This document shows positions 1 through 64,000 of a stretch of 64,000 nucleotides of DNA, one piece after another. A program made the translations under genes and the position numbers. Below the pieces are notes generated by a model. That model saw nothing but the letters and a program-made list of their open reading frames with translations. It was not told the origin of the DNA and did no database searches. Positions within the stretch are counted from its first letter, which is position 1. Every line of letters starts with the position of its first letter. Source of the stretch: a virus. The stretch covers positions 62,001 to 126,000 of the IMG/VR virus record IMGVR_UViG_3300046642_000884. One strand, given 5' to 3'.

Positions 1-22
1 ACATGGTGTTACTCCTTTGGGT

Positions 23-30
23 TATTTATA
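23..30 (-). promoter_or_regulatory. T4-late-like promoter octamer
   Basis: The minus strand reads TATAAATA, the T4 gp55-dependent late promoter octamer. It points left, out of the window, just after the tRNA cluster. The target gene is not visible. Confidence 0.4.
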
Positions 31-34
31 TAGA

Positions 35-111
35 TGGTAGGGCGACGGGGATTCGAACCCCGGTTTCACAGTTTGAAGGACTGTTTTCCTGGACCGCTAG
101 AAGACCGCCCC
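35..111 (-). tRNA. tRNA-Glu (anticodon TTC)
   Basis: Cloverleaf on the minus strand: acceptor GGGGCGG/TCGCCCT with two G:U pairs, D stem TTCT/AGGA, anticodon stem ACAGT/ACTGT with loop CCTTCAA (anticodon TTC), T arm CGGGG-TTCGAAT-CCCCG, discriminator A and encoded CCA. Position 33 is C rather than the usual U. It is the leftmost of a five-tRNA cluster. Confidence 0.85.
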
Positions 112-433
112 ATTAACGAACGTTTTGCTGCTTGACTTTACAAACACCTGTTCTTTCACAGGAGGACCGTCCGTCCTAGACCATTATTTGTATCAACGCG
201 ATAGTCAGGCGCACTAGGTGATTTCGTGTGGGCCGCTTTTACGTGTTAGCTTCCGCCGGCCTTTAGGGCCTTACCCACAGCACACGTCATTCGGGATAAT
301 CTCAGAGTGCACTCGGGATAATCTCAGAGTGCACTATCCGCAACTATCCTACATTGAACTTCTACGACTTTTATTTTTTGGTCGAAAGCTAGAAACGACA
401 GGACGACCTCATTACCCCGAGGCCGGTGGGGGT
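112..433. other. non-coding gap within tRNA cluster
   Basis: No gene with a ribosome binding site and no further tRNA T-arm is visible here. The only evident structure is the tandem 22-bp repeat listed separately. It may be a tRNA spacer or carry an unrecognised small RNA. Confidence 0.5.
291..334. repeat. tandem 22-bp direct repeat, two copies
   Basis: Two identical head-to-tail 22-bp units occupy 291-312 and 313-334, and a partial third start (TATCC) follows. The repeat lies between tRNA genes. It could come from replication slippage or be a protein-binding iteron; two copies are too few to decide. Confidence 0.85.
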
Positions 434-508
434 TGGCACCGGAGGTAGGAATCGAACCCACTGCGCGCGGTATTGGAAGCCGCCGTTCTGCCAATGAACT
501 ACACCGGT
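434..508 (-). tRNA. tRNA-Trp (anticodon CCA), some doubt
   Basis: Acceptor ACCGGTG/CTCCGGT with one U:U mismatch, D arm GTTC-ATTGGCA-GAAC, T arm GTGGG-TTCGATT-CCTAC, discriminator G and encoded CCA. The best anticodon stem is GCGGC/ACCGC with a C31:A39 mismatch and loop TTCCAAT, giving anticodon CCA (Trp); G73 also fits Trp. A one-base shift would read TCC (Gly) but leaves no stem. Confidence 0.7.
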
Positions 509-512
509 ATAT

Positions 513-589
513 TGGCTCCCATCGTAGGATTCGAACCTACCACGATCTGATTAACAGTCAGGTTCACACACCTAGTGCGATTGATGGGA
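513..589 (-). tRNA. tRNA-Asn (anticodon GTT)
   Basis: Perfect acceptor TCCCATC/GATGGGA, anticodon loop CTGTTAA (anticodon GTT), T arm GTAGG-TTCGAAT-CCTAC, discriminator G and encoded CCA. Confidence 0.9.
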
Positions 590-596
590 ATAATCT

Positions 597-671
597 TGGT
601 GCCGGAAGGAGGAATCGAACCTCCATACCTCGCTTACAAGGCGAGACCTCTACCATTAAGGCTATACCGGC
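597..671 (-). tRNA. tRNA-Thr (anticodon TGT)
   Basis: Acceptor GCCGGTA/TTCCGGC with a U:U mismatch at pair 6:67, anticodon stem CTCGC/GCGAG with loop CTTGTAA (TGT), T arm GGAGG-TTCGATT-CCTCC, and A73 followed by encoded CCA. Confidence 0.9.
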
Positions 672-839
672 GAATATCTTTCCCTCAATGATCTTGATGC
701 TATCTCTGACCCTGCCTAGTGGGATAAGAAGGTGTCACGGGACGTAAAGACACCACCTTGCCTCCGATTGGCGATTTGTCGGTTAGGGGAGCATTTGCGC
801 TTCATGCCGCCGACAAGCCTGCTACAAAACTTATATATT
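672..839. other. spacer in tRNA cluster, no gene seen
   Basis: No supported ORF. A 7-bp inverted repeat (TTGTCGG...CCGACAA, about 776-817) could fold into an imperfect stem-loop in the tRNA precursor transcript. Confidence 0.4.
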
Positions 840-915
840 TGGTGCCACCGGACAGATTTGGACTGTCTTTTCAGCTTTACGAAGGCTGTACATCACCAGA
901 AATGCTTCAGGTGGC
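840..915 (-). tRNA. atypical tRNA, probably tRNA-Thr (anticodon CGT)
   Basis: 76 nt including CCA. Acceptor GCCACCT/CGGTGGC (the seventh pair is mismatched), T arm GACAG-TCCAAAT-CTGTC with a degenerate T loop, anticodon stem CAGCC/AGCTG with C31:A39 mismatch and loop TTCGTAA (CGT). The D stem GCAT/ATGT needs an extra linker base. It may be functional or decaying. Confidence 0.6.
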
Positions 916-1264
916 TTCAAATATATAACTGGAGGGGGAGTTTTTAGGTTCCGTTTCCTCCACTTTTAGCGGAGGCTTGAACCTTCGCTAGAAGTTAGAT
1001 GATATTATACACGGACCATTCGCTCGGCGCGAGGCCGGCAAAGGTTTTAGTTATAGTACTACGTAAACACATCTTAATCATTGTTCTATTTATATATATT
1101 CTCAATGTAATGGTTCTGGGACAGAATGTCAATAGCTTTTTCGAGCTTTCCTATCACGATTTCGTGATCGAGGCAGGCTCGCTATGACGACTTACGGAAT
1201 GTCCATCCGCAAGGTTAGGTTAAGAGCATAGTCAACCTAGGACAAATCGCCTGTCAGTCTATTT
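916..1264. other. non-coding region before the lysis cassette
   Basis: No convincing gene. It holds a hairpin at about 957-976 (CCTCC...GGAGG) and a perfect palindrome at 1153-1168. It separates leftward tRNAs from rightward lysis genes, so it probably contains control signals for both. Confidence 0.5.
1153..1168. repeat. palindrome ATCACGA-TT-TCGTGAT
   Basis: Perfect 7-bp inverted repeat with a 2-nt centre. The same core recurs at 43833-43852 and 59291-59310. It could be a protein-binding site or a 6-bp RNA stem with a tetraloop. Confidence 0.75.
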
Positions 1265-1272
1265 AGTAAATA
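1265..1272 (+). promoter_or_regulatory. candidate late promoter (AGTAAATA) for the lysis cassette
   Basis: AGTAAATA differs from the T4 late octamer TATAAATA at two positions. It ends 5 nt before the ATG of the muramidase gene, the same spacing as GATAAATA before the gene at 29229. A late promoter would suit lysis genes. Confidence 0.35.
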
Positions 1273-1277
1273 GGCTT

Positions 1278-1808
1278 ATGGTTGTAAAGAATACTGAGGC
1301 TGCATTATCGCTTATAATAAAATGGGAAGGCCCCGAGGTTAATCGTTCCTCGACAGAACCGGGAGGAATATCCAAGTATGGTATCTCACTTCAGACCTAT
1401 GCTGACTTCTGTAAGAAAAACGCTTTGCCAGTTCCTACCATGGACGATATCGCAGCGTTTACCGAGCTACAAGCTCGAGATTTTTATTCGAACTCGTTTC
1501 TCCCATCTATAAGATTTAACGATCTTCCGTCAGGAGTGGATGTTCGTCTGGTTGATATCGCAATAAATCTTGGAGTAACTGGAGCAATTAATATTCTGGA
1601 AATGGTGTTGCTGCAATGGCCGCTCACCGGACACATAACTGATGACCTAATAAAAATGATAAATAGTTATGATGCTAAGTGTATAGTGTTAGCTTTATCC
1701 GCCGCGTATATTTCCAATAAACACACAAAACCTACGTGGATAACATTTGGACACGGATGGACTAATCGAAATATTGATGGAACTCAAAAATGTTTAGCCT
1801 TGGTATAA
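1278..1808 (+). CDS. endolysin, GH108-type N-acetylmuramidase
   Basis: 176 residues. The N-terminus (IIKWEGPEVNR, then EPGGISKYGIS) matches the lysozyme-like muramidase family GH108, whose usual form is hEGGYvnnpaDpGGaTkyGIt with the catalytic Glu in the first motif, here E17. The C-terminal half fits the accompanying peptidoglycan-binding region (from LVDIAINLGVTGA). It would cleave the glycan strands at lysis. There is no signal peptide, so a holin or equivalent is needed. First gene of a rightward cassette, followed 4 nt later by an M15 peptidase. Confidence 0.8.
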   Translation: MVVKNTEAALSLIIKWEGPEVNRSSTEPGGISKYGISLQTYADFCKKNALPVPTMDDIAAFTELQARDFYSNSFLPSIRFNDLPSGVDVRLVDIAINLGVTGAINILEMVLLQWPLTGHITDDLIKMINSYDAKCIVLALSAAYISNKHTKPTWITFGHGWTNRNIDGTQKCLALV

Positions 1809-1812
1809 AAAA

Positions 1813-2334
1813 ATGATATTCAAACGCCACCGTAAACTCGCAACAGCTCCACAATGGCCGCGACAAAGCGATTGTATCTCATACTATGGCGATCCTCGTG
1901 GTGAAAACGGTCACTATAATCCAACCTGGGCGGCTAACCATCTTGTTCATGTTCATTGTCCCTGGGCGCTCTATATGGGTGAACAAGCAGTCCCGTATAT
2001 CATTATTCACAAGCGATGTGCCGACTCTCTAACCCGAGTTCTTAACAACATATGGAGCGATTGTGGCCAGAGCCAAGATGTAATCGATAAGCATAAGTAT
2101 TCGATCTATGACGGGTCATTTAACTATCGACCGAAACGGGGCGGCAGTTCTTTATCGATGCACGCCTTCGGAGTCGCAATAGACTGGGATGCCGAGGACA
2201 ATGCGTTCCATTCACAACATCATTTATTTCAATCAGGTGATATCATTGTAAAGCGATTTGAGGAAGAAGGTTGGTCGTGGGGCGGACGTTGGGGAAGTCC
2301 TGACGCGATGCATATGCAGGCCGCAAGAGTCTAA
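1813..2334 (+). CDS. M15 family D-Ala-D-Ala peptidase-like endolysin
   Basis: 173 residues. The motifs SMHAFGVAIDWD and DAMHMQ give the zinc ligands (His, Asp, His) of the VanY/M15 peptidases, which cut peptidoglycan stem peptides. The N-terminus is basic and aromatic with no export signal. With the muramidase just upstream, the phage has two lysins attacking different peptidoglycan bonds. Confidence 0.8.
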   Translation: MIFKRHRKLATAPQWPRQSDCISYYGDPRGENGHYNPTWAANHLVHVHCPWALYMGEQAVPYIIIHKRCADSLTRVLNNIWSDCGQSQDVIDKHKYSIYDGSFNYRPKRGGSSLSMHAFGVAIDWDAEDNAFHSQHHLFQSGDIIVKRFEEEGWSWGGRWGSPDAMHMQAARV

Positions 2335-2568
2335 ATGAAAATAATCAAGTCTCCCAACAAACGAAAAACTCGAGCTAGTGCATTAGATAATATTGTCCCA
2401 CGGCTTGAACAAGTCATTAATAATATACGACAACAACATCAATTACGAGCAATCTATTTTATTCCGGATTGGTATCTTAATCTATCAATACCCCCACAGG
2501 ACCTAGCAACCCTCCGAGATGCTATCGATTTGATAAAAGACCTAACAGACTATAAGGAAAAAAATTGA
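2335..2568 (+). CDS. hypothetical protein in lysis cassette
   Basis: 77 residues, basic N-terminus, then predicted helices. The ATG follows the preceding stop directly and its own stop overlaps the TTG start of the next gene (TTGA), indicating translational coupling. No family recognised. Confidence 0.6.
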   Translation: MKIIKSPNKRKTRASALDNIVPRLEQVINNIRQQHQLRAIYFIPDWYLNLSIPPQDLATLRDAIDLIKDLTDYKEKN

Positions 2569-3020
2569 GCTACAACTATTCTCTAATCACTGAAAGACTT
2601 TTCTGCGGAGCACAAATCAATTCTGATGCAGATTTTGACGAACTTAAGGCTGCCGGAGTAACCCACATTATTGACGCGCAGGCTGAACGAGACGACAACG
2701 TTTTCGAACCGAAAAATATGATCGGACTCACAATTCTTTGGGACCCCCAACAAGACGACGGTCAACATCCAAAACCTGTTGAATGGTTCAAAAACGCCGT
2801 TGAATTTGGGATTGGAGCCTTGAAGTTTCCTGGAACAATAGTCCTCACACACTGTGCCGCAGGTTACAACAGGGGACCATCACTGGCATATGCTATCCTA
2901 CGCGCGCAAGGATGGTCCCAAGTAGACGCCAAAGCTTTGTTACATTCAAGACGAAGTGTTGGTATTGCTTATGCAGATGACGCCGATCTGGCGTTGAAAA
3001 CTTTAGGATGGACAAAATGA
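2565..3020 (+). CDS. CX5R dual-specificity/tyrosine phosphatase-like protein
   Basis: 151 residues, starting at a TTG that overlaps the previous stop and follows AAGGA at a normal distance. HCAAGYNRGPSLAYAIL contains the CX5R signature (Cys-Ala-Ala-Gly-Tyr-Asn-Arg) of cysteine-based phosphatases, and the N-terminal LFCGAQINS...LKAAGVTHIIDA resembles the DSP fold start. The conserved Ser/Thr after the Arg is Gly here, which may slow catalysis. The substrate is unknown: host phosphoproteins, nucleotides or lipid-linked phosphates are possible. Its place in a lysis cassette is unusual. Confidence 0.75.
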   Translation: MSYNYSLITERLFCGAQINSDADFDELKAAGVTHIIDAQAERDDNVFEPKNMIGLTILWDPQQDDGQHPKPVEWFKNAVEFGIGALKFPGTIVLTHCAAGYNRGPSLAYAILRAQGWSQVDAKALLHSRRSVGIAYADDADLALKTLGWTK

Positions 3021-3253
3021 CTGACTGGACAAAAGCTGATCTGACACAAAACAAACATTTTAACGATTTGAAAACAGAAGTTCTGGAGTTAACCAACAGG
3101 TTAGATATAACAGACACTAATATATCTAACGTAAGTGAGGCAAGAGTAACTTTAGACGATAAGGTCAGCGAACTGCAAAAACTGGTGAGAGAAATGGATG
3201 ATTTCTTGTTTCAACGATTCGGCTATGGTGTGACTATCGGAGAAAAGAAATGA
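3017..3253 (+). CDS. small coiled-coil protein
   Basis: 78 residues, starting at the ATG that overlaps the previous stop (ATGA); an ATG nine bases earlier is possible. Heptad-like leucines run through residues 15-65 (LELTNRLDITDTNISNV, then DKVSELQKLVREMDDFL). Similar short coiled-coil proteins occur elsewhere in this genome. Function unknown. Confidence 0.6.
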   Translation: MTDWTKADLTQNKHFNDLKTEVLELTNRLDITDTNISNVSEARVTLDDKVSELQKLVREMDDFLFQRFGYGVTIGEKK

Positions 3254-3825
3254 CCTCACATGTAACTTTTATCTATCTATTAGGAATGGGCGGAATGATG
3301 TTCGAAACACCAGGAGGCGCTATCACAATCCGCCGAAAGGTCAATGCGCTACACGGCACCTATTGTCCGCTCTTACTAGAATATACGGATCAGGACAAAG
3401 CAGCGGCTCTTATAAGAGAGGCACATCCTGATGAAAAAATTATGCTCGCGGGGGATTCGTGTGGAGGAAATAGAATTGCCTATGTGGCTGCAGCCGTTTA
3501 TCCTCGGCCCATCGAGTATATGGCTGTTATTAATGCCTCGATGTGGTGTAATCTCAATTGTCCCCCAGTTCCAGATAATGTAAAAGAGGTTTATGATGTA
3601 TATGGAGGCTTTCAAACCTTTGGTCTAAGCCAGTTCGAAACTCCACTACAAGTCCCTCCGCCAAAATGGGATTTCAATGATGGTAAAAATCGAATCGGAG
3701 TTGGTAATCACGGGAAAACCAAGATTACCTATAAATATGTAGACGCGCCTCATCCTGACGATTGGGACGTAATCCATGTTCATGATCCAATTGTGGAAAA
3801 AGCTAAGGAGCTAATAGCAAGCTAA
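3250..3825 (+). CDS. alpha/beta-hydrolase-like protein (GXSXG)
   Basis: 191 residues; the start overlaps the previous stop (ATGA). AGDSCGGNRIAYVAA has the nucleophile elbow Gly-Asp-Ser-Cys-Gly after a beta strand (KIMLAG). Candidate acid and His residues lie in the C-terminal part (PHPDDWDVIHVHDP). This fits a small esterase or lipase fold. In the lysis cassette it could act on envelope lipids or esters, as LysB does in mycobacteriophages, but that role is only inferred. Confidence 0.6.
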   Translation: MTSHVTFIYLLGMGGMMFETPGGAITIRRKVNALHGTYCPLLLEYTDQDKAAALIREAHPDEKIMLAGDSCGGNRIAYVAAAVYPRPIEYMAVINASMWCNLNCPPVPDNVKEVYDVYGGFQTFGLSQFETPLQVPPPKWDFNDGKNRIGVGNHGKTKITYKYVDAPHPDDWDVIHVHDPIVEKAKELIAS

Positions 3826-3826
3826 A

Positions 3827-4345
3827 ATGGCAAAAAAGAAGAAGAAACAAAAGAAAGATAACTTAAAACAGATACTAGCAAAGCCTTCATACGTGGATGA
3901 ACCATACACATATTCCGATGATTATGATTACAAGCCGGGCGATAAAGTTAAGTCAGCAGTAAAACTGCCATATGAGCAATATCCCGTCAAAGAACTGCAA
4001 AATCCCCATGTCGTCGGTATCTCTCTTCTTATAATCCTTTTGATTGGCTTAGCGTTGGCTGTTGTCGGATATTTCCACACACCTAATCCACCGACACCAA
4101 CTCCAACGCCTCCGGTAGTCGTCACGCCCGCTCCGGTTGTAAAGCCTCCGGTGGTTGCGCCGGTCAATCCAACACCACAAACTACCATTCCGGGATATGA
4201 CTCGCATGGTCAGCTTGTCGAAACTCCATATAATGATCCAGACCATTCTGGTCATCATTTACGCTGGCGTTTAGAAAATGGAGCTAAGCATTATTTCTGG
4301 CGGGACAGTCAAGGAAAACGGCATTGGTGGCCTGATGAAAAGTAA
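3827..4345 (+). CDS. bitopic membrane protein with Pro-rich stalk
   Basis: 172 residues. Lys-rich N-terminus (cytoplasmic), one transmembrane helix at about 62-82, a Pro/Thr/Val stalk at about 85-117, and a C-terminal domain rich in His and Trp. This N-in topology with a periplasmic domain fits an inner-membrane spanin or other lysis accessory. It is immediately downstream of the hydrolase. Confidence 0.65.
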   Translation: MAKKKKKQKKDNLKQILAKPSYVDEPYTYSDDYDYKPGDKVKSAVKLPYEQYPVKELQNPHVVGISLLIILLIGLALAVVGYFHTPNPPTPTPTPPVVVTPAPVVKPPVVAPVNPTPQTTIPGYDSHGQLVETPYNDPDHSGHHLRWRLENGAKHYFWRDSQGKRHWWPDEK

Positions 4346-4361
4346 AAAACGAGGAATAACT

Positions 4362-4568
4362 ATGGCATTACCACAATCAGTTTATAATGTTGCGTTTCAG
4401 AATACCAAAGATCACGTTATGGTTATGGTCCAGCAATTGGTGCCATCCTGGGCTCAGAGTATGGTGAATATTACTGACGATGAAATCAAGCAAATATCTA
4501 GACCAGCGGCAGAAGCAGTTATAGCTGCATATCTTAAGGCAACAACAAAACCAACTACCACTACTTAG
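4362..4568 (+). CDS. hypothetical protein, end of lysis cassette
   Basis: 68 residues from the ATG preceded by GAGGA at 4351-4355; longer in-frame starts lie inside the previous gene without a ribosome binding site. Thr-rich C-terminus. Its stop overlaps the stop of the convergent minus-strand gene by 3 nt. No family recognised. Confidence 0.6.
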   Translation: MALPQSVYNVAFQNTKDHVMVMVQQLVPSWAQSMVNITDDEIKQISRPAAEAVIAAYLKATTKPTTTT

Positions 4569-4927
4569 CGTCTTGCATGCTTTCTCTTGTGTCGAGCCTT
4601 TCTGATATGAGAGCCAACCTTCCGGCGTCCCTTACGTTTCCCTTTATGCGGATGAGGCACTTTCTTTCTCCTTGTTTTACTTGAACTAGAACCCCCAGCA
4701 CCGCCACCCCATAATTCGGGACATTCAGTCTTTTGATGAGCAACTATGTCGGCAACAGCATCCTTTATGAGTTTATTAGTCTCTCTATAATCATGATTTG
4801 GGAGTAAGCGTCCTTCCATTCGAGGAATGTTAAATTTATCATCGTCATCTGGCCAATGCGTATGATGCCAATGATCGTGTTCAGGCTGGCCTCTTTTGAA
4901 TAGGTTTTTAAGCCAGGTAAAGATCAT
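4565..4927 (-). CDS. hypothetical protein, acidic/His N-terminus and strongly basic tail
   Basis: 120 residues. A His/Asp-rich segment (residues 16-32), then a Gly/Ser linker and a very basic Lys/Arg/His C-terminus from about residue 83. The tail suggests nucleic-acid or polyanion binding. Its ATG overlaps the stop of a 10-codon mini-ORF (ATGA). Confidence 0.55.
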   Translation of the reverse strand: MIFTWLKNLFKRGQPEHDHWHHTHWPDDDDKFNIPRMEGRLLPNHDYRETNKLIKDAVADIVAHQKTECPELWGGGAGGSSSSKTRRKKVPHPHKGKRKGRRKVGSHIRKARHKRKHARR

Positions 4928-4956
4928 ATTGTTTTATATTCTTCCATATCTTTCAT
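4924..4956 (-). CDS. 10-residue mini-ORF coupled to the next gene
   Basis: Encodes MKDMEEYKTI, after AAGGATTAACG, with its TGA overlapping the following ATG. The peptide resembles KDVEEYKT near the C-terminus of the coiled-coil protein at 5392-5604, so it looks like the trimmed end of a duplicated copy, or a leader that couples translation. Confidence 0.4.
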   Translation of the reverse strand: MKDMEEYKTI

Positions 4957-4958
4957 CG

Positions 4959-5267
4959 TTAATCCTTCATGACTGATAGATCAGCAAGGAACTCTTTTGC
5001 TTCCTTGCAAACATCATTTAGCGGGTCGCCATCCCAATCTTCCGGCAGGCTCCCGCCGCTCAGCTTCCTCATCCTGTCGGCTGTGTCTAGCCTCGCGCGT
5101 TCTCGTTTTCGCTCGTTTTCGAGGAATGAGTTGTAGACACGCTTCAGTTCCGGGGTCGCACCGCCTGATTTTTGATACGCCTCACGGACAAAGTCGCGTG
5201 CGCGCCCCGAATCGTATTGCCCTGCGTGTGGCTGTTCACTTTTCTTCTTTGGCTTGGGCTTCTTCAT
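4959..5267 (-). CDS. hypothetical basic helical protein
   Basis: 102 residues, Lys/Pro-rich N-terminus then charged helices. The start is preceded by AAGGATTAACG, the same initiation sequence found before the mini-ORF at 4956. Function unknown. Confidence 0.6.
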   Translation of the reverse strand: MKKPKPKKKSEQPHAGQYDSGRARDFVREAYQKSGGATPELKRVYNSFLENERKRERARLDTADRMRKLSGGSLPEDWDGDPLNDVCKEAKEFLADLSVMKD

Positions 5268-5391
5268 CGTTAATCCTTCATTAGCGATTAGCGGGAGAGG
5301 CGGGTCGCCACGCCCGCTCTAGGTGTCCTGACTGAGGGATGACACCCACGGTCCCTTCGCTGCGTGTCTGACTTAAAGTCTCCAGGCATCT

Positions 5392-5604
5392 TCACGCCGC
5401 TCTCCCATCGTTAATTCCCTTTGTTTTATATTCTTCCACATCTTTACTTATTTCTTCAACCAACTTGGTCATTTCTTCGAGCCAATCTTCGTCTTCCTTA
5501 AATAATCGATCTGCTTTTTTTAGTTGACCAGCAATACTTTGGCCCTCAATTATAGCATCTCGCAACGCGTCTATTTTATCTATTAGTTCACTAACTTTGG
5601 TCAT
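5392..5604 (-). CDS. small coiled-coil protein
   Basis: 70 residues with heptad-like spacing through most of its length (SELIDKIDALRDAI, then LEEMTKLVEEISKDVEEY). Start overlaps the upstream stop (ATGA). The 108 bp after it (5284-5391) hold a GC-rich inverted repeat and no clear gene. Confidence 0.6.
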   Translation of the reverse strand: MTKVSELIDKIDALRDAIIEGQSIAGQLKKADRLFKEDEDWLEEMTKLVEEISKDVEEYKTKGINDGRAA

Positions 5605-5780
5605 AGTCCTAATGCCCTTATATACTTACGTAATTCTTTTTCATTCAAACACTTTATTGACTTTTTAAGTGTGTGTTCAAGATCATTTAAATAAACAGTG
5701 TCGCCGCGCGCTCCATAAAAAGGAAAAGTAATAGGTCGTTTCTTGTTCTCCCAACTACGCCACCACTTAAACATCTTCAT
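5601..5780 (-). CDS. small hypothetical protein
   Basis: 59 residues, MKMFKWWRSWENKK at the start and RKYIRALGL at the end. ATGA overlaps at both ends place it firmly in the operon. The last codons and junction (RALGL, stop/ATG) are nearly the same as those of the next upstream gene, so the two junctions may be related by duplication. Confidence 0.6.
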   Translation of the reverse strand: MKMFKWWRSWENKKRPITFPFYGARGDTVYLNDLEHTLKKSIKCLNEKELRKYIRALGL

Positions 5781-5989
5781 AATCCTAACGCCCTTGAGTT
5801 ATACTTCAAGTATCCGCCCTTGAAGTCTTGTGTTAGATAATCGTAAAGTATCTCAAATCTGAGTGCAGCCGATTCATCACCGGCTGCTTCTAGATCAACA
5901 ATAGCTTGTTTAACAAACTCGACCAGTGAACGAAAGTTCACATTATCGTCACTATAGCTCATTTTAGGCTTCTGGACTCTGTTAGGCAT
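5777..5989 (-). CDS. small hypothetical protein
   Basis: 70 residues; predicted helical (LVEFVKQAIVDLEAAGDESA). Ends in SRALGL with TGA overlapping the next ATG. Starts inside the end of the upstream gene. No family recognised. Confidence 0.6.
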   Translation of the reverse strand: MPNRVQKPKMSYSDDNVNFRSLVEFVKQAIVDLEAAGDESAALRFEILYDYLTQDFKGGYLKYNSRALGL

Positions 5990-6473
5990 TTCGTTTTCTT
6001 AATGACTGTTGATATTCAGACTCTTTTTCCATATAACCATACTGTTTTGTATCGGTAGTTGGTAGCGGAACCTTTTGATCGATCAGATGGAGTATTGCTG
6101 ACTTTTTCCAGTCCTTATAACGATCCTCCACAGATCGATTATATTTCGGATTATCTCGTTCAGCATAAGCGAACACCAAATCTTCCACTCGTTGCCAGTT
6201 AGGATTACTTAGCACTTTCTTCTCGATTGCTGCATAGTCGTGATTTCTAAGGAAAGCTCGAGCAATGTTGGTGGCGCGAGCTTCGTCACGGACGACTGAA
6301 ATACGGTGAAGGTATTGTCCTTCTCTGTTTCTATTAAAATAATCGGCAGAACGATCCTTTCCTTTAAGTTTTGCTTTCCTGGCTTGCTTACTGAAACGTC
6401 GTTCCTGGCTTCTGATATACTTTGCTTCTAATGCTAATGAAACTGCTTTTGTTTGTAGATATGAATGATACAT
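5982..6473 (-). CDS. conserved phage hypothetical protein
   Basis: 163 residues from the ATG preceded by CAGGGAGA; a start 11 codons earlier lacks a ribosome binding site. Highly charged and Arg-rich, with a central segment (LHRISVVRDEARATNIARAFLR) that I associate from memory with conserved phage proteins of unknown function. The composition suggests nucleic-acid contact. Confidence 0.65.
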   Translation of the reverse strand: MYHSYLQTKAVSLALEAKYIRSQERRFSKQARKAKLKGKDRSADYFNRNREGQYLHRISVVRDEARATNIARAFLRNHDYAAIEKKVLSNPNWQRVEDLVFAYAERDNPKYNRSVEDRYKDWKKSAILHLIDQKVPLPTTDTKQYGYMEKESEYQQSLRKRNA

Positions 6474-6590
6474 TGATTTTCTCCCTGTTTGTGTGAAGGT
6501 TCCCATAATATAGTAGGGAGAAATGGGAGGGGGTCTGGCTCTATGTAATCTAGCCTATTGGTATATATTTAAACATATCGTTTCCTTATC

Positions 6591-6662
6591 TGGTGCGCTT
6601 ATTGGGAGTTGGACCCAAGATCAGCTGGGTTAGAATCCATAGATCGAATGCCTTCTAAGCGC
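6591..6662 (-). tRNA. tRNA-like element, degenerate (possible tRNA-Arg TCT)
   Basis: Perfect 7-bp acceptor GCGCTTA/TAAGCGC, discriminator A and encoded CCA, and a 5-bp T stem TTGGG/CCCAA with loop TCCAACT. Only 37 nt lie between acceptor and T stem. The best anticodon loop ATTCTAA (TCT, Arg) has only two good stem pairs and no normal D arm forms. It may be a decaying tRNA gene or a CCA-ended tRNA mimic. Confidence 0.5.
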
Positions 6663-6668
6663 GTATTG

Positions 6669-6917
6669 TTATTTATATGAGTCTTCAGTTTTAATTGGTC
6701 GACCTGGAATGTTTAGTTTTAGGAAGTCATCTTTACGCTGTTGTTTTAGTATTTTATAGAGAGGATCAGTTAAACACTCAAAACACAGTTCTTTTGCTGA
6801 TTTCTCGGAATAGTGATCGTCTATCATAATTTCTATAAAAGCTAAATGAGCGTCGCCCAGCGTAGGCCATATAGCCTCCAAATCTAGTAAGAGTCCTATG
6901 TCGTCTTTTCGGGTCAT
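6669..6917 (-). CDS. hypothetical protein
   Basis: 82 residues, start preceded by AAGGTGAG. Acidic N-terminal half and basic C-terminal half. No family recognised. Confidence 0.6.
   Translation of the reverse strand: MTRKDDIGLLLDLEAIWPTLGDAHLAFIEIMIDDHYSEKSAKELCFECLTDPLYKILKQQRKDDFLKLNIPGRPIKTEDSYK
6670..6677 (-). promoter_or_regulatory. T4-late-like promoter octamer before tRNA-like element
   Basis: TATAAATA on the minus strand ends 7 nt upstream of the first base of the tRNA-like element, so initiation would fall almost at its 5' end. Confidence 0.45.
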
Positions 6918-6955
6918 AATCTCACCTTATCTTTTTTTCAATCATTTGTCAAGAA

Positions 6956-7366
6956 CTATTTTATTCCTAACTGATTCCTCGATATTCGGCAGCCTACGTA
7001 GGCATTATAGAACTTTTCGGGATGGAATAAAACTTCTCGATCTATCTGGGCCTTTATCTCATAATAGCTGGCCTCGGTCAGCGATTCACATAACATAAGG
7101 ATTTCTCGTTTAAACTTATCTTTTCCTAATAGTTCAACATCAGCCAGGAGTTCTTTACTACTTCCATAGTAGTCCCGCCAATCGGAAGTTCGCACCACTT
7201 TGATTCGGTTTTTTCGTTTTTTACTACGTTTGTGGCTAGTAAATAGGAATCGTTTTTTTCCGATATATTGTCGGCCGTTTGTGATATTGGTAATGCAATA
7301 AGTAAAGGCCTTAAAACCCTTACACTGGTCGTCTCTAAGTTCTTGTTCATTGTATAACCAGTTCAT
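6956..7366 (-). CDS. GIY-YIG-type endonuclease-like protein
   Basis: 136 residues. FTYCITNITNGRQYIGKKRF contains a GIY-YIG-like pair (Tyr-Cys-Ile ... Tyr-Ile-Gly), followed by a basic stretch, DWRDYYGSS and a conserved Glu region (ASYYEIKAQ). This resembles stand-alone GIY-YIG homing-endonuclease relatives seen in T4-like phages. Start overlaps the upstream stop (ATGA). Catalytic competence is untested. Confidence 0.65.
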   Translation of the reverse strand: MNWLYNEQELRDDQCKGFKAFTYCITNITNGRQYIGKKRFLFTSHKRSKKRKNRIKVVRTSDWRDYYGSSKELLADVELLGKDKFKREILMLCESLTEASYYEIKAQIDREVLFHPEKFYNAYVGCRISRNQLGIK

Positions 7367-7635
7367 CCATTATTTATCTGAGATTCAGCATCTTCAATCT
7401 CGATATTATCGATAGCATCGCGGCGTGCTATAATCGTCTTGACTACATTTACCATATCGACCGTCCATCGTTTTTTAAACCAGAACCAGCCGTATCTTTC
7501 CACCTTGAGCGAATCAATAATAGCAAGTTCGACTAGATCAACATCTCCGCGAGCCACAAAAACCAGGTCGTCTAAGATTGCTTCTGGAAGCATATTTTCA
7601 TCTTGCTCAATAGCTATTGCAATAGACGTCGCCAT
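7363..7635 (-). CDS. hypothetical protein
   Basis: 90 residues from the ATG at 7635 (MATSIAIAIEQ), overlapping the end of the upstream gene by 29 nt; a later ATG at 7596 would avoid overlap. Contains GWFWFKKRWTV. No family recognised. Confidence 0.55.
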   Translation of the reverse strand: MATSIAIAIEQDENMLPEAILDDLVFVARGDVDLVELAIIDSLKVERYGWFWFKKRWTVDMVNVVKTIIARRDAIDNIEIEDAESQINNG

Positions 7636-7885
7636 TCTCAATAGCTTTTCTGTCTTCGTATGGTGCAACAAGCCGACGGTAGAACTCAAGCTTACATCCT
7701 TCAAGAGCCCCGATAATGTCGTTTATTTGTTGATAACTGCCGCCATTGCTATTGAAATATTCTTGGCATATCTTTGTTAAAACAAAATTCAATTCACCGG
7801 CTCCTACAATCAGATCATTTGGGAAATCGCGGTGGCAATAGTTTGAATAAAGATCGGCTCGTCTATTTGAAGTTATGTAGGGCAT
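7607..7885 (-). CDS. conserved phage protein (DUF6899-like)
   Basis: 92 residues. AGELNFVLTKICQ, YQQINDIIGALEGCK and LEFYRRLVAPYED fit, from memory, a short conserved phage family of unknown function whose C-terminus reads EFYRRvv.pYEd.K...NGDVY. The upstream ribosome binding site lies in the end of the preceding gene (AAGGAGAAGG). Confidence 0.65.
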   Translation of the reverse strand: MPYITSNRRADLYSNYCHRDFPNDLIVGAGELNFVLTKICQEYFNSNGGSYQQINDIIGALEGCKLEFYRRLVAPYEDRKAIENGDVYCNSY

Positions 7886-7886
7886 A

Positions 7887-8243
7887 TCATACCTTCTCCT
7901 TCACTCTTTCTGGTTCTTTCGTAAGAAATTCAAGTTTCTTAGGCCTTTCAAGTTTTTTAAATATTGAAATGTCGGTATCCTTTTTGGTAACTGGTTGAAA
8001 GTCTTTTGCGGCCCAACCAACTTCTCTTATACTGCCATCCCGCAGTGTCATCGGAGCATTAACTACTTCTACTAAGTAGATACCAATATTCTTAGTCATA
8101 TCACATAGATAAACTTCCCGAACAGTATAGATACATTTGGGATAAGGAACATTTATCTTATATTTTTCGGCATAATGGCTCCAGCCGTGACCATTGATTG
8201 GAACAGCAACAACTTGATCGCCGACTTGAAAATTACACTCCAT
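7887..8243 (-). CDS. hypothetical protein with beta-rich N-terminal domain
   Basis: 118 residues from the ATG after GGAGGTTTGAG; the longer frame has no ribosome binding site. Beta-strand-rich N-terminus (FQVGDQVVAVPI) and a basic C-terminal tail. No family recognised. Confidence 0.6.
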   Translation of the reverse strand: MECNFQVGDQVVAVPINGHGWSHYAEKYKINVPYPKCIYTVREVYLCDMTKNIGIYLVEVVNAPMTLRDGSIREVGWAAKDFQPVTKKDTDISIFKKLERPKKLEFLTKEPERVKEKV

Positions 8244-8244
8244 C

Positions 8245-8427
8245 TCAAACCTCCACGATTGACGGCTGAAAAGCATTCATCATATTTACATAATCTGTTG
8301 CTGAATCACTATCATAAAACTTTGCAATCAAGATTTCTCGACCATTGCTTTCCTTAAAGAAAACATACCAAGCACCGCCCAATAAAGTTTTTTTGATAAA
8401 ATACTTATATAAGCGTTTATTAGTCAT
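8245..8427 (-). CDS. small hypothetical protein
   Basis: 60 residues, aromatic and basic N-terminus (MTNKRLYKYFIKK). Its stop lies just before the next gene's ATG and contributes that gene's ribosome binding site. Confidence 0.55.
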   Translation of the reverse strand: MTNKRLYKYFIKKTLLGGAWYVFFKESNGREILIAKFYDSDSATDYVNMMNAFQPSIVEV

Positions 8428-8431
8428 AAAC

Positions 8432-8641
8432 CTAAAGCGTTATTTCTTTCCACCAGGTTCTCTGACCTATCGACTCTAAGGTGTCCTTAATCTCCACAAA
8501 GTCATCGTATTCACACACCCCACAGGAATATGCGGCTGCATCACGATACTTATTAAACGGCCACGTCTGAAAGTAAATAAATCTTACTTGTTCGTGTGGC
8601 GGAGGCGGCGGAATAAGGTCTGATTTCAGTTGAGTTTGCAT
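8432..8641 (-). CDS. small hypothetical protein
   Basis: 69 residues with a polyproline run near the N-terminus and CGVCEYDDF, a lone CxxC. No family recognised. Confidence 0.55.
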   Translation of the reverse strand: MQTQLKSDLIPPPPPHEQVRFIYFQTWPFNKYRDAAAYSCGVCEYDDFVEIKDTLESIGQRTWWKEITL

Positions 8642-8645
8642 TTTA

Positions 8646-8846
8646 TTACTTTGTCTTCACACATTCCATAATAAAAGGCGGAGAACTTGTCCGTCGCCAT
8701 TCATTGCCGGATTCAATACAAAGTTTTGCTATATTGGCGTCTTGTTTGGTTTGTTCAATATAATAAATATTGGCTCGCCAAACTATTACGGCAAAAACAA
8801 TAGCCATTATACTAACTGTTAAAACAATTCCAGTATTATTATTCAT
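8646..8846 (-). CDS. small membrane protein, predicted leaderless
   Basis: 66 residues: one N-terminal transmembrane helix (about 5-25), then a soluble tail with two Cys (CIESGNEWRR...FIMEC). The ATG lies 6 nt after the -10 of a strong promoter and has no ribosome binding site. Confidence 0.6.
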   Translation of the reverse strand: MNNNTGIVLTVSIMAIVFAVIVWRANIYYIEQTKQDANIAKLCIESGNEWRRTSSPPFIMECVKTK

Positions 8847-8852
8847 AGTCAA

Positions 8853-8881
8853 ATCATATCATTCGAAACCAACAATGTCAA
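8853..8881 (-). promoter_or_regulatory. sigma70-like promoter, leaderless spacing
   Basis: Minus strand TTGACA, 17-nt spacer, TATGAT, then 6 nt to an ATG. It lies between the stop of the RNR gene and the next gene, so it restarts transcription of the leftward operon. Confidence 0.75.
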
Positions 8882-8887
8882 GAACTG

Positions 8888-10816
8888 TTACACCTCACAG
8901 GCAACTGGCGATCCACAAGCCAACTGTTGATTGCCGGTGGTATTGTCTTCGTTCTCGTAGTTCTTGAGCAAGCTCCAATCGACCTTTAGCGGAACTTTTT
9001 TCATCAGGTTCTTATATTCGTCTTCGTTTATCTCTTGATACGGCGCTTGTCGATATAAGTGTTCAGTAAACGGCAGGAACGCAGTCCCCCCAAGCTCATC
9101 GAAGTTGTCGTAAACCCAGTTGCCTACCTGGAGCCACTCGTGGTCGCGGATGGAGATGGTCGTCGAAGGGTTGTGATCGCACCAATGCTGTCGATAGGCC
9201 TTATACAACTCGAGATGCTCTATTGCCGTCAGCTCGTTCCGCGTTATGCATTTTTCAGGGGATTTGATTGGAAACGAAAACGCCACCGTGCTACCTGGAC
9301 TGTTTATCTCAGGCTCGGCTGGAAGGCCTTGCTCTATCATAAGCGCCGTCAGTGGGTCTTTTAGGTCCTGGAGAACGGTTCTGATATAATACGATGAATG
9401 GCGAGGATGGATTCCAGAAGCAGTGTTGGTGAGTTGTGATACAGTTCCAGAAGGTTTCAGACAGGTCAGTGCAGCCGAGGCATTGATCCCTAATGATTTG
9501 GCCATTGTCTTGTTGGTGTCTCTCACTATTTTGCGAAGGCCTTCTAACAGATTAGCTAGGTCTTTGCCCTTCCCATTGGTCAGCTTATTATCCATGATCC
9601 CAGTGAGCGACACTCCCAGCAATCGTTCCTCTTCACAGTTTTTTACCCATTGATTAGAGACATACGGGAACTTGGTAAGCGATGATTGAAAGGTGCCGAG
9701 GATGGTTGCTATTATAACCTTCTCCTTCAAGTCAGTCTCTTTATCATCTGGTCGGATGATTACCTCGGTTAGATTACACAGTTGACGGGGACGCAGAATG
9801 ATTTCCCCACAAGGATTCGTTCCCCACTCGAACTCAGGATTTCTTCCGATTTCTTCACACTTTCTTTTAGCAGCATCACGATTAAATATCCCTCGTTCGC
9901 CTGACTTGGATTCAAACAACGACAACCATTCTCGCATAAAGAGGCCGATTTCTGGTTTCTCGGTGTAGACCGCTGAGTTGTTGGAGAGGCGACGGTGTGG
10001 TGTGGTCTTCCACCAATCACCAGATTTGGCGTGACGCAATCGATCGTCTGAGAGATTCGACAGCGAGATTTCAGCCGAGCGGCGCACTCCTCCTACCACT
10101 ACAACCTCTCCAATCTTACATACCAGATCATGGCATTCGAGTGAAGTCAGTTTTCGCCCGGCAGCAGCTTGAAAAAGCTGAATGGTGAACTTGAACAGTT
10201 CGTCTAATACGGCTGGACCGGAAGCTCGACCCCCCGAAGTTTTCAGAATAGAACCAGCAGGTCTGACTTTTGATAAATCCCATTTCGGAACCTGTCCGCC
10301 ATAGAGGAGGTGAATAAGCTCCTTGAATGACCTGCACCAACCTATTTTGGAATCAGCAACAGTAATAACAATATCGGAAGGGTGGAAGTCGTCGGCAATA
10401 GGAGGCAGTTGATTTACGTTTTGTCGTTCCACTGAAAAACCGACACCACAGCCGTTCATCAGCAGACACATAGTTTCATCGAATGCGGTCACTCGATCAA
10501 TGGGAAGATAGGAGCAATTATAGCCGCAAAGATTGCTTCGCTCTAGTGAAGGTCCGGCACTCGTCAAAGCTCGCATTGACGGCATTACATTCAAGCGAAG
10601 CACTGCTCCTTCTAGATATTCTCTAGTTTCATCATTGAGATTATAACCACAGACCTCCTTCAGGTGTATCTTGAAAAAATCGAAGTATCTCGCAACAGTT
10701 TCCGGCCAAATTTCTCTTCGCCCTTCTTCGTGTTTGAACCGTGAATATCTTGAAAGGTAAATAAACTCCTGAAAAAGTGTAATGTCTTTATTAATATTTT
10801 CAGAAGTGAAGGGCAT
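8888..10816 (-). CDS. adenosylcobalamin-dependent ribonucleoside-triphosphate reductase (class II)
   Basis: 642 residues, a compact monomeric class II enzyme. Visible features: Cys97 after the SLERSNLCGYN region, NPCGEI at 334-339 holding the thiyl-radical Cys and the Glu, Cys347, and a C-terminal CGSPVAC pair of the type that relays electrons. It converts NTPs to dNTPs with coenzyme B12, so it needs host cobalamin and works with or without oxygen. No thioredoxin or glutaredoxin gene is visible here. Upstream are a TATAAT at 10852-10857 with a poor -35 and an AGAGGA site. Confidence 0.92.
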   Translation of the reverse strand: MPFTSENINKDITLFQEFIYLSRYSRFKHEEGRREIWPETVARYFDFFKIHLKEVCGYNLNDETREYLEGAVLRLNVMPSMRALTSAGPSLERSNLCGYNCSYLPIDRVTAFDETMCLLMNGCGVGFSVERQNVNQLPPIADDFHPSDIVITVADSKIGWCRSFKELIHLLYGGQVPKWDLSKVRPAGSILKTSGGRASGPAVLDELFKFTIQLFQAAAGRKLTSLECHDLVCKIGEVVVVGGVRRSAEISLSNLSDDRLRHAKSGDWWKTTPHRRLSNNSAVYTEKPEIGLFMREWLSLFESKSGERGIFNRDAAKRKCEEIGRNPEFEWGTNPCGEIILRPRQLCNLTEVIIRPDDKETDLKEKVIIATILGTFQSSLTKFPYVSNQWVKNCEEERLLGVSLTGIMDNKLTNGKGKDLANLLEGLRKIVRDTNKTMAKSLGINASAALTCLKPSGTVSQLTNTASGIHPRHSSYYIRTVLQDLKDPLTALMIEQGLPAEPEINSPGSTVAFSFPIKSPEKCITRNELTAIEHLELYKAYRQHWCDHNPSTTISIRDHEWLQVGNWVYDNFDELGGTAFLPFTEHLYRQAPYQEINEDEYKNLMKKVPLKVDWSLLKNYENEDNTTGNQQLACGSPVACEV

Positions 10817-10918
10817 AGTTGTGGTGTCCTCTTGAAGTAAGGTTATGGGGTATTATAAACGAAATGGCTTCCTATGAACCAGGAAGCCGCAAGATATTTA
10901 TCGCCAGGAAGAACTCAG
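10817..10918. promoter_or_regulatory. RNR leader with hairpin and candidate -10
   Basis: An 8-bp stem (GGCTTCCT/AGGAAGCC, 10866-10888) is followed on the minus strand by TATAAT at 10852-10857 and the RNR ribosome binding site. The matching -35 is weak. The hairpin has no clear U-tract, so it may be regulatory rather than a terminator. Confidence 0.35.
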
Positions 10919-11155
10919 TCAGTCTATAGTAATATTCTTTTCACTACACGACTTTGTGATATCAGCAAGAATATAATCCAAGTAAGTCATAGAAGCAATA
11001 TGCTGATCGCAAAATTCTTGAAGTTCGTTTGCAAAAGATGTAAGCTCCGGAAACTGACGAAGACGATCGACTAGTTTTTGTTGATCACCAAGCCTTTCAC
11101 GATAATTAAAACATCGGCCGCGAGATTGGAAGAGGTCAGATAGTTGTAGGCTCAT
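10919..11155 (-). CDS. hypothetical protein
   Basis: 78 residues, helical. Start overlaps the upstream stop (ATGA). No family recognised. Confidence 0.55.
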   Translation of the reverse strand: MSLQLSDLFQSRGRCFNYRERLGDQQKLVDRLRQFPELTSFANELQEFCDQHIASMTYLDYILADITKSCSEKNITID

Positions 11156-11346
11156 TTCTTTTCCTTTACCATCGGTATATATTCAGTCTTCAGTTCTGGC
11201 CTGCCATAAGTTATATGTCTTTTCCATAGCCAGCGTAACCATACGAGTTTATTATGGGCTTTCATTGGTTTCCAGGCAAAGTAAGGTCGCCACATCGAAC
11301 AATCATAATAAATATATTTACCATATTGGTTTATTTTCTCAATCAT
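11152..11346 (-). CDS. hypothetical aromatic-rich small protein
   Basis: 64 residues, unusually rich in Trp and Tyr (YDCSMWRPYFAWKPM, VWLRWLWKR). ATGA overlaps on both sides couple it to the aminotransferase gene upstream. No family recognised. Confidence 0.55.
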   Translation of the reverse strand: MIEKINQYGKYIYYDCSMWRPYFAWKPMKAHNKLVWLRWLWKRHITYGRPELKTEYIPMVKEKK

Positions 11347-12530
11347 TCTCGTTTTAGAACTTTCTCAATTTTATCTAATGCCTTGTCTAGTATACCAGGT
11401 TTAATATTCAAGGCCGGTGATAATCGAATAGTATCGTTCTTGGCTGTTACTGTCGCAACTCCTGCTTCTAACAACTTCTCACAGTAGTAAAATGGATATG
11501 GTTGTTGTTGAAGCTGAATGCCTCCCCATAGTCCTCGACAACGTGTCGCCTTGACGATTGGGATTTGATTGAGGTGTTGTAACCATTCGGCTAAAATATG
11601 TCCTTTAAGCCGTGATTTTTCAACAATACCCTCATCATCATATACTTTCAAGGTTTCGAGGGCAACAGCAGCAGCCAAAGGGTTTCCTCCGAAGGTTGAA
11701 CCATGCGAACCTGGCTCGAATACTCCCATAACCTCGTTAGTCGCAAGAATACCGGAGATAGGAAGCATCCCTCCGCCCAACGCTTTCCCGACAATCATAA
11801 TATCTGGGATCACGTTTTCGTGATTACATGCCCACCATTTTCCAGTTCGTCCCATTCCTGATTGTATTTCATCAAAAATTAACAGAACATTATGTGTATT
11901 ACAGAGCGCTCGTAGCTGTCTCAGATAGTCATCCGGAGGAATAATAACTCCGGCCTCGCCTTGAATGGGTTCAACAAGAATAGCAATAACATTTTCTCTT
12001 TGGGGAATATATTTGTTGGCCAACCAAAGTGTTAGTGATTCTATATCACCAAACGGAAACTTTATAAAGCCATTATCAAATGGACCAAAACCCTCGTGAC
12101 ACTTAGGTTCGCTTGAGAAACCAACAATAGTTGTTGTTCGGCCGTGGAAGTTATTTTCAGCAACAATAATACTTGGAGAGGTCTCTGCTTTATTTTTATA
12201 GCCCCAGCGACGAGCCGCCTTAATTGCAGTTTCAACCGCCTCTGCTCCAGTATTCATTGGTAGAAACTTTGGTAGTCCAGTCAAGTCACATAACCGCTTA
12301 GCTAGTTCTTCGAGATTAGAATTACGAAAAATTCGAGAATTAACAGCCAGTTGTTGGGCCTGGGAACATAACGCTTTCAAAATACGAGGATGGCCATGGC
12401 CAAGACTTACTGAGCCGAAACCAGCAAACATATCGATATATTCCTTACCATTATCATCGTAAATATACGATCCCGTGCCGTATTCTATCGAGATTGGATA
12501 AGAATAATAATTGTTTGCGAGATAAGTCAT
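11343..12530 (-). CDS. class III PLP aminotransferase, ornithine-aminotransferase-like
   Basis: 395 residues, full length for the family. Start is the ATG overlapping the upstream stop. Motifs: NTGAEAVE (93-100, cofactor phosphate site), FHGRTT (128-133), EPIQGEAGV, FDEIQSGMGRTG (219-230, Asp that binds the pyridine nitrogen), IVGKALGGG with the Schiff-base Lys249, and HGSTFGGNPL. The pattern is closest to ornithine/acetylornithine aminotransferases, which convert ornithine plus 2-oxoglutarate to glutamate semialdehyde plus glutamate. The exact substrate cannot be fixed from sequence alone. It lies between a nuclease gene and small coupled genes, in the ThyX-RNR operon. Confidence 0.85.
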   Translation of the reverse strand: MTYLANNYYSYPISIEYGTGSYIYDDNGKEYIDMFAGFGSVSLGHGHPRILKALCSQAQQLAVNSRIFRNSNLEELAKRLCDLTGLPKFLPMNTGAEAVETAIKAARRWGYKNKAETSPSIIVAENNFHGRTTTIVGFSSEPKCHEGFGPFDNGFIKFPFGDIESLTLWLANKYIPQRENVIAILVEPIQGEAGVIIPPDDYLRQLRALCNTHNVLLIFDEIQSGMGRTGKWWACNHENVIPDIMIVGKALGGGMLPISGILATNEVMGVFEPGSHGSTFGGNPLAAAVALETLKVYDDEGIVEKSRLKGHILAEWLQHLNQIPIVKATRCRGLWGGIQLQQQPYPFYYCEKLLEAGVATVTAKNDTIRLSPALNIKPGILDKALDKIEKVLKRE

Positions 12531-12961
12531 TGACAATCGCCTTCTAAATAATAAACAGCCTTTTTTAATAATTCGGCACTTTCAAGAAAAAAACCCAATC
12601 CTCTATTACACGAATCACAAAGCATACCTCGAAATTTACCAGTTTTATGACAATGGTCTATAGTAAGTGATTTCCATTTTCCGTTTGGTTCTCGACCACA
12701 TAAATCACATAATCCGCAATGTGCGCGAACTGTATTTGCAAACTTATCAGGGTCTAATCCTTTTCGTTGTAGTCTTATTTCGATTGCTAATAGTTTTTGT
12801 CTTTTTGCTTGAATAATTGCTATTTGTTCTTTATTTTGTTTACGATATTTTTGTTGATAAACTCGATCTGCTTCTCGTTTGATCGGATCACACCACCTCT
12901 TTAATCGCGATTTTCGTGATTTTTCACGTTGTTGTAGGGTTGTTTTATATTCTACTGACAT
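12527..12961 (-). CDS. recombination endonuclease VII-like HNH nuclease
   Basis: 144 residues. A long basic helix-rich N-terminus precedes CDLCGREP, LTIDHCHKTGKFRG and LCDSCNRGLGFF, which match the Endonuclease VII (T4 gp49) zinc/His-Me finger fold. It could resolve branched DNA during packaging or be a free-standing homing nuclease. Position between ThyX and an aminotransferase, overlapping both neighbours by a few bases, leaves both options open. Confidence 0.75.
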   Translation of the reverse strand: MSVEYKTTLQQREKSRKSRLKRWCDPIKREADRVYQQKYRKQNKEQIAIIQAKRQKLLAIEIRLQRKGLDPDKFANTVRAHCGLCDLCGREPNGKWKSLTIDHCHKTGKFRGMLCDSCNRGLGFFLESAELLKKAVYYLEGDCQ

Positions 12962-13881
12962 TCGTTTTTTAATGTCTTCCTAAACTGTATCCATCCCTCA
13001 AAATTACCGTGTTGATGTGAATTATACCATTTATCGATTGTACCAAAGGTCATTTTCTGGTCTGGAGTGGCCTGATGTTCGGCAGGAGATGCGTGGATAG
13101 GTTGTGATCCAAGCAAGCGATCATAAAGTTTCAGATCGGCCTTAACATTTGGTTCTTTTTGGTCGTGGGTTAGATAAGACACTCGCGCACAGCGTGCAAC
13201 AGAAAGCTTTATTAGTTCATCAAAAATAGAACCTTCAATAACTCCATTTTCAGAATATTCAATAACTCCCTTTTCAGAATATTCAATAATTTCTTCTTCT
13301 TTCACATACGGTAAATGCCATTGGCCATAGTCCAACTTCACCGGTTCAGAATATCGCATTGCATTCTTCATCTGGACAGCCAGTTCTCTGATTTCCGGCT
13401 GAGCATCCTCGTGGTCGCGCAGCTTAAAGAAGTTAGACCACTGAGTTGCTGTGCAGACTACATTGATATGAGAGAACGGTTCGAGCAAGCGATTGACTAT
13501 CTGTTTATGGTAGCCAGCATTATGAAATTCTTTAGCAGACTCTATTGCTCGATCCCTTGCAACAAACCAAGCTTCCTCCCGCTTTCCAATGTTTGCATAA
13601 CAGGGACAATCACTTCTCCAGCAAACGTCTTCATTACATTCTTCTCTTGCCTGCATTCCGGGTTGATTTTTTCCCCAGAATATCGGCATTGCGGTATCTT
13701 GCAAGATATCTTCGATTAGCTTGGCGACAGGCACTGCTCGCGAGCTTGAGGCGTTACGAGAGAACAGTCGGTGCGTCATGAACTCGGAATGAATAAATCG
13801 TGGATAACGTAACTGTAGCGTGGTCAACCTGATATTATCAGGAGAAATACTATCAGCTATTATTTTTGCGGTGATCGTCAT
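12952..13881 (-). CDS. thyX: flavin-dependent thymidylate synthase ThyX
   Basis: 309 residues from the ATG at 13881 (MTITAKIIAD); the longer frame overlaps another gene. THRLFSRNASSSR (36-48) matches the ThyX signature RHRxxSxNExSxR in its phage form. It makes dTMP from dUMP using FAD, NADPH and methylene-tetrahydrofolate. About 2.5 copies of a 24-bp repeat (13234-13290) add a repeated EYSE(K/N)GVI segment, apparently a surface insertion. Works with RNR and dCMP deaminase in dNTP supply. Confidence 0.88.
   Translation of the reverse strand: MTITAKIIADSISPDNIRLTTLQLRYPRFIHSEFMTHRLFSRNASSSRAVPVAKLIEDILQDTAMPIFWGKNQPGMQAREECNEDVCWRSDCPCYANIGKREEAWFVARDRAIESAKEFHNAGYHKQIVNRLLEPFSHINVVCTATQWSNFFKLRDHEDAQPEIRELAVQMKNAMRYSEPVKLDYGQWHLPYVKEEEIIEYSEKGVIEYSENGVIEGSIFDELIKLSVARCARVSYLTHDQKEPNVKADLKLYDRLLGSQPIHASPAEHQATPDQKMTFGTIDKWYNSHQHGNFEGWIQFRKTLKNECQ
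13234..13290. repeat. 24-bp tandem repeat inside thyX
   Basis: Period 24 (an exact codon multiple): the TTTTCAG core recurs at 13247 and 13271. It encodes EYSEKGVI then EYSENGVI, so the duplication keeps the frame. Confidence 0.8.
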
Positions 13882-14035
13882 ATTGATTTTCCATCGCCTC
13901 AATGAATTTTTGTGCGGCTTGTCTAGCATAGCTGCGCCACACGCGTTTGTGATCTTCGTAGGCAGTATCATCCCATAACTCACCACACCATTCTCGACAC
14001 ACCTTTTCAATTAGTTCGTCATTGAGTAGCTTCAT
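13853..14035 (-). CDS. small hypothetical protein
   Basis: 60 residues, charged and helical with CREWCGELW. It overlaps the ThyX start by 29 nt and follows a 52-residue gene by 3 nt. No family recognised. Confidence 0.55.
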   Translation of the reverse strand: MKLLNDELIEKVCREWCGELWDDTAYEDHKRVWRSYARQAAQKFIEAMENQYDDHRKNNS

Positions 14036-14038
14036 GTT

Positions 14039-14197
14039 TTAATTATTTAATTTGGAGGAATTCAAAAGAGCATATCCATTTTTTTCTATTGCATCTAATA
14101 AAAAGTCATTTTCTTCCGCGGTAAAATCAACAGCTTCCTCTATGGGAGTTTCTTTGATTTTGATAATAATTTGTTCTATTAGTTCTTGTTGATTCAT
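14039..14197 (-). CDS. small hypothetical protein
   Basis: 52 residues beginning MNQQELIEQIIIKIKE, acidic and helical. The ATG overlaps the upstream stop (ATGA). Confidence 0.55.
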   Translation of the reverse strand: MNQQELIEQIIIKIKETPIEEAVDFTAEENDFLLDAIEKNGYALLNSSKLNN

Positions 14198-14403
14198 CTC
14201 ACATCACTCATACTGCTTTCTATTGGTTGTAGCACCTTAAGCACGGTCCACATATCACCACCCCCCAGGTCAACATCTACATTCTCTATACAATTCCACA
14301 GCGGCAGATACACTTCTTTTTCTTCATTGCCTTTTTTCATTAGACATTTTAAATAAGGCCAGGCCTGGAGTTTAGCTTGATTTCTGTTTACGAATATTAT
14401 CAT
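14194..14403 (-). CDS. small hypothetical protein
   Basis: 69 residues. Overlaps the 3' end of the upstream gene by 32 nt. No family recognised. Confidence 0.5.
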   Translation of the reverse strand: MIIFVNRNQAKLQAWPYLKCLMKKGNEEKEVYLPLWNCIENVDVDLGGGDMWTVLKVLQPIESSMSDVR

Positions 14404-14611
14404 AGCTTATTTGGACTTTAACAACCTGGTCGCCGTCTTTTTGGCGGGCCTTCCATTCAGCTTTCCGGTTTATAGGATCAATACGATCAAGCCATCTAAA
14501 AGCCTCACAATGACCATCGATAGCGTCTTGTCGGGTTAACCACCATCCAATATATAAACCACAGTCCCCGACAATAGCCCAGCCGCTTGCTGTTTTTGTT
14601 TTTTTAGTCAT
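14372..14611 (-). CDS. small hypothetical protein
   Basis: 79 residues with a Trp-rich N-terminal half (GLYIGWWLTRQDAIDGH). No family recognised. Confidence 0.55.
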   Translation of the reverse strand: MTKKTKTASGWAIVGDCGLYIGWWLTRQDAIDGHCEAFRWLDRIDPINRKAEWKARQKDGDQVVKVQISYDNIRKQKSS

Positions 14612-14624
14612 CGAGCATCAATTT

Positions 14625-14738
14625 TCATTTTTTTGCCTGGTCCCATATCCAATGCATCACTAGCCAGCCGCAATAGGTACTACCAGTTAGTACAAACGGA
14701 AACAGTAATAGCACTGTCAAAGTTTCAATACCGCTCAT
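14625..14738 (-). CDS. 37-residue membrane peptide
   Basis: MSGIETLTVLLLFPFV starts a single hydrophobic helix, with a charged C-terminus (WDQAKK). It is preceded by an excellent AAAGGAG site, which is the main reason to accept so short a gene. Could be a holin-like or other membrane-active peptide. Confidence 0.6.
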   Translation of the reverse strand: MSGIETLTVLLLFPFVLTGSTYCGWLVMHWIWDQAKK

Positions 14739-14749
14739 TATTTCTCCTT

Positions 14750-14992
14750 TTATAATTTGAAGCTTGGGAACTCATTGCCGCTCACATCAGGTGTTTCTAA
14801 CTGCTTCAGCCGCTCGTGTAAATGTATAACACATTTTTGCAGCTCGTTTATCTGAGTAGATAATACTTTAACAGTGGAAACCATATCAGTAACGATTAGA
14901 GTCAGTTCCGTAACATTGTTGGTTAGTTTGGTAATACTACCAACTATGGTATTATTGAGATGGTCTTGGCTGGATTTAAAAAGATCAAACAT
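14750..14992 (-). CDS. coiled-coil protein
   Basis: 80 residues from the ATG overlapping the upstream gene end by 8 nt. Heptads run through NNVTELTLIVTDMVSTVKVL and INELQKCVIHLHERLKQL. It likely pairs with its similarly built upstream neighbour. Confidence 0.55.
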   Translation of the reverse strand: MFDLFKSSQDHLNNTIVGSITKLTNNVTELTLIVTDMVSTVKVLSTQINELQKCVIHLHERLKQLETPDVSGNEFPSFKL

Positions 14993-15242
14993 CGTTTTGA
15001 TCGTCTCTCGATAAATAATGCTCACGCGTTTCTGGTATATTGCTCCAATGTCGCTTATTATGCGCCTCAAGCTTCTCCACGCGTTCCTCAAGTTGTTTAG
15101 TACGCTCATAGACCTTCACAAGCAAGTCAAAACCTCCTTGAGTAGCATTAATAAGCTTTTTAATAGTATCACTAACAAGCTTTATGACGTCTTCTAGTGC
15201 TACTTCTTCTTGCCTGACACTAAACCAATCTCTCCAACTCAT
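14985..15242 (-). CDS. coiled-coil protein
   Basis: 85 residues from the ATGA-overlapping ATG (MSWRDWFSVRQEE). Central and C-terminal heptads (VYERTKQLEERVEKLEAH). Confidence 0.55.
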   Translation of the reverse strand: MSWRDWFSVRQEEVALEDVIKLVSDTIKKLINATQGGFDLLVKVYERTKQLEERVEKLEAHNKRHWSNIPETREHYLSRDDQNDV

Positions 15243-15424
15243 TTTTTTATAGCCATCCCAATAACCGCAGCAACAATAATAAAAATCAACAAGAAACCAA
15301 TCCACATTGGCGACAAAACCCACCACCAGCTCCAGTCAATATAATTAGTCAGCTTCAGCGCAATAAATAAAAGCGTCAAGAGGCCAACAAAGCCTATTCC
15401 TCCACTACTACTCTTATCACTCAT
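15239..15424 (-). CDS. two-helix membrane protein ('transmembrane Fragile-X-F'-like)
   Basis: 61 residues; a Ser/Gly-rich start (MSDKSSSGGIGFVG), one hydrophobic helix, a short loop (IDWSWWWVLSP), then a second helix. From memory this matches a widespread small phage/bacterial membrane protein annotated with the Fragile-X-F name, of unknown role. Confidence 0.65.
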   Translation of the reverse strand: MSDKSSSGGIGFVGLLTLLFIALKLTNYIDWSWWWVLSPMWIGFLLIFIIVAAVIGMAIKK

Positions 15425-15684
15425 TTCGTTTGCCACTCGTTATTTGTCCAAACAATTTCCTTAGTCTTGTATTCAAAGGCAAATCCCGGCATATTGTTCC
15501 ATTCATTGCCTCCTCTGCCATTCCATCTTGGTTGATCAGGGCTAAGCGCATCGCGAAGCCGCTTTAACAGCGAACGCGGACGTCGCCAACGCTTTTCATC
15601 ACGGTCCCGCGCGTTTCCAATAAAATACCCCAGTTTAGTATTAATATCACTATCTGGCGATTGAATTGTTATCAAAACAGTCAT
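15421..15684 (-). CDS. hypothetical protein
   Basis: 87 residues, Arg/Asp-rich middle (RDRDEKRWRRPRSLLKR). ATGA overlaps on both sides. No family recognised. Confidence 0.55.
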   Translation of the reverse strand: MTVLITIQSPDSDINTKLGYFIGNARDRDEKRWRRPRSLLKRLRDALSPDQPRWNGRGGNEWNNMPGFAFEYKTKEIVWTNNEWQTK

Positions 15685-15914
15685 TTGTCTTTAAGCTCCG
15701 TATAATGAACTGTGACTATTGCATAAAAAATACACATTGCAACTCCGGCTATCCATTCCCATAAAATCGATTCCGGAGAATTAGTAAGCCAGCTAACCAT
15801 AAACATAACAGCCAGGACTGGTATTACCAAAAGTGTTGCTGTTACAAGAAAGTTTGCGATAGTCCATAACGCCAGAACAATTGCTTTTGCTATTAACTTC
15901 AGTTCTTTGACCAT
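15681..15914 (-). CDS. small multi-pass membrane protein
   Basis: 77 residues with two or three predicted transmembrane helices (residues about 8-45 and 52-70). Overlaps the end of the primase gene by 16 nt. Function unknown. Confidence 0.55.
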   Translation of the reverse strand: MVKELKLIAKAIVLALWTIANFLVTATLLVIPVLAVMFMVSWLTNSPESILWEWIAGVAMCIFYAIVTVHYTELKDK

Positions 15915-16927
15915 TCCTCTAATCTTATTTTAGCTGAGATGCCTTCGAAGGCGTTGTTGTCAATGACCTCCAGAATATACGTCGGGCTGAGTCCTCCTCT
16001 AACCATATCGTTGATATCTTTCGACGCGATCCATCTGGGCCACACAACCACACGGTAGCCTTGATTAATGGCGACTTCAAGCTTTTTTCTGGCAATTTGA
16101 GACCTTGGTTCATTATCAAAGACTATTACAAATTTATCACGTTCTGCCAGCGTTGTCAAGGCATTAATGTTGCTTCCCGACAAGGCAATACAGTTATCCA
16201 GAAACATCGAATCGAACTGCCCCTCCACTACATAAACAGTTTTCGTTAAGTCTACCCTTTCCAGCCCATAGAGTAAAGGCGCATCCTTATCCAATACCAC
16301 ATTAATATAGCGCTGCTGAGAATCAGAAATAGCCCGACCAGAAACAGCAGTAAGGCGGTGTTGCCGATCAAAATAAGGGATGACAATACGCCCCTCATCA
16401 AAGAACAAAGCTTTTTCATCAAACTTGCCTTTTATTAAAGTATTTACCCACCACATAAACGCTGGTTCCCATCGTAATAATGAATGGAACTCAGTTGGTA
16501 TCTTCCTACTCTCTATATAGCGCTTGGCCGGATGATCTGGTTTTAGTTGTGATATTTTAGGAAGATTTTTTAGTTTTTGTGAATAGAATGAGTCGTCGAA
16601 CTTCAAGGCTATATTAGTCTTGGTAAGGGGAATCATATCTGGCTTACTTTGTTGAAACTCCTCCAGCCGATATTGACTATAAAGAGAAGTATCGAACTTT
16701 TTTAGGAAATATTTTATTGAAGAAGAACAACCAGGATTATTATGACAATAATAAATAAAGTGATCATTCTTGAGATAAAAGTAACCTCGTTTAATCCTCT
16801 TTCTGGTTTTGGAATCACCACAGAACGGACAACGACAGTTAAAAAGGTTTTGAGCCTTTTGTCTGAAACCCTCAAGGCGATTTGAGAGTTGTAGGATATA
16901 CTTCCTATCTAAGTTGATAGTATTCAT
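15899..16927 (-). CDS. 61: DNA primase (T4 gp61-like)
   Basis: 342 residues. N-terminal zinc ribbon CPFCGDS with a second Cys pair (YYCHNNPGCSS), then the TOPRIM core: VYVVEGQFDSMFL with the catalytic Glu, and IVFDNEPRS with the metal-binding Asp. It makes RNA primers together with the gp41 helicase encoded at 29508-30869. The ATG is 7 nt after a perfect -10 with no ribosome binding site, so the mRNA is predicted leaderless. Confidence 0.9.
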   Translation of the reverse strand: MNTINLDRKYILQLSNRLEGFRQKAQNLFNCRCPFCGDSKTRKRIKRGYFYLKNDHFIYYCHNNPGCSSSIKYFLKKFDTSLYSQYRLEEFQQSKPDMIPLTKTNIALKFDDSFYSQKLKNLPKISQLKPDHPAKRYIESRKIPTEFHSLLRWEPAFMWWVNTLIKGKFDEKALFFDEGRIVIPYFDRQHRLTAVSGRAISDSQQRYINVVLDKDAPLLYGLERVDLTKTVYVVEGQFDSMFLDNCIALSGSNINALTTLAERDKFVIVFDNEPRSQIARKKLEVAINQGYRVVVWPRWIASKDINDMVRGGLSPTYILEVIDNNAFEGISAKIRLEEWSKN

Positions 16928-17087
16928 AAAGGATATTATATCGCGGCGAAGCCGCGATTGTCAAGGACTGGTTCTTAAAGGAGTCGAGTCCAATCGGCCT
17001 TAGATTAGGTAAAAGGTAGAGTCCTCCCTTATACTTAAGGCCTTTGATATTCCCGGTGTGTGAATCAGTCAGGACGAACTTAGACAT
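16905..17087 (-). CDS. doubtful ORF over the primase promoter
   Basis: 60 residues from MSKFVLTDSHTGN. It overlaps the whole primase promoter and its first codons, and no clear ribosome binding site precedes it. It may be a chance frame across a structured leader. Confidence 0.2.
   Translation of the reverse strand: MSKFVLTDSHTGNIKGLKYKGGLYLLPNLRPIGLDSFKNQSLTIAASPRYNILYEYYQLR
16935..16964 (-). promoter_or_regulatory. primase promoter with palindromic spacer
   Basis: Consensus TTGACA and TATAAT, 18 nt apart. The spacer is a perfect palindrome (16940-16958, ATCGCGGC-GAA-GCCGCGAT on the plus strand), as expected for an operator. The -10 is 7 nt from the gp61 ATG. Confidence 0.8.
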
Positions 17088-17123
17088 CCCCAACTTTTTG
17101 TCGGAGATGTCCGTCCTGACTAG
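17069..17123. repeat. long imperfect inverted repeat
   Basis: Outer arms of 10 bp pair perfectly and inner arms of 6 bp pair after a small asymmetric bulge. There is no U-tract on either side, so it is not an ordinary terminator. Confidence 0.65.
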
Positions 17124-17320
17124 CATTCCCGTATGGAGCCATCAGTATAAAGAGTTAGAGGTGAACTCAATACTAGGAGACTACTGTTTCGGGTTTCACT
17201 CCCCTATCTGGTCCTACGGCTCTCTCCATTCGACCGCCGCTATGTATTGCCAGAATCCCACTGTTTACATGATAAAACTTGAACCAGCCGTTATTGTTCC
17301 GACATTCAAGAGTAGTCTAT

Positions 17321-17348
17321 ATTGTATAGATATTTATACGTATGTCAA
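17321..17348 (-). promoter_or_regulatory. overlapping sigma70-like and late-like promoter
   Basis: Minus strand TTGACA (17343-17348), 16-nt spacer, TACAAT (17321-17326); the spacer contains TATAAATA (17331-17338). It would serve both early and late polymerase and points into the structured non-coding region. Confidence 0.5.
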
Positions 17349-17376
17349 GCGCTAAGATGATGACTGAACATTAATT

Positions 17377-17943
17377 TTATTGGTGAAAATAAGTTATCAT
17401 TGTAAATATAATACCAGCCAACGAGGTAAGGACCGAAAATCCAACACCGACCATGGCCATCCCGTAATAAGTCTGGGTAACGCCTTGTCTCTTTTCTTCC
17501 TTGATGTTGGCAATGGATGAAATGAACTTTTCAATCTCATAAAGCCTGTTGGTGTTGTGGTTGACTTGCTGGCGTAGTTGCTCGTGTTGGGTATCATAAA
17601 GAGCTTTGTCCAGGAACCGGCCCCCCATAACTTTTATGTCTTCTACAACCCGATTTAATTCTTCACGGGTGGGAGAATTCATGGTCTGATCTTTGAGTGC
17701 GTCGCGGAACTCATTCATTCCATCCAGCCGCTTTTCCATAGTGCCCTGAGCTAAGGCTGTTGCTTCCTTAATGTTTTCAAAGCTTCTTTCAACCGAAGAC
17801 AGCGCAATAGCGGTAGCAGCTTTGATGGACTCTATTCGTTCCTTGTTGCGATCTTCCCGTTCCTGCGCCATTTTTTCGATGGCATCGATCCGTAGATTAA
17901 GGGCCGTATTATGATTACAGTTGGTGCTTGAGGTTTCAGTCAT
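17377..17943 (-). CDS. coiled-coil protein with C-terminal membrane anchor
   Basis: 188 residues. Long helical heptad region (about 10-150), then one transmembrane helix (about 162-184). Built like the 109-residue protein at 18703-19032. A tail-anchored membrane protein, possibly for lysis timing or envelope remodelling. A CTAAATA sequence 7 nt before the ATG may be a late-type promoter. Confidence 0.6.
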   Translation of the reverse strand: MTETSSTNCNHNTALNLRIDAIEKMAQEREDRNKERIESIKAATAIALSSVERSFENIKEATALAQGTMEKRLDGMNEFRDALKDQTMNSPTREELNRVVEDIKVMGGRFLDKALYDTQHEQLRQQVNHNTNRLYEIEKFISSIANIKEEKRQGVTQTYYGMAMVGVGFSVLTSLAGIIFTMITYFHQ

Positions 17944-17962
17944 TTTTGGTTATTTAGTATCT

Positions 17963-18142
17963 TCGATGTTATCAGTTATTGTTTCAGCCAGTTTAGGATA
18001 TTATCCTGATGGCTATGTCCCAGAAGGTAAGGGGCTGTTTATTCTTGTCGATCAAATTTGGCTTCTAATGTTGTGTATGTGGCATACTATTGAATATACG
18101 CTAGTTTTGTTGTATAGAAAACCTACTTCTTTCTATTCTTAG
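17963..18142 (+). CDS. doubtful plus-strand ORF, membrane-like
   Basis: 59 residues with a hydrophobic C-terminal half (IWLLMLCMWHTIEYTLVLL). No ribosome binding site and opposite orientation to its neighbours; included because the 195-bp gap has no minus-strand gene. Confidence 0.25.
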   Translation, partial: SMLSVIVSASLGYYPDGYVPEGKGLFILVDQIWLLMLCMWHTIEYTLVLLYRKPTSFYS

Positions 18143-18510
18143 TAGATATAAGCTCCAACCGCAGCAAGAATGACCAAACCAGCGATTATTATTCCTAGTC
18201 CTTTCGCAGGAATAAGTGACTGATACAACTGTCTAAAAAGACATAATAAACCAACAACAGTTAATAGTATTGCGGCAGTTCTGGTAAAATGAAATGACCA
18301 ATGTGTAGTAGCAATAAGTCCGGTCACTATAAGCAGGGTATGTCCAGAGATATAAGCTAGTAAACCCGCTGACAACTTGTTAGAGGGGGAATTCCATTTA
18401 TTTTGTTTCAACTGGTTAATCATAAACTTACTAATGACGCCTATCACGAGGATATCGAGCAGTAATAAGAAGAATGTTATAAAATTGTAATATGCAAAAG
18501 GATTGGTCAT
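18139..18510 (-). CDS. four-helix membrane protein
   Basis: 123 residues, four predicted transmembrane helices. Start overlaps the upstream stop (ATGA). Size and topology allow a holin, but holins have no reliable sequence signature. Confidence 0.55.
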   Translation of the reverse strand: MTNPFAYYNFITFFLLLLDILVIGVISKFMINQLKQNKWNSPSNKLSAGLLAYISGHTLLIVTGLIATTHWSFHFTRTAAILLTVVGLLCLFRQLYQSLIPAKGLGIIIAGLVILAAVGAYIY

Positions 18511-18701
18511 TTTTCGCGATCTTTAATAAACGCTTTTTCTAACTCGCTAATCAGGTCAGAAATGGGATCAATTGATTGCTGAAGTTTAAATACATCCTGT
18601 TTAAGGTCCTTATACTGAGCATCTATTTTATCAAGCATTTGATGAATTTCTTTTTGAGATGTAATGTGAAATAACGAGCGCCAATGTTCTTTAAATGTCA
18701 T
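18507..18701 (-). CDS. small coiled-coil protein
   Basis: 64 residues; heptads in IHQMLDKIDAQYKDLKQDVF. Coupled to its neighbours. Confidence 0.55.
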   Translation of the reverse strand: MTFKEHWRSLFHITSQKEIHQMLDKIDAQYKDLKQDVFKLQQSIDPISDLISELEKAFIKDREK

Positions 18702-18702
18702 A

Positions 18703-19032
18703 TTAGTGTCCTGAGACTGATATATATCGGACTAATACCGCGGCCAACGCGATAACAGCTCCTGCTAATCCTCCCCATATTCCCGATTTTATTTGGAGCA
18801 TAGCAATATCGATTTTTATTTTACTAAACTCTGTACTAAACTCATGAAAATTTCGGTCTAAACGGTTGTTAAGCTGAATGATTGTTGTATTCAATCTGTT
18901 TAGTTCTGAAATAATAAGCTGACGATATTCTACCCATGTATAATCATTAAGACGCCGTTGTTGCTGTATATCATTAAATGATTTATTGTCATTGGTATTT
19001 TCATTGTCATAATTGTTATTATCATCTGCCAT
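18703..19032 (-). CDS. coiled-coil protein with C-terminal membrane anchor
   Basis: 109 residues. Asn/Asp-rich N-terminus, heptads (LNRLNTTIIQLNNRLDRNF), then a transmembrane helix at about 87-105. Same architecture as the protein at 17377-17943. Confidence 0.55.
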   Translation of the reverse strand: MADDNNNYDNENTNDNKSFNDIQQQRRLNDYTWVEYRQLIISELNRLNTTIIQLNNRLDRNFHEFSTEFSKIKIDIAMLQIKSGIWGGLAGAVIALAAVLVRYISVSGH

Positions 19033-19539
19033 TTATTTAGTATCCTCGATTACATGGGCCGCCACCGGCTTTTTCAGTTTGGTGGAGACATAGGACATTC
19101 GATGATGACCTCCAATCAACCAGTGGGCGCCAGTCTTGGGATTGTGAAGGACAACAGGTTTTCTCAGTCCCTTGCCTGCCTTCATTTTCTCCTTGATCTT
19201 GTAAGGAGTATTAACATGCTTGAAGTGTTCTCCAGCAGACTGATCGAAGTATTTTTTATGAAGGATTTGTTTCCAGGTTTCTCCGGTGTTGCCGCGCGGC
19301 CCGAACCAACCTATTTTTTTGATATGTTCTCGGCCGAAGTGTTTTTCGATTCCAGCCTTTAAGGCCGCTTTCCACTTCTTCTTATCTCGGAGCTTTTTAA
19401 GTCGTTTTTTAACCCAATCTGGACAGCCAGTTAGTGTCTCTCCAGGTTTACAGCCTTTCTTTAGCTGATACTTTACTTCGGAGTGTTCCTTCTCAGGATT
19501 GGGTTTTTTCCACTTAAGAGTTAGTTTTTCGGACAACAT
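19033..19539 (-). CDS. ParB-like (HHR motif) basic protein
   Basis: 168 residues, very basic. The C-terminal GAHWLIGGHHRMSYV followed by KKPVAAHVIED fits the ParB/sulfiredoxin-like fold (xGHHR motif). In this position, next to virion genes, it may be a head-associated protein. Enzyme activity is unproven. Confidence 0.55.
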   Translation of the reverse strand: MLSEKLTLKWKKPNPEKEHSEVKYQLKKGCKPGETLTGCPDWVKKRLKKLRDKKKWKAALKAGIEKHFGREHIKKIGWFGPRGNTGETWKQILHKKYFDQSAGEHFKHVNTPYKIKEKMKAGKGLRKPVVLHNPKTGAHWLIGGHHRMSYVSTKLKKPVAAHVIEDTK

Positions 19540-19939
19540 CTTTATAACGCTTTAGAACCTTTTTTCCACCCAGTTTTGGGTTGAAGGCGGCGATAGAACC
19601 AGAACCAACACAGTTGGTGGGGGCGTTCTCTTTGATATTCTTGGAAGTCAGCACATTTTTCAGTATCTTGCCCGCATGATGTTTTTGCGCGAGCTTCTCC
19701 ATTTCCTCGTCGGCCGGCGTCATCTGCCCATTTGCTCGTTTCATCTTCATAAGATTAAGATAGGTTTTGAGGTGTTTTTCCCCTGACTTATACATCAATA
19801 TTTCGTTTTCTTTCAGTTTTTTGGGTTTAGGTTTTGGAAACTTCATTTTTTTGAAGTCTTTGACGCGCTTTTCCACCTCATCCGCCTTTTTTTTATTCTT
19901 GGCCGCAATTGCGTCCTGAACTGCTTTGGTTACAAACAT
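19514..19939 (-). CDS. probable virion-associated basic protein
   Basis: 141 residues, Lys-rich. NIKENAPTNCVGSGSIAAF resembles processed N-terminal motifs of T4-like head proteins (PTNxxGxGxIA), with an I-x-E site just before it. Inferred to be an internal or prohead protein. Confidence 0.5.
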   Translation of the reverse strand: MFVTKAVQDAIAAKNKKKADEVEKRVKDFKKMKFPKPKPKKLKENEILMYKSGEKHLKTYLNLMKMKRANGQMTPADEEMEKLAQKHHAGKILKNVLTSKNIKENAPTNCVGSGSIAAFNPKLGGKKVLKRYKDVVRKTNS

Positions 19940-20367
19940 TATTCGTCTAGCCTTTTTCCCGGTAAAATCTCGCGTAGGTTATTTATAATAATAGGATTCA
20001 TAGCAATCGAGGAGGTATCGACAATGCGATGCGTTTTTACATTGATTATTTTATCAGATAGGACTGATAAAGTCAAGAGAAACGGTTTAATCAGGCCAAA
20101 CTGAGGTTCGGTTTTAAGGAAGAGGATTCGATTGAATGGTTCGGGGAGGAATACGTTATTAAGGACAACAAGGTGATTAAGTATAAGTCTGGTTTTGAGT
20201 TCTCCAGTAGTCTCGAAACGAGTGCAAAGTTTTTTTAGGTATTTTATTCTTCGGATATCTTCGTTGAACTCGTCCATAGACGCGCACTGAGTATTTCTGT
20301 AGTGTTGGGCGGTATAGATCGGCCAATTTTCTTCAGTGAGTAATGGTGGGTTTACATGGATAATCAT
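19939..20367 (-). CDS. conserved T4-like phage protein (DUF7207-like)
   Basis: 142 residues. YTAQHYRNTQCASMDEFNED, IKYLKKLCTRF and LKTRLILNHLVVLNNVF match, from memory, a conserved protein next to structural genes in T4-like cyanophages. Function unknown, probably morphogenetic. Confidence 0.65.
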   Translation of the reverse strand: MIIHVNPPLLTEENWPIYTAQHYRNTQCASMDEFNEDIRRIKYLKKLCTRFETTGELKTRLILNHLVVLNNVFLPEPFNRILFLKTEPQFGLIKPFLLTLSVLSDKIINVKTHRIVDTSSIAMNPIIINNLREILPGKRLDE

Positions 20368-20383
20368 AATGAATCATGGGCTA

Positions 20384-20707
20384 TCACGGAAATGGTGCTA
20401 GTGCCACCCTCACTGTATGATTATCTTCATTAGCCACATAAAGGAAGGAAGGTGTTGCGAAAACAGTGCCTTTCTTGATTACTAATGATACGGAATTGGC
20501 TGGATCAGATGGAAGGATTGCGACCTGTAGAGTAGGGGCTATAGCAGTACAGAGGTTGGGGACGGTGATTGTCGCGGTTTGAGCGACATTGCCTGGAGCC
20601 GCGACATTGGCCGTATCGGCTCCGTAAATAAAAACTACTCTATCGTTAGCGTCGAGTAGAGTAGTTTTAATCGGAAACTGTAGCGTGGACTTCCCTTGAT
20701 TGACCAT
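20384..20707 (-). CDS. probable virion structural protein
   Basis: 107 residues, rich in Ala, Val, Thr and beta strands. A TATAAATA late promoter lies 7 nt before its ATG, as expected for a virion gene. No family recognised. Confidence 0.55.
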   Translation of the reverse strand: MVNQGKSTLQFPIKTTLLDANDRVVFIYGADTANVAAPGNVAQTATITVPNLCTAIAPTLQVAILPSDPANSVSLVIKKGTVFATPSFLYVANEDNHTVRVALAPFP

Positions 20708-20714
20708 TATAAAC

Positions 20715-20722
20715 TATTTATA
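20715..20722 (-). promoter_or_regulatory. T4-late-like promoter
   Basis: TATAAATA on the minus strand with 7 nt to the next ATG. Matches the gp55-dependent consensus; gp55 is encoded at 62141-62644. Confidence 0.65.
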
Positions 20723-20724
20723 GC

Positions 20725-21675
20725 TTACGTTTCAGGCAGGACTGCTGAGTTAGCAACTGTACTAGTGCCGTTTGCGATATGTCGATCAATGACTAGCATC
20801 TCATAGGTCACTCGACCAGCTCGCCCGCCGATTGCGCCAGGCGTTGCGTTTACTGCACCACCGGCACTTGCGTCTAGGTTTGCTGTTACGGTCCAAGTTC
20901 CACCAGTGTTACCAATTACTGCGCCATTTGCGGCGTTGGTGAAGACTACAACAACTGCGGTGTTGACCTGGTTGTTGGAGAACTGACCTCCATTTGCTCC
21001 CCATACGATGGCCTGAGTTTCGGTGTTAGAGATACCGCCGGTTGCGTTCGAGGTGAACGAACCAGTAGCGATTTTTCCAGAACCTAGAGCAAAGCTGTTT
21101 CCAGTGTTGGAGATAGTGACGTTGATGACGTTAGCATTGCCGACGTTTGTAAGCGATGAGCTGGAGCCGTTGGCTGAATTCAGTTTGGTAATGTGCTTTT
21201 CTCGATTGAAGCCAACCAAAATAATCGAGGTATTGACGAATGCTGGTCCTCCGAGGATCGAGCCCGGCCACGCAACAGAAGCAATATTGCCGGTGGCATT
21301 TGCAGTAATAATAGCAAAGGCATTGACGCCTTGGCCATTAGATACAGTCACTGTATCACCTGTTAGAAATCCCGAGCCGGTATTTGCGGTAAATGTCTTG
21401 AGCTGGCCTTCCCCTCTAGTTCGAAGAGCCCAGCCTAGACCGTGCGCTTTAGCCGATTCGCCGGAGGTGTTTGCCTTGGCTCGTGCGGTGACAGGGAAGA
21501 TACCACTAACCATCTTTTGAGTCACTCCGTGTATTACTTGTGATCCGGGAGTAACATTTGCCACAAGCGCTAGGTTATTAGCGGTTATTGCAGTTCGGCC
21601 CGAGCCTTGTTGCAATATCTCAGCTCCCCATTTTGGGGCTCCTGTTGTGTTAGCGTTGCTTTTCCATTGTGACAT
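20725..21675 (-). CDS. Asn/Thr/Gly-rich virion protein
   Basis: 316 residues, low in charge, beta-rich with recurring NA-N-TG patterns, like phage fibre, decoration or tail-surface proteins. Preceded by AAGGAGA. A NATAAATA-type site (AATAAATA) lies just upstream. The exact particle role is unknown. Confidence 0.6.
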   Translation of the reverse strand: MSQWKSNANTTGAPKWGAEILQQGSGRTAITANNLALVANVTPGSQVIHGVTQKMVSGIFPVTARAKANTSGESAKAHGLGWALRTRGEGQLKTFTANTGSGFLTGDTVTVSNGQGVNAFAIITANATGNIASVAWPGSILGGPAFVNTSIILVGFNREKHITKLNSANGSSSSLTNVGNANVINVTISNTGNSFALGSGKIATGSFTSNATGGISNTETQAIVWGANGGQFSNNQVNTAVVVVFTNAANGAVIGNTGGTWTVTANLDASAGGAVNATPGAIGGRAGRVTYEMLVIDRHIANGTSTVANSAVLPET

Positions 21676-21705
21676 ATTGTGTCTCCTTATTGTTATTTAT
21701 TATTT

Positions 21706-24700
21706 TTAAGCTCTTGGGATACCCTTTAGTGCCCAGTGAACTGGCTTGGGACTGTGTTTTTTACCTTCTAAATGATCGGATAATCCCTTTGCCGATCCCC
21801 ATATCTGCGATACCATTGCTTCTTTTTCGTGAGGTCTTTGAAGCTTCCCATAGTTCTGTAGCACCTTATGGCCAACATTGGGGCTGATGGAGGTCGTTTC
21901 CTTGTTAGAATGCTTTAGGGTTACCGGAGAGCGCAAATCAACGGCTTTCCTGGCGACATTGATAGGGTGCTGATCGCCTTCAGTATCTTGTCCTTTAGCT
22001 CCGGCCTTGCCTTTTGATTTTGAAGCGCCGCCCAGCCCTGATGTTGCTAAGTTCTTTTTAAATGATTTTCCAGTAGCTTCCCCGATTACTCGTCGGATGG
22101 TCTCTTCTTTTTTCACTTTCTTTTTTATCGCTTCTCGTTCAGCTTCGTATTCCTGACCACGACGTTGTTCGGCTTTAGAATCACCATAGATTCCCCAATC
22201 CTTATCCTTTCGAAGATTTCTAAGCGCCTCACGATCATCGCGTTGTCCATAGGAACGTATCTCTCCAGGATGCATTCGTTTATTAATGCGGGAAGCCTGA
22301 CGGAAGCTGATTTCATCTAGGTCGGTTTCTTCGTTATTCCCCCATCTCCGCTTCATCTTGGGGTTGTTGCTCACTAGTTTAAGATAGTCGGGGGCTTTTA
22401 TCTTTTGTCCTGATTTTATCTTGCTCAGACTTAGCGCTGGTTTTTCAGGTTTAGGTTCAGAAGAAGTTCTGCCTGCATCTCCAATAGGTTTATCAACTGT
22501 AGTAGATTGAAAATTCTTTTTGGCTGCCAGCGATTGAGGATCATTATCCCATTTCTTATGCCATGCATCCATTCCGGCTTTACGTTGTTGGCCTCGATCA
22601 ACGATGCTTTTATGTAATACTGCCGAATCAGCAGCAGTTCTTGCTGCTTCTCGTTCTTTTGCAGAACTTGCTCGATCAAGACCCGCAGTTGGTCTTGCTC
22701 CCCATGGTGATGGGGCTGATTTCATTTTTGGACCAGTTGCTCCAACTGTTACTCCCGAAAGTTTCTTTGAGGCTGCTGTTACTCGTGTTGGTCGTTCTTG
22801 TGAGCTTGTTCGGGATTGATCAGTGCCCAATACGCTTCGAATTCCTCGGCCTATTCGGTGTCGCATTGCATAGGCGCCCAAAGCCATTATAAGACGAGCC
22901 CCGCTGCTACTTTCTGTTACTGGTCTTTCTATACGACCTTTTCCAGACTTGGCTAGCTTCATATCCTTATCAGTAGCAACTGATGCAGTTTGTGCGAGGG
23001 TCGGATTGACGATGACTGGAGTTTTTCCGCCGAGCTTTACTTTATCCTCAGGATCAAGTGGTTCGTCTTGTTTCTTGGCTTGTTGCTTGGGAGGTTGCTG
23101 TGTTTGTTGTTTCGGTTGTTTATTCTTTTTTGGGCCAGATAGGTCTTTTCCAGGTCCTGCAGTCGATGACTGATTGCCGCCCCAGTTGGTGCCGTTATCC
23201 TCTCCCATAATTTGGCGGAGCCTGGTAAGGGTTAGACCTTCCTTCATATCCATATCACGTTCTTTGGTGGTGTCGTAACCGGAGTGAGCAAGACGCTCTC
23301 TTTTCGCTGCTTGCTTACGGAAGTTGACTTGCTGACCACTACTATCGCGCTTCGCAACAATAGCTCTAGCTTTTGCTGCTCCGGCAGCTCTCTTGAACTC
23401 AGTTTTTGGTTTGTTCTTGTATTGAGCGCGTAACGACGCAGTATCAGCTTTTGCAGCATAGCGTTTCAGTAATCCAGTTGACAGTTCGTTGACGGTTTCT
23501 TCTTTAGGAGCGCCATATTTTGGTGGAACAAGTGGTCCTCCTGGATAATTGCGATAATTTCCCGCGCGGATGTGATTTTTCCACTTCGCCCAACGGTCAG
23601 TGTTTTGTTTCCATTTCTTGGTATTTTTATCTCGACGTGCTTTCTCCCGCGCTCTATTTTCTTCTGTGCCTTCAACTATTTCGGTTTCTTCATAAGACAT
23701 TCTTGTTGCAACTCTTTTAGATTTTTCAGTGCCAGTTTTTTTGTGTTTATAATAAATGTCTGTTTCATGTGATCTTGTAGAATCATCACGCATAACTGTG
23801 CCAGTAACTTTGTGCCCTTGTTTTTCGAGTGTTTTTACATAATCGTTAACCTTATAAGCGTGGCGGTCATCAGAAGCTCTATATGCGCCTTCGCTGACGG
23901 TTTCTTCTTTACCGACCTGTTGAATAGCTTTTGCAAATCCCTTTTCGCGGTTTGCGATTTTACGTTCATCTTTTGACTGATGGCTAGGTTTGCTACGACG
24001 AACAATATCAGCTAATGATTTTTTAGCATACTGACCAAGCTTTTCGTGGGACAGTTCGTTGACGGTTTCCTTTTTTATTTCTTTCTGTTTTTTCTTAGCA
24101 TCAGCAATCTTTTTATCTATAGCTTGAAGTGTTCCTAGTGCTTCACGATTTTTACCTTCCATACCAGCGCGATGCGCTAATGCTCGACGATATTGGGTCA
24201 GTGCTTCTACATCTCCTTCGTTGATGGTTTCCTCTTTAGGAGTTATCGATTTTCCAGCGCCAATTATCTTAGTGCGACCTTTAGGTCCTGCACCTGGTAA
24301 AAATGTTGCTCTCCCGTGATATCCAGTCCAACGCTTGCCGCTTTGTGATGGCCAGAACTTTCCAGTTTTATCGGTATAACCTACTTCTTTTTCCTCTTTG
24401 GATAATCTATCGCGAGCCCTGTCCATCCCCTTTTTTCGGTTTTTGAGGATTCTTTTTGCCTGGGGGTTGTTTTTTCTCCAAGGCTTATCTAACCAATCGG
24501 CTTGGGTAAAGGCCGCGTCAGAATATCGGTTGAGGGTTCCGTGGCCCAGTTCGTTGACTTCGGTTTCGTCCCCCCATCGTCTTTTTTGGGTCATTTGTAG
24601 CGAGGCAGTATAGGCGGAGCCTCTTTGTTGGTGTTGTTGGGGGGGTGAAGTAGGTTTAGACTGCTTGAACATTTTGGTGGCTTGTTCAATGCCTTTTTTC

Positions 24701-25446
24701 CTTTTTTCAATACTATGAGATGAGGCATTAATATAGGCTAACTTCTTCGCGTCGGATATTTCGTTGACGGCTTCTCTCCTCATTTTCCTGATCCGATCCA
24801 TTATTTCTGCGCCCTTCTTGATATCGTCGGCGCTTATTCCTTTACTGTGATCTACATCGAAGCCTCCGAACTTCTTTACTCCCTTCAGCATATCAGCAAG
24901 CTTTTTTGCTTTTCCCAGCGATTCTTTTGAAGGCTGTTCGTTCATGGTTTCTTCCCCCCGCATATTACCATATCCCATTGCTGCCCCTATTGCAGTTAAT
25001 CCTTGGTGTTTGTGTTTATGTTTTTTATACAACTTCTTTTCTTTCTTTTCTCTTTTCTTTTTAGCCTGTCTGATCATTTCAGCATACTCTGGAGTCCACC
25101 AGGATTCGTGATGTAGCTTCCTTTTAGCTTGATGTAATCCTAAATATCGGTTTTCATACTCTCTGGTCTTTTTCCTTGAACCATTAAACGTTACTGGTAT
25201 ATTTGATACTGCTTTTCTTGCCCTCTTTACATAACGATGAAGGATTTTATCAGACAGTTCGTTGATGGCGTCCTCATTTTTTATATTATCATAAGCCTTT
25301 GTGGAGGCCTCTTCTTTACTATGGCCTTTTTTCATATAACCTTGCATTAAATCCCAATGTTTTTTTAGCCGATTTGCGTTAGCGTCCTTTTCCTTTTTTG
25401 TTGGCCGCATCCAGTTTTTTCCTGTTATTTTGGCTTCGATAATCAT
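21706..25446 (-). CDS. giant modular protein with repeated NELS modules and V/I/L-x-E sites
   Basis: 1246 residues, basic and low complexity. Four modules share NEL(S/G)xxxLxxY (residues 62, 298, 463, 653) and a fifth is NEISDAKKLAY (228). Each module is led by a Glu-rich linker such as KEETVNE. About a dozen linkers end in V/I/L/M-x-E (61, 168, 227, 297, 408, 462, 517, 590, 652, 734, 1043, 1121), like the T4 prohead protease consensus (I/L)-x-E. It lies in the virion block. Inference: an internal-head or scaffold polyprotein cut between modules. Similar modules occur, from memory, in marine T4-like phages without known function. Confidence 0.7.
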   Translation of the reverse strand: MIIEAKITGKNWMRPTKKEKDANANRLKKHWDLMQGYMKKGHSKEEASTKAYDNIKNEDAINELSDKILHRYVKRARKAVSNIPVTFNGSRKKTREYENRYLGLHQAKRKLHHESWWTPEYAEMIRQAKKKREKKEKKLYKKHKHKHQGLTAIGAAMGYGNMRGEETMNEQPSKESLGKAKKLADMLKGVKKFGGFDVDHSKGISADDIKKGAEIMDRIRKMRREAVNEISDAKKLAYINASSHSIEKRKKGIEQATKMFKQSKPTSPPQQHQQRGSAYTASLQMTQKRRWGDETEVNELGHGTLNRYSDAAFTQADWLDKPWRKNNPQAKRILKNRKKGMDRARDRLSKEEKEVGYTDKTGKFWPSQSGKRWTGYHGRATFLPGAGPKGRTKIIGAGKSITPKEETINEGDVEALTQYRRALAHRAGMEGKNREALGTLQAIDKKIADAKKKQKEIKKETVNELSHEKLGQYAKKSLADIVRRSKPSHQSKDERKIANREKGFAKAIQQVGKEETVSEGAYRASDDRHAYKVNDYVKTLEKQGHKVTGTVMRDDSTRSHETDIYYKHKKTGTEKSKRVATRMSYEETEIVEGTEENRAREKARRDKNTKKWKQNTDRWAKWKNHIRAGNYRNYPGGPLVPPKYGAPKEETVNELSTGLLKRYAAKADTASLRAQYKNKPKTEFKRAAGAAKARAIVAKRDSSGQQVNFRKQAAKRERLAHSGYDTTKERDMDMKEGLTLTRLRQIMGEDNGTNWGGNQSSTAGPGKDLSGPKKNKQPKQQTQQPPKQQAKKQDEPLDPEDKVKLGGKTPVIVNPTLAQTASVATDKDMKLAKSGKGRIERPVTESSSGARLIMALGAYAMRHRIGRGIRSVLGTDQSRTSSQERPTRVTAASKKLSGVTVGATGPKMKSAPSPWGARPTAGLDRASSAKEREAARTAADSAVLHKSIVDRGQQRKAGMDAWHKKWDNDPQSLAAKKNFQSTTVDKPIGDAGRTSSEPKPEKPALSLSKIKSGQKIKAPDYLKLVSNNPKMKRRWGNNEETDLDEISFRQASRINKRMHPGEIRSYGQRDDREALRNLRKDKDWGIYGDSKAEQRRGQEYEAEREAIKKKVKKEETIRRVIGEATGKSFKKNLATSGLGGASKSKGKAGAKGQDTEGDQHPINVARKAVDLRSPVTLKHSNKETTSISPNVGHKVLQNYGKLQRPHEKEAMVSQIWGSAKGLSDHLEGKKHSPKPVHWALKGIPRA

Positions 25447-25997
25447 TTCTTGAGGACCTTCCTAATAGTATTCAAGGTCTTCTTATATCCAGGTTCTCCT
25501 GGGGTGTCTTGCTGATAGGTCTTTACCAACGAATCACTGCCTTCCTCACGATCCTTTGCTTCCAGTTCCATTTCATCAAGCAGGTCTGCATCCCATTGTC
25601 GAGCCAGCCCTCCGGCAATAAAACTATTTACCCGATTGAAGGCGTGCTGCTCGTGCGAAAGCATTCCAGGATTATCAGCATAACCACGATTATACACCTC
25701 AATGACTACGTCCAGAGGGATAGAGGCTTTCTCAGCCTTTGTAATAAGCGCTTCAAAGGCTCGTGACGACATTGGCGATTCCTGCATCAACAACTGGCGA
25801 AGCCGTTGATACAGGATTGAGTCATTCAGAATATGATCGGTGATTTTGGAGAAGATTTCGATGGCCAGGTCTCTGTAAACCATCGAGGTAATGCCTTGTG
25901 GTACATCGCCCAGAACGATTCTGGCGTAGGGTAGTTTTTTGATGGGGGCTAGGCCGCTTTCAACGAGCAGGTCGATTTGTGAAAGATTTTGGATCAA
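25443..25997 (-). CDS. conserved-looking virion-block protein
   Basis: 184 residues from a TTG preceded by GGGGAA; helical, soluble, with acidic C-terminal half. Followed by the giant modular gene with an ATGA overlap, so the two are translated together. A TATAAATA promoter precedes it by 31 nt. No family recognised. Confidence 0.6.
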   Translation of the reverse strand: MIQNLSQIDLLVESGLAPIKKLPYARIVLGDVPQGITSMVYRDLAIEIFSKITDHILNDSILYQRLRQLLMQESPMSSRAFEALITKAEKASIPLDVVIEVYNRGYADNPGMLSHEQHAFNRVNSFIAGGLARQWDADLLDEMELEAKDREEGSDSLVKTYQQDTPGEPGYKKTLNTIRKVLKK

Positions 25998-26028
25998 GAC
26001 AAGTTCCCCGTGGGTGGTTGTACTTGTC

Positions 26029-26036
26029 TATTTATA
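26029..26036 (-). promoter_or_regulatory. T4-late-like promoter
   Basis: TATAAATA on the minus strand upstream of the 184-residue and 1246-residue virion-block genes. Confidence 0.65.
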
Positions 26037-26040
26037 GTTT

Positions 26041-27237
26041 TTATTTTTTGTAAATATCGGCACCAACGGCCCCTTTCTTAGGATGACCGCCACCATACCA
26101 GCTACTCGGACCACGATATTTTATTCTGGTTGGTCCTTTGAGTTGAGCAATAGCTACCATTGCACGATCTTCTGGACCAGCGGGTTGACCAGCTTTGTTG
26201 GTGTTTATAGAGGCTTGATAGCTTTTGCCTCGTGAACCATAACCTGGTTGTCCTTTATATTGGCCAGTCTTGAACTTATGGATTCGTGATACTGCCTTTT
26301 CGGCCCAGCCTTCATCTACTTCAGTTTCTTCTTTTTTCAATCTTTCTACACGGCGTTTATCGTATTCTTTATTACGTTGTCGACCCCCGAGTTGCCATGG
26401 CTCCTTATAGTAGACTGCAGCTCCAGTTGCCTTACTTCTTAATCGAGATGATTGCGGCCAATAGGTTCCTGGTCGTTGTTCTGAGGAACCGCGGTAGCGA
26501 AGCACTACTTTCTTGCCTACTTTGCCGGCTTCGCCTTTGTGATAATCTAGTACCTTGCGATCGGCCTCACTAGCAGGTTGACCTCCCTTGAAGTTGATAT
26601 AGCCTTTGGTGCTTTTTCGATATTCAGGTTTCTGTCGTTTGCTGCCGCTGTAACCCTTGACTGAAACAGTTCGAACGTCTTCGTCTACTTCAGTTTCTTC
26701 TTTTTTAGCGACATTTGCCTTTGCGAGGCTTTGGTCTCGTTTGGTGCGCTTTTCACGTTCTTCCCGACCAGATTCCTCATAGCTTTTATAGGGAAGAAAT
26801 TTAGGCTTACCGTTCTCCTTTGACCAATATCCGCCAGTTCCGTGTACCTTTCCGGCTTCGGTTATTTCGGCTTCTTCTTTGACGTGTTTGGCTTTTGAGT
26901 AGTGAGAGATGTGGAACATTCGGGGGGAAGCTCCTGTTTGGCCATACATATCACCTTCTGGCGCAATATGACCAGATGAATGGTGCCGCATATCTCCTTC
27001 GTGGCACTCGCCGGTTCGGGTGTTATGCCAGACATTTTGGCTCATCGGGCGACTAATTGCTTTATTATATGAAGGATGTTTTTCGTTTCGGGATACACCT
27101 TTTAACAACTTCCATGTATCGCCATTATGATCTTTGGCTTCTTCGATTTGGCTTTCGGGTTCATCCTGTTTAGTTACAGAAACCTTTGTTTCGTGTAGTC
27201 GCTGCGCCGTTGGATTTGTAAAATATGCCTGAACCAT
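26041..27237 (-). CDS. modular virion-block protein with duplicated domain
   Basis: 398 residues. Two related modules of roughly 100 residues each start with KKEETEVDE and share GGQPASEADRKV / AGQPAGPEDRAM and VLRYRGSS / IKYRGPSS, then a TGAAVYYKE / VGADIYKK end. ITE and VDE sites precede the modules, as in the 1246-residue protein, so similar proteolytic processing is possible. Ribosome binding site CAGGAG. Confidence 0.6.
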   Translation of the reverse strand: MVQAYFTNPTAQRLHETKVSVTKQDEPESQIEEAKDHNGDTWKLLKGVSRNEKHPSYNKAISRPMSQNVWHNTRTGECHEGDMRHHSSGHIAPEGDMYGQTGASPRMFHISHYSKAKHVKEEAEITEAGKVHGTGGYWSKENGKPKFLPYKSYEESGREEREKRTKRDQSLAKANVAKKEETEVDEDVRTVSVKGYSGSKRQKPEYRKSTKGYINFKGGQPASEADRKVLDYHKGEAGKVGKKVVLRYRGSSEQRPGTYWPQSSRLRSKATGAAVYYKEPWQLGGRQRNKEYDKRRVERLKKEETEVDEGWAEKAVSRIHKFKTGQYKGQPGYGSRGKSYQASINTNKAGQPAGPEDRAMVAIAQLKGPTRIKYRGPSSWYGGGHPKKGAVGADIYKK

Positions 27238-27261
27238 AGTATTCTCCTGGATTTATTTAGT

Positions 27262-29229
27262 TTATGCGCCCTTCCAGAGTCCTCGAGCTTTCCGTCGTTC
27301 TATCTCTTGTTTAGAAGCCATACCAATCTTATCATTGGCTTCTCGTTTAGCATAGATCGAGAGAACATGTCCGGGAGTAGACTGATCGATTTTTACTCCG
27401 CCCATTTCCGCCCGGAGCGTGTGAAACATCTCTTGCGCCTGAGGTGGTTTGATATGTGGAGGAACGCCTAACTGGAAGGTCTTGAAATCGCCTTTTTTGG
27501 CGGCTTCTCGCATCTTGGAGGCGCTCATTGATTCTGTAGCATCTTCTGAATCTGGATCACGTTCTCCTGCCGACACGATCCTGGCTCGGTGAAAGTTGAA
27601 TAGCTTGCCGGGTCCTTCTCCGTTGTAGTGGGAAAGGACGTGTTGAAATTGGGCGACCCGGTCGGCTCCAACAACCATAGTCAGGTCTCTTACCCCCTGA
27701 TTGTATGCGTGTTGAAGTTGAGCCACCAAGGTTGGCGCATCTGGAGCAGCGATTGAGGTGTTGGTTCCTGGAAACATTGACTTGAGCCACGATATTTTCT
27801 GAGTGGGAGAGAGTGGATTCTTTTTAGGGTCCTGTGACCTGCTGGCTACTACGGATTGTTTAGCTCCGATGCGTCGAGCAATATCGGCACCTTTTGCGAT
27901 CAGTTTCCCGTGCCCTACCGTTGGAGGGTTCATTCGACCAAACGATAACACCAACGGATTTTCCGAAGGATCGACCTTGGAGTTGAAGTCCAGGTTGGCC
28001 GCGGAGAAGTGTTCACGATCTACCAGCTTGGTCGGCTGACCATTGATTGAGGCGACAAAGCCTTCAGGTTTTGATTTGTCTCCGAGAATGGTTTCATTAT
28101 ACGACGAGTTCTTTGACAATACATCTACCAGGACATTCTTTGCATCCTGGATATAGCGATGGGCTTTAAAGATATCAGAGAATGCTTGTTTGTTGTCCAT
28201 AACATTTTTAACTTCGGTATCTAAAACTCCTTTCCATTTGACCTTGGTCTTATCCAACTTGAGATGTTCGGTTTTCTTTTTGAGTTGGCCATAGATAAAC
28301 GCTACATAGCCTTCGGGAGAAGGAGCCTTTTTGTTTTTGATCACGTTGTTTACATACGACATTAGTAGAGTTTCATGGCCTTTTATGGCCTCGAACGCCC
28401 CTGATTTTTGTAGCTTTTGGTTCATCTTCTGGGCGGAGCTGAGCGCATCGGCGAACTTCGAGATGGCTGCAGGCTTGTATTCGAACGGTCCTCGCAGCTT
28501 GGTCGGAAGAAAGTGAATATCGTCCGATGGTGTGAACTTGGACATATCCACGTCGAATACTGCACGAAGCTCACCGTTTGGCTGTTGTTCATAATGGGTA
28601 TGCGCGGCAATACCCACCTTGGACTTCATTACCTGTTGTCCTTCATAGGAGTTCTTATCGACATTATAAGTGAGGGTATTTGGAGTGAACGAGAGATTGG
28701 TATTGGACGATTTTTGCACCTCATCGGCACTATACATCAGGTCACCCTGGAATATGCCTTGTTTAGGAGACACCTTCTTTAGGAGGGGAAGGAGAAACTT
28801 TAGCTTCTCGGCTAAGCGAGGAGATTTGCTGTGATTAGCATCGATTTCTTTATTGTCGTGATTTATCTTGGGGGTCTTATTGAAGAACGACTTGGTCCCG
28901 ACAAAGAACTTGCCTTCAGGATCATAGCCCCAAATAATGCTTGGAGAGCCATCAAACTTTGTCGCAAGACTGAAACCATCACGACGTTTTCCCTGAAGAT
29001 AGTCATGGGTTTTACCCAACGTTGAGAGAACAGAATCAAAGCCTTCTTGACCTCCGACCAGGATCATATCCTCAAGATGGGTAAGATGCTTCAGCTTCTT
29101 GTTTTTTTGTTTGTGCTTCTCCATTGCCTCGGCGGATTCAGTCAGATATTTGAGGTCATTGAATACCGCTGCGTCAACAATGACGAGTCTGGTTATGTCT
29201 GAGGTGATTTCCCGGAGGAGTTTTATCAT
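27262..29229 (-). CDS. fusion of ligase-like and NMNAT-like nucleotidyltransferase domains (DUF6267-like)
   Basis: 655 residues. N-terminal half: TKFDGSPSIIWG (K91-F-D-G, the KxDG nucleotidyl-lysine motif of the ligase superfamily), QGDLMY, and PEGFVASINGQPTKLVD, resembling motifs IV and V. C-terminal half: SFGRMNPPTVGHGKLI, a (H/T)xGH-type cytidylyltransferase/NMNAT motif, then MSASKMREAAKKGD, matching the family's second motif. Similar proteins in T4-like cyanophages carry, from memory, the label DUF6267. The substrate is unknown. ATG lies 5 nt after GATAAATA. Confidence 0.7.
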   Translation of the reverse strand: MIKLLREITSDITRLVIVDAAVFNDLKYLTESAEAMEKHKQKNKKLKHLTHLEDMILVGGQEGFDSVLSTLGKTHDYLQGKRRDGFSLATKFDGSPSIIWGYDPEGKFFVGTKSFFNKTPKINHDNKEIDANHSKSPRLAEKLKFLLPLLKKVSPKQGIFQGDLMYSADEVQKSSNTNLSFTPNTLTYNVDKNSYEGQQVMKSKVGIAAHTHYEQQPNGELRAVFDVDMSKFTPSDDIHFLPTKLRGPFEYKPAAISKFADALSSAQKMNQKLQKSGAFEAIKGHETLLMSYVNNVIKNKKAPSPEGYVAFIYGQLKKKTEHLKLDKTKVKWKGVLDTEVKNVMDNKQAFSDIFKAHRYIQDAKNVLVDVLSKNSSYNETILGDKSKPEGFVASINGQPTKLVDREHFSAANLDFNSKVDPSENPLVLSFGRMNPPTVGHGKLIAKGADIARRIGAKQSVVASRSQDPKKNPLSPTQKISWLKSMFPGTNTSIAAPDAPTLVAQLQHAYNQGVRDLTMVVGADRVAQFQHVLSHYNGEGPGKLFNFHRARIVSAGERDPDSEDATESMSASKMREAAKKGDFKTFQLGVPPHIKPPQAQEMFHTLRAEMGGVKIDQSTPGHVLSIYAKREANDKIGMASKQEIERRKARGLWKGA

Positions 29230-29234
29230 CGGGT

Positions 29235-29242
29235 TATTTATC
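29235..29242 (-). promoter_or_regulatory. late-like promoter (GATAAATA) with leaderless spacing
   Basis: Differs from TATAAATA only in the first base and ends 5 nt before the ATG of the fusion gene, which would put the start site at the ATG. Confidence 0.5.
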
Positions 29243-29246
29243 GTAT

Positions 29247-29498
29247 TTACCAGCTAGTATTAGTGGCTTGTAGTTTTGCTCTTTCCCCGTTTTCAGAAAG
29301 CCATTCTAGGATATGTAATGCCTTGGCTCGATAGGTGTCCTTGAGTTGTTCCGGGAACCAAGCCCCAATCCAACCTTCAATACTTCCTGCTGGAGTGAGT
29401 ATTCTTCCTCCTGTCTCATAGTCGAATATAAAAATGGCCAACCTTTCAATATCGATTATGCTACGCTCTAAGGAGTATTTTTCGAAATTTTCAGTCAT
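29247..29498 (-). CDS. hypothetical protein
   Basis: 83 residues, acidic, with a Trp-containing middle (GWIGAWFPEQL). No family recognised. Confidence 0.55.
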   Translation of the reverse strand: MTENFEKYSLERSIIDIERLAIFIFDYETGGRILTPAGSIEGWIGAWFPEQLKDTYRAKALHILEWLSENGERAKLQATNTSW

Positions 29499-29507
29499 TT
29501 TAGTTTC

Positions 29508-30869
29508 CTATTTAAACTCCGCAAATATTTTCTTCTTGTCATCAAACTTTTCCTGATGAAGATGAACCACTTCCTTAGAAGGAGCTGTTCGATCCACATT
29601 ATATAGCCGCATCTTATCAATATCTCTGCCGATAATAAACCGCTCGTTTTTGTGAACATCGCCAAATCTGTTTTTGATCTGCTTGACCATGATCTGGTTT
29701 AACGACGCCAACTCATCATTTATCATAATGGCAATGATAAGATCAGCAGTAGCTCCAGTTCCGAATGATTCGGCGATATGTTCCATTCCAGGATCAGACG
29801 ATACGTAGCCTTCTCTATTTAACTGGGTTGCAGTGATGATTGGAATGTCGTATTCAACTGCCAATCCTCTAACCTCTTGAACTATCGCCTGCACATAGGT
29901 ATATAATCCGACATGAGCTGTCATTTTGATCCGTGATGAACAACAGATATTGAGATAATCGATATAGAGAATGTCTGGAACGAACTTCTTTTTAAACTTT
30001 AGTTCGTGCAGTAGATGTCTGAAGTGATTGACCGAGGCTCCTCCAGTTGGGTATTCATGTATCTTGAGCTTGCCTGGTGTCTTTGTGCGGATATAATTTA
30101 CTTTCTTATCATAATCTGATTTGTCTAACAATGCTAGATCATTCATTGAAGTATTGAGAAGATTTGCATCGACTCTCATTGCAATCATTTCTTCGGACAT
30201 TTCCATAGTAATATAAAGAACGTTCTTGCCAGTAATCATATGTGATGCCGACATTGAACACATTGCGGCTGTTTTTCCCACATTGACACCGGCCATAATA
30301 ATCATTAGCGATTTCTTGGGGAGTCCTCCGCCGCTTATTTCATTCAGTTTATCGATGTCAAAAGGGATTCTAACTTCTTTTGTATGATACCAGTCATAGC
30401 GAGAATCAGCATCAGCCAGCCAATCATGACCAAGGCGTTGATCAAATGATACTGATATGGCATCTTCGAGTATTTTGACAATAGCTCCTTGAGGTTTTTT
30501 TCCTGACTTGTCTTTGAAGATTTCAAGTGATTCGGTAAGGCCATTAAATATTGCTCGTTCTTTCGCCCATTTTTCACTGGTGTTTACCAACCAGTCGAGG
30601 TCTTGCGGGGAGGGTGATGCTAAGCTATTTATTAGCTCCTTACAGCCCTTGTAGCTGTCCTGAGATATGCCTTTGAGATTTTCCAGTTCAACCTCAAGCA
30701 CCTCTTGTGAAGGTCTTTGATTGTATTTTTCGACATGATCCTTGATAATCTTGAATACCGCAATATCGGCTGGATTATCGAAATAGGACTCTTTTAGGTA
30801 TGGAAAAACTTTTCTAAGGTATGTCTCATTCTGTATTAGATTGGTGAGAATTAGTTGGGATGTTTGCAT
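29508..30869 (-). CDS. 41: replicative DNA helicase (T4 gp41/DnaB-like)
   Basis: 453 residues. N-terminal helical domain, then the RecA-type core: Walker A AGVNVGKTA, LYITMEMSEEMIAMR (motif H1a), ILYIDYLN (Walker B) and ITATQLNREGY. It forms the 5'-3' hexameric helicase that works with primase gp61. Located directly downstream of uvsX and a 46-residue gene. Confidence 0.92.
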   Translation of the reverse strand: MQTSQLILTNLIQNETYLRKVFPYLKESYFDNPADIAVFKIIKDHVEKYNQRPSQEVLEVELENLKGISQDSYKGCKELINSLASPSPQDLDWLVNTSEKWAKERAIFNGLTESLEIFKDKSGKKPQGAIVKILEDAISVSFDQRLGHDWLADADSRYDWYHTKEVRIPFDIDKLNEISGGGLPKKSLMIIMAGVNVGKTAAMCSMSASHMITGKNVLYITMEMSEEMIAMRVDANLLNTSMNDLALLDKSDYDKKVNYIRTKTPGKLKIHEYPTGGASVNHFRHLLHELKFKKKFVPDILYIDYLNICCSSRIKMTAHVGLYTYVQAIVQEVRGLAVEYDIPIITATQLNREGYVSSDPGMEHIAESFGTGATADLIIAIMINDELASLNQIMVKQIKNRFGDVHKNERFIIGRDIDKMRLYNVDRTAPSKEVVHLHQEKFDDKKKIFAEFK

Positions 30870-30994
30870 TTACCATTTTCTTTATGTTTCTGCAGCTGAT
30901 AGTTTAACTCAATTTCTTCATATTGCAGAGCTAGCTCTAAATAACGAAGCAGTTCAGCAAACTCTTTATGTGAAAGTTTTTGATTACGCTTCAT
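30851..30994 (-). CDS. small protein between uvsX and gene 41
   Basis: 46 residues starting MKRNQKLSHKEFAELL. Overlaps the uvsX stop by 11 nt and the gene 41 start by 19 nt. T4 also has a small gene (40) here, but I see no clear similarity. Confidence 0.45.
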   Translation of the reverse strand: MKRNQKLSHKEFAELLRYLELALQYEEIELNYQLQKHKENGKCKHPN

Positions 30995-32015
30995 GTTTTT
31001 GTAACTTATATTTGTCTGATACGGCTTTATCAAACTCTGGCAGATCAATCAAAGCTTCCCATACACCACTTTCTGTTAGTTCCTCCTCGGTGTATTTGAC
31101 GTCGCCGGCTGTTTCAGTTGTGACGCTTTTAATTGAATATGTTAAGGGTTTGGTTTTATGTTTGATAAGATACCCTGTTTCCAGCGCAATGTCAAGTAGC
31201 CCCGACCATTTATCGATTCCTTCATCATATGTGATATGTAACGGGAACTTGGACTTTTCCCTAACGAACCTGGATTTATCAATGTTAATAGTGAAGAAAT
31301 AACCCTTGATTCCATCATCATCCTTGTCTTGTGCCCTGGTGATAATGAATACTTGATTGGCGTTATACATAGCCCCCAATCCTCCCCCAACTACCGTTTT
31401 TGAGAATAGATCAAGTGTCTGATAAACGTGTTGGATAACAATACAAGGAATATCCTTCATTGTCATATGTGGAGTTATCATTCGGAAGATAGAGCGAATA
31501 GTTTTGGACCTGGTCATATCAACAGTAGACTTTTCGGCTAGACTATCTGTAATCTCTTTTAGTGATCCCATCGTCCCCATTGAGTCGACCAAAATGAAAA
31601 CTTTATCGTCGCCTCGTTTGATTGCTTCCAGGCGGTTCACAATATCGAACTTCATAACTTCAAGACTTGTGACCGGAACATGAATAATACGTTCACTGTC
31701 AATATCATACATCTTGAGATATTCAGGAGTAATTGAAAACTCGGAATCATAGATAAGCCCAACCGCGTCTTTATGCTTATTAAGGTATGCTTTCAAGCAA
31801 TAAAGCGCCAACAAGGTCTTATAAGATTTAGGCAAACCCGCAAGCACTGTTATACCTGAATATAGTCCGCCTTTGAACTCCCCTGAACACGCTAAGTTTA
31901 GGATAGGGATTTCGGTTGAAGTAATATCCTTGCTGGTAAAGAACTCTGAATCAGCAAGAATCTCGGATTCTTTTATGGTTCCAGCCAGCTTCATTCTTTC
32001 AAGTAGTTTATTCAT
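30984..32015 (-). CDS. uvsX: UvsX, RecA-like recombinase
   Basis: 343 residues. Walker A in AGLPKSYKTLLALY, Walker B VFILVDSMG, and CIVIQHVYQT plus the GGGLGAMYNANQVF loop typical of T4 UvsX. It coats single-stranded DNA and drives strand exchange and recombination-dependent replication with gp41, UvsW and gp46/47. Confidence 0.92.
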   Translation of the reverse strand: MNKLLERMKLAGTIKESEILADSEFFTSKDITSTEIPILNLACSGEFKGGLYSGITVLAGLPKSYKTLLALYCLKAYLNKHKDAVGLIYDSEFSITPEYLKMYDIDSERIIHVPVTSLEVMKFDIVNRLEAIKRGDDKVFILVDSMGTMGSLKEITDSLAEKSTVDMTRSKTIRSIFRMITPHMTMKDIPCIVIQHVYQTLDLFSKTVVGGGLGAMYNANQVFIITRAQDKDDDGIKGYFFTINIDKSRFVREKSKFPLHITYDEGIDKWSGLLDIALETGYLIKHKTKPLTYSIKSVTTETAGDVKYTEEELTESGVWEALIDLPEFDKAVSDKYKLQKHEA

Positions 32016-32371
32016 TTACTTTCCTTTTGTTCAACATCTAATAATGGTCTCGAATACCATTCGGTGTAATCTGGTCCTATAACCAGAAACGAGTTCTGAC
32101 ATAACCGCGTTCTTATTTCGTGACCTAATGCAATGGCGTGGTTCCTAATTTGGTTATGGTTGGTGGGGAATCGTGGATAGTTTATAAGGCCGATCTTAAA
32201 TCCCACCTCTTCGCCTCCAGTATAGATAAAGTCGACTGGTTCGATAGTGATACATAGCCCGACTTCACAGTATTCCCGACATACTTGTTTAACCTGGGAG
32301 ATATCACCAGCCATAAAAATATCATAGCGAATAGTTGATTGACTTTTCTTCACATAATCATCGATTTTCAT
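32012..32371 (-). CDS. conserved T4-like phage hypothetical protein
   Basis: 119 residues from the ATG overlapping the upstream stop. IRYDIFMAGDISQVKQVCREY, IYTGGEEVGFKIGLINYPRF recall a protein conserved next to replication genes in T4-like cyanophages. Function unknown. Confidence 0.65.
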   Translation of the reverse strand: MKIDDYVKKSQSTIRYDIFMAGDISQVKQVCREYCEVGLCITIEPVDFIYTGGEEVGFKIGLINYPRFPTNHNQIRNHAIALGHEIRTRLCQNSFLVIGPDYTEWYSRPLLDVEQKESK

Positions 32372-32571
32372 AATGTTCCCCAAAAGTGACCATAAACAAC
32401 TTCAGGACGTGGATATAGGTTCCAATCCCAGAATAATGTTATATGATTTATTTTTTTCCAGTAACCATTTACATAGGCTTGGTAACCATTGTGGTATCTA
32501 ATAGAAAACCCAGGATGGCCGGGGCCGGTGTCTTCTGGAAAAAATAAGCTACCAATAATACATCCTTCCAT
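32368..32571 (-). CDS. small hypothetical protein
   Basis: 67 residues from the ATG preceded by AAGGTGA; a longer frame would overlap the polymerase gene. Rich in Tyr, Trp and Gly. No family recognised. Confidence 0.55.
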   Translation of the reverse strand: MEGCIIGSLFFPEDTGPGHPGFSIRYHNGYQAYVNGYWKKINHITLFWDWNLYPRPEVVYGHFWGTL

Positions 32572-32603
32572 AATATTCACCTTATCAGATAGAGTCAGAG
32601 ATG

Positions 32604-35084
32604 TCAAATAAAATCCTTCAAGTCCGGCGTATTCACCGTTTTCCAACCTATAATCGACGTGATACTCTCGACTGGTCCTAGAAACGCCTTCTGAAATTGC
32701 GTTTCTCGATCAAGATAATCGTCCAACTCGAACTCCTTAGGCAGTTCATCGGAACAAGAGATAACATGCGAGTTGAATGGATTGTTCTTTTGTAGATAAC
32801 AGAACCGAATCTTCTCCTGGTCCTTTATAGGTTTATACTTCTTTAGCAGGTCCAGTTCCTGGATCGCAAGATTATAAACTAGGGCGCCTCTGACGTGAAT
32901 GGGAATACTACTTGAAGCCGTCGCATATTCGAGTATCCCATTTACAGTTCTTGGAAATGCAATCTGATCGAATGGTAGTTCTATAAACTCTTTCTTGAAG
33001 TTCGCGATATAGTCCTGGAGATATTTTTCGTCTTGTTTGAATATGATTTTGATGGCTTCCTTGATCTTATCGCGGCAGATCATTGGAGTCGATGATCGAA
33101 CTGCCTCAATTCCTTTTGTCTTGATTTGTCCTTCCTTATAGCGAATACCTTCCTTGTCCCAGATGTGGAGGGCATACATCTTGGCGGCGCGAATAATCAT
33201 TTTGTCGCAGATAACCTCTCGCTTCATATTGAGCTTAGGTTCATAGACCGACAGCTTATCACAAAGTTGCGAACAATATCCTTTGATAAGAGGTTGAAGA
33301 CATTTCTTACAGATTTTATCAAGCCATTCAATAACTTTCTCGGTGGGTTTATTCTGCATGTCACATTGCACGACAAGAGGTTCCAGATTTATATAAACCG
33401 AATCGGTATCCGCTTCCACAATATAATCTTTGTCTCCGCTCACTAAAATATTGTTTAGATAGCTATTGAGTTCCTTTTCTACATATCTGGTGCAGACTTG
33501 TGCGGTGTAGGTTACCGACTCAGCAAGATCAGCATTATACCAACGGAAGAAACGCATCGAAAGCGCCCCGTAAAGTCCATTGTTCAGAATCTTCAAGGCT
33601 TGCTGGTAATGATCCAGATGTTCGATTTCTTTATGGTTTTCATAGCTGGTTTGTTTTTCCAGTTCAAGCATTTTGCGTTTGATTGATGCTCTAAGGTCTT
33701 TGAACTTATCAACGATATCAGGAATGAAGCCCCGAATATCGCGACGATAAACACAGCCATTGGCGCAGACAATATCATCGTCGTGTTTAGGGAACTTGTT
33801 ATACTTGACGATATCTTCGGGGCGGTTTGACTCCATTTTAGTCAACAACGTTTCCGGTGAGATATTATGCTGGCTTAGAATGGATGGATATAGTGAATCG
33901 AAGTCGAACGAAACGACCCATTTATGCATTCCAACTTGTGGCTCTTTTACATAACCCCCAAGGATTTCTTGGTAATGATGGCTTCGATCCGTTTGCGGAA
34001 TAACGATCTGTTTTTCCAGCAGATAGTTGTGAATAATAACATCCCACGGCCGTAGGGTAACCATCGCATCGATATAGTTGACTTTGGCGAGATAGGCTAT
34101 TGAGACAACCTGTTTAATGAAGTTGAGCTTGTCTTCTAGTTGCGATACCAGGAACGCATCTTCGATATTGTATTCATAGAATAACTGGGGGTTCTGGCTA
34201 TAGAGATTGTCGAGGTTTTTATATTCGCCATAATCAATTTTCTGCTTACCCAGCTCAACCTTGGCGATGTTATTCAACGCATAGGATTCGTGGTTGATGA
34301 AGGTGAACTTGCGATAGAGCTGAAGATAATCGAGGACCGTGATTCCATATAGTACATACACCTGTTCTTTTCGGTCATTGAAGTTTCTATAGTTCGATCC
34401 TTTGGGTCGGATGGTTTCTTTCAGATCAACGAAGCCGAATGGCGAGAGTTTATTGGCGCTGGTTTCAGATAACACATTTTTGATACGATGGAATAGGTAG
34501 GGAATATCGAAGTGATCGACGCCCCAGCCAGTTACAATATCAGGACACCAGTTTGATGAGTTCCAGGCGGCAAGGAATGATTGCAGCATATCCTTTTCGT
34601 CAACACACATAACATAAGCTTGTGTTCCCTTGGTTCGGAAATCCTTGGTTCCAAAGGTTAGCGATTCATTGTTTTTAACGATAGTGATTGCAGTGATTTC
34701 CTGATTGGCTGCCTCAATATTAGGGAAGCCGTTAGTGGAGTCCACCTCGATATCGAGAGACACTACCGATATCAGCTTGTTGTCGTATTGGATGTCGCCA
34801 GGATATTTGTCGTTGAGGAACGGATAGACGAACTGCGTCATCCCATAGAACTCGGCGTTGCCGGCCTCTTCATACGGCTTCTTAAACTTGTAAGCAGCAT
34901 TGAGTGAAGGGAACTCTTTTTTGAAGCACGACTTTCCGTCAATGGTCTTATAAGGACCATTACCTGGAAAGAACAGATACGGCTGCCAGTCTTTTATAAT
35001 ATCAATAAATGATTCGTTGGCGTCGTTGAAGCCACGAAGATAAACTTTTCCGTTTCTGATAAAGCAGTTTGTGTAAAAGCTCAT
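32604..35084 (-). CDS. 43: family-B DNA polymerase (T4 gp43-like)
   Basis: 826 residues, shorter than T4 gp43 (898). 3'-5' exonuclease motif I VSLDIEVDST, exonuclease II region VTGWGVDHFDIPYL, polymerase motif A SFDFDSLYPSI, motif B region KILNNGLYGALS, and motif C EADTDSVYINL with the catalytic Asp pair. Works with the clamp and loader encoded at 47855-52678. The ATG follows a -10 by 6 nt with no ribosome binding site. Confidence 0.95.
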   Translation of the reverse strand: MSFYTNCFIRNGKVYLRGFNDANESFIDIIKDWQPYLFFPGNGPYKTIDGKSCFKKEFPSLNAAYKFKKPYEEAGNAEFYGMTQFVYPFLNDKYPGDIQYDNKLISVVSLDIEVDSTNGFPNIEAANQEITAITIVKNNESLTFGTKDFRTKGTQAYVMCVDEKDMLQSFLAAWNSSNWCPDIVTGWGVDHFDIPYLFHRIKNVLSETSANKLSPFGFVDLKETIRPKGSNYRNFNDRKEQVYVLYGITVLDYLQLYRKFTFINHESYALNNIAKVELGKQKIDYGEYKNLDNLYSQNPQLFYEYNIEDAFLVSQLEDKLNFIKQVVSIAYLAKVNYIDAMVTLRPWDVIIHNYLLEKQIVIPQTDRSHHYQEILGGYVKEPQVGMHKWVVSFDFDSLYPSILSQHNISPETLLTKMESNRPEDIVKYNKFPKHDDDIVCANGCVYRRDIRGFIPDIVDKFKDLRASIKRKMLELEKQTSYENHKEIEHLDHYQQALKILNNGLYGALSMRFFRWYNADLAESVTYTAQVCTRYVEKELNSYLNNILVSGDKDYIVEADTDSVYINLEPLVVQCDMQNKPTEKVIEWLDKICKKCLQPLIKGYCSQLCDKLSVYEPKLNMKREVICDKMIIRAAKMYALHIWDKEGIRYKEGQIKTKGIEAVRSSTPMICRDKIKEAIKIIFKQDEKYLQDYIANFKKEFIELPFDQIAFPRTVNGILEYATASSSIPIHVRGALVYNLAIQELDLLKKYKPIKDQEKIRFCYLQKNNPFNSHVISCSDELPKEFELDDYLDRETQFQKAFLGPVESITSIIGWKTVNTPDLKDFI

Positions 35085-35090
35085 TGAGAT

Positions 35091-35119
35091 ATTTTATCGG
35101 AGATGTTGAGGGATGTCAA
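35091..35119 (-). promoter_or_regulatory. gene 43 promoter, leaderless spacing
   Basis: TTGACA, 17-nt spacer, TAAAAT, then 6 nt to the polymerase ATG. It follows directly on a terminator, so polymerase expression starts afresh here. Confidence 0.8.
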
Positions 35120-35120
35120 G

Positions 35121-35153
35121 AATAAAACGCCGGAGGGGAATTATCCCTCCGGC
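35121..35153 (-). terminator. intrinsic terminator
   Basis: Minus strand GCCGGAGGG, a 6-nt loop region, CCCTCCGGC, then GTTTTATT. It ends the operon coming from 37.6 kb just before the gene 43 promoter. Confidence 0.8.
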
Positions 35154-35233
35154 TCGCCTCGGTTTCTCTGGTCAGCGCACAGGTCCGAGGTTTACGCAGC
35201 CGCTGCGCTGGCACAGCCTGCGTATGAGTATTC

Positions 35234-35443
35234 TTAAGCTGTAATATCTGCTATACTTCGATATTCTTCCTTCAGTAATTCTTTTTCGGCTATATCACAT
35301 TCCAGCCAGGCATAAACGTTTGAATTAGTTTCATGTATATTAATGATCCGCCAGCCTTGCGCGGCCAGTTCATTTAGGTGATCTACGGCCCTAGCAAGGC
35401 TAAAAACCACTCTCATATATTCTTTCTTCATTATAAAGGTCAT
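35234..35443 (-). CDS. small hypothetical protein
   Basis: 69 residues (or 65 from the second ATG). VDHLNELAAQGWRIINIHE is like the short DUF4177-type fold (LNxLgxxGWxvv), only a weak resemblance. The 80 bp after it hold no gene. Confidence 0.5.
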   Translation of the reverse strand: MTFIMKKEYMRVVFSLARAVDHLNELAAQGWRIINIHETNSNVYAWLECDIAEKELLKEEYRSIADITA

Positions 35444-35673
35444 TAATGTAATTTTTTCATAAAGGTGGCTTCCGAAGATACAGCATAACCCATCCCATCT
35501 TTTGTTGATAAAAATATGGGTTTAGTTCCTGCTATTCGGAAAATGGCTGCAGCATCCAAAAGTTTCATAAAGCTATTTTTCTTGCCTTCTACTACCCCGA
35601 AATGGTCGGCGTATTCTCTAACAATACTTTCTGGAACTGCGTGAAGTTCCTTTGCCAATTCTAAAGGAATCAT
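35443..35673 (-). CDS. small hypothetical protein
   Basis: 76 residues, preceded by AGGAG; stop and next ATG overlap (TAATG). No family recognised. Confidence 0.55.
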   Translation of the reverse strand: MIPLELAKELHAVPESIVREYADHFGVVEGKKNSFMKLLDAAAIFRIAGTKPIFLSTKDGMGYAVSSEATFMKKLH

Positions 35674-35691
35674 TGGTTGCTCCTGTTGTAT

Positions 35692-35907
35692 TTATTTATC
35701 TACCTTTCCTGTGATCCATTTTCCGAACCATTCAGCTAACTCTTTTAACATCCATTGGGCTGGGCAATTAATACAGTGTACAATCCAGCCATTCTCGGAG
35801 CGATGGAATGTTGCCCAGTTTCCATTATGCATGTTTTGGGCAACCATTGCTTCAGGAAAAAATCTCCATTGTCCTACTGGTATTTGGATGGCAGGATATA
35901 GTTTCAT
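35692..35907 (-). CDS. small hypothetical protein
   Basis: 71 residues, Trp-rich, with CINCPAQWM (lone CxxC). No family recognised. Confidence 0.55.
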   Translation of the reverse strand: MKLYPAIQIPVGQWRFFPEAMVAQNMHNGNWATFHRSENGWIVHCINCPAQWMLKELAEWFGKWITGKVDK

Positions 35908-35910
35908 AAC

Positions 35911-36075
35911 TTATCCCTGATTATTGGTTGTATAAACTCGTATTGAGCCATAGTTTGCTACCATTCTGACAGATGAAGACGTATCCGTCATAATTCTAGA
36001 CGCGGGCCAATTACTGCAAGGATTTGGATTATACCAACCTTGATAAGGGTCCGGTGGATAATAAGTAGTTGCCAT
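35911..36075 (-). CDS. small hypothetical protein
   Basis: 54 residues starting MATTYYPPDPYQGWYNPN; Tyr/Pro/Asn-rich. Preceded by AAAGGTAG. Confidence 0.5.
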   Translation of the reverse strand: MATTYYPPDPYQGWYNPNPCSNWPASRIMTDTSSSVRMVANYGSIRVYTTNNQG

Positions 36076-36076
36076 T

Positions 36077-36244
36077 TTATTCTACCTTTCTGAACTTCAG
36101 TTCGATTGTGTTGGTTTCCTTATTCACACATTCTTTGCATATTACGTTGTATGCTGCTTGCCACGCTTCGTCAAAGGTTGCAAGCTGTTGTATCTGAAAC
36201 CAGTGTTTGCCGTGTCCTAATTTATAATTAACTGTTATTGGCAT
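36077..36244 (-). CDS. small hypothetical protein
   Basis: 55 residues starting MPITVNYKLGHGKHWF, with CKEC. Preceded by TAGGATAAA, directly downstream of the SPFH gene. Confidence 0.5.
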   Translation of the reverse strand: MPITVNYKLGHGKHWFQIQQLATFDEAWQAAYNVICKECVNKETNTIELKFRKVE

Positions 36245-36245
36245 T

Positions 36246-37577
36246 TTATCCTACATTAGCGTCTTTGCCGTTGCTACCGGTGATACGTCGGATAAACTCG
36301 TCGCCGGCTTCAGTATTCTTGAAGGCTTCCAAAGCAGCACCAACTTGCGTGCCGCCCTTCGGGGTAAACAAGTCCATCACTGATTTGACACCATCAACGG
36401 GTCCTGCCGTTGAGTTGGCAATAACCTTGATGTGGGCTGCTTCGAGTGCTTTGGCCTGTTCAATACCAACAACCTGATTGGCCTCGATTTGGCGAACGGT
36501 AACGAGATAGTGTTGGTAGTTCTCGTTGGTGCCGATTTCTTTCGCCAAAGCAATTTGTGAGTTGACGGGGGCCATAAGAACTGCTTGTTCCGCAGCACCT
36601 TTTGCTTTGCCTTGAACTTCGATGGCTTGTGCGTCGTTTTGTGCGGCCCCTAATCGTCCTTCGGCTTCTCGTATTGCTACTTGTTTTTCCTGTTCAGCCT
36701 GAACAACTTTTGCGTCACGAGTAATTTCCGCCTGCTTCACTTGATTAACACGCGTCACAGCCATTGCCTTTTCGGCCGTTACTGCTTCCTGCACTTTGAT
36801 CTGTTGTGCGGCAGTCTGATCAGCAATACCAACAGCTTGTGTTTTTGTAGCAGTCTGAATACCAACAGCTTGTTCAGCCTCTTGTTGACAGACAAGAACT
36901 TGTCGTTTTGCATTGATTTCAGCAGTATTAGCAGCTTGCTGATTTTTTGCAACTTCAGTGCGGCTTTCCATTTCAATAAATGACTGCTTTTTTGCCATAA
37001 TATTTTTGATGGAAGCAGAGCCTTGCGTGTCGCGAATGTCCATCAATTCGATGTTCTTGACATTGACAACGCCCCACGATTTAAGTTGAAGTGTTGTGGC
37101 ATCAGTAAACATCTTGCCGTATTTGGCCCGTTCTTGCAGGATTTCATTGATGGGAGCTTGAGCCAAGATCGAACGCGTGGCGCCTTGTAGAATACCGTCA
37201 AGTTGTTGCTTCAGTTCTTGAAACGAACTAACGCGCTGTGCAGCAGTGCTAGGTTCGTCAATGCGAAAGAATGCCATAATATCCAGAACGAACGGAACTC
37301 GATCTTGATCGTAGGCAGGATAATCGTTTAGTCGTGCGTCGAATACCGACACCGGCAGAACGATTACTCTAATACCAATTCGGGGCAACCAGGCCGGCCA
37401 AGCATAGTAGACGTTGCCAGCGGCTTGATCTTTTCCATAGGCGACTGTTTTTCGTCTGGTTTGAACGGTGTGAACTTCATTGGTCTTAACAACTGTCCGA
37501 AAGGACATTGCTAAAAGCACTGAGATTATCGCCCAGGCAACTAAGCCCAGGATTACTAAAGCAACTGTTCCAAACAT
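36246..37577 (-). CDS. SPFH/Band-7 (flotillin-like) membrane protein
   Basis: 443 residues. N-terminal transmembrane helix (about 3-24), then an SPFH domain (about 30-200; VLPVSVFDARLNDYP, FVLDIMAFFRID, ARSI-like ATRSILAQAPINEIL), then a long Ala/Glu/Gln-rich helical region (about 205-340) as in flotillins and HflK/C. Such proteins form membrane scaffolds or cages. Neighbours are tiny genes, one with a zinc ribbon. Possible roles are control of membrane proteases, lysis timing or infection-site protection; none is shown. Confidence 0.85.
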   Translation of the reverse strand: MFGTVALVILGLVAWAIISVLLAMSFRTVVKTNEVHTVQTRRKTVAYGKDQAAGNVYYAWPAWLPRIGIRVIVLPVSVFDARLNDYPAYDQDRVPFVLDIMAFFRIDEPSTAAQRVSSFQELKQQLDGILQGATRSILAQAPINEILQERAKYGKMFTDATTLQLKSWGVVNVKNIELMDIRDTQGSASIKNIMAKKQSFIEMESRTEVAKNQQAANTAEINAKRQVLVCQQEAEQAVGIQTATKTQAVGIADQTAAQQIKVQEAVTAEKAMAVTRVNQVKQAEITRDAKVVQAEQEKQVAIREAEGRLGAAQNDAQAIEVQGKAKGAAEQAVLMAPVNSQIALAKEIGTNENYQHYLVTVRQIEANQVVGIEQAKALEAAHIKVIANSTAGPVDGVKSVMDLFTPKGGTQVGAALEAFKNTEAGDEFIRRITGSNGKDANVG

Positions 37578-37580
37578 ATT

Positions 37581-37685
37581 TTATTTTCCTTTCTTTATTA
37601 CGCAATCACACCTGAACGGATTTAGTCTTCCAGTTTTATCTGGATTTGGCTTGCCACAATTCGGGCATTTGGGATCAAATGGCAT
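37581..37685 (-). CDS. 34-residue zinc-ribbon-like protein
   Basis: MPFDPKCPNCGKPNPDKTGR then FRCDCVIKKGK: two Cys pairs able to bind zinc. Preceded by AAAGGAAAATAAA, the same leader sequence as the SPFH gene just downstream, implying joint expression. Confidence 0.55.
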   Translation of the reverse strand: MPFDPKCPNCGKPNPDKTGRLNPFRCDCVIKKGK

Positions 37686-37696
37686 TTTATTTTCCT

Positions 37697-37933
37697 TTAT
37701 TCTTCGATGATGGGTTTTGTAGGGGATTGAAGTCTTCGAATAAACTCCTTTGCCGCCTTTATTGAATTGAACTTGGATTTCTTTCCGACGAGAAAGCCGT
37801 CATTATCGACGTTATCATAGGACACCGAGAGGAACTGTTCAAGTCCCCTAATAAACTCCCAGGCCTCGTCTTCGCTTACTTTGTGTCCGGCAACTGTGTT
37901 GACGTAGTCTTGGTCGAACATTTTTCTAGCCAT
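37697..37933 (-). CDS. hypothetical protein
   Basis: 78 residues, preceded by AGGAG; overlaps the 3' end of the upstream gene by 58 nt. Charged and helical. No family recognised. Confidence 0.5.
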   Translation of the reverse strand: MARKMFDQDYVNTVAGHKVSEDEAWEFIRGLEQFLSVSYDNVDNDGFLVGKKSKFNSIKAAKEFIRRLQSPTKPIIEE

Positions 37934-38289
37934 TTCATATCTCCTGTAACGATATCGTTTGTGCCAATTCCTCGAATATCATAAGACATAAGAGCAAGGG
38001 CATTCCAGGCCACCATTGCGAGGTGATGGCAACCCGTTCCTGGTTCTTCAGGGGTTCCTATATCATATTGTTCTCCGGTCAGAAATTTGTCGATATGACG
38101 ACGCATAGGACCAAGCACCTTGCTCCAGTCCATACCTTTTTCCCAATTACGCACCGCGTATTTCTCGGCGCCCTTGGTCAGGACTAAGCCTAATGCCCAG
38201 TCCCATTCTGGAGGGATTAGATCGAGGCGGTTTTTTCCGCTATCATAACGTAGGCCGCCATTTACTTGAGAAGCCTCTACTATTACCAT
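37876..38289 (-). CDS. dATP/dGTP diphosphohydrolase-like protein (DUF5664)
   Basis: 137 residues. GGLRYDSGKNRLDLIPPEW, ALGLVLTKGAEKYAVRNWEKG and CHHLAMVAWNALAL fit the phage family now named after a dATP/dGTP diphosphohydrolase domain. It may trim the nucleotide pool. No PurZ gene is visible, so a Z-genome system is not implied. Start overlaps the next upstream stop. Confidence 0.65.
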   Translation of the reverse strand: MVIVEASQVNGGLRYDSGKNRLDLIPPEWDWALGLVLTKGAEKYAVRNWEKGMDWSKVLGPMRRHIDKFLTGEQYDIGTPEEPGTGCHHLAMVAWNALALMSYDIRGIGTNDIVTGDMKWLEKCSTKTTSTQLPDTK

Positions 38290-38675
38290 TATGCAGCATC
38301 CTCCAATATCATAACTTTTAGCCCAATAGCTTCAGCAAGAGCTTTTTCTGCTCTGGCTCCGGAACTTTTCTCCCAGCCAGGCATCATTGCAACAGCATCA
38401 GCTTCGTTACAGATATATTCAGTATCCAGTAAAAATACTGCTCGACGAAAAGCTAAGTTTTCATATTGCGAGCCTGCGTGTTTTTCCATACCTTTTTCAG
38501 CGGGGGAAAAAACTTCATAGCCTTGTTCTCGTAAAGCTTTGGCATAAGCGTGAAAAGCCGGGAAGTTGAATTCTGGAATTCCCCGCATCGGTCCAGCTAG
38601 ATAAATGCGCATTCCTCGTTGTAAAACTTCTGCATATTGTTTTGGATCAACAATATCCCATGTATTTTTAGTCAT
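38289..38675 (-). CDS. DUF4406, nucleoside 2-deoxyribosyltransferase-like
   Basis: 128 residues. IYLAGPMRGIPEFNFPAFHAY and EADAVAMMPGWEKSSGARAEK match the DUF4406/NDT-like Rossmann fold. It pairs with the nucleotide hydrolase downstream. Ribosome binding site TAGGAG. Confidence 0.7.
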   Translation of the reverse strand: MTKNTWDIVDPKQYAEVLQRGMRIYLAGPMRGIPEFNFPAFHAYAKALREQGYEVFSPAEKGMEKHAGSQYENLAFRRAVFLLDTEYICNEADAVAMMPGWEKSSGARAEKALAEAIGLKVMILEDAA

Positions 38676-38695
38676 AATAATTTGTCTCCTAATAT

Positions 38696-38725
38696 ATAAA
38701 AAAGAGTTGTCCCTTAGGACAACTC
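38696..38725 (-). terminator. intrinsic terminator or attenuator
   Basis: 9-bp stem GAGTTGTCC/GGACAACTC with a 4-nt loop, followed on the minus strand by TTTTTTATA. A promoter lies only 5 nt upstream of the stem, so transcripts from it would meet the hairpin at once. Confidence 0.8.
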
Positions 38726-38729
38726 CTTC

Positions 38730-38758
38730 ATATTACACCAACATCAAACAGATGTCAA
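38730..38758 (-). promoter_or_regulatory. sigma70-like promoter upstream of a terminator
   Basis: TTGACA (overlapping the upstream gene's TGA), 17-nt spacer, TAATAT. The intrinsic terminator begins at about the start point. Confidence 0.65.
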
Positions 38759-38970
38759 GCGACAACAACAAATCTCATACAAGTTTGCAGTAAATGGTTG
38801 TAATCTCCGCTCATTGCCTCGGCTAGAAAAGCTTGGATGTCTTCGTCAGAAGCTTTTCCCCTTCGCATTGCATTCTTAACTGCACCAAGGATAGCAAAGG
38901 CATTGCCGTCTTCGCCTACCAGCTTTACTTTGATGTTTGGATATTTTACCTTAGATTGTGAGTCCGTCAT
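38755..38970 (-). CDS. conserved phage hypothetical protein
   Basis: 71 residues. VKLVGEDGNAFAILGAVKNAM and FLAEAMSGDYNHLLQTCMR match a short protein widespread in phages, of unknown function. Confidence 0.65.
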   Translation of the reverse strand: MTDSQSKVKYPNIKVKLVGEDGNAFAILGAVKNAMRRGKASDEDIQAFLAEAMSGDYNHLLQTCMRFVVVA

Positions 38971-39169
38971 AGTGACCTCCTGTTCGGATTACTTTGGCTA
39001 TTTCTATTAGAGCTGCTGCAACATAGCCATCTACTGCATCAGATTCTTTATTATGTAGTAACTCCTTTGCAACTGTTTCTAGATGATTTGCGATCTGCAT
39101 TCGTTCAGCAGTAATCGCAAGTTTTTTATCAAGCGCGTGAAGTTCGGTTTTTGTCATATGTTCGGTCAT
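38951..39169 (-). CDS. hypothetical helical protein
   Basis: 72 residues from the ATG overlapping the upstream stop (MTEHMTKTELHAL). No family recognised. Confidence 0.55.
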   Translation of the reverse strand: MTEHMTKTELHALDKKLAITAERMQIANHLETVAKELLHNKESDAVDGYVAAALIEIAKVIRTGGHYDGLTI

Positions 39170-39375
39170 AGCACGTTCTGGTGGGTTCCGAATACTGAAT
39201 CCTGGCAGTTCTGGCACATTCCAGAAATACCGAACTCTTTTTTCGACAATCTATCACGGAATTCAGTGATTGGTCCGTGACAGAGTGGGCAGTCGCCTTT
39301 ATCCAGTGATTCGAGGCCGCCGATCATTTCAGCAGCGAGCCTGGTAAAAGGTCTAGTTTTTGGGTCTTGGGTCAT
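39166..39375 (-). CDS. small zinc-finger-like protein
   Basis: 69 residues with CPLCH and CQNCQD, forming a likely zinc ribbon, and a short-helix N-terminus. Common type in phage accessory regions. Confidence 0.6.
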   Translation of the reverse strand: MTQDPKTRPFTRLAAEMIGGLESLDKGDCPLCHGPITEFRDRLSKKEFGISGMCQNCQDSVFGTHQNVL

Positions 39376-39376
39376 T

Positions 39377-39847
39377 TTAGTGGTGTCCTAGAACCATTCC
39401 GAATGCTTTGATTGCGGGATGGATTGTCTTTTTGCCTTCCAGTGCATCAGACAAGAGAATAAGTGTTTGTGATCCTTCAGGATCACCAACCCACCAAGCT
39501 TCATCAGTCCACACATAAGTAAACTCAGTCCAAGAATCACTGCCTGGCCAGACGTCAGAAAGAGTTTCGCCAACCGTGGCATCTACGCCCTTCTCACCTC
39601 TATCCCGGCCATAATAAACAGTATAGCCCTTCACAGGTTTGTCGAATGTATGTCCTTTCGGCTTGGAGCATTTTGGTCCCAACGACGACATATCGCCAGG
39701 TGCTACCAGTTTTTCAGCTTTCTTTTGAGAAGCATAATGCTTGGCTAGAATCACGCCATTATGATCGAAATAACCATCCCAATGACAGTAAATCATTGCC
39801 CATTTTCCATCCGCACGATGCACGATGATATCGCTACGAGTTCCCAT
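39377..39847 (-). CDS. conserved phage hypothetical protein
   Basis: 156 residues. MGTRSDIIVHRADGKW, MIYCHWDGYFDHNGVIL and a Trp-rich C-terminus (WVGDPE) match a family spread across phages and some bacteria. Function unknown. Confidence 0.7.
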   Translation of the reverse strand: MGTRSDIIVHRADGKWAMIYCHWDGYFDHNGVILAKHYASQKKAEKLVAPGDMSSLGPKCSKPKGHTFDKPVKGYTVYYGRDRGEKGVDATVGETLSDVWPGSDSWTEFTYVWTDEAWWVGDPEGSQTLILLSDALEGKKTIHPAIKAFGMVLGHH

Positions 39848-39865
39848 TTTAGTCTCCTTTATTTT

Positions 39866-39893
39866 ATTATATCAGATTGATCGGTGTTGTCAA
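39866..39893 (-). promoter_or_regulatory. sigma70-like promoter
   Basis: TTGACA, 16-nt spacer, TATAAT, with AAGGAG before the ATG at 39847. Confidence 0.8.
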
Positions 39894-39899
39894 GGACTG

Positions 39900-40091
39900 T
39901 TATTCATCCCACTGACGATAGATGGCAGTGCCGTCATCCAGTTCACGACGATCCCACGGCTTTGTGATTTTGAACGGACAACCGATATGGTCGAAGGTAA
40001 ATCCCGCTGCCATTAGTTCGCGACAGAACGTCATTGGATCGAAGTCATCTACGCTCCACGGGCTAATAGTATAAGTGCGAATATTTTTCAT
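39900..40091 (-). CDS. small hypothetical protein
   Basis: 63 residues. No family recognised. Confidence 0.55.
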   Translation of the reverse strand: MKNIRTYTISPWSVDDFDPMTFCRELMAAGFTFDHIGCPFKITKPWDRRELDDGTAIYRQWDE

Positions 40092-40092
40092 C

Positions 40093-40467
40093 TTATTCTC
40101 CAGTTGGAATTCTCACGTGCCCGAAATAGATCGTGCCATCCGACGTTCGACCAGTTCGAAACGGTCGGTCGAAGGTGTAAACGTGACCTAGTTCTTCCAT
40201 TCGTTCAATGCCTTCAGGGTCATCGATATCCTCAACACGAATACAACCAAGCAAGCCAGCATCTACGCCATACTCATACTTGTTTTGGTCGTAAAAAGTG
40301 CCGTCGCCATATTGCGTGCCATATGTTGCGAAGTTGGTTCCGTTTTTTAGCCGAAACTCGCCTTCTTTACAGACACGATCATCAATTGTGATATCACAGA
40401 ACTCATCCCATTGGTCGTGCATAACATAGCATAAGTCGCCAATGTAGTATTTTCCAGCTTTCATCAT
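40093..40467 (-). CDS. conserved-looking phage hypothetical protein
   Basis: 124 residues from the ATG after GGAGAGACTAAA. AGKYYIGDLCYVMHDQWDEF recalls a family of small soluble phage proteins with that opening. Function unknown. Confidence 0.6.
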   Translation of the reverse strand: MMKAGKYYIGDLCYVMHDQWDEFCDITIDDRVCKEGEFRLKNGTNFATYGTQYGDGTFYDQNKYEYGVDAGLLGCIRVEDIDDPEGIERMEELGHVYTFDRPFRTGRTSDGTIYFGHVRIPTGE

Positions 40468-40468
40468 T

Positions 40469-40675
40469 TTAGTCTCTCCATTCGTTTTTTGCGGTTCTGA
40501 CACAACTCCGGACGATGCATTTGATAATCCAGATTACAATCATAACAGGAATGCAAACGATTAGTAGTTTTAGTGCGAGCATACTTGCGACAAGAGCCCA
40601 AGGACCTCCACCGTTCGCTGAGAAATATGCCATTCCGATCACGAACAGGAGAAGGACGAGAAAAAATCTTCCCAT
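40469..40675 (-). CDS. small membrane protein
   Basis: 68 residues from the ATG after GGAGGTCGTG; two hydrophobic helices and a basic C-terminus (CVRTAKNEWRD). Confidence 0.6.
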   Translation of the reverse strand: MGRFFLVLLLFVIGMAYFSANGGGPWALVASMLALKLLIVCIPVMIVIWIIKCIVRSCVRTAKNEWRD

Positions 40676-40911
40676 CACGACCTCCAGAAGTTGTTGATTG
40701 CGGTGTAGGTGTATTTGATCCCGAGTTCCTTGCAAGTCCACTTGAAGGCGAAACCGTCTTTATTGTAGGTTCGTCGTTCAACGGCTGCTAACATTCTGTC
40801 GGCTGTTTCGTTGACGTGACCCACGATAAAACCATACTGGTCGGGTCGACTTTGAGCTGCTCGCTCCAGATTGCGGCGATAAGCTTCACTGAAGATTTCT
40901 TTATTGGTCAT
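40675..40911 (-). CDS. conserved phage hypothetical protein
   Basis: 78 residues. FAFKWTCKELGIKYTYTAINNFW matches the conserved tail of a small phage protein family. Stop and next ATG share a base. Confidence 0.6.
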   Translation of the reverse strand: MTNKEIFSEAYRRNLERAAQSRPDQYGFIVGHVNETADRMLAAVERRTYNKDGFAFKWTCKELGIKYTYTAINNFWRS

Positions 40912-40913
40912 AT

Positions 40914-41159
40914 TCACTCCATATAGGTGAGGTTGTAGACGTCGCAACTCCTGCCACACGGAACACCGAACGACCAGTATTGTCGCAGCTGTCCTTTGAG
41001 GATTGAGCGCTTGATTCTTTTACCCTGACTTTTCAGGAGATAATAGCGCATATCGCGTTCGCGTTTTGCATCTTTATTTGTCAGATAAGGTTGGAACTCT
41101 TCGGTGGCTCGGCCGTGCATTTCACTGCCCCATAACACCGAAAATGATTCTTCGCGCAT
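40914..41159 (-). CDS. hypothetical basic protein
   Basis: 81 residues, Arg-rich (DAKRERDMRYYLLKSQGKRIK). No family recognised. Confidence 0.5.
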   Translation of the reverse strand: MREESFSVLWGSEMHGRATEEFQPYLTNKDAKRERDMRYYLLKSQGKRIKRSILKGQLRQYWSFGVPCGRSCDVYNLTYME

Positions 41160-41353
41160 TAGTCTTGCTCCACGAATTCGAGGGTGTCACCGGGTAACAG
41201 TCGCCAGCCGTCGTCTTGCAGACAGGCGATCAGGCGTTGCCGAATCTTGTCGGATTCGTCTTCGACGCCGTGGTCGTGTTCATACACAACGGCGGATTCT
41301 CGCGCTAGTTCAGAACCAGCGCTGTTCTTTAGGACGATATCGATCTTTCGCAT
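41159..41353 (-). CDS. small hypothetical protein
   Basis: 64 residues, acidic. No family recognised. Confidence 0.5.
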   Translation of the reverse strand: MRKIDIVLKNSAGSELARESAVVYEHDHGVEDESDKIRQRLIACLQDDGWRLLPGDTLEFVEQD

Positions 41354-41356
41354 TGA

Positions 41357-41539
41357 TTAGCCTCTCTTGGATGGAACAATGGTAACTCGCCAGTTCCGGT
41401 CAATACACAAGTCCTCGACTTGACCAGAGGTCAATTTGTCGCCGGGATGGAATCGAACGCTGTCGGTTACTTTTTGAACATCGTAGTAATCCTTACCCAA
41501 CTTGTGGATAAAGCCGAAAGTGATGGTCTTGGTTTTCAT
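41357..41539 (-). CDS. small hypothetical protein
   Basis: 60 residues from the ATGA-overlapping ATG (MKTKTITFGFIHKLG). Beta-rich. No family recognised. Confidence 0.55.
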   Translation of the reverse strand: MKTKTITFGFIHKLGKDYYDVQKVTDSVRFHPGDKLTSGQVEDLCIDRNWRVTIVPSKRG

Positions 41540-41754
41540 GATTTTGCTCTTACGTTGGCGCCGGGACGGCAGGCGCGGAGGAAACGATCCCAATGGAACT
41601 GTCCATTATCACGGGCGAACAACTCGGCAAACTTGCGAGTAATCACGTCCCGCCGCAGTCCGTCCAGCTTGTCGTTATCAGTTGCGATGGTCTGAATAAC
41701 CTCAGCGATCGCCTCATAGTGACGTTTTGCAAACATCGGTTTCTCCTTGTTCAT
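41536..41754 (-). CDS. conserved-looking phage hypothetical protein with two possible starts
   Basis: 72 residues from an ATG 6 nt after the -10 (leaderless option), or 66 from ATG 41736, which has AAGGAG at ideal spacing. MFAKRHYEAIAEVIQ and FAELFARDNGQFHWDRFLRAC recall a family common in phages. Confidence 0.6.
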   Translation of the reverse strand: MNKEKPMFAKRHYEAIAEVIQTIATDNDKLDGLRRDVITRKFAELFARDNGQFHWDRFLRACRPGANVRAKS

Positions 41755-41760
41755 TTTCTT

Positions 41761-41789
41761 ATCATATCAAAGTCCGGACGATATGTCAA
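41761..41789 (-). promoter_or_regulatory. sigma70-like promoter
   Basis: TTGACA, 17-nt spacer, TATGAT, 6 nt before an ATG and 24 nt before the alternative ATG that has a ribosome binding site. Confidence 0.75.
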
Positions 41790-41795
41790 GAACTT

Positions 41796-42131
41796 TTATA
41801 AAGCTTCCTTTAGTTCCGGTGATGGACGTGTTAATCTTTTCCATTCGACGTCACGCCACTTTATCAGATACTTGCATAGATCGTTGTGGAAGTGATCGCC
41901 ACGCATAGTCTCCTCGATATCAAGTCCGGTATTGTCCTCGCGGAACATCAGGACGCGTGTTTGCGGATCGTGTGGCTCTTTAGCAAACTTGGCTTCTAGA
42001 TCGTCATACGAGACGGTCGCGATAGCATTACGGTATTTGCCGTTCTCGACATAGGAGAACGACACGGCATAGAAGCCAACGCCACAGATACCATTGCGAT
42101 GTGCGACTACTTTGTGAACAGTGAGTTTCAT
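41796..42131 (-). CDS. conserved phage hypothetical protein
   Basis: 111 residues from the TAATG start (MKLTVHKVVAHRNGICG). KVVAHRNGxxGxxFyav is a recognisable phage-family opening. Function unknown. Confidence 0.6.
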   Translation of the reverse strand: MKLTVHKVVAHRNGICGVGFYAVSFSYVENGKYRNAIATVSYDDLEAKFAKEPHDPQTRVLMFREDNTGLDIEETMRGDHFHNDLCKYLIKWRDVEWKRLTRPSPELKEAL

Positions 42132-42490
42132 TATCTCACCCAATATTCGACGCCGTCGAAGTCAACGGAAGTGTAGTCGGCCTTGAGATTTTCGGCAGTG
42201 GCTTCCCAGTCGATTACGATATAGTCTGGAATGTCTCTTGGCAATTGGCCAATGTCTTTACAGAGTTCCTCGGCGTAGTCGGTAAAGTAGGAATCGCGAA
42301 TTAGGGTTGAGCCATAACTCCAGTCTTCTGCATATTGCTCGGCTTCCTCAGCCAGCGCCTTCAGTGCATCCAGTTCAGCGACTTCGACTAGATCGAGATT
42401 TTCATCGTTTTCGAGTTCATCAATTCGCGCAATCACATCACGGGAATCAATGACGTCGTCGGAGTTAGAGATTTCGTGTCGGTAAGCCAT
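42131..42490 (-). CDS. conserved phage protein with ArdA-like C-terminus
   Basis: 119 residues, acidic. DSYFTDYAEELCKDIGQL and LKADYTSVDFDGVEYWVR match a widespread phage family that resembles the C-terminus of antirestriction-type DNA mimics. A DNA-mimic role is only inferred from acidity. Confidence 0.6.
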   Translation of the reverse strand: MAYRHEISNSDDVIDSRDVIARIDELENDENLDLVEVAELDALKALAEEAEQYAEDWSYGSTLIRDSYFTDYAEELCKDIGQLPRDIPDYIVIDWEATAENLKADYTSVDFDGVEYWVR

Positions 42491-42494
42491 TGTA

Positions 42495-42728
42495 TTAACC
42501 TTTCAGGTATTGGAGCATTGCGTCCTTGAGGGCAGTTTTAAGGCTGCGCCGTTCTGGACCGAACCACATTTCTCCACGATCTTCGTCAATCCGTGTGGCA
42601 GTAAAGTAGGGGGCTGATACTTGAATAGCAAAGTCAGTCACATTGCCATTTCGATCAAGCACCTCGTATTCGTCGTCAACCGATTCATCGGCCGCGAGTA
42701 GTAGTTTTCCAGTCATAAGGGTTTTCAT
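42495..42728 (-). CDS. small hypothetical protein
   Basis: 77 residues from the ATG after GGAGTATGTAACT. No family recognised. Confidence 0.55.
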   Translation of the reverse strand: MKTLMTGKLLLAADESVDDEYEVLDRNGNVTDFAIQVSAPYFTATRIDEDRGEMWFGPERRSLKTALKDAMLQYLKG

Positions 42729-42730
42729 AG

Positions 42731-43003
42731 TTACATACTCCAATAAGCTTCACTCGACGGACTACAATAGTTCGGAGTGTTGCTCGGTTCCAGATACTTC
42801 TTACCGCTCATCATATTGACGCGCTCGACCATATGGACGACGTTTTTGTTATAGTTGGCGATGGTCGAAACTTCGTGTGAGCCATTGTCTCGTTTGTTCA
42901 GTTTATCACAGCGATTTCGCGCGTGATAATAGGTCACATAAGTTGCGTCTGTCATAGTTGAACGAATGTGGTAAACAACGAAACGGGGGGTTTTGCGGGC
43001 CAT
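42731..43003 (-). CDS. hypothetical protein
   Basis: 90 residues, basic, with RFVVYHIRSTMTDATYVTYY. No family recognised. Confidence 0.55.
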   Translation of the reverse strand: MARKTPRFVVYHIRSTMTDATYVTYYHARNRCDKLNKRDNGSHEVSTIANYNKNVVHMVERVNMMSGKKYLEPSNTPNYCSPSSEAYWSM

Positions 43004-43004
43004 T

Positions 43005-43178
43005 TTAGCCTCTCAGCATAATGTCGTAAAACCAGCGCGACCAATAGTGAGGAGGCACACGTTCACGGCGGCTACGAATTTCGGAGAACTCGGATGGAAA
43101 AACTTCGCCGGAAGCGAAGTAGTCCTCAAGCGCTGCTTCTGCAGCTTTTCGGGATTTATGTGTCGAATAGCGGAACAT
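43005..43178 (-). CDS. small hypothetical protein
   Basis: 57 residues from the TAATG-coupled ATG (MFRYSTHKSRKAAE). A longer frame would overlap the upstream gene. Confidence 0.5.
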   Translation of the reverse strand: MFRYSTHKSRKAAEAALEDYFASGEVFPSEFSEIRSRRERVPPHYWSRWFYDIMLRG

Positions 43179-43378
43179 TAGTTGGCCATCCCATAAGTCA
43201 TTGAATCGCGGTGCATTGTCAACTCGCCACCATCGGCGAATCTGACAATATACCAATTGGCGTCTTTGCCAACGGTTGTGTTTTTACAGATTACAATTTG
43301 CTCCGACATAACGGGACCAAAACCGCCCATTGCGGGGGTTTCACGAGTCCACATTTTCATTCCGTTCTTGAGTTTCAT
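43178..43378 (-). CDS. small hypothetical protein
   Basis: 66 residues, beta-rich, Met-rich. No family recognised. Confidence 0.5.
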   Translation of the reverse strand: MKLKNGMKMWTRETPAMGGFGPVMSEQIVICKNTTVGKDANWYIVRFADGGELTMHRDSMTYGMAN

Positions 43379-43386
43379 AGTTAGGT

Positions 43387-43569
43387 TTACCTTTTTGTTA
43401 CTAGTTCAAACGGGCGAGTGTAAAGTTCGTGTAATGCGACTTTGGCATATTCGTGGCGTTTTGCCTTTTCTGCCTTGTCCCATACTTTGGTTACTTCGGA
43501 ATACGAAAGCGTTTTCAGATATATGGAAAACTCTTCAATATTTTTGAATGTTCTGGTTTTCTTAGTCAT
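43387..43569 (-). CDS. small hypothetical protein, first gene of leftward early-type operon
   Basis: 60 residues, basic and helical, preceded by AGAAAG and a strong promoter. It is the first gene left of the divergent control region. Confidence 0.55.
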   Translation of the reverse strand: MTKKTRTFKNIEEFSIYLKTLSYSEVTKVWDKAEKAKRHEYAKVALHELYTRPFELVTKR

Positions 43570-43597
43570 TCATCTTTCTCTATTCGTTATAATAATA

Positions 43598-43626
43598 ACT
43601 ATATAGTAGTCGGAAGCGATTGTCAA
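43598..43626 (-). promoter_or_regulatory. strong sigma70-like promoter (leftward early)
   Basis: TTGACA, 17-nt spacer, TATAGT. It has the same elements and spacing as the rightward promoter at 44514-44542. Confidence 0.8.
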
Positions 43627-44379
43627 GAGAAATCGTAAAATAAGTTCTTCAATGAAATCAAGGGGTTATAAGTTATTGATTCTATTGAGTTTTTTCTATC
43701 GGAATATTGCAGTTTCTGGAAAGTGCAGAAATATAGCATAAATGCCTAGAATCGAGCTGTGGTGCATCTAAATCGGCATAATGTATCATTATCCAGGAAA
43801 AAGTTCGCGAACCCACGACCATCCTATTGGGTCGATCACGAAGTCGTGATCGCTCACGATTTTGTGATAATAGAATGTCGATTTAAGTTGACAAGCGACC
43901 ACTAAGGTTGTATATTGATAATACAAGACTGAAAAGCAGGGCGTTGGCGTCCTTTGAAAACAATGGCCGACCAACATTTCGCGGGACTTAGCCCTCCCGC
44001 CGACTAAAGACTGTTTAGGAGCACCGATTCAATTCGGAAATTTACCTGGATCGTGCGCCGCGTAAAGTACCTACTAGCAAGTGGTTCATTCTGCGAAGTT
44101 TAGCTAGAATGTCGCGACTGACAACGAAAATGAAGTCGGGCGGCGGGGAAACGGCAGGATAAGATACGACTGGGCGGAATCATCAACACCTCAATATCGT
44201 GTTGATGGTGTGGGTAACACCCCATCATGACAACTTAAAGAATGCGCCCCTCCTAAAAAGTTCTTGATAATAGCCGGGGTGAGTAAAAACGCCTATTAGG
44301 GCAGAAGCGGCTTTAAATAAGTTCTGCTGGGAGTGGGCGACGACTCCTTTACAAGAAAGTAAATCGTCGCATCCTTTAT
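43627..44379. other. divergent intergenic region, structured, origin/control candidate
   Basis: About 0.75 kb with no supported gene, between the leftward and rightward early-type promoters. It contains a 20-bp palindrome at 43833-43852 with a degenerate second copy (43853-43868), and inverted repeats near 43980 (GCGGGA/TCCCGC), near 44186-44210 (ATCAACAC/GTGTTGAT) and near 44338-44371 (GCGACGA/TCGTCGC). Such a region could be a replication origin, a regulatory hub or a structured RNA. Confidence 0.45.
43833..43868. repeat. palindrome CGATCACGA-AG-TCGTGATCG plus degenerate copy
   Basis: A perfect 9-bp inverted repeat with a 2-nt centre, followed at once by CTCACGATTTTGTGAT, one mismatch from the same core. 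Two adjacent sites suggest cooperative protein binding. Confidence 0.75.
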
Positions 44380-44499
44380 GGGCCTGTAGGAGAGTGGTTA
44401 ATCCGCTCGCGAGGTTCGTTGAACTTGATCAGTTCAGTCTTTGTTTTGATCAGACAATGCTCGCAATGAGAGACGTGGGTTCGACCCCCACCAGGCCTT
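44380..44499 (+). tRNA. interrupted tRNA-like gene
   Basis: Acceptor GGGCCTG (44380-44386) pairs with CAGGCCT (44492-44498). D arm is GGA-GAGTGGTTAA-TCC; T arm is GTGGG-TTCGACC-CCCAC. Between them 70 nt are present instead of about 27. GCGAG (44409-44413) and CTCGC (44460-44464) could pair as an anticodon stem enclosing 46 nt. That insert holds a hairpin TGAAC-TTGATCA-GTTCA with U33 and anticodon GAT. GCTCGC is directly repeated at both insert ends. CCA is not encoded. It could be an intron-bearing tRNA, an insertion-disrupted tRNA or a tRNA-like RNA. Confidence 0.5.
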
Positions 44500-44513
44500 G
44501 CCGAACTTTCCAC

Positions 44514-44542
44514 TTGACAAATTCGTGTCGGTGGTGTATAGT
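44514..44542 (+). promoter_or_regulatory. near-consensus sigma70 promoter (rightward early)
   Basis: TTGACA, exactly 17 nt, TATAGT, followed by GAAAGGAG before the ATG at 44578. The best rightward host-type promoter in the window. Confidence 0.9.
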
Positions 44543-44577
44543 GCAAATACTGAAACCGTTAACTGAAAGGAGCCATA

Positions 44578-45018
44578 ATGGCGAAAGTTGACAGAGTTGT
44601 AGGATATGCCGGTGTATCGGTAGTGTCCGACGAGGATGGAAAGGTAACACACAATTTCCATACATCGTGCAACAAAAAGTATGCCGTATGGGCAATGCTT
44701 CCTGAGACAGTACTAGCCACCGGAAAGTCGGTGACTTTTTTCTGGTTCAAGATGCCAGCCAATACGACTAAAACTGCTGCTGTCCGAACCTTGCTGGAAG
44801 GCAAGTTTTGGGGTCCGACGGCTGATATCAAGAATATGCTTCAGGCAATTCTCGATAAATCGCTGCCGAAGCCCAAGAAGGAAAAAGCAGTAAAACAGCC
44901 GAAGGCAAAAAAGGCGAAGGTCACCGTCACGGTGAAGTCGCCGGAGGAACAGGCAAAGACTAAGTCTGAGACTTTGGCAATGATCAAGAAGCTGGCAGAA
45001 AAGCGAAACGCAGCCTAA
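44578..45018 (+). CDS. early-type protein with Lys-rich tail, unknown
   Basis: 146 residues. N-terminal domain of about 100 residues (VVGYAGVSVVSDEDGKVTHNF ... FWFKMPANTTKTAAVRTLL), then a Lys/Ala/Val-rich tail (KKEKAVKQPKAKKAKVTV) like histone or DNA-binding tails. It has a consensus promoter, a good ribosome binding site and its own terminator, so it is probably made early and in quantity. Candidate host-takeover or DNA-binding protein. Confidence 0.65.
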   Translation: MAKVDRVVGYAGVSVVSDEDGKVTHNFHTSCNKKYAVWAMLPETVLATGKSVTFFWFKMPANTTKTAAVRTLLEGKFWGPTADIKNMLQAILDKSLPKPKKEKAVKQPKAKKAKVTVTVKSPEEQAKTKSETLAMIKKLAEKRNAA

Positions 45019-45079
45019 ATAACTAAACGGTGCTTGACGGCTGCCAAGAAGCACGGTTAGATGGGAAGAGCAGGAAGGG

Positions 45080-45109
45080 GCGCGATCTTCTAAACCGCGC
45101 ATTTTTTTT
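45080..45109 (+). terminator. intrinsic terminator
   Basis: GCGCG / CGCGC stem with an 11-nt loop, followed by A and eight T. Confidence 0.7.
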
Positions 45110-45121
45110 AGGAGTACTAAA

Positions 45122-45328
45122 ATGATGCTATTCTATATGCGACATCATAACGACTTACATACTGCATTCTATCTGGCCGGCAAAGCCGCCGAAGATATGC
45201 AATATGTAATGGACCTAGACCCGAAGCCAACCGAATGCTATATGATGGTTCCGCGCCAATATCCTTGGTTGGAGGATGCGCCTCGAACTGTTTTTTCTAA
45301 CTTACTGGAGCGAGATATATGCGTCTAA
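45122..45328 (+). CDS. small hypothetical protein
   Basis: 68 residues, preceded by AGGAG. Met/Tyr/His-rich start (MMLFYMRHHNDLHT). No family recognised. Confidence 0.55.
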   Translation: MMLFYMRHHNDLHTAFYLAGKAAEDMQYVMDLDPKPTECYMMVPRQYPWLEDAPRTVFSNLLERDICV

Positions 45329-45480
45329 CTGATATATTTTGGACCGCAGGATTTTTTGAAGGTGAAGCGTGTTTTCAGTTTAGTAGATGGTGTTTCTGTA
45401 GTTAAACTTATGAATGAATTTAATGTAAGCTACAGCACTATAAACAGAATTAAAAACAACAAAGCTTGGATGGTATTATG
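45319..45480 (+). pseudogene. homing endonuclease remnant (LAGLIDADG-like start plus HTH end)
   Basis: Frame 1 from ATG 45319 gives FWTAGFFEGEACFQ, the first LAGLIDADG-type helix, then stops at 45405. In another frame, running to the TGA at 45480, LMNEFNVSYSTINRIKNNKAW is the helix-turn-helix end typical of phage homing endonucleases. The catalytic middle is missing. The remnant overlaps the end of the upstream gene and the start of the metallophosphatase. Confidence 0.6.
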
Positions 45481-46113
45481 ATTCGCCTTGTGGGAGATGT
45501 ACACGGAAAATATGAACAATATAAAAGAATAATCGCCGATGCTCCTGCCTCTATTCAGGTGGGAGATATGGGAGTAGGTTTTCGTCACAATCAAGGCTAT
45601 CGTGCAGGCGAGTTTTTCGAGAATCCGCCGCATTATGCAATGGTTAAACACGATGCTCGTTTTATTCGAGGCAATCACGATAATCCAGGTGTCTGTCGAG
45701 ACCAGTCACAATGGATCAAGGATGGAACTGTCGAAGGCGATACTATGTTTATCGGCGGCGCCCTTTCGGTTGATCAAGAATATAGAGTTGAAAACTATTC
45801 GTGGTGGGCCGACGAGGAACTATCAACAGCCGAACTTTACGATCTGACAGACAAATATCTGGCCCTTCGTCCTCGAGTAATGATCACACACGATTGTCCA
45901 GTGGAAGTGGCAGGAGCAGTGTTGACCGAATCTGGTCGTCAATCTTGGGGTAAACTAGATGCTCGCACCGCTCAGGCTTTCCAGTCTATGTGGTCGGCCC
46001 ATTCTCCGGAACTGTGGGTATTTGGACACTACCATTCCAGCTTCGATCATGTTTTACGAGGAACTCGATTTGTCTGCTTGAACGAACTCGAATATAGGGA
46101 TGATTTAATATGA
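45478..46113 (+). CDS. calcineurin-like metallophosphoesterase
   Basis: 211 residues from the ATG at 45478. LVGDVHGKYEQYKR (D-x-H), SIQVGDMG (GD), RFIRGNHDNPG (GNHD), MITHDCP and VFGHYHSSFD (GHxH) give the full metal-binding motif set. The family includes protein phosphatases, Ap4A hydrolases and nucleases. As a lone domain in an early-type unit, it may dephosphorylate host proteins or nucleotides. Confidence 0.8.
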   Translation: MIRLVGDVHGKYEQYKRIIADAPASIQVGDMGVGFRHNQGYRAGEFFENPPHYAMVKHDARFIRGNHDNPGVCRDQSQWIKDGTVEGDTMFIGGALSVDQEYRVENYSWWADEELSTAELYDLTDKYLALRPRVMITHDCPVEVAGAVLTESGRQSWGKLDARTAQAFQSMWSAHSPELWVFGHYHSSFDHVLRGTRFVCLNELEYRDDLI

Positions 46114-46280
46114 GAAACTTAGCACAATATCCTATCACTATGGGCGAAGTCGTTGACTGTCTCAGAAACTGTCAGGATAAGATACTAGCTGAAGGAGCGA
46201 TTGGTGACATCCGCCCGTCCTGTTTGGAAATTGCTATTAAAGTTGTTATTAAATCCAGCGGAAATGATGTTATGATTTAG
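46110..46280 (+). CDS. small hypothetical protein
   Basis: 56 residues starting MRNLAQYPITMGEVVDCL, ATGA-coupled to the metallophosphatase. Its end overlaps the convergent regA gene by 11 nt. Confidence 0.55.
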   Translation: MRNLAQYPITMGEVVDCLRNCQDKILAEGAIGDIRPSCLEIAIKVVIKSSGNDVMI

Positions 46281-46704
46281 TGCCGATCTGATACTTAGCC
46301 GATAATACCCAGTTGGCCTTATCCTTGTAACTTATTACTCTAATAGATGGCGGAGGTTCGTTTACCTCCGCTTTTTCTTTATCAATAATCTCCAACAGCT
46401 TCCATTCTGCCAACAGCTTTACAATAGTATTGCGTCGAGCAATGTCATCTTCAGTAATGTCGGCTGGTTTTCCATCAAGCTTAAAAAGTTCCTTAAAAGT
46501 TACGATATAATATTTAGATTTCTTGTGGAGAATATGACAGCTCTGATAGAGTGTCTTGGTTTTTTTAGAAGCTATACCGATTCTAGTCAAGGTTTCCTTG
46601 ACGACGAGAAAGCCGTCTTTCGTGCGGTCTTTGAAGTCGCTAAAGTTGTTGTTTTCGGGGAGTTTAACTTCTATGCCAAAATCAAAAGGTTCATTCTCTG
46701 TCAT
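46270..46704 (-). CDS. regA: RegA translational repressor
   Basis: 144 residues. VVKETLTRIGIASKKTKTLYQ, SCHILHKKSKYYIVTFKELF and IRVISYKDKANWVLSAKY align well, from memory, with T4 RegA, which binds early mRNAs at their start sites and blocks translation. It lies beyond the clamp-loader block, close to the T4 order. Confidence 0.9.
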   Translation of the reverse strand: MTENEPFDFGIEVKLPENNNFSDFKDRTKDGFLVVKETLTRIGIASKKTKTLYQSCHILHKKSKYYIVTFKELFKLDGKPADITEDDIARRNTIVKLLAEWKLLEIIDKEKAEVNEPPPSIRVISYKDKANWVLSAKYQIGTKS

Positions 46705-46757
46705 TTTATACTCTAAGATGTAGAGTATTTATTTAATGATAGATTTCAGTTTTAGAC

Positions 46758-46787
46758 AAAAAAGAACCCCAGGCACGGGTCCTGGGG
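46758..46787 (-). terminator. intrinsic terminator
   Basis: CCCCAGG/CCTGGGG stem with a 7-nt loop, then TTCTTTTTT on the minus strand. Ends the unit containing the winged-helix gene, upstream of regA. Confidence 0.85.
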
Positions 46788-46810
46788 TAGTTGAGACAAA
46801 TCTCTAGAGA

Positions 46811-47026
46811 TTAGACTCGGGTAGACATTCTATACTGATAGAACCGATATCCGTCACTATCGCGACGAGGATTGGTATAAATCTTCAGTCCACCATCTTC
46901 GCGAAGACGATGAATCGTCGCCGAAGGATTCTGTAGACCAAATCTATCTGTGATCTGGTCGGCAGTCAAAGGCTTACCCTTTGCTAGAACATTCACAAGC
47001 TTTTCAGTTTTTGAAAGTTTTACCAT
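46811..47026 (-). CDS. small winged-helix DNA-binding protein
   Basis: 71 residues from the ATG after AAAGGAG. KLVNVLAKGKPLTADQITDRF followed by NPSATIHRLREDG and a wing (IYTNPRRDSDGYRFYQY) is a compact helix-turn-helix with wing. Expressed from its own promoter, it is a candidate phage transcription regulator for the palindromic sites found here. Confidence 0.7.
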   Translation of the reverse strand: MVKLSKTEKLVNVLAKGKPLTADQITDRFGLQNPSATIHRLREDGGLKIYTNPRRDSDGYRFYQYRMSTRV

Positions 47027-47048
47027 TATATTCTCCTTTCTTATCCTA

Positions 47049-47077
47049 AATCTATCAAAGTTCAAGAGCTATGTCAA
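47049..47077 (-). promoter_or_regulatory. sigma70-like promoter
   Basis: TTGACA, 17-nt spacer, TAGATT, then an AAAGGAG-led start at 47026. Serves the winged-helix gene. Confidence 0.65.
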
Positions 47078-47499
47078 GCTCCTTTTTTATTTTTCTTTCC
47101 AGATTTTTTACGATTTTCCAGAATAAACTCTTTTGTTAGTAGATCATATCGTAGTTGATTGGGCAGTTTTTGGTAAAGGAATATCACACAGTCTTTCAGT
47201 TTTACTCCATCCAAAAACTCATCGGATTCCATAAACTCTTTACACTGGTCGTTCATCTTGAACGTGAAGGTTTTTGTATCTAAGCGAGTTCCTTCGTAAA
47301 GTGCGATAGGACCTGCAAGATAGGTAACAGTATATCCCTTACCTTTTAGCTCATTGCCGAAATTCCAGGTCCATTGCTGGATTTCAACCGTTTCCGGAGC
47401 TTCGCTATTCTGATATTTTTCGAGACGAGGCGTCAAGAACACCCCGAAGGTCTCGTTTACTTCGTTTACACCATAATGAATTGAGTTTGCGTTAGTCAT
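47074..47499 (-). CDS. hypothetical protein in clamp-loader operon
   Basis: 141 residues with a Lys-rich C-terminus (NRKKSGKKNKKGA). ATGA-coupled. No family recognised. Confidence 0.6.
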   Translation of the reverse strand: MTNANSIHYGVNEVNETFGVFLTPRLEKYQNSEAPETVEIQQWTWNFGNELKGKGYTVTYLAGPIALYEGTRLDTKTFTFKMNDQCKEFMESDEFLDGVKLKDCVIFLYQKLPNQLRYDLLTKEFILENRKKSGKKNKKGA

Positions 47500-47858
47500 A
47501 TCTCGCCTTTTTTATAGTAAAAACCATCTTCGTTTTTTTCATAGTCGTTTATGTCCTGAACCACCCAACGACCATAATCATAAGCTTCCTTGCAACCCAA
47601 CTTTTTACACATTGCTTTGGCTATTTTTTTATCATTAAAGAAAAACATAAAATGTCGAGGCATTCCATTAGGTAAACCCCCGCCTATTCCTCCTGGATAC
47701 TGAACATTATTTTTGACGTCTTCTTTCATTCTACGATAAAGCCAGCTTCGACCAATCTGTTTTTCGCTATATTGTTCGACCCATTCGACAATCTTTTTAG
47801 CTCTTTTTAATCCTGCCCAATCAGGTCTTAAGCCATCAACAATATATTTCCAAGTCAT
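47496..47858 (-). CDS. hypothetical protein in clamp-loader operon
   Basis: 120 residues. SWLYRRMKEDVKNN and GMPRHFMFFFNDKK are notable, but no family is recognised. ATGA overlaps with gp62 upstream and the next gene. Confidence 0.55.
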   Translation of the reverse strand: MTWKYIVDGLRPDWAGLKRAKKIVEWVEQYSEKQIGRSWLYRRMKEDVKNNVQYPGGIGGGLPNGMPRHFMFFFNDKKIAKAMCKKLGCKEAYDYGRWVVQDINDYEKNEDGFYYKKGEI

Positions 47859-48244
47859 ATATCGCCCTTTTCGACCAGGGCTTTTATCTCCTTCAGTTTA
47901 TTATCGGCCAGAAGCACTCGTAGATATTCCTCAGCAACGTGTCTGTTGGTTTGAAAATAATCCATTACTAACTGTAAATCCTCTTCGTTGATCTTCTTTT
48001 TAGCCCACTTACCGAATCTTCGTTTCATTTGTCTTATGCTCCCAAAATAGTAGTCGTAGTTCATCTTAGGCGTTAACGATAGCCAGTTTATGTTCATTTC
48101 ATTGGCATATAGAACGGCGTCGAGGTGTTGGCTCAAACCAATGTTGTGGAATATTGAAGAATACTCTTTTTCATCATATTCAGAGTTAAGCTGATATTCT
48201 TTGGTGGTCAGAATAGACTTAAGGAATCTAAAAGGGTCAGACAT
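47855..48244 (-). CDS. 62: clamp loader small subunit (T4 gp62-like)
   Basis: 129 residues from the ATG at 48244 (MSDPFRFLKSILTTKE). LDAVLYANEMN and YYFGSIRQMKRRFGKWAKKK match T4-like gp62. It forms the gp44/gp62 loader that places the gp45 clamp on DNA. The ATG is 7 nt after the -10 and is inside an inverted repeat. Confidence 0.85.
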   Translation of the reverse strand: MSDPFRFLKSILTTKEYQLNSEYDEKEYSSIFHNIGLSQHLDAVLYANEMNINWLSLTPKMNYDYYFGSIRQMKRRFGKWAKKKINEEDLQLVMDYFQTNRHVAEEYLRVLLADNKLKEIKALVEKGDI

Positions 48245-48280
48245 AGTGGATATTTTATCAACATCCACTATGTTTGTCAA
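48241..48280 (-). promoter_or_regulatory. gp62 promoter inside an 11-bp inverted repeat
   Basis: TTGACA, 17-nt spacer, TAAAAT, 7 nt to the ATG. Perfect inverted repeat arms at 48241-48251 and 48263-48273 (ACATAGTGGAT/ATCCACTATGT) flank the -10 and include the start codon: a likely operator or an mRNA stem. Confidence 0.8.
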
Positions 48281-48283
48281 GGA

Positions 48284-49156
48284 TTATTTCGGAGGGGGAC
48301 AACCTACTGAACCAGGGAAAGCTTGAGGCTCAGGTTGGCGAGGTCTACGATAATGAGATAGATCGATGCCTCGTCGTTCTAGTCCTCTTCGATCATCATA
48401 ATAAATCAGAAACGTCTCGGAAGCCGTTGTTGTAAACTGATAGTTCACGTCACGGGTTTGAAACTGTTTGTTTGTTCCCCATCCGGTTCCCACGGCATTC
48501 TTAACGGCGGAATCTGCGGCGTTTTGTCCAACTGACGCCAATCCAACAAACGAAGTGTCCCCCGCTGATAGACCACCACCGCCTCCGGTATAACTGCAAT
48601 TGACCGAATGACCGTCATTGAACGTATTCAAGTTTACGCTCTTAGAGGCATCAATTGAACTTCCGACAGGGCTTGAACCAATGCCTACCCCATTCCATAT
48701 TGTCGGAGTGTAATATACGGGAGGATAAACATAATAAGGATAGTAATATGGACCCCAATGATAGTGGTGGTGTTCTGTTTCTTTTTTCTGAACCACTTCA
48801 TCGAATACCCGACAACCAATTACTCCGAGGTTTTGCTTATCGCCAAGATCATTATGCTGGTTATATGAGTCTTTCATTGATGAAAAGATAAACTTGGCGA
48901 CATTGCCAGCATCCTTGCGCCAGCCTGGGATAACCAAGGTTTGCCACGGTTCTACTGCATAGCCCTGTTCCCAGTTATTATCTCCGGAGACAACATTCAG
49001 GCCGTCGACCGAGACAATGATTTTTCTTCGTTTAACAGAACTATTGTAGAATGAGATTTCGTAGGGGGAGCCTTTGCGGCCTTCGATGAAGGTTTTACCG
49101 TCCTTATAATAAAAATCAATCAGACGACCATTTACACGCACATCTAGTGTGGACAT
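48284..49156 (-). CDS. conserved phage protein with His/Tyr-rich segment
   Basis: 290 residues. N-terminal beta-rich domain (KIIVSVDGLNVVSG, WQTLVIPGWRKDA, LGVIGCRVFDEV), which I recall in other phages without a function. Then an unusual HHHYHWGPYYYPYYVYPP stretch and a Gly/Ser-rich C-terminus. The make-up suggests a surface or structural protein although it sits among replication genes. Confidence 0.55.
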   Translation of the reverse strand: MSTLDVRVNGRLIDFYYKDGKTFIEGRKGSPYEISFYNSSVKRRKIIVSVDGLNVVSGDNNWEQGYAVEPWQTLVIPGWRKDAGNVAKFIFSSMKDSYNQHNDLGDKQNLGVIGCRVFDEVVQKKETEHHHYHWGPYYYPYYVYPPVYYTPTIWNGVGIGSSPVGSSIDASKSVNLNTFNDGHSVNCSYTGGGGGLSAGDTSFVGLASVGQNAADSAVKNAVGTGWGTNKQFQTRDVNYQFTTTASETFLIYYDDRRGLERRGIDLSHYRRPRQPEPQAFPGSVGCPPPK

Positions 49157-49233
49157 TTACTTTCTCCTTTTCTTTGTGGACTTAACAGGCAAACACGCCA
49201 ACTGCCACGGTTACTTGAGATATAGTATTTATC

Positions 49234-49725
49234 TCAGAAAACGGAGTCTTCCTTTAAACTACGATATTTTATTCCTGCCTCATCGCACATCGTTTTAGCT
49301 ACTGAAATAGAATTGGCCCAACGTTTAACTCGTTCGTCTGTTACATCTGGTTCATAACCAATAATATTAGTAACACCAGCCTGAATGGCAGATTTACAAC
49401 ATTCGTGACAAATTGGCGGTATCATAAAGCTGGGATAGACATAAAGTGTCGCGCCTTTGGCTTTTTCCCCCGCCATCAATATTGCGTTGACTTCGGCGTG
49501 AACCACAAATTGATACTTGGTTTCTCGATGGTTATAACGTTCTTCGGAATCGTTAACGCCACGAGCAAAACCATTATAACCAAGGCCCACAATACGATTG
49601 CCGTCTTGTACTAATATAGCCCCTACTTTGGTTGATGGGTCCTTGCTCCAGCTCGAAATGTGTTTAGCTAGTTCTAAAAACCGACGATCCCATTTTCTGG
49701 TTCTGTCCTTCCATAGGTCAGTCAT
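49234..49725 (-). CDS. deoxycytidylate deaminase
   Basis: 163 residues from the ATG after AAGGAGAATGAAA. VVHAEVNAIL (HAE) and PPICHECCKSAI (C-x2-C) are the zinc-site and catalytic motifs of dCMP deaminases. It supplies dUMP for ThyX. Confidence 0.88.
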   Translation of the reverse strand: MTDLWKDRTRKWDRRFLELAKHISSWSKDPSTKVGAILVQDGNRIVGLGYNGFARGVNDSEERYNHRETKYQFVVHAEVNAILMAGEKAKGATLYVYPSFMIPPICHECCKSAIQAGVTNIIGYEPDVTDERVKRWANSISVAKTMCDEAGIKYRSLKEDSVF

Positions 49726-50182
49726 TTTCATTCTCCTTTTTATCAGCCGCAATTTGTTCAGGGGGATTGGTGTGTAGACTTTCATAGCCGCCGAGAACTT
49801 GAATCGTTTCCTGCTCATTAGCGAGCGCCGCCTGAATATGTTCTGCTACCGTTTCTTTAGAGAAGCCCTGCGATAGCATCACGCCAGCCTTTTTAAGCGC
49901 CGCTCGCAGCTCGACATTACGGTTCACATATTTATCTAACAATCCCCCAAGACGTTCCTCATTCGCCCGCAGCCGTTCGTTGTCGCGCATTAGTCCGTCA
50001 ATCTCACCCAATGGGTAGCCCGTACTATCAAGCTGAGAGCGCAGCCGTTCGTTGTCGCGGCGCAGATTATCGACTTCGGCTTCCGCCTTTATGAGCTTGC
50101 CCATTGTTTCGCGATGGACTTCAATCATAAGCTCCTTAGAGTCGAAGCCAAAATCTTCAAGTGTTGGATTTTTTGTGGTCAT
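49718..50182 (-). CDS. coiled-coil hypothetical protein
   Basis: 154 residues. A long coiled coil at about 25-100 with a repeated RRDNERLRSQL / MRDNERLRANE element. Upstream AAGGTGA is somewhat distant. Similar DNERLR repeats are common in phage proteins of unknown role. Confidence 0.55.
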   Translation of the reverse strand: MTTKNPTLEDFGFDSKELMIEVHRETMGKLIKAEAEVDNLRRDNERLRSQLDSTGYPLGEIDGLMRDNERLRANEERLGGLLDKYVNRNVELRAALKKAGVMLSQGFSKETVAEHIQAALANEQETIQVLGGYESLHTNPPEQIAADKKENEND

Positions 50183-50201
50183 CAGCCGTTTTGTCACCTT
50201 G

Positions 50202-50543
50202 TTAAAGATTTTTTTCGATGTAGTTGGCAATTTTAATGAACGACTTACCAGAATCATTCATGCGAGCCAACGTGTATTGTTGATTATTGGTTAACCCGGT
50301 TGTTTTAAGAAAATCTTCCGACAGAAATTGAAGGTTGGGACCGGGTTGATAATTAGATCGCCACGTCGGCCACTTCAAATATGAGCAGTCAGTCATGTTC
50401 GCGGTCCACGTTGTCCCGCAAATGTCGGCAAGCACTCCAAGACAACAACATTCGTCTTCAGAACTTCGAAGCCACGCCTTTGTTTGTTTAAAGTTACCGC
50501 CTCGAAGAGCCGCAAGCCATTTCGTTTTGATCTTCACTTTCAT
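50202..50543 (-). CDS. conserved phage hypothetical protein
   Basis: 113 residues (124 if ATG 50576 is used). WLAALRGGNFKQTKAWLRS and CCCLGVLADICG match a widespread short phage family with a Cys-Leu-Gly-Val-Leu motif. Confidence 0.6.
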   Translation of the reverse strand: MKVKIKTKWLAALRGGNFKQTKAWLRSSEDECCCLGVLADICGTTWTANMTDCSYLKWPTWRSNYQPGPNLQFLSEDFLKTTGLTNNQQYTLARMNDSGKSFIKIANYIEKNL

Positions 50544-50566
50544 TAAGCGTTTTGGTTTTCTTGGTG

Positions 50567-51514
50567 TCACTTCCATTCTCCTTCGACCATCAACTCCACA
50601 CAAAAAGCCACGAAGTTTATTTCTTGATCGAATACCGCAGCCGATTGCGTCATATACTTGGCAATCAGGAGAACCATCTGCGGAATAAACGCCGGACGAA
50701 AATAACTGTTCGCAGTATCGTAAAACTCACGATATAGATTAGCGTAATCGTTGCTAACATGGTCTGCTGCCCATTGTCTTGTTGCGGTGAAGTTTTTATC
50801 CTTCAAGAACCCAACCAGTTCCTTGATTGAGACTTCACGGACATTGGTCAGTATTCCAGAATCGATTGTTCCAGATACTGAATAGCGTTGAAGTTCATTG
50901 AGAACTCGTCGCCAATCAGGAAAGTATTTAGTAATCAGCGCACAAAGAACTGTCTTCTCATACTTGATCTTCTCTTGTTCCAAGATAGAACAGGCGCGCC
51001 TCATAAACTGTGCAGCAAGACGCGCCGCCTCTTTCTTATCTATCGAAAAGTCAACCGGAAAACATCGTGATTGGAGCGGTTCGATGATTCGATTTCTATA
51101 GTTGGCGGTGAGGATAAAGCCGGCGTTGTCAGAATAATCGTCGATAAAGTTTCTGAGTGCCGGTTGTGTGACGTGGGTGAGATAATCGCATTCGTCCAGA
51201 ATGACATATTTTCTTCCTCCCTTGAATGAGACGGTAGAAGCAAAGTTTAGAATCTTGGTGCGGAGAGTATCAATATTGCCTTCGAGGCTGGCTGGAATCT
51301 TCATATAGTTACAGTCAAGCTCTTGCAACATTGCCTGGGCCACAGTAGTTTTTCCTACACCTGGAGGACCATAGAGCAACATATTCGGAATGTTTTTTTT
51401 ATCAACAAAGCCCTGGAATGTGTTCTTTAGCTGGGCCGGAAGAATGCAATCAGCTACGGTCTGTGGTCTGTAACGTTCCGCCCAGACGAACTGTTCTATG
51501 GTGTTACTGATCAT
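50567..51514 (-). CDS. 44: clamp loader large subunit (T4 gp44-like)
   Basis: 315 residues. Walker A YGPPGVGKTT, Walker B box VILDECDYL, sensor 1 LTANYRNRI and SRCFPVDFS (SRC motif). AAA+ ATPase that loads gp45. Ribosome binding site AAGGAAC. Confidence 0.93.
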   Translation of the reverse strand: MISNTIEQFVWAERYRPQTVADCILPAQLKNTFQGFVDKKNIPNMLLYGPPGVGKTTVAQAMLQELDCNYMKIPASLEGNIDTLRTKILNFASTVSFKGGRKYVILDECDYLTHVTQPALRNFIDDYSDNAGFILTANYRNRIIEPLQSRCFPVDFSIDKKEAARLAAQFMRRACSILEQEKIKYEKTVLCALITKYFPDWRRVLNELQRYSVSGTIDSGILTNVREVSIKELVGFLKDKNFTATRQWAADHVSNDYANLYREFYDTANSYFRPAFIPQMVLLIAKYMTQSAAVFDQEINFVAFCVELMVEGEWK

Positions 51515-51522
51515 TGGTTCCT

Positions 51523-51792
51523 TTATAGGGGTTCGTATGGTGCAATAAAGACGCGATGTTGTCCAGCGCTGCTCGTCGGATTAGGGATTTCTATTAGCTC
51601 CTTCAACTCGACGAGACGATCAACGCACGCCAACATATCCCAGGTGTCGCCAGTAACGCATAGTAATTTGTCACACATTACAGCGCCGGATTGTTTTGAT
51701 AGTTTTTTCGCCATATCACGAATTTTTAGGAACATTATTTGACCTTCTTCGGTAAAAATTCTTGCTCGTTGTATTTGGTAATTATAGATCAT
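51523..51792 (-). CDS. conserved phage hypothetical protein
   Basis: 89 residues. RARIFTEEGQIMFLKIRDM and WDMLACVDRLVELKEL suggest a helical domain conserved in T4-like relatives. ATGA-coupled within the clamp operon. Confidence 0.6.
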   Translation of the reverse strand: MIYNYQIQRARIFTEEGQIMFLKIRDMAKKLSKQSGAVMCDKLLCVTGDTWDMLACVDRLVELKELIEIPNPTSSAGQHRVFIAPYEPL

Positions 51793-52007
51793 TGGTTTTC
51801 TGTTACTTCTGTAAATAATGCTTCGAATAAAGCCACCGGCATAACAAAAACTTTGTTGGTTGGTGTCTTAAAGATATATTCATATTCATCGCCCCAATTA
51901 GGTTCACGAGGCATATAGTTTGGTTTGAGTTTTTGGACTTCGGCGAGATTGGTTCCGATGTATTTGACTGCATCAATAATTTGATTGATTCTGTATTGTC
52001 TGGTCAT
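51789..52007 (-). CDS. hypothetical protein
   Basis: 72 residues, ATGA-coupled to gp45. No family recognised. Confidence 0.55.
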   Translation of the reverse strand: MTRQYRINQIIDAVKYIGTNLAEVQKLKPNYMPREPNWGDEYEYIFKTPTNKVFVMPVALFEALFTEVTENQ

Positions 52008-52678
52008 CCTGTTTTTGATCCTTTCAGCGGAGGTAGATAATATTCCACATTATCTGACTTGAATCTGACGATCTTATCGGTGATCGATACCTCATAATCG
52101 AACTCAAGCATATTGGTAATTTTGGAATCGGAGAATGCTACTGAGAACTTTTTGCCGCTCGTTTCTCTCAATACTGCATCATATTCATTGGATGTTTGTT
52201 CACCAATGTTCATGGCTTTTACTCCAAGGGTCTTGCCATTGGAGAAGAATACTACGGTGTTTAGGCCGCCAGTCAAGAGGTTTTTCTTGAGCGAAATAAG
52301 ATCGGCCGCGCTCAGATGGAACTCAGCAACTACTGGAGGAAGTTCTGTTTTGTCCTTTTCGGTGGTGGTAATACCTTTTTCGGCGCCCAGCGTGAAATTA
52401 AACTTTTGCGCCTTACCGTTCTTTATGGTAAGGGTTTTGTCGTTTACTGTAATCGCTGCGTCGTCATATAGGTTCAGAATCGAAAGGAACTTAGAAACAT
52501 CGTGGATGGCGAATCTATCTGGAATGTTGTCGGTTATTTTAGCTCGGGCAATGACATCTTCGTCTTTGGATACTGTTGCGAGAGCAGTTCCGGGACGGAA
52601 TATAATAGAATTGTTTATCTTGGAAAAGTTGTCCAAGTAAGCGCGGGTTTGCTTCGAAAGCTTAAACTCGGTGGTCAT
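52004..52678 (-). CDS. 45: sliding clamp (T4 gp45-like)
   Basis: 224 residues, the expected length. FKLSKQTRAYLDNFSKINN, IHDVSKFLSILNLYDDA and VEYYLPPLKG match T4-like clamps. It gives processivity to gp43 and, in T4, activates late transcription with gp55. Ribosome binding site AAAGGAAC. Confidence 0.9.
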   Translation of the reverse strand: MTTEFKLSKQTRAYLDNFSKINNSIIFRPGTALATVSKDEDVIARAKITDNIPDRFAIHDVSKFLSILNLYDDAAITVNDKTLTIKNGKAQKFNFTLGAEKGITTTEKDKTELPPVVAEFHLSAADLISLKKNLLTGGLNTVVFFSNGKTLGVKAMNIGEQTSNEYDAVLRETSGKKFSVAFSDSKITNMLEFDYEVSITDKIVRFKSDNVEYYLPPLKGSKTG

Positions 52679-52707
52679 GTTGTTCCTTTTATTAGATTGA
52701 AAGACAA

Positions 52708-52736
52708 TATTACAATAAGACTAGATCGTTGTCAAG
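52708..52736 (-). promoter_or_regulatory. gene 45 operon promoter
   Basis: TTGACA, 17-nt spacer, TAATAT, with a leader of about 25 nt containing the ribosome binding site. Confidence 0.75.
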
Positions 52737-52739
52737 GAC

Positions 52740-53747
52740 TTATTTCTTGTTTTTTAATAAGCTCACGTCGGCCGTAGCGGCGCTTCCAACCGACGCCAAG
52801 TCGATCAGTGATCCTCCAAAGATAAAGGTTCCTTGATGACTCAATCTCATCCACGGACACAGGAAAGTTCTTACTCCTATTTCGTGGCATTTTTGAGAAA
52901 ACCAGTAATCCTCGCTGAGATAGCGTTTACTCTTTTTCTGGACTTGCTCTTGCAGCGCGGCTAAACGTTCCTCGGTTTTTTTAACCAGTTTGGGGTCCTT
53001 GGGGTCTTTTAAAATCTTGTCGATAATCTTTTTATATTCTGAGGCGAAATCAACTCCATCAATCTCAGCCTGGAAATACTGCATAATCTCGCGAGAACCA
53101 TCAAAATGTGCCGTTCGAACGTGATCTGGTCGATAGGAATATTGCGGGAACGCTGCCGCGAATTTTCCAAAAACCTCTTTCCGAACCATCATAAAGCCAG
53201 TGCCTATTTCTCTGACTTCGACTGGCTGGAATATCGGAATTTGGTTCTGGCCTTCCATGGGATTGAACACATAATCTCCAACAAACTTATCAAGATCGCC
53301 AGGATTTTCTCGACCAACTCCTTTGTCTATGGCCTGAACGATCTTTTCCCACGATATACATTTCTTGGGGTAGGGACCTCCTATAATATCATATTTTTCA
53401 TCTTGTGTCTGCAATGCCATCAATGCAATCACATCACGAGCATCAAATCCAATATCGGAATCGATAAACATCAGGTGGTCTGATTCAGACCGTACAAACT
53501 CGTCACAAATATAGTTTCTGGCTCGGGTTATAAGACTTTCATTAAACAAATAATGCAGTTGGAGCGTGATTTTATGGTGAGCGCAGATTGCTGCCAGGTC
53601 ACACATTGATCGGGAGAAGAGCCCTCCACACATTCCGCCATATTGGGGAACGCCAATAAACAGTTTTCGTTTACTTAGCTCCTCTTGTGGTATTTTAATT
53701 TCGATTTTAGGGGATTGTTGTGGTTGCTGAGGGATTATCTCATTCAT
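52740..53747 (-). CDS. GT-A family glycosyltransferase-like protein
   Basis: 335 residues. LFIGVPQYGGMCGGLFSRSM, SLITRARNYICDEF and FIDSDIGFDARDVIAL (DxD-type D-S-D) fit a GT-A glycosyltransferase fold found, from memory, in several large phages. A C-terminal coiled stretch (KKTEERLAALQEQV) is odd. It could glycosylate DNA, virion proteins or host glycans. A TATAAATA late promoter lies upstream. Confidence 0.65.
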   Translation of the reverse strand: MNEIIPQQPQQSPKIEIKIPQEELSKRKLFIGVPQYGGMCGGLFSRSMCDLAAICAHHKITLQLHYLFNESLITRARNYICDEFVRSESDHLMFIDSDIGFDARDVIALMALQTQDEKYDIIGGPYPKKCISWEKIVQAIDKGVGRENPGDLDKFVGDYVFNPMEGQNQIPIFQPVEVREIGTGFMMVRKEVFGKFAAAFPQYSYRPDHVRTAHFDGSREIMQYFQAEIDGVDFASEYKKIIDKILKDPKDPKLVKKTEERLAALQEQVQKKSKRYLSEDYWFSQKCHEIGVRTFLCPWMRLSHQGTFIFGGSLIDLASVGSAATADVSLLKNKK

Positions 53748-53779
53748 TGTTTCTTATTATATTCCCATTATATCTATTC

Positions 53780-53787
53780 TATTTATA
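53780..53787 (-). promoter_or_regulatory. T4-late-like promoter
   Basis: TATAAATA on the minus strand, 33 nt before the glycosyltransferase ATG. Confidence 0.55.
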
Positions 53788-54157
53788 GCTCCTTTATGTA
53801 GTTGATTGCTTCATCAAACGAATGAAAAAACTTATCTGAATGATATTTTAGCCAAGGACTGATATTAGTTCCAGATTTACAAACAACTATTACTGTTTTC
53901 GCCAAATCCCAAGCATAGTATACTTCCATACTGGTTCCGACACTTGGTTTTTCGTAGTTTACGAGAAGAACCTTAGAATTTTCAATATCAAGCTTATCTA
54001 GTTCTACTATTTCATCAACTGATTCGACTTCTCTGCCTCGATAATCACGACGCATAGGATCAATAGTATCCGGCAGTTGAGTTTTTACATATTCTCTCCA
54101 ATCTTTACACTCTTCGTCACTACAGCCGTTAATGGGACCACAAAGATATACTTTCAT
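53783..54157 (-). CDS. nucleoside 2-deoxyribosyltransferase-like protein
   Basis: 124 residues. KVYLCGPINGCSDEECKDWR, EIVELDKLDIENSKVLLVN and PSVGTSMEVYYAWDLAKTVIV fit the family, with the catalytic Glu in SMEVYYAW. It would exchange bases on deoxynucleosides, for salvage or removal of modified nucleosides. Confidence 0.75.
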   Translation of the reverse strand: MKVYLCGPINGCSDEECKDWREYVKTQLPDTIDPMRRDYRGREVESVDEIVELDKLDIENSKVLLVNYEKPSVGTSMEVYYAWDLAKTVIVVCKSGTNISPWLKYHSDKFFHSFDEAINYIKEL

Positions 54158-54158
54158 T

Positions 54159-54302
54159 TTATATTACAATTCTCCACTTATATTTTCCACAGCGCTGACA
54201 CTGACAACCATAAGGCGATTGCAGATAACCAATCTTCCATTTGTGCCAGCCTATCATACATTGCCAATTCCAATAGCTAGGAATTCTAGGTTTCCAGTTC
54301 AT
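54159..54302 (-). CDS. 47-residue Cys/Trp-rich protein
   Basis: Starts MNWKPRIPSYWNWQCMIGWH and carries CQCQRCG, a possible zinc knuckle. ATGA-coupled to the methyltransferase gene upstream. Confidence 0.5.
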   Translation of the reverse strand: MNWKPRIPSYWNWQCMIGWHKWKIGYLQSPYGCQCQRCGKYKWRIVI

Positions 54303-55312
54303 ATAAAATCTGAAAGAACATTGATGGGGTCTTTACGTTTGGTGCCAGTTTCTGGTCGATAAAGTTCCTTATCATTGGGTAATTCAATACCTTTGAGTCT
54401 TGCAACCTCTTTGAAAGTTGGCTGCACAACACGAGTTCCTCCAATAGAGACCTCTTTACATTCTAAAGTTGCCTCCTGTCCTTCAAACATTCGTTGATAT
54501 CGTCGGATAATAACATCTACATATTCCGGACTTAACTCGACTGCGTAACAGCGTCGGTTCGTGTTCTCCGCAGCAATAATAGTGGAGCCTGAACCAGCAA
54601 ACGGTTCATAAACTATCTCCCCCTCATTGGAATAGGTTCTGATAATAAACTCAGGAAACGGAACAGGGAATACAGCCGGGTGTTCTCGTTCTATTCCTGA
54701 GGTGGCTTGTCGGTTTATGTGAATGATTGAGTCTGGAATACGCCACTCCTGAACGGGAACTCCGGCGTGGGTCCATCGCTCAGCATCAAGTCCATTGTTT
54801 TTACGAAGCCCACCTCTCTTATCGATAGGAACTGCTTTGCCAGCCGAACTGCACTTGATGATCTTATTAGGTTGCTTTGCTTCCTTATTGAAGTGGAAGA
54901 TAAACTCGAATGCCGGGGCTAGGCGACCATTCCAGTCTCCAGGAAGTCCTGATCCCTGATCCCAGACATAGAGACCAAAGCGCCGCCAACTATTAGCTGG
55001 CATCCATTTCAACCATTCTTCCCAGTAGGGTTGCCATTCATTGTCGCGATGGATAAGACCAAGATTTATAAGGACTTGAGTATCGTTTTTATAGGGAATA
55101 TTTTTACAGACTCCACACATCAGCGTAGTCCAATCAATCGTTCCAATCTTATAGGATCGTTGATTTCCATAGGGGGGAGATGTGAACAATAGAGAGGCTT
55201 TTTCTCCTCCCATAAGTTTATTAATAGCCGTATTATCGGTGGCGTCGCCGCAAAGAAGGCGATGCTTTCCAAGATTCCATATATCGCCGAGTTGAGATAC
55301 AGTTTTATTCAT
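54299..55312 (-). CDS. beta-class DNA methyltransferase
   Basis: 337 residues. Motif IV (TSPPYG) comes first, at about 45, and motif I (EPFAGSGSTII) near 245, the beta-class order of N6-adenine or N4-cytosine DNA methyltransferases. It starts with a DIWNLGKHRLLCGDAT opening common in phage enzymes. It has no partner restriction enzyme in the window, so self-protection or gene regulation are the likely roles. Confidence 0.88.
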   Translation of the reverse strand: MNKTVSQLGDIWNLGKHRLLCGDATDNTAINKLMGGEKASLLFTSPPYGNQRSYKIGTIDWTTLMCGVCKNIPYKNDTQVLINLGLIHRDNEWQPYWEEWLKWMPANSWRRFGLYVWDQGSGLPGDWNGRLAPAFEFIFHFNKEAKQPNKIIKCSSAGKAVPIDKRGGLRKNNGLDAERWTHAGVPVQEWRIPDSIIHINRQATSGIEREHPAVFPVPFPEFIIRTYSNEGEIVYEPFAGSGSTIIAAENTNRRCYAVELSPEYVDVIIRRYQRMFEGQEATLECKEVSIGGTRVVQPTFKEVARLKGIELPNDKELYRPETGTKRKDPINVLSDFI

Positions 55313-55316
55313 AATC

Positions 55317-55583
55317 TTACTCCAATAACCTTACCGTTAATGAGATGCATAACATTGATGCGGCAATAACACCCATAAGCACAAAGGGGAATAATGAGAT
55401 GTTGCCGATCCATAATGAGATAAATGCCGCAGCGTATAGCAATGCCGTGCCCATCCCCAGCAATAACACCCCACACACAATAAAGGCAAGAACTTCCCCA
55501 AATGAAGGTAGGTAATGCTGGCCGCTTGATGGGAATATAGCCTGGAGGAGAAATATTAGTAATAAAAGAATAAGCAGGCTCAC
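55317..55583 (-). CDS. small membrane protein
   Basis: 88 residues with three predicted transmembrane helices. Function unknown. Confidence 0.55.
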   Translation of the reverse strand: MSLLILLLLIFLLQAIFPSSGQHYLPSFGEVLAFIVCGVLLLGMGTALLYAAAFISLWIGNISLFPFVLMGVIAASMLCISLTVRLLE

Positions 55584-55855
55584 ATCTTTACTCCAAAAGT
55601 TACATAATTCTTTCGCTTACGTTTTCGTTCTTTTCGTTTAACTCTTTTTACAACTCGTTCGAACTTTACATCGTCATAATGATCTTCGATCTTCTTTTTG
55701 CCACCTTCTTCACGGTGCGGGGGTCCGCCTTCTCCCTCAAATCTTATCAGATCAAGCTCGTCCTGGTCAAGCTGTATATCACGCTTTCCATCGTCGATCC
55801 ATTCGGTAACGGTATGGACTTGTCCAGTGTTTCCATCGAAGAACTTAAACCTCAT
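55580..55855 (-). CDS. hypothetical protein with basic tail
   Basis: 91 residues: a beta-rich N-terminus (FKFFDGNTGQVHTVTEW), then a Lys/Arg-rich C-terminus (VVKRVKRKERKRKRKNY). Both ends are ATGA-coupled. Confidence 0.55.
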   Translation of the reverse strand: MRFKFFDGNTGQVHTVTEWIDDGKRDIQLDQDELDLIRFEGEGGPPHREEGGKKKIEDHYDDVKFERVVKRVKRKERKRKRKNYVTFGVKM

Positions 55856-56382
55856 TTTTCTTGTTTTCCAAAGAATAGTGGTCCTGGTATTTGTGGTATT
55901 AGTTTTTGGTCAAACAGATACCAACAACAATCATCTTTCCCAGTATATTGAGAACCTGGTATCCATTTTATTCGTCCCACAGTGACTATTTTATGGCAAT
56001 ATTTCAGGTATTGAATTGCTTGCCTCGTAAACATCCACCCTGCATCAAATAGTAGCCAGGTTGGAAGCTGAGAACTTAGGTTCTCAATAATAGGATGCAG
56101 CAACTCTCTAGTCCACGGTGGGTTGGTCACAAAAAACTCGGCGTTTGTAATATATTTATAAGAGGTTGCGTCTTTTTCAATATCTGATCCTCCAACGCAA
56201 CGTGCCATGTTAAAATCTATCGATTCAATGGCCTTTACCAACGCTCCTTTTCCGACGCAAGGTTCGTAGTAGAACAGAATACCGTTTCTTTTCTGTAAAA
56301 AAGGTATTAGCGGCTCAACCGCTTCCTTTGGCGTTTGGTAGAAGTCTTTTTCTATGCGTTGGAATTTTGATCGTTTACCGAT
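55852..56382 (-). CDS. SAM-dependent methyltransferase-like protein, start codon unclear
   Basis: The open frame encodes KRSKFQRIEKDFYQTP, then FYYEPCVGKGALVKAI (SAM motif I), EFFVTNPPWTREL (NPPW) and a C-terminal WYLFD region, a typical phage class I methyltransferase. The first canonical start in frame (TTG, 56241) would remove the SAM site. Upstream to the previous in-frame TGA (about 56461) there is no ATG, GTG or TTG. I mark ATC 56382, after CGAGGTTAGAGTC, as a placeholder start; a -1 frameshift from the overlapping upstream gene is the alternative. Confidence 0.6.
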   Translation of the reverse strand: MGKRSKFQRIEKDFYQTPKEAVEPLIPFLQKRNGILFYYEPCVGKGALVKAIESIDFNMARCVGGSDIEKDATSYKYITNAEFFVTNPPWTRELLHPIIENLSSQLPTWLLFDAGWMFTRQAIQYLKYCHKIVTVGRIKWIPGSQYTGKDDCCWYLFDQKLIPQIPGPLFFGKQEK

Positions 56383-56648
56383 GACTCTAACCTCGTTTTT
56401 ATTGCCTCTTGTCGGCCACGACGAAGTGCAGCTGTTCGTTTTGTGTCGCGATGTTGGCGGAACTCAATTATAACTGAATCCTTGATTTTGTCGTAACCCA
56501 TATAGCGGTATTCGTTCCGATGAACCAGACCACAATCACAACAAGCATCAATTCCGGGAAGAGGATACCATTCCCCATCCACACGAACCTTGTAGTAAGT
56601 GTTTTTACCGAGCAATGAATGTTGGTATTTTGGTTGTTTTTGTGTCAT
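56352..56648 (-). CDS. conserved phage hypothetical protein
   Basis: 98 residues. CCDCGLVH and DTKRTAALRRGR recall a conserved small phage protein. Its 3' end overlaps the N-terminal part of the methyltransferase frame. Confidence 0.6.
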   Translation of the reverse strand: MTQKQPKYQHSLLGKNTYYKVRVDGEWYPLPGIDACCDCGLVHRNEYRYMGYDKIKDSVIIEFRQHRDTKRTAALRRGRQEAIKTRLESSVNDQNSNA

Positions 56649-56649
56649 G

Positions 56650-56850
56650 TTACTTTCCTTTTAAAGCCTCTTCTGCTTCTTTTAGGGTATGAAAATTTCC
56701 TATACAATGTTTTTCCTTATTATAAGCCCAGAAGAACCCATAACAAGCATCGATATAAGCTTCTTTTTTATAATATTTTCGGAAAACACCGTCTTTTGTT
56801 GGTTCCCATCCCTTCCATACTTTCGCTCCGTTCTCGATTTTATGGCTCAT
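56650..56850 (-). CDS. small hypothetical protein
   Basis: 66 residues, Lys/Trp/Tyr-rich. Overlaps the upstream gene end by 11 nt. Confidence 0.55.
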   Translation of the reverse strand: MSHKIENGAKVWKGWEPTKDGVFRKYYKKEAYIDACYGFFWAYNKEKHCIGNFHTLKEAEEALKGK

Positions 56851-57034
56851 TTTTTACCTTCAGTTCATCTAAATGCTTTTCAAATATATCGTCTTCTATA
56901 TAAAACTTATCTATTCTAGCGTGAGAAGGAGGGATCAGACATTCAACCAGCTGTAGAAACCGCATATCTGGATATTTTTTCCACTCGGCGGCGAATTTTT
57001 TGAGGATTCTGTTTATTCTTTTATGATCGCGCAT
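56840..57034 (-). CDS. small conserved-looking protein
   Basis: 64 residues. KRINRILKKFAAEWKKYPDMRF then LQLVECLI resembles a family with W..yPdlRl.QLi (DUF1040-like). Function unknown. Confidence 0.55.
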   Translation of the reverse strand: MRDHKRINRILKKFAAEWKKYPDMRFLQLVECLIPPSHARIDKFYIEDDIFEKHLDELKVKNEP

Positions 57035-57560
57035 ATTTCATAAATCCCATTCCTGAATAATCTTCCTCGCGTTTCTGGGCTTGTCGGATTGCCCGCTCGA
57101 TATATATCCGGGACGTTCCTTCGAAGAACATTTTGCCTTCCAGATGTTTCATTTCGTGTTGCAGGACTCGGGCCGTCATCCCAGTAAACTCTTGTGATCC
57201 TTGCGCACCGTTCAGATCATTGAACGCGATTCGAATAGATTTTGGTCGTTTTACCTTTATGGCGAACTTAGGAAACGATAGACAAGCCTCTTCCAGAACT
57301 ATTAGCTCATCAGAGACGGCTTGAATAACAGGGTTGAAGATTGTGAAGTCTTCAGGAGAACCACGAAATGCCATAACTGACCACGGAAGGTTGACTTGGT
57401 TGCCTGCTATTGCTAAACCGTTGTAGTGATAAACGGCGGCAATCATGTCTTTTGCAAGCTGTTTAGTTTCCTCCGGCTTATGGTCGGCAAAGACATATGG
57501 CTTGGTCGGAGTCAGAAGTTTGTCCAAACCATTTTTGTAAGTAGTTAGTTCGAGGATCAA
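57021..57560 (-). CDS. def: peptide deformylase
   Basis: 179 residues. The three motifs are present: GLAIAGNQV (GxGxAAxQ), EEACLSFP (EGCLS, with Ala for Gly) and LQHEMKHLEG (HExxH metal site). It starts at a TTG that overlaps the previous stop (TTGA). It removes formyl groups from new proteins; phage copies are known in marine T4-like phages. Confidence 0.9.
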   Translation of the reverse strand: MILELTTYKNGLDKLLTPTKPYVFADHKPEETKQLAKDMIAAVYHYNGLAIAGNQVNLPWSVMAFRGSPEDFTIFNPVIQAVSDELIVLEEACLSFPKFAIKVKRPKSIRIAFNDLNGAQGSQEFTGMTARVLQHEMKHLEGKMFFEGTSRIYIERAIRQAQKREEDYSGMGFMKYARS

Positions 57561-57781
57561 GGAGCTATTCCCTCATTCCAGTCATATTCTGGTCCCTCAT
57601 ATTGATCGTCTTTGATATATTTTCCTTTATAGTTCTTGATCCAGTCGTTATAATGATCTTTGGTTAGTTTTCTAACCATCTGATCAATAACCCAGGCCTT
57701 ATGGTGGTCACCATCTATTTGGGAATATCTGAAAGCAATGTCTAAAGCTTCACCTATTCGTTTTGCATGTTCATCAGACAT
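57557..57781 (-). CDS. hypothetical protein
   Basis: 74 residues. IDGDHHKAWVIDQMVRKLT recalls a small conserved phage domain. TTGA-coupled to the deformylase. Confidence 0.6.
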   Translation of the reverse strand: MSDEHAKRIGEALDIAFRYSQIDGDHHKAWVIDQMVRKLTKDHYNDWIKNYKGKYIKDDQYEGPEYDWNEGIAP

Positions 57782-58007
57782 TTTTCTTCTCCTCTAATAC
57801 CATTCCACCAAGGGCTTTTCGATTCTCATATTCACCTGAAAAAATCAATGCCTCATCTACAGTCATTGATTGGGTTGCATCCAGCTTATGTTCACACAGA
57901 ACTTTTTCGGTTTTATTATCTCTCCAGGTTACTATAACTGAATCTCCAGGATACAAGTGTATTGGATCAATTTTACTTCTTTTTAGTTCCTTCAAGAATC
58001 TAAACAT
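57774..58007 (-). CDS. small hypothetical protein
   Basis: 77 residues with a beta-rich core (DSVIVTWRDNKTEKVLCE). No family recognised. Confidence 0.55.
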   Translation of the reverse strand: MFRFLKELKRSKIDPIHLYPGDSVIVTWRDNKTEKVLCEHKLDATQSMTVDEALIFSGEYENRKALGGMVLEEKKNV

Positions 58008-58458
58008 ACATTTCTACTCCTTTTGGTGTCGGCACTATTACCTCGATTAGATCATCCGTTTCGATTCCAAGCGCCTTAATTAATCCAGGAGATAAATCGG
58101 CTTCCCGTCCTGTATCGATATTTGGTCCCCAATCGGCTGGCCAGGCTAAAAATGACCTGTTGGTCTTTCTAGCAATAACAGTGATTTGAATTTGTCGTAA
58201 GAAGTCACGAGGCGTCACTTTATAGTTCCAACGTGTTGCGATATAAAACTGTGTTGGGTCTAATCGCCGAGCCATTCCGGTGGTGCCTCTGGGTTGATAT
58301 GGCAAAAACAAATCGTGGGGATTTCTTTCTGGTCGAAAACGACGGCCTGGAAATCTTATATCGCTTTTATCATATAAAGCCAAACCTTCATCCGGCCGAA
58401 CCCCGTGGTCGTCCGGACCACCAAACATGCTTACCTTTCCAGTAATAGTATAGGTCAT
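58000..58458 (-). CDS. RlpA/3D-like double-psi beta-barrel protein
   Basis: 152 residues. KVSMFGGPDDHGVRPDEGLAL, PADWGPNIDTGREADLSPGL contain the spaced Asp residues of the 3D/RlpA-like barrel seen in murein-active and other proteins. No signal peptide. A lytic transglycosylase role is possible, but its place among replication genes leaves that uncertain. Confidence 0.6.
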   Translation of the reverse strand: MTYTITGKVSMFGGPDDHGVRPDEGLALYDKSDIRFPGRRFRPERNPHDLFLPYQPRGTTGMARRLDPTQFYIATRWNYKVTPRDFLRQIQITVIARKTNRSFLAWPADWGPNIDTGREADLSPGLIKALGIETDDLIEVIVPTPKGVEMYV

Positions 58459-58604
58459 TTCTTTTCCTTGATTAATTTAAGATTGTCTTCAATAATCATA
58501 TCTAGTAAGTCTTTTGCGACTTTCCGTGATATTGTGCCGTTGCTTATCATCTTGACGATTTCGGCGTTTTGTTTTGGTGAAACAATCCAGATCGGCAGGG
58601 TCAT
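58455..58604 (-). CDS. 49-residue GatB/YqeY-like helical protein
   Basis: MTLPIWIVSPKQN then ISNGTISRKVAKDLLDMI resembles the IS.K.AK.vl helix of the GatB/YqeY C-terminal domain. ATGA overlaps on both sides. Confidence 0.5.
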   Translation of the reverse strand: MTLPIWIVSPKQNAEIVKMISNGTISRKVAKDLLDMIIEDNLKLIKEKK

Positions 58605-58993
58605 TTTATCTCAATAACTGGAATACCTGCTTTCTTGGCTCGTTTTACCATATCAGCAGTTCCTTTACTTTTAGATAGATCGGGATGGAATGATACAACT
58701 AAATCCGGTTGCCCTTCATCTAGCATCTTTTGATTACGAATAGGCCCAGCAGCCCTTCTATATTTTTCCCAGTTGGCAGGAAAGACTTCCAAACGAGCAT
58801 AATTTTTTACTGCCCAGTTACCACCCATACGATCGGCGCCTGTGGCATCTCCGTGAATGATGGTTATATCGGTTGGTAGCCAGTTATCCTCAGGATGATA
58901 ATATATCGAATGTTCTACTGCTAGCTCATCTAAAACTGTGCTAACTCGTCTATGATTAGTATAATTCCGATCGCCACATACTAATATCTTCAT
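58601..58993 (-). CDS. SLOG-family protein (DUF2493/YspA-like)
   Basis: 130 residues. ILVCGDRNYTN, IHGDATGADRMGGNWAVKN, AGPIRNQKMLDEG and SKGTADMVKRAKKAGI are the family marks of a Rossmann-like domain thought to bind nucleotides or NAD-derived ligands. Role in phages unknown. Confidence 0.75.
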   Translation of the reverse strand: MKILVCGDRNYTNHRRVSTVLDELAVEHSIYYHPEDNWLPTDITIIHGDATGADRMGGNWAVKNYARLEVFPANWEKYRRAAGPIRNQKMLDEGQPDLVVSFHPDLSKSKGTADMVKRAKKAGIPVIEIK

Positions 58994-60702
58994 TCTACAA
59001 TCCTACTGAATGAGTTGACTTTTTCGAAGGCAATAACCTTCGAGAACTTATCGGAAATCTGGTCAGTTTTATGGCTTATAATAAACACATTGTTGTCCAT
59101 TGTCAAGGACGAAATGACGCGAAGCACATCATCAGTTCCATCGGCGTCTAACGAGCTGTCGAGTAGTTCATCCAGCACCAGTAAATTACAGTCGATAGAA
59201 CCGCGCAGCTTGGCGACTGCCCTCCAGGCAAAAAGTATTCCCAGGTTCAGTCGCATCTTCTCTCCCTCGGAGAAACTCTCATAGGAGAAACTATCACGAT
59301 GTCGTGATAGAATGGTTTCATTGAATTCCTCGTCTAGATGAAACTCAACGAAAAAGTCCAGAGCCGCGAGGTATTTTTGGATTAGCTGGTTTATCACCGG
59401 CAGGAAGCTCTTGACGATCTTTGCCTTGATTCCGCTGTCCTTTAGGAGGACCGCAGCATAACCCATAACAGTTCTATCTCCGGACATTTCAATCAGTATG
59501 GATTCCAGTTCGCCTAGTTGCTGCTTGACTTCTTCCAGCTTGGAAAAGTCGACTTCATAACTTTCGGCCTTGATTTTTTCAATGGTTAGTTTGTAGGCTT
59601 CGCGTTGGCGATCCAGCTCATCGTGTTTAACGGTATTTTCTAAAAACCTTTTTTCTAGAAATGAGCTTTCCTGGTGAATATGATCGATTTCAGTAATCTT
59701 GTCCTCAATGAGCTTGATTTTCTCGTCCAGTTTTTTAATGGCTGTCGAATATTGGTCTACTGAACTGGTATCCTCCTGAACTATTTTTTCTTTATGGTGG
59801 CTCTCAATATGCTGACGACAAGTCGGACATACCTCATTATTTGCAAAGAATAGCAGTTCACGATTGATTATCTTGGTCTTCTGGTTCAGTTCAGACCGTA
59901 TCTGGACTATCTCTTGTTTTTTGGTGTGGAAATCATCTATCGGAACCGTTTTTCGATCCATCTCTTCTATTTGGCTAGCCAGACCTTCAAGCATAGTAGC
60001 CAGTTCGTTGATTTGTGAACTTAGCTCCTCAACAATCTTCTGTTGTTCCTGGATCAGCTTCTCTTTAGAAGCTGACATTTTCTCAAGGTGTTCTTCTGAG
60101 AGTTTTTTGCGTTCTTCCAAGAGTCTTTTATTTTCTTCACTATCCCTTAGCTTGTTATCACAGCGATCAAGACGATCCTTCAGAAGGATATTCATCTTGG
60201 TAAAGATTTCGAGGTCAAGTAGGTCCTCAATGATTCCGCGTCGTTGTCCCGCAGGCAAAGCCATAAACGGAACGAAGATAGCAGAACCCAGCACCACAAT
60301 CTGTGAAAGAGTTTTATGAGTAACCTTCAGGATGTATTTTTCAAAGGTGTCCTGATAGTCTGTATTATCAGCGTCTTGGGTTATTAGTTCTCCGTCTTTA
60401 TGGATTTCGAAGATGTTAGGTTTTATTCCTCGAATAACCTTGAGGTTATAACCATTCGCCACAAACTCACACTCAACCACACACTCTTTGTTGGTAATGG
60501 TGTTGACTAGTTGCGGCTTATTGATCTTGCGGAATGGCCGATTGAAGAGAACAAAGAACAACGCATCAAGTAGCGTCGATTTACCTGAACCGTTGATCCC
60601 CACAATAAGCGTAGTTTTGCTTTGGTTTAGATCGATTTCTGTCCATTGGTTACCTGTGGCTAACAGGTTCTTCCAACGAATACGTTTTAACTCAAGTCTC
60701 AT
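58990..60702 (-). CDS. 46: recombination nuclease subunit gp46 (SbcC/Rad50-like)
   Basis: 570 residues. Walker A VGINGSGKSTLLDAL near the N-terminus, a long coiled coil, the zinc hook CPTCRQH, the signature FSEGEKMRLNLGILFAW, Walker B LLVLDELLDSSLDADG, and a terminal His switch (ISHK). Partners gp47 in end resection. A palindrome (59291-59310) and a promoter-like sequence lie inside. Confidence 0.93.
   Translation of the reverse strand: MRLELKRIRWKNLLATGNQWTEIDLNQSKTTLIVGINGSGKSTLLDALFFVLFNRPFRKINKPQLVNTITNKECVVECEFVANGYNLKVIRGIKPNIFEIHKDGELITQDADNTDYQDTFEKYILKVTHKTLSQIVVLGSAIFVPFMALPAGQRRGIIEDLLDLEIFTKMNILLKDRLDRCDNKLRDSEENKRLLEERKKLSEEHLEKMSASKEKLIQEQQKIVEELSSQINELATMLEGLASQIEEMDRKTVPIDDFHTKKQEIVQIRSELNQKTKIINRELLFFANNEVCPTCRQHIESHHKEKIVQEDTSSVDQYSTAIKKLDEKIKLIEDKITEIDHIHQESSFLEKRFLENTVKHDELDRQREAYKLTIEKIKAESYEVDFSKLEEVKQQLGELESILIEMSGDRTVMGYAAVLLKDSGIKAKIVKSFLPVINQLIQKYLAALDFFVEFHLDEEFNETILSRHRDSFSYESFSEGEKMRLNLGILFAWRAVAKLRGSIDCNLLVLDELLDSSLDADGTDDVLRVISSLTMDNNVFIISHKTDQISDKFSKVIAFEKVNSFSRIVE
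59078..59106 (-). promoter_or_regulatory. promoter-like sequence inside gene 46
   Basis: TTGACA, 17-nt spacer, TATTAT within the C-terminal coding part, about 85 nt before the SLOG gene. Could drive the downstream cluster. The coding constraint (MDNNVFIISHK) may also explain it. Confidence 0.4.
59291..59310. repeat. palindrome CTATCACGA-TG-TCGTGATAG
   Basis: Perfect 9-bp inverted repeat with a 2-nt centre inside gene 46, with the same core as the two intergenic copies. Confidence 0.75.
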
Positions 60703-61775
60703 TCTGACTCTGCTTCATGATATAACTTGACTAACAAAGAGTCGAGCTTTGCAACATCTACAATATTGTTGGCCTGGGCTGCGAACTCCCTAATGATATC
60801 GAGAGTAGACTTAGTTGACGACACAATATTGGCGTCATCGGTTAGGTTTAGATTCAGATGATCCTCGACTACCGTGATGGATAGTGGCTGCGCGGTTTCA
60901 ACTTTATCCATAAACGAATCATACTGGGCCGCATCATTCTTGCCCGATACTACAACCTTGATGATCTTGTTGTTGAGTGATTGAAAACCTCCAGCCGGAA
61001 GCGTTGGTTCACCCTTTGCATCATCATACCATACTTTGCGAAACACCGTGAACGGGTTCTTGATAAACTTCATCCCTCTGGTTTCAGTATCGAAGATATG
61101 GAAGCCGTGATCTTCTCCATCGTCGCCCCAGGCGAATTCGGCGTGACTGCCCACATAATAGATATTCTCCTTGAACGAGCGGTGATGGAAATGTCCAGTC
61201 AACACCACATCGAACTTGGAGAAGACAGATGAGGATAGTCCTTCATGGGAGATGTCTCCTCGATGTCGTTCGAAGTTTTGTAGTTCAAGATGACCAAATA
61301 ATATCTGGGCCTTAGTGTCCCGGATCGTTTTCATTATCTGTTCGCGATTGCTATCGATTATCCACGGCACGAATAGGATAGGAACATCGAAATGATCCGA
61401 AAACATTACTTCGGTGGCTTTATCATAGGATCGAAAGGTTGGTGCTGGACTGTCGCCAGGAAGAAAAAGTTTCGCCGCGTGGATATCTGTAACATTTCTA
61501 TAGAAGATATCATGATTGCCTAAAATCCAATCAAATGATCTACAGTATCTAGCAGCAGGAAATAACAAATCCTGCTGCAAATAATCTGCGACCAGATATG
61601 AAATAGACTTCCGGCGTTCAACTAGATCGCCAAGACATACAATCCGATTGATTTCGTTCTTTTGTAAATAGGGCCAAAAAATTTCCCTAAAGAACCTACG
61701 ATTGTTCTCTAAAAACGGAAGATATTCACCACGAGCGCCGTAGTGAATATCACTGATGATCGCAAGTTTTACCAC
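60699..61775 (-). CDS. 47: recombination nuclease subunit gp47 (SbcD/Mre11-like)
   Basis: 358 residues. AIISDIHYGARG (D-x-H), VCLGDLVERRK, WILGNHDIFY, LFGHLELQ and TGHFHHRS form the Mre11 metal-binding set. ATGA-coupled to gp46. Confidence 0.93.
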   Translation of the reverse strand: MVKLAIISDIHYGARGEYLPFLENNRRFFREIFWPYLQKNEINRIVCLGDLVERRKSISYLVADYLQQDLLFPAARYCRSFDWILGNHDIFYRNVTDIHAAKLFLPGDSPAPTFRSYDKATEVMFSDHFDVPILFVPWIIDSNREQIMKTIRDTKAQILFGHLELQNFERHRGDISHEGLSSSVFSKFDVVLTGHFHHRSFKENIYYVGSHAEFAWGDDGEDHGFHIFDTETRGMKFIKNPFTVFRKVWYDDAKGEPTLPAGGFQSLNNKIIKVVVSGKNDAAQYDSFMDKVETAQPLSITVVEDHLNLNLTDDANIVSSTKSTLDIIREFAAQANNIVDVAKLDSLLVKLYHEAESE

Positions 61776-61981
61776 TTTATTTTACTTATTCGGTGTGCTT
61801 CTTTTCTGGACTGATAATATTTGTCCAGAACCATTTCGCAATACTGCTTGATGCTTTCGAGTCGTTGGGCATAGCTTTCACGAACTTCGGGAGTGTTGCC
61901 CAGATTATTCAGTTGCATCACGTGATCCATTATTAGCGTTGGAACCTGATGGATTTTATTTTGATCGAAAACGCGGGGCAT
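61769..61981 (-). CDS. conserved phage hypothetical protein
   Basis: 70 residues from the ATG after AGAGGAACAAAAT. RLESIKQYCEMVLDKYYQSRKEA resembles a small helical family next to gp47 in T4-like phages. Overlaps gp47 by 7 nt. Confidence 0.6.
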   Translation of the reverse strand: MPRVFDQNKIHQVPTLIMDHVMQLNNLGNTPEVRESYAQRLESIKQYCEMVLDKYYQSRKEAHRISKIKW

Positions 61982-62001
61982 ATTTTGTTCCTCTTTTCTT
62001 T

Positions 62002-62106
62002 TCACTTATTTTTCGTTTGGTTTCTTCTGTATGGGTCCTGAATCGTTTTACCTAGATATTTCAATCCAGTTTTATTGTGTTGTTTTACGTATAAAAAGTG
62101 ATTCAT
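62002..62106 (-). pseudogene. GIY-YIG endonuclease N-terminal fragment
   Basis: 34 residues, MNHFLYVKQHNKTGLKYLGK then TIQDPYRRNQTKNK. The HNKTGLKYLGKT pattern is the start of phage GIY-YIG endonucleases (YxG variant), and the rest of the domain is missing. It has its own promoter, so it may still be expressed. Confidence 0.55.
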
Positions 62107-62115
62107 GCCTTCTTT

Positions 62116-62144
62116 ATAATATTCGATGTTTTATACTATGTCAA
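62116..62144 (-). promoter_or_regulatory. sigma70-like promoter
   Basis: TTGACA, 17-nt spacer, TATTAT, 9 nt before the ATG of the GIY-YIG fragment. Also able to drive gp47 and gp46 downstream. Confidence 0.7.
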
Positions 62145-62644
62145 GCCTTTTTTGGTTTGACGTTATAAGATAAGCCTTTTTTCTTGGCCGCCACCTTTTC
62201 TTCGTAGTTGGCAATTACTGAGTCGCTCAACTCGTTTGGTTCAATGCCTTCTATCTCCTGGTTGGTGAACTGGGATCGAAAGAATTTATGTTTAATGTAG
62301 TTAACTTTTTGCTCGTCCTTGATGCGTTTCTTCTGGGCGTTGATGGCAACAGTTGTTAGATAGGCAAAGGCTCCGGCCGAGGACTTTTTGTGGTTGAACT
62401 TATGGACTGCGTAGCAACATCGCTCCACTGCATCCAGGATCATTTCATCTCGATAGGTGTAGGACTCGAAGTTGAAGTTAAAACCTCGGGTCAGACGGTT
62501 GCAGATATTGTAGATGCATTCGCCGATATATCGCGGCATTGTTGGCATTGCCAGTTCATTTCGCCTGTTCTTTCGGCACAGTTTCTGGTAGTCGACTATT
62601 GCTTTGGTTAGGTCCGCATTATTGACGTAATTTTTCTTCTTCAT
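62141..62644 (-). CDS. 55: late sigma factor gp55
   Basis: 167 residues. KNYVNNADLTKAIVDYQKLC, MPRYIGECIYNICNRL, YTYRDEMILDAVERCCYAV and AGAFAYLTTVAINAQKKRI match T4-like gp55, the minimal sigma factor recognising TATAAATA late promoters. This supports the late octamers listed elsewhere. Confidence 0.9.
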   Translation of the reverse strand: MKKKNYVNNADLTKAIVDYQKLCRKNRRNELAMPTMPRYIGECIYNICNRLTRGFNFNFESYTYRDEMILDAVERCCYAVHKFNHKKSSAGAFAYLTTVAINAQKKRIKDEQKVNYIKHKFFRSQFTNQEIEGIEPNELSDSVIANYEEKVAAKKKGLSYNVKPKKA

Positions 62645-62798
62645 TCGTGGGAGTTTTCTCCTTCTTGATTGTTTTTAAGATGTTATTTAACAAGGCTTTA
62701 CCATTTTCATCATAATTTTCAAGCATTTTCTTCCAAGCTTTGTCTGTTGGTGTATAATAACCAGGACGTCCAGGTATTTCATACCAGCTGTCGTTCAT
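62619..62798 (-). CDS. small hypothetical protein between uvsW and gene 55
   Basis: 59 residues starting MNDSWYEIPGRPGYYTPTDK. ATGA-coupled to uvsW; overlaps the gene 55 start by 26 nt and supplies its ribosome binding site (AAGGAG). Confidence 0.55.
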   Translation of the reverse strand: MNDSWYEIPGRPGYYTPTDKAWKKMLENYDENGKALLNNILKTIKKEKTPTNEEEKLRQ

Positions 62799-64000
62799 TT
62801 TAATGGAATCCTGTAGATTTTATACGGGAAGCGTTCCTGGTTGTAGAGCCTCACTCTATCTATATAGTGCCGGACGCCATAATTTTTATAGCTGCCACTA
62901 CTAAGATCATCAATAATATCGTATATAACGGAATGTTGTTTTTGGTCAGTTCGACGTAAAGCGCGCCCAATCGATTGGAGAACTTTGATTTTGCTTTTGT
63001 AAGGCGAAGCAAACACAATATTCCGAAGATTAGGCACATTTACTCCGCCAGCAAAAACTCCATATGAAGCTACCACAATCAGATTGTCGTCGTTGTTGGC
63101 TTCTATTCTTACCTCCTCACGATCAGCGGCTTCAGTGCCGCCATAGACAAAACGAACTCGGTCAGGAGCTGCTGTTGCCAGCTTATCAAACAAGGGTTGT
63201 CCGTGTTTATCCACCAGCCTAAACAATACAAAACTAGAACCCACCAAGCCAAGTGCAAGATTCCGTATAAATGTTTGCCGGTCTTCGTGTGCCACCAAGA
63301 AATCTTGTTCGTCATTATAGGTCATTCCTTTTGCTTTTCTCCGGTCCTCCTTCGGATATTCCAGGACTAGGGTAACAATCTCGACTTCGGCCAGATGTCC
63401 TTGATCTTGGAGCTGTTTGGTTGTCTCGCCTTTGATAATGGGTCCGAATAGTCCCTCGAGTGCTAGTTCGTGGCACATTATATCATTGGAAAGTGTCGCG
63501 GTAAAGCCGAATCTGATCTTGGCATTAACCAGTTGTGTCATAATATGGATAAGAGATTTAGCCTTGAAACCGTGGCATTCGTCACCAATGACTACTTTGA
63601 ACTGCTCAAAAAACTCAGGAGGCATATCCATAAGAGATTGCCAGGTTGTAATGGTTATTAGCTTATCTGCCTGAGGATCAACTCCTGCCCATACCTTATG
63701 GCAAAAATTCTCGACATTCATTCCATACGACTTGAAGTCGTTATACATCTGATTGACGAGATTGATAGTTGGAACGATGATAAGAGTTTTAGGAGTCCAA
63801 TAGTATTTGACTAGCTCATGAATAACAAAGCTTTTTCCGCTGCCGGTTGGTGAGACAACAACAGCTCGACCTTGTTCCAAACATTTTTGAATAAGGAAGG
63901 TTTGATAATCTCTCGGCTCAAGATTCGATTTATACGAGTTTAAAAAACTGCTACTATGAACGGTATTAGCTGAAAATACATATTTGTTATAGTCTATAGT
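62795..64000 (-). CDS. uvsW: UvsW-like helicase, 5' end beyond window
   Basis: The C-terminal 401 codons are present; the frame stays open to the window edge. EPRDYQTFLIQKCL (Q-type motif), VSPTGSGKSFV (Walker A), IGDECHGF (DECH box), FGFTATLS (motif III), VASYGVFAGGVNVPN and QSIGRALRRTDQ (motif VI). UvsW is an SF2 helicase that remodels branched DNA and R-loops and ends origin-dependent replication in T4. Confidence 0.92.
   Translation of the reverse strand, partial: TIDYNKYVFSANTVHSSSFLNSYKSNLEPRDYQTFLIQKCLEQGRAVVVSPTGSGKSFVIHELVKYYWTPKTLIIVPTINLVNQMYNDFKSYGMNVENFCHKVWAGVDPQADKLITITTWQSLMDMPPEFFEQFKVVIGDECHGFKAKSLIHIMTQLVNAKIRFGFTATLSNDIMCHELALEGLFGPIIKGETTKQLQDQGHLAEVEIVTLVLEYPKEDRRKAKGMTYNDEQDFLVAHEDRQTFIRNLALGLVGSSFVLFRLVDKHGQPLFDKLATAAPDRVRFVYGGTEAADREEVRIEANNDDNLIVVASYGVFAGGVNVPNLRNIVFASPYKSKIKVLQSIGRALRRTDQKQHSVIYDIIDDLSSGSYKNYGVRHYIDRVRLYNQERFPYKIYRIPLK

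Follow-up and report, generated by a model that had tools for sequence, protein, structure and literature searches.

What are a phosphatase and a lipase-like hydrolase doing in a run of phage genes that begins with two endolysins? The window, by which we mean the whole stretch of 64,000 nucleotides that was analysed, corresponds to bases 62001-126000 of a virus record of 184,965 bases, and its plus-strand run at 1278-4345 contains the following, in order.

1278..1808, plus strand: GH108 muramidase-type endolysin, 176 aa (Pfam PF05838, 1.1e-12; PHROG 315 endolysin, 3.5e-19)
1813..2334, plus strand: M15 peptidase endolysin, 173 aa (Pfam PF13539, 1.2e-11; PHROG 17001 endolysin, 3.9e-21)
2335..2568, plus strand: 77-aa ORF, function not assigned (no Pfam match; best PHROG match 0.33)
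2565..3020, plus strand: dual-specificity-type phosphatase of the HCAAGxNRGP family, 151 aa (Pfam DSPc, 1.4e-9)
3017..3253 (longest start 3008), plus strand: coiled-coil-like ORF, 78-81 aa (weak coiled-coil matches only)
3250..3825, plus strand: predicted compact alpha/beta-hydrolase, 191 aa, with Ser70 in GDSCG and His168 in HPDDW (AlphaFold2, VIA, alignment A7)
3827..4345, plus strand: bitopic protein with a basic N-terminus, one transmembrane segment, a Pro-rich linker and a C-terminal domain (hydropathy)

The original prediction had placed a CX5R phosphatase and a GDSCG hydrolase past the lysins and before a protein with a single transmembrane segment, and the ORFs and motifs confirm this arrangement. 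It had also described the two genes as translationally coupled. Start and stop codons do overlap at 2565 (TTGA, with the end of the 77-aa ORF, which sits between the M15 and phosphatase genes) and at 3250 (ATGA), and probably also at 3017 (ATGA), the start that we prefer over 3008 owing to this overlap; however, the 81-aa coiled-coil ORF lies between the two enzymes, so that they share one coupled run yet are not direct neighbours. No counterpart of the coiled-coil ORF was recovered at any other locus, and the bitopic protein, with its single hydrophobic segment at 62-80, had no match among 50,697 deposited phages. The GH108 gene is the sole GH108 match in the entire record. By eye, the enzymes of the run lack a signal peptide, and all of them would therefore need a holin to exit the cell. 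A search for a defence role with the PADLOC-DB models gave no match for the four proteins tested.

By its sequence, the phage is a member of the T4 superfamily: it carries the DNA polymerase, UvsX, sliding clamp and clamp loader of that superfamily (PHROG matches), and a sequence search found relatives of the polymerase in cyanomyoviruses at approximately 40% identity. The closest named phages with a similar M15 enzyme include those of Rhizobium, Aminobacter and Rhodobacter; Flavobacterium phages form the majority of the 98 records, out of 50,697 deposited phage records, that match M15. The B12-dependent ribonucleotide reductase (window 8888-10816, minus strand; PHROG 367, 1.2e-167) is closest, among the matches listed, to those of Puniceispirillum, Roseobacter and Sinorhizobium phages. 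Taken together, the M15 and reductase relatives make an alphaproteobacterial host likely. Five tRNA genes (Glu, Trp, Asn, Thr and Thr; window 35-915, minus strand) lie directly before the lysis run, and a further tRNA-Gln is found at window 44411.

The hydrolase ORF is not due to chance, because a viral contig (L001) encodes a relative that is 61% identical to it over 190 residues, better kept between these two phages than GH108 (54%) or M15 (52%), in a cluster that also contains genes for GH108, an amidase and M15. A few genes from that cluster, L001 also encodes a second alpha/beta-hydrolase of a different type (4672-5250, minus strand; GHSSG; Lipase_3 0.002). Patterns made from the window hydrolase, or from the window and L001 together, found no locus but L001 in viral contigs and none at all in genome contigs; a third member, L023, was reached through the phosphatase search, on the contig behind the phosphatase locus L009. 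With L023 as first query, 76 stretches matched the pattern, 14 of which encode hydrolase relatives, and 13 loci were returned. Merging near-identical matches or proteins (L035 with L023; L038-L041; L043/L044; L046/L047) reduced these to eight lineages, and the hydrolase is found in ten distinct viral lineages (the window, L001, L023, L036, L037, L038, L042, L043, L045 and L046); another scan, with 14 loci returned, added no lineage. Direct comparison of L023 with the window and L001 proteins is weak (hhalign probability 8.9, E 0.0037; BLASTP of the C-terminal part of L023 likewise weak), and we regard them as homologous because of bridging sequences, L042 being matched at 5e-11 by the window query and at 1e-22 by the L023 query.

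In tblastn searches of the 50,697 deposited phages, no hydrolase match was obtained with the window (E limit 0.01), L023 (1) or L042 (0.1) queries, and the L042 query found none in 72,556 plasmids. The window hydrolase had no NCBIfam match and, in Pfam, only sub-threshold matches to general alpha/beta-hydrolase families, while those of the window, L036, L043 and L046 had no meaningful PHROG match. We therefore treat the hydrolase as a lysis-cassette family to which none of the libraries and collections that we searched gave a name: INPHARED, PLSDB, PHROGs, Pfam and NCBIfam yielded no match that names it. Because the deposited phages searched do not contain it, ordinary annotation misses it.

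Across alignment A7, G68-x-S70-x-G72 is present in all ten hydrolases, and the scan patterns did not require GxSxG. H168 and D170-D171-W172 are also found in all ten, an invariance that is partly selected, as the scan pattern contained HPDDW; this bias does not apply to L023, whose contig the phosphatase search had turned up. At position 119, which would be the acid after strand 7, there is D in L023, L036, L037 and L038, N in L042, L043, L045 and L046, and G in the window and L001, and another acid, at 170 or 171, would have to serve. The catalytic residues of both enzymes were checked in their relatives: the Ser and His of the hydrolase and the Cys, Arg and Asp of the phosphatase are kept, but the acid site of the hydrolase varies (D, N or G). 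An AlphaFold2 model built with the ten sequences (pLDDT 85.2, pTM 0.85; an earlier model from two sequences, at pLDDT 39.4, was discarded) places Ser70 at the turn between strand 63-69 and a helix and His168 after strand 157-163, which we take to be where alpha/beta-hydrolases carry them. The best VIA-align match was the lipase 7q4j (Z 13.9, rmsd 3.1, 167 residues), and feruloyl esterases and monoacylglycerol lipases lie within approximately 1 Z of it, so no single family is picked out; the best Foldseek match was a cutinase-like protein (E 2e-4). The model thus predicts an alpha/beta-hydrolase fold; a shared fold does not establish function.

The placement of the hydrolase in a lysis cassette, as originally proposed, is borne out in other lineages. 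The gene is adjacent or fused to a peptidoglycan-hydrolase-like gene in six of the ten, as listed here, and the window and L001 bring to eight those in which the two lie within three ORFs of each other.

L023: GH108 gene 119 bp downstream of the hydrolase (tblastn, 2e-28), with M15 and phosphatase further on
L038: GH108 gene (9.6e-14) overlapping the hydrolase by 4 bp
L042: one 337-aa ORF comprising GH108 (1.8e-29) and hydrolase (one metagenome contig, in which a single indel at a TGATG overlap could produce such an ORF)
L043: hydrolase adjoining a GH19-type endolysin (PHROG 181 endolysin, 7.5e-50; Pfam GH19 only 0.015)
L036 and L046: upstream protein, 34% and 46% identical, respectively, to a Bradyrhizobium phage protein with a C-terminal peptidoglycan-binding domain (neither Pfam nor PHROG match)

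Near the hydrolases of L037 and L045, no lysin was recognised. Small transmembrane ORFs follow it in L036, L038, L042 and L046, that of L042 scoring 26.1 against the Phage_holin_10 cut-off of 27, and in L045 a 58-aa ORF with two hydrophobic segments overlaps its start; transmembrane or holin-like genes are therefore found before or after the hydrolase in several lineages. A few genes behind the hydrolase, L046 also has two exported ORFs (8899-9351 and 9348-9755) that by eye resemble RlpA-type lytic proteins. The hydrolase persists while the family of the lysin changes, and this speaks for an independent function within the cassette.

Cassette placement and the invariant Ser together make attack on an envelope ester, as originally suggested, a sensible reading. 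The hydrolase is probably a dedicated lysis-cassette serine esterase that, much like LysB, cuts an ester of the envelope, in phages whose hosts are probably Gram-negative; that it is active, how it gets out, what it cuts and that it takes part in lysis are what we infer. Made without a signal peptide, as are both lysins of the run, it would build up in the cytoplasm and, once a holin opens the inner membrane, would leave together with the lysins. It would then cleave an acyl ester in the host envelope and so aid the final step of lysis, either because the outer membrane is removed or loosened or because an ester modification that blocks the muramidase is taken away. We advance only tentatively the more specific proposal that some Gram-negative phages break the outer membrane with an esterase that is released with the lysins and cuts an outer-membrane lipid ester, replacing or helping spanins; if true, a LysB-like third step would have arisen outside actinobacterial phages and would recur with different lysin families. 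Rhizobia-like hosts carry very-long-chain acyl groups and hopanoid esters on lipid A, according to one report (PMC5613085). That such esters are the substrate of the hydrolase is speculation.

The main rival, because the partners are often glycan-cutting lysins, is that the hydrolase is a peptidoglycan O-acetyl esterase, stripping the MurNAc acetyls that block the neighbouring muramidase; in its substrate this would be a special case of the envelope esterase, but in the step served, glycan cutting rather than the outer membrane, it competes with it. The nearest partners are indeed GH108 in L038, L042 and L023 and a GH19-type endolysin in L043, and a direct fusion with GH108, as in L042, fits a shared substrate. 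However, known peptidoglycan O-acetyl esterases have a different fold, SGNH, and we consider this reading unlikely. We think it quite unlikely that the hydrolase is instead a late accessory enzyme, for example one that degrades a signalling ester or changes the surface of a lysogen, at a site beside the lysins that tolerates cargo. The two lineages of ten in which no lysin was recognised nearby agree with this, as does the neighbouring window phosphatase, which behaves like cargo, whereas the retention of the hydrolase's place despite the change of lysin family, and the copy fused to a lysin, speak against it.

The phosphatase calls for a different answer. Its motif reads H96-C-A-A-G-Y-N-R103-G104, it scores 38.3 bits against the Pfam DSPc (PF00782) cut-off of 33.5, and the ORF is not due to chance, because locus L018 encodes a 62-63% identical relative, whose collinear N-terminus (at 63% identity) backs the TTG start. 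Patterns from the window alone and a two-sequence alignment, which missed the active-site loop, recovered no relatives. A hand-made loop pattern, HCAAGxNRxP, in which the residue after the Arg was left free, matched 18 stretches in viral contigs, and 16 of the 18 encode phosphatase relatives by tblastn, all 16 with Gly after the Arg; L007 and L020 matched the pattern but encode no relative and were rejected. In the genome contigs of 84,980 species, the pattern matched 52 stretches, of which just four encode relatives. Near-identical proteins were merged (L005/L008/L011/L016 into one and L009/L021 into one), and the 12 that were left were aligned with the window protein and the LR756511 protein, the latter found without the pattern.

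In this alignment the CX5R loop from C97 to R103 is complete in all 14 proteins, with the caveat that HCAAG, N, R and P were set by the search pattern in 12 of the 14 rows; D64, D65, G66 and G104 are invariant as well and were demanded by no pattern. One of the two aspartates D64-D65 aligns with the VHR loop, and they are presumably the general-acid Asp before the active-site loop. The original prediction had seen in the Gly after the Arg, where Ser or Thr is usual, a hint of something special. We reject it as the mark of an odd or dead phosphatase, since G104 is family-wide (14 of 14 proteins, mostly viral), and judge from the alignment that the window phosphatase is a typical representative of a subfamily found mainly in viruses.

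Most of its relatives lie outside lysis loci, and a role in lysis is therefore weakly supported. Their neighbours include, with PHROG confirmation, a terminase (L006), a head-morphogenesis/Nudix protein (L019) and a ParB-like protein (L018) and, named by eye, terminases at L013, L015 and L017 and head genes at L012. At L015 a single minor-head-like protein joins the phosphatase to a zeta-toxin kinase domain (1.4e-18), a hint that kinase and phosphatase form a pair that travels with the capsid.

L015, 2344-4602, minus strand: fusion protein, 752 aa, phosphatase at residues 323-398 and zeta-toxin kinase at 538-720

In the 595-kb phage LR756511.1 (L003, 8005-13222), by eye, the phosphatase is found amid ligase, ParB, P-loop kinase, FolD and PRPP synthase genes. 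We give roughly even chances to the reading that the phosphatase serves host takeover or acts on nucleotides or sugar phosphates, paired with a kinase and possibly virion-borne in some phages: the single protein of L015, the P-loop kinase and Prs/FolD-like genes (by eye) of LR756511 and the gene at L019, which comes after the head-morphogenesis/Nudix protein, all favour it, but the window gene has no such partner alongside and the contexts differ. A kinase-paired or host-takeover role nevertheless fits better than lysis signalling. Very unlikely, finally, is the originally suggested action in lysis signalling or on envelope phosphates, for although the Cys, the Arg and the acid of DDG are retained, the phosphatase, GH108, M15 and hydrolase co-occur in two distinct phages (the window and the L009/L023 contig) and the L017 gene is approximately 2.7 kb from a GH108 gene, the searches made found phosphatases near lysins only in the window, L009/L021 and L017, most other relatives have head, packaging, ParB-like or nucleic-acid genes as neighbours, and the 10.95-kb stretch of L001 encodes no phosphatase relative, despite having the same lysins and hydrolase. 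The phosphatase may be seen as a separate accessory enzyme of the phage that has ended up in a late operon, with no necessary part in lysis. Of the two enzymes it is the more ordinary phage passenger, and the real finding of this cassette is the hydrolase.

How phages without recognisable spanins pass the outer membrane is posed as an open question in print (PMC6139136), and a conserved esterase family beside an endolysin offers a concrete and testable candidate, which would be a new type of envelope enzyme. Among the titles and abstracts listed in searches of an open-access library, we found no such enzyme for phages of Gram-negative hosts, the sole match for a lysis-cassette beta hydrolase being a mycobacteriophage review.

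How does the cassette compare with known systems? The closest solved structures to the phosphatase by profile are VHR (1.9e-12), PRL1 (5.6e-10) and SEX4 (3.9e-7), and like VHR/DUSP3, PRL and SEX4 it has a CX5R loop and an aligned Asp. PRL and SEX4 have Ala after the Arg and VHR has Ser, in contrast to the HCAAGxNRGP family, with Gly throughout. Compared with the GH108/M15 two-lysin cassettes of other phages, the window shares the kind of M15 enzyme, whereas a hydrolase relative was found by tblastn in none of the deposited phages.

In T4 itself, spanin genes can sit outside the lysis cassette. Within the window, a crude lipobox scan detected no lipoprotein ORF, but there is a candidate of spanin-like size 151 bp ahead of the window (record 61547-61849, minus strand), and a classical spanin step may therefore exist here as well. 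At record 60943-61849 (minus strand) this ORF stands beside two small proteins with a hydrophobic segment, possibly spanin or other envelope genes. Spanins are the normal third step in phages of Gram-negative hosts; according to one survey, none was found in 91 of 677 phages, and its authors ask whether another route through the outer membrane exists (PMC6139136). Like spanins (Rz/Rz1, u-spanin), the proposed esterase would act in removing the outer membrane, but enzymatically, whereas spanins fuse membranes.

LysB is the mycolyl-arabinogalactan esterase of mycobacteriophages. It is an alpha/beta-hydrolase of the lysis module, and its loss leaves lysis incomplete, a defect of the third step, as described in two reports (PMC5707550, PMC6116114). 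No sequence family link between it and the window hydrolase was found, with no LysB among the sequence or family matches listed; the best viral Foldseek matches are unnamed or called 'hydrolase', a named Lysin B (GMA6) reaching only E 0.03, and named LysB is absent among the 50 PDB matches listed in the structure search, which has no bearing on membership. Unlike LysB, the window hydrolase has only 191 aa and no conserved acid at the usual place, and its hosts are probably Gram-negative, a mycolate host being unlikely. Like LysB, it is a predicted alpha/beta-hydrolase with a GxSxG motif, encoded in a lysis module by an endolysin, and its place beside or joined to lysins in several unrelated phages suggests that an ester-cutting enzyme helps some phages to burst their hosts.

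Follow-up and report, generated by a model that had tools for sequence, protein, structure and literature searches.

A basic modular protein of a T4-like phage with acidic hydrophobic-x-E linkers: a probable head protein and possible substrate of gp21

The 1246-aa protein described here is very likely a late, modular virion protein from the inside of the phage head, as judged from its genomic context and its homologues, and the linkers between its modules may be cut by the gp21 prohead protease of the same phage. Its gene lies in the window, the 64,000-nucleotide stretch that was analysed (bases 62001-126000 of IMG/VR record IMGVR_UViG_3300046642_000884, which has a length of 184,965 bases). 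The ORF singled out in an initial annotation of this DNA is real, and its strand, which that annotation did not give, is minus (Table 1). The basic character that the annotation gave to its presumed peptides was borne out: the protein (140 kDa, no Cys) has a pI of 10.1 with K+R = 274 vs D+E = 153, and in a charge-hydropathy plot the whole chain and all predicted pieces of more than 4 residues fall on the side predicted to be disordered; the pieces, too, are basic. Peptides derived from the protein might act in DNA condensation, in counter-defence or in the take-over of the host, and their charge would favour DNA binding. Searches of Pfam, NCBIfam and PDB gave zero matches and PHROG nothing significant (the top match, E 0.024, was disregarded), and direct relatives were found neither by tblastn in phages, nor by pattern scans of IMG/VR, nor in bacterial genomes.

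Table 1. Features of the window around the modular gene and in its late-expression context (window coordinates; the arrow marks the bond after the glutamate of a site).
Feature	Position	Strand	Remark
Modular basic protein gene (P0001), 1246 aa	21706..25446	-	ORF, ATG start
N-terminus MIIE↓AKITGKN	25435..25446	-	resembles [LI]xE↓A end of T4 capsid targeting sequence; resemblance only
NELS module 1, residues 56-112	25111..25281	-	joint DAINE↓LS, residue 63
NELS module 2, residues 222-261	24664..24783	-	joint AVNE↓IS
NELS module 3, residues 292-349	24400..24573	-	joint TEVNE↓LG
NELS module 4, residues 403-455	24082..24240	-	joint EETINE↓GD
NELS module 5, residues 457-512	23911..24078	-	joint KETVNE↓LS
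NELS module 6, residues 647-698	23353..23508	-	joint EETVNE↓LS
NELS module 7 (divergent), residues 1038-1095	22162..22335	-	joint EETDLDE↓IS
RRVIGE↓ATG, internal strict [LIM]xE↓A site, residue 1123	22078..22095	-	motif match
184-aa ORF, first gene of operon with the 1246-aa gene	25443..25997	-	weak match to phage cytidyltransferases, phrog_3041, E 3.5e-4
398-aa sister modular protein	26041..27237	-	linkers EEAEITE↓A, EETEVDE↓D, EETEVDE↓G
DUF6267 + cytidyltransferase fusion, 655 aa	27262..29229	-	cytidyltransferase homologues in S-SM1, S-SZBM1, S-CREM2 virions
316-aa downstream gene	20725..21675	-	position and appearance like virion structural protein S-SZBM1_136
TATAAATA, T4-type late promoter	26029..26036	-	39 nt before operon 25443-25997 / 21706-25446; sequence only
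gp55-like late sigma factor	62141..62644	-	E 2e-16, query S-SM1 gp55

Seven units of about 40-58 aa carry the NEL(S/G)xxxLxxY pattern that the initial annotation had recognized, with the fuller consensus NEL(S/G)xxxLxxYxxxA...RxxGxxxA; the module profile was built from these seven copies, whose own scores are thus high by construction. The predicted structure of the NELS module consists of two helices (pLDDT 74, pTM 0.42). About a dozen protease-like sites had also been claimed, and here the placement of the sites holds up but their number does not carry weight. The motif [VILM]-x-E occurs 15 times, 13 of these in linkers or module joints, the other two being MIIE↓A at the N-terminus and RVIGE↓A; a dozen such sites are unremarkable by themselves because shuffles of the protein give 13.5 +/- 3.3, and the bare count was discarded as evidence. 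The strict form [IL]-x-E is not enriched either (6 observed vs 8.2 expected in the shuffled protein). The linker signal resides in placement and in a common EET context, the number of sites being uninformative: the composite linker E[ED][TA]x0-2[VILM]xE was observed 7 times vs 0.05 expected by shuffling, and [ND]E[LI][ST] 5 times vs 0.10.

A T4-like gene set is found at 132-145 kb of the record, in which the gp21 protease, gp22 scaffold and gp23 capsid genes were identified by profile and those for portal, sheath, tube and terminase by eye and position. The phage prohead protease postulated in the initial annotation is therefore encoded in the same genome, as a gp21-type enzyme (Peptidase S77, E 9e-34; record G000:C1:135259-135714). 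An alignment covering 58 phages was used to infer the maturation sites of gp23: almost without exception they read L-x-E↓A, and D never stands at P2. The site of the studied phage is FLLRE↓AAP, and L/I-x-E is the processing motif given for T4 gp21 in PMC9026906. The linkers had been called close to this consensus, and hydrophobic-x-E is common to them and the gp23 sites. They differ from the latter in that P3 is V, I or L (V in 7 of 15 tabulated linkers of the studied phage), P2 is mostly D or N, and P1' is varied, which counts against simple cleavage. Cutting by gp21 at many of the linkers is plausible, at or slightly under an even balance of probability.

The ATG of the 1246-aa gene overlaps the stop codon of the preceding 184-aa ORF (ATGA), the 398-aa sister gene is located two genes upstream, and a second sister, a 289-aa protein with the same linkers, is encoded between the portal and gp21 genes. 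The sequence TATAAATA is the T4 late promoter. The minus strand of the window holds 9 copies where 2.4 are expected, the plus strand a single one, and the motif stands 23-46 nt ahead of the genes for gp22, gp23, portal, tube, sheath and the 289-aa sister, a distance comparable to the 39 nt seen here. This predicted promoter and the gp55 homologue support the earlier designation of a late gene. The 316-aa downstream gene gave no match in profile searches; S-SZBM1_136, to which it is likened in Table 1, is a virion structural protein that comes after the modular gene in S-SZBM1. The 184-aa ORF resembles a C-terminal module of phage cytidyltransferases, as if split off as a gene of its own before the 1246-aa gene.

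Basic modular proteins also come after the DUF6267 and cytidyltransferase genes in Stenotrophomonas phage DLP6 and in cultured Kyanoviridae. Several of them share the linker type (EEVELDE↓G, EEIEIDE↓M, EEVDQIDE↓E), and the order of this gene block is kept among the cultured phages. Mass spectrometry detected the cytidyltransferase T4-GC190 in purified S-SM1 virions (PMC3037559), the cytidyltransferase and S-SZBM1_139 in purified S-SZBM1 virions (PMC9146016), and the cytidyltransferase and modular ORF160, which has the linker EETEISE↓G, in purified S-CREM2 virions (PMC10665884). S-SZBM1_139 is a 457-aa protein whose gene directly follows that of the cytidyltransferase, and it was matched to the virion data by length and position. 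Homologous or corresponding proteins of relatives are thus present in virions, in line with the initial proposal of a virion protein, although both the S-CREM2 paper (PMC10665884) and the S-SCSM1 paper caution that strongly expressed proteins may co-purify with virions. The virion cytidyltransferases start with MKKFSAFLNE↓A (S-SM1), MRFRQFIIE↓A (S-SZBM1) and MKNFSSFLTE↓A (S-CREM2), and these starts closely resemble the capsid targeting sequence of T4, in which the motif for processing is L/I-x-E (PMC9026906). The T4 form MKxxxxF(I/L)xE↓A spans about 10 residues, whereas the start of the 1246-aa protein, MIIE↓A, has only 4. In S-CREM2, ORF160 (L137:12343-13236) has one module with KVKARYDVWPSAYASG and another with CWPGYEKKGTKK...NNCV, and short C-W-x-G-Y / C-W-D modules like these are present in proteins of Melnitz, C48C1, P-TIM40 and S-SZBM1.

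Outside its training set, the NELS profile matched SWZG_00082 of S-SKS1 (682 aa, 31 bits), and this single 31-bit module match is the tie between the 1246-aa protein and S-SKS1. The profile proved too divergent for a scan of the collection. As baits, the DUF7207 neighbour found contigs without NELS modules, the 184-aa ORF gave no match, and the contigs matched by the DUF6267 neighbour stop short of modular genes. SWZG_00082 and S-SZBM1_139 have PHROG families in common (phrog_27523 / phrog_9737), and 36 IMG/VR relatives of SWZG_00082 contain the same modules in differing combinations; these architectures are indicative, as single-linkage clustering of the S-SKS1 family pieces merged some modules where the cut pattern had missed long linkers. 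Among 200 mosaic breakpoints, 55% are no more than 3 residues away from a linker of the form EE...[ILVM]xE vs 23% at random; the nominal P value of 4e-22 overstates this, the proteins being related and the breakpoints not independent. The worst misses inspected were linkers outside the search pattern, and a first test with short linker patterns was weaker (49% vs 23% within 8 aa). As read from these mosaics, an exchange of modules at linkers is shown for the relatives. The S-SKS1-type proteins (L100-L135) also have a Ser/Gly tract of variable length, SSSSSSDSGSSSS, between their acidic N-terminal part and the module array.

The initial annotation had tied its proposal to conservation of the x-E joints, and [VILM]-x-E is indeed kept in the S-SKS1 family despite differing upstream sequence, a result that refers to the wider module class, an ortholog of the 1246-aa protein itself not having been found. 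The clearest case is the AMSSYD module: upstream of it, ten listed 12-mers, several of them unrelated, all end in [VLM]-[DS]-E, an outcome that resembles selection for a site more than inheritance of a spacer.

The joints might instead be products of recombination. In the 1246-aa gene the linker codons are nearly identical at silent positions, with ACC in 8/8 (background 26%), GTC in 5/6 (13%) and AAC in 7/8 (48%), and direct repeats of 19-41 nt are found at the linkers. This likeness at silent positions indicates that it was as DNA that the linkers spread, and that they act, or once acted, as recombination joints; because they are alike at the DNA level, part of their uniformity is explicable by recombination alone. 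The linkers might then be recombination joints without cleavage in an intact, disordered DNA-binding chain that is packaged or bound to scaffolding. The position of the mosaic breaks and the departure of the linker residues from gp23 cleavage sites suit this explanation as well. Across distant phages, however, the linker DNA differs and [VIL]-[DNS]-E is retained, and DNA homology alone would not need the common ending of the ten AMSSYD upstream sequences; we regard an uncleaved chain as rather unlikely. Cutting and recombination are in any case compatible, since modules become exchangeable when their joints can be cut and are also homologous.

Cleavage could also be confined to the sites most like those of gp23 (MIIE↓A, RVIGE↓A and perhaps QIMGE↓D), yielding one or two large internal proteins and a tail of about 120 aa, with the linkers as flexible spacers. 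Whereas MIIE↓A and RVIGE↓A do fit the L-x-E↓A pattern of gp23 and best resemble it and the capsid-targeting-like starts of the virion cytidyltransferases, strict [LIM]xE↓A sites number two in the 1246-aa protein (residues 4 and 1123) vs 0.98 expected, which is not significant (gp22 has 5 vs 1.0 expected), and they would leave the conserved joints unexplained, so that so limited a processing appears distinctly improbable. Still further from what we expect is a scaffold or core protein in the manner of T4 gp67 and gp68, which would be in the prohead, be degraded and mostly expelled, and have no role after assembly. The T4 gp67 and gp68 genes lie between portal and gp21, as does the gene of the 289-aa sister. 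According to PMC9026906, the T4 core proteins gp22, gp67 and gp68 are cut by gp21 to several fragments that mostly leave the head. They are, however, not known as modular repeats, profile searches did not detect similarity to any of the three, and modular counterparts were detected in purified mature virions, though the peptides could be remnants.

Our working model, about which we are evenly divided, is that of a late, head-internal modular protein of a T4-superfamily phage whose chain is cut by gp21 at some or most linkers. The modular class to which it belongs is encoded in two places, one following the DUF6267/cytidyltransferase genes and the other located between portal and gp21. Phages would gain, lose and reorder its modules as cassettes; in the 1246-aa protein these small, basic units, mostly helical or disordered, are strung together by acidic linkers that end in [VIL]-[DNS]-E. 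The full chain would be packed in the prohead core, perhaps helped by its N-terminus; gp21 would cut the linkers during head maturation, probably with unequal efficiency, and basic peptides of about 50-120 aa would remain associated with the DNA and might be ejected along with it. We infer the internal location, the cutting and the DNA association of the 1246-aa protein. In its strongest form, the model describes a true head polyprotein system of T4-superfamily, mainly marine, phages, in which swappable basic peptides are freed by gp21 at joints that double as recombination sites, giving a cocktail of packaged or injected peptides that could be exchanged without disturbing assembly; this we put forward tentatively and hold to be somewhat less probable than not.

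Several known systems come close to such an arrangement. The T4 internal proteins IPI-III and Alt are late, basic and packed in the prohead, have an N-terminal (I/L)xE↓A end trimmed by gp21, and can be ejected into the host (PMC9026906); the internal proteins are single small proteins with one cut near the N-terminus, whereas the present array has a mass of 140 kDa and about a dozen joints in its linkers. In phiKZ and SPN3US, many inner-body and ejection proteins are packaged and cut after x-x-E by a gp21-related protease, but the phiKZ motif is S/A-x-E, the phages belong to another group, and no shuffled cassettes are described for them in the text consulted (PMC9026906). SWZG_00082 with its IMG/VR relatives and S-SZBM1_139 share the linker type and the shuffled modules, including a NELS-type module in SWZG_00082; they have fewer modules, and both their acidic N-terminal part and their Ala/Lys/Ser-rich middle are missing from the 1246-aa protein. 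An earlier description of the modular class was not found in the literature searched, which comprised open-licence papers. Should cleavage occur at the joints, a single gene would yield a dozen or more small head proteins in equal amounts, and recombination could add more. Some of the sea's most abundant viruses would then possess a plug-in system for packaged or injected peptides, and many "hypothetical" proteins encoded by cyanophages and SAR11 phages would gain a role.

Two small Lys-rich ORFs further downstream (window 19033-19539 and 19514-19939) are candidates for additional late virion proteins, and the latter has TATAAATA 48 nt upstream. A tRNA-Gln of unusual length (92 nt) is predicted on the plus strand at window 44411-44502, away from the tRNA cluster that occupies 35-915 of the minus strand.
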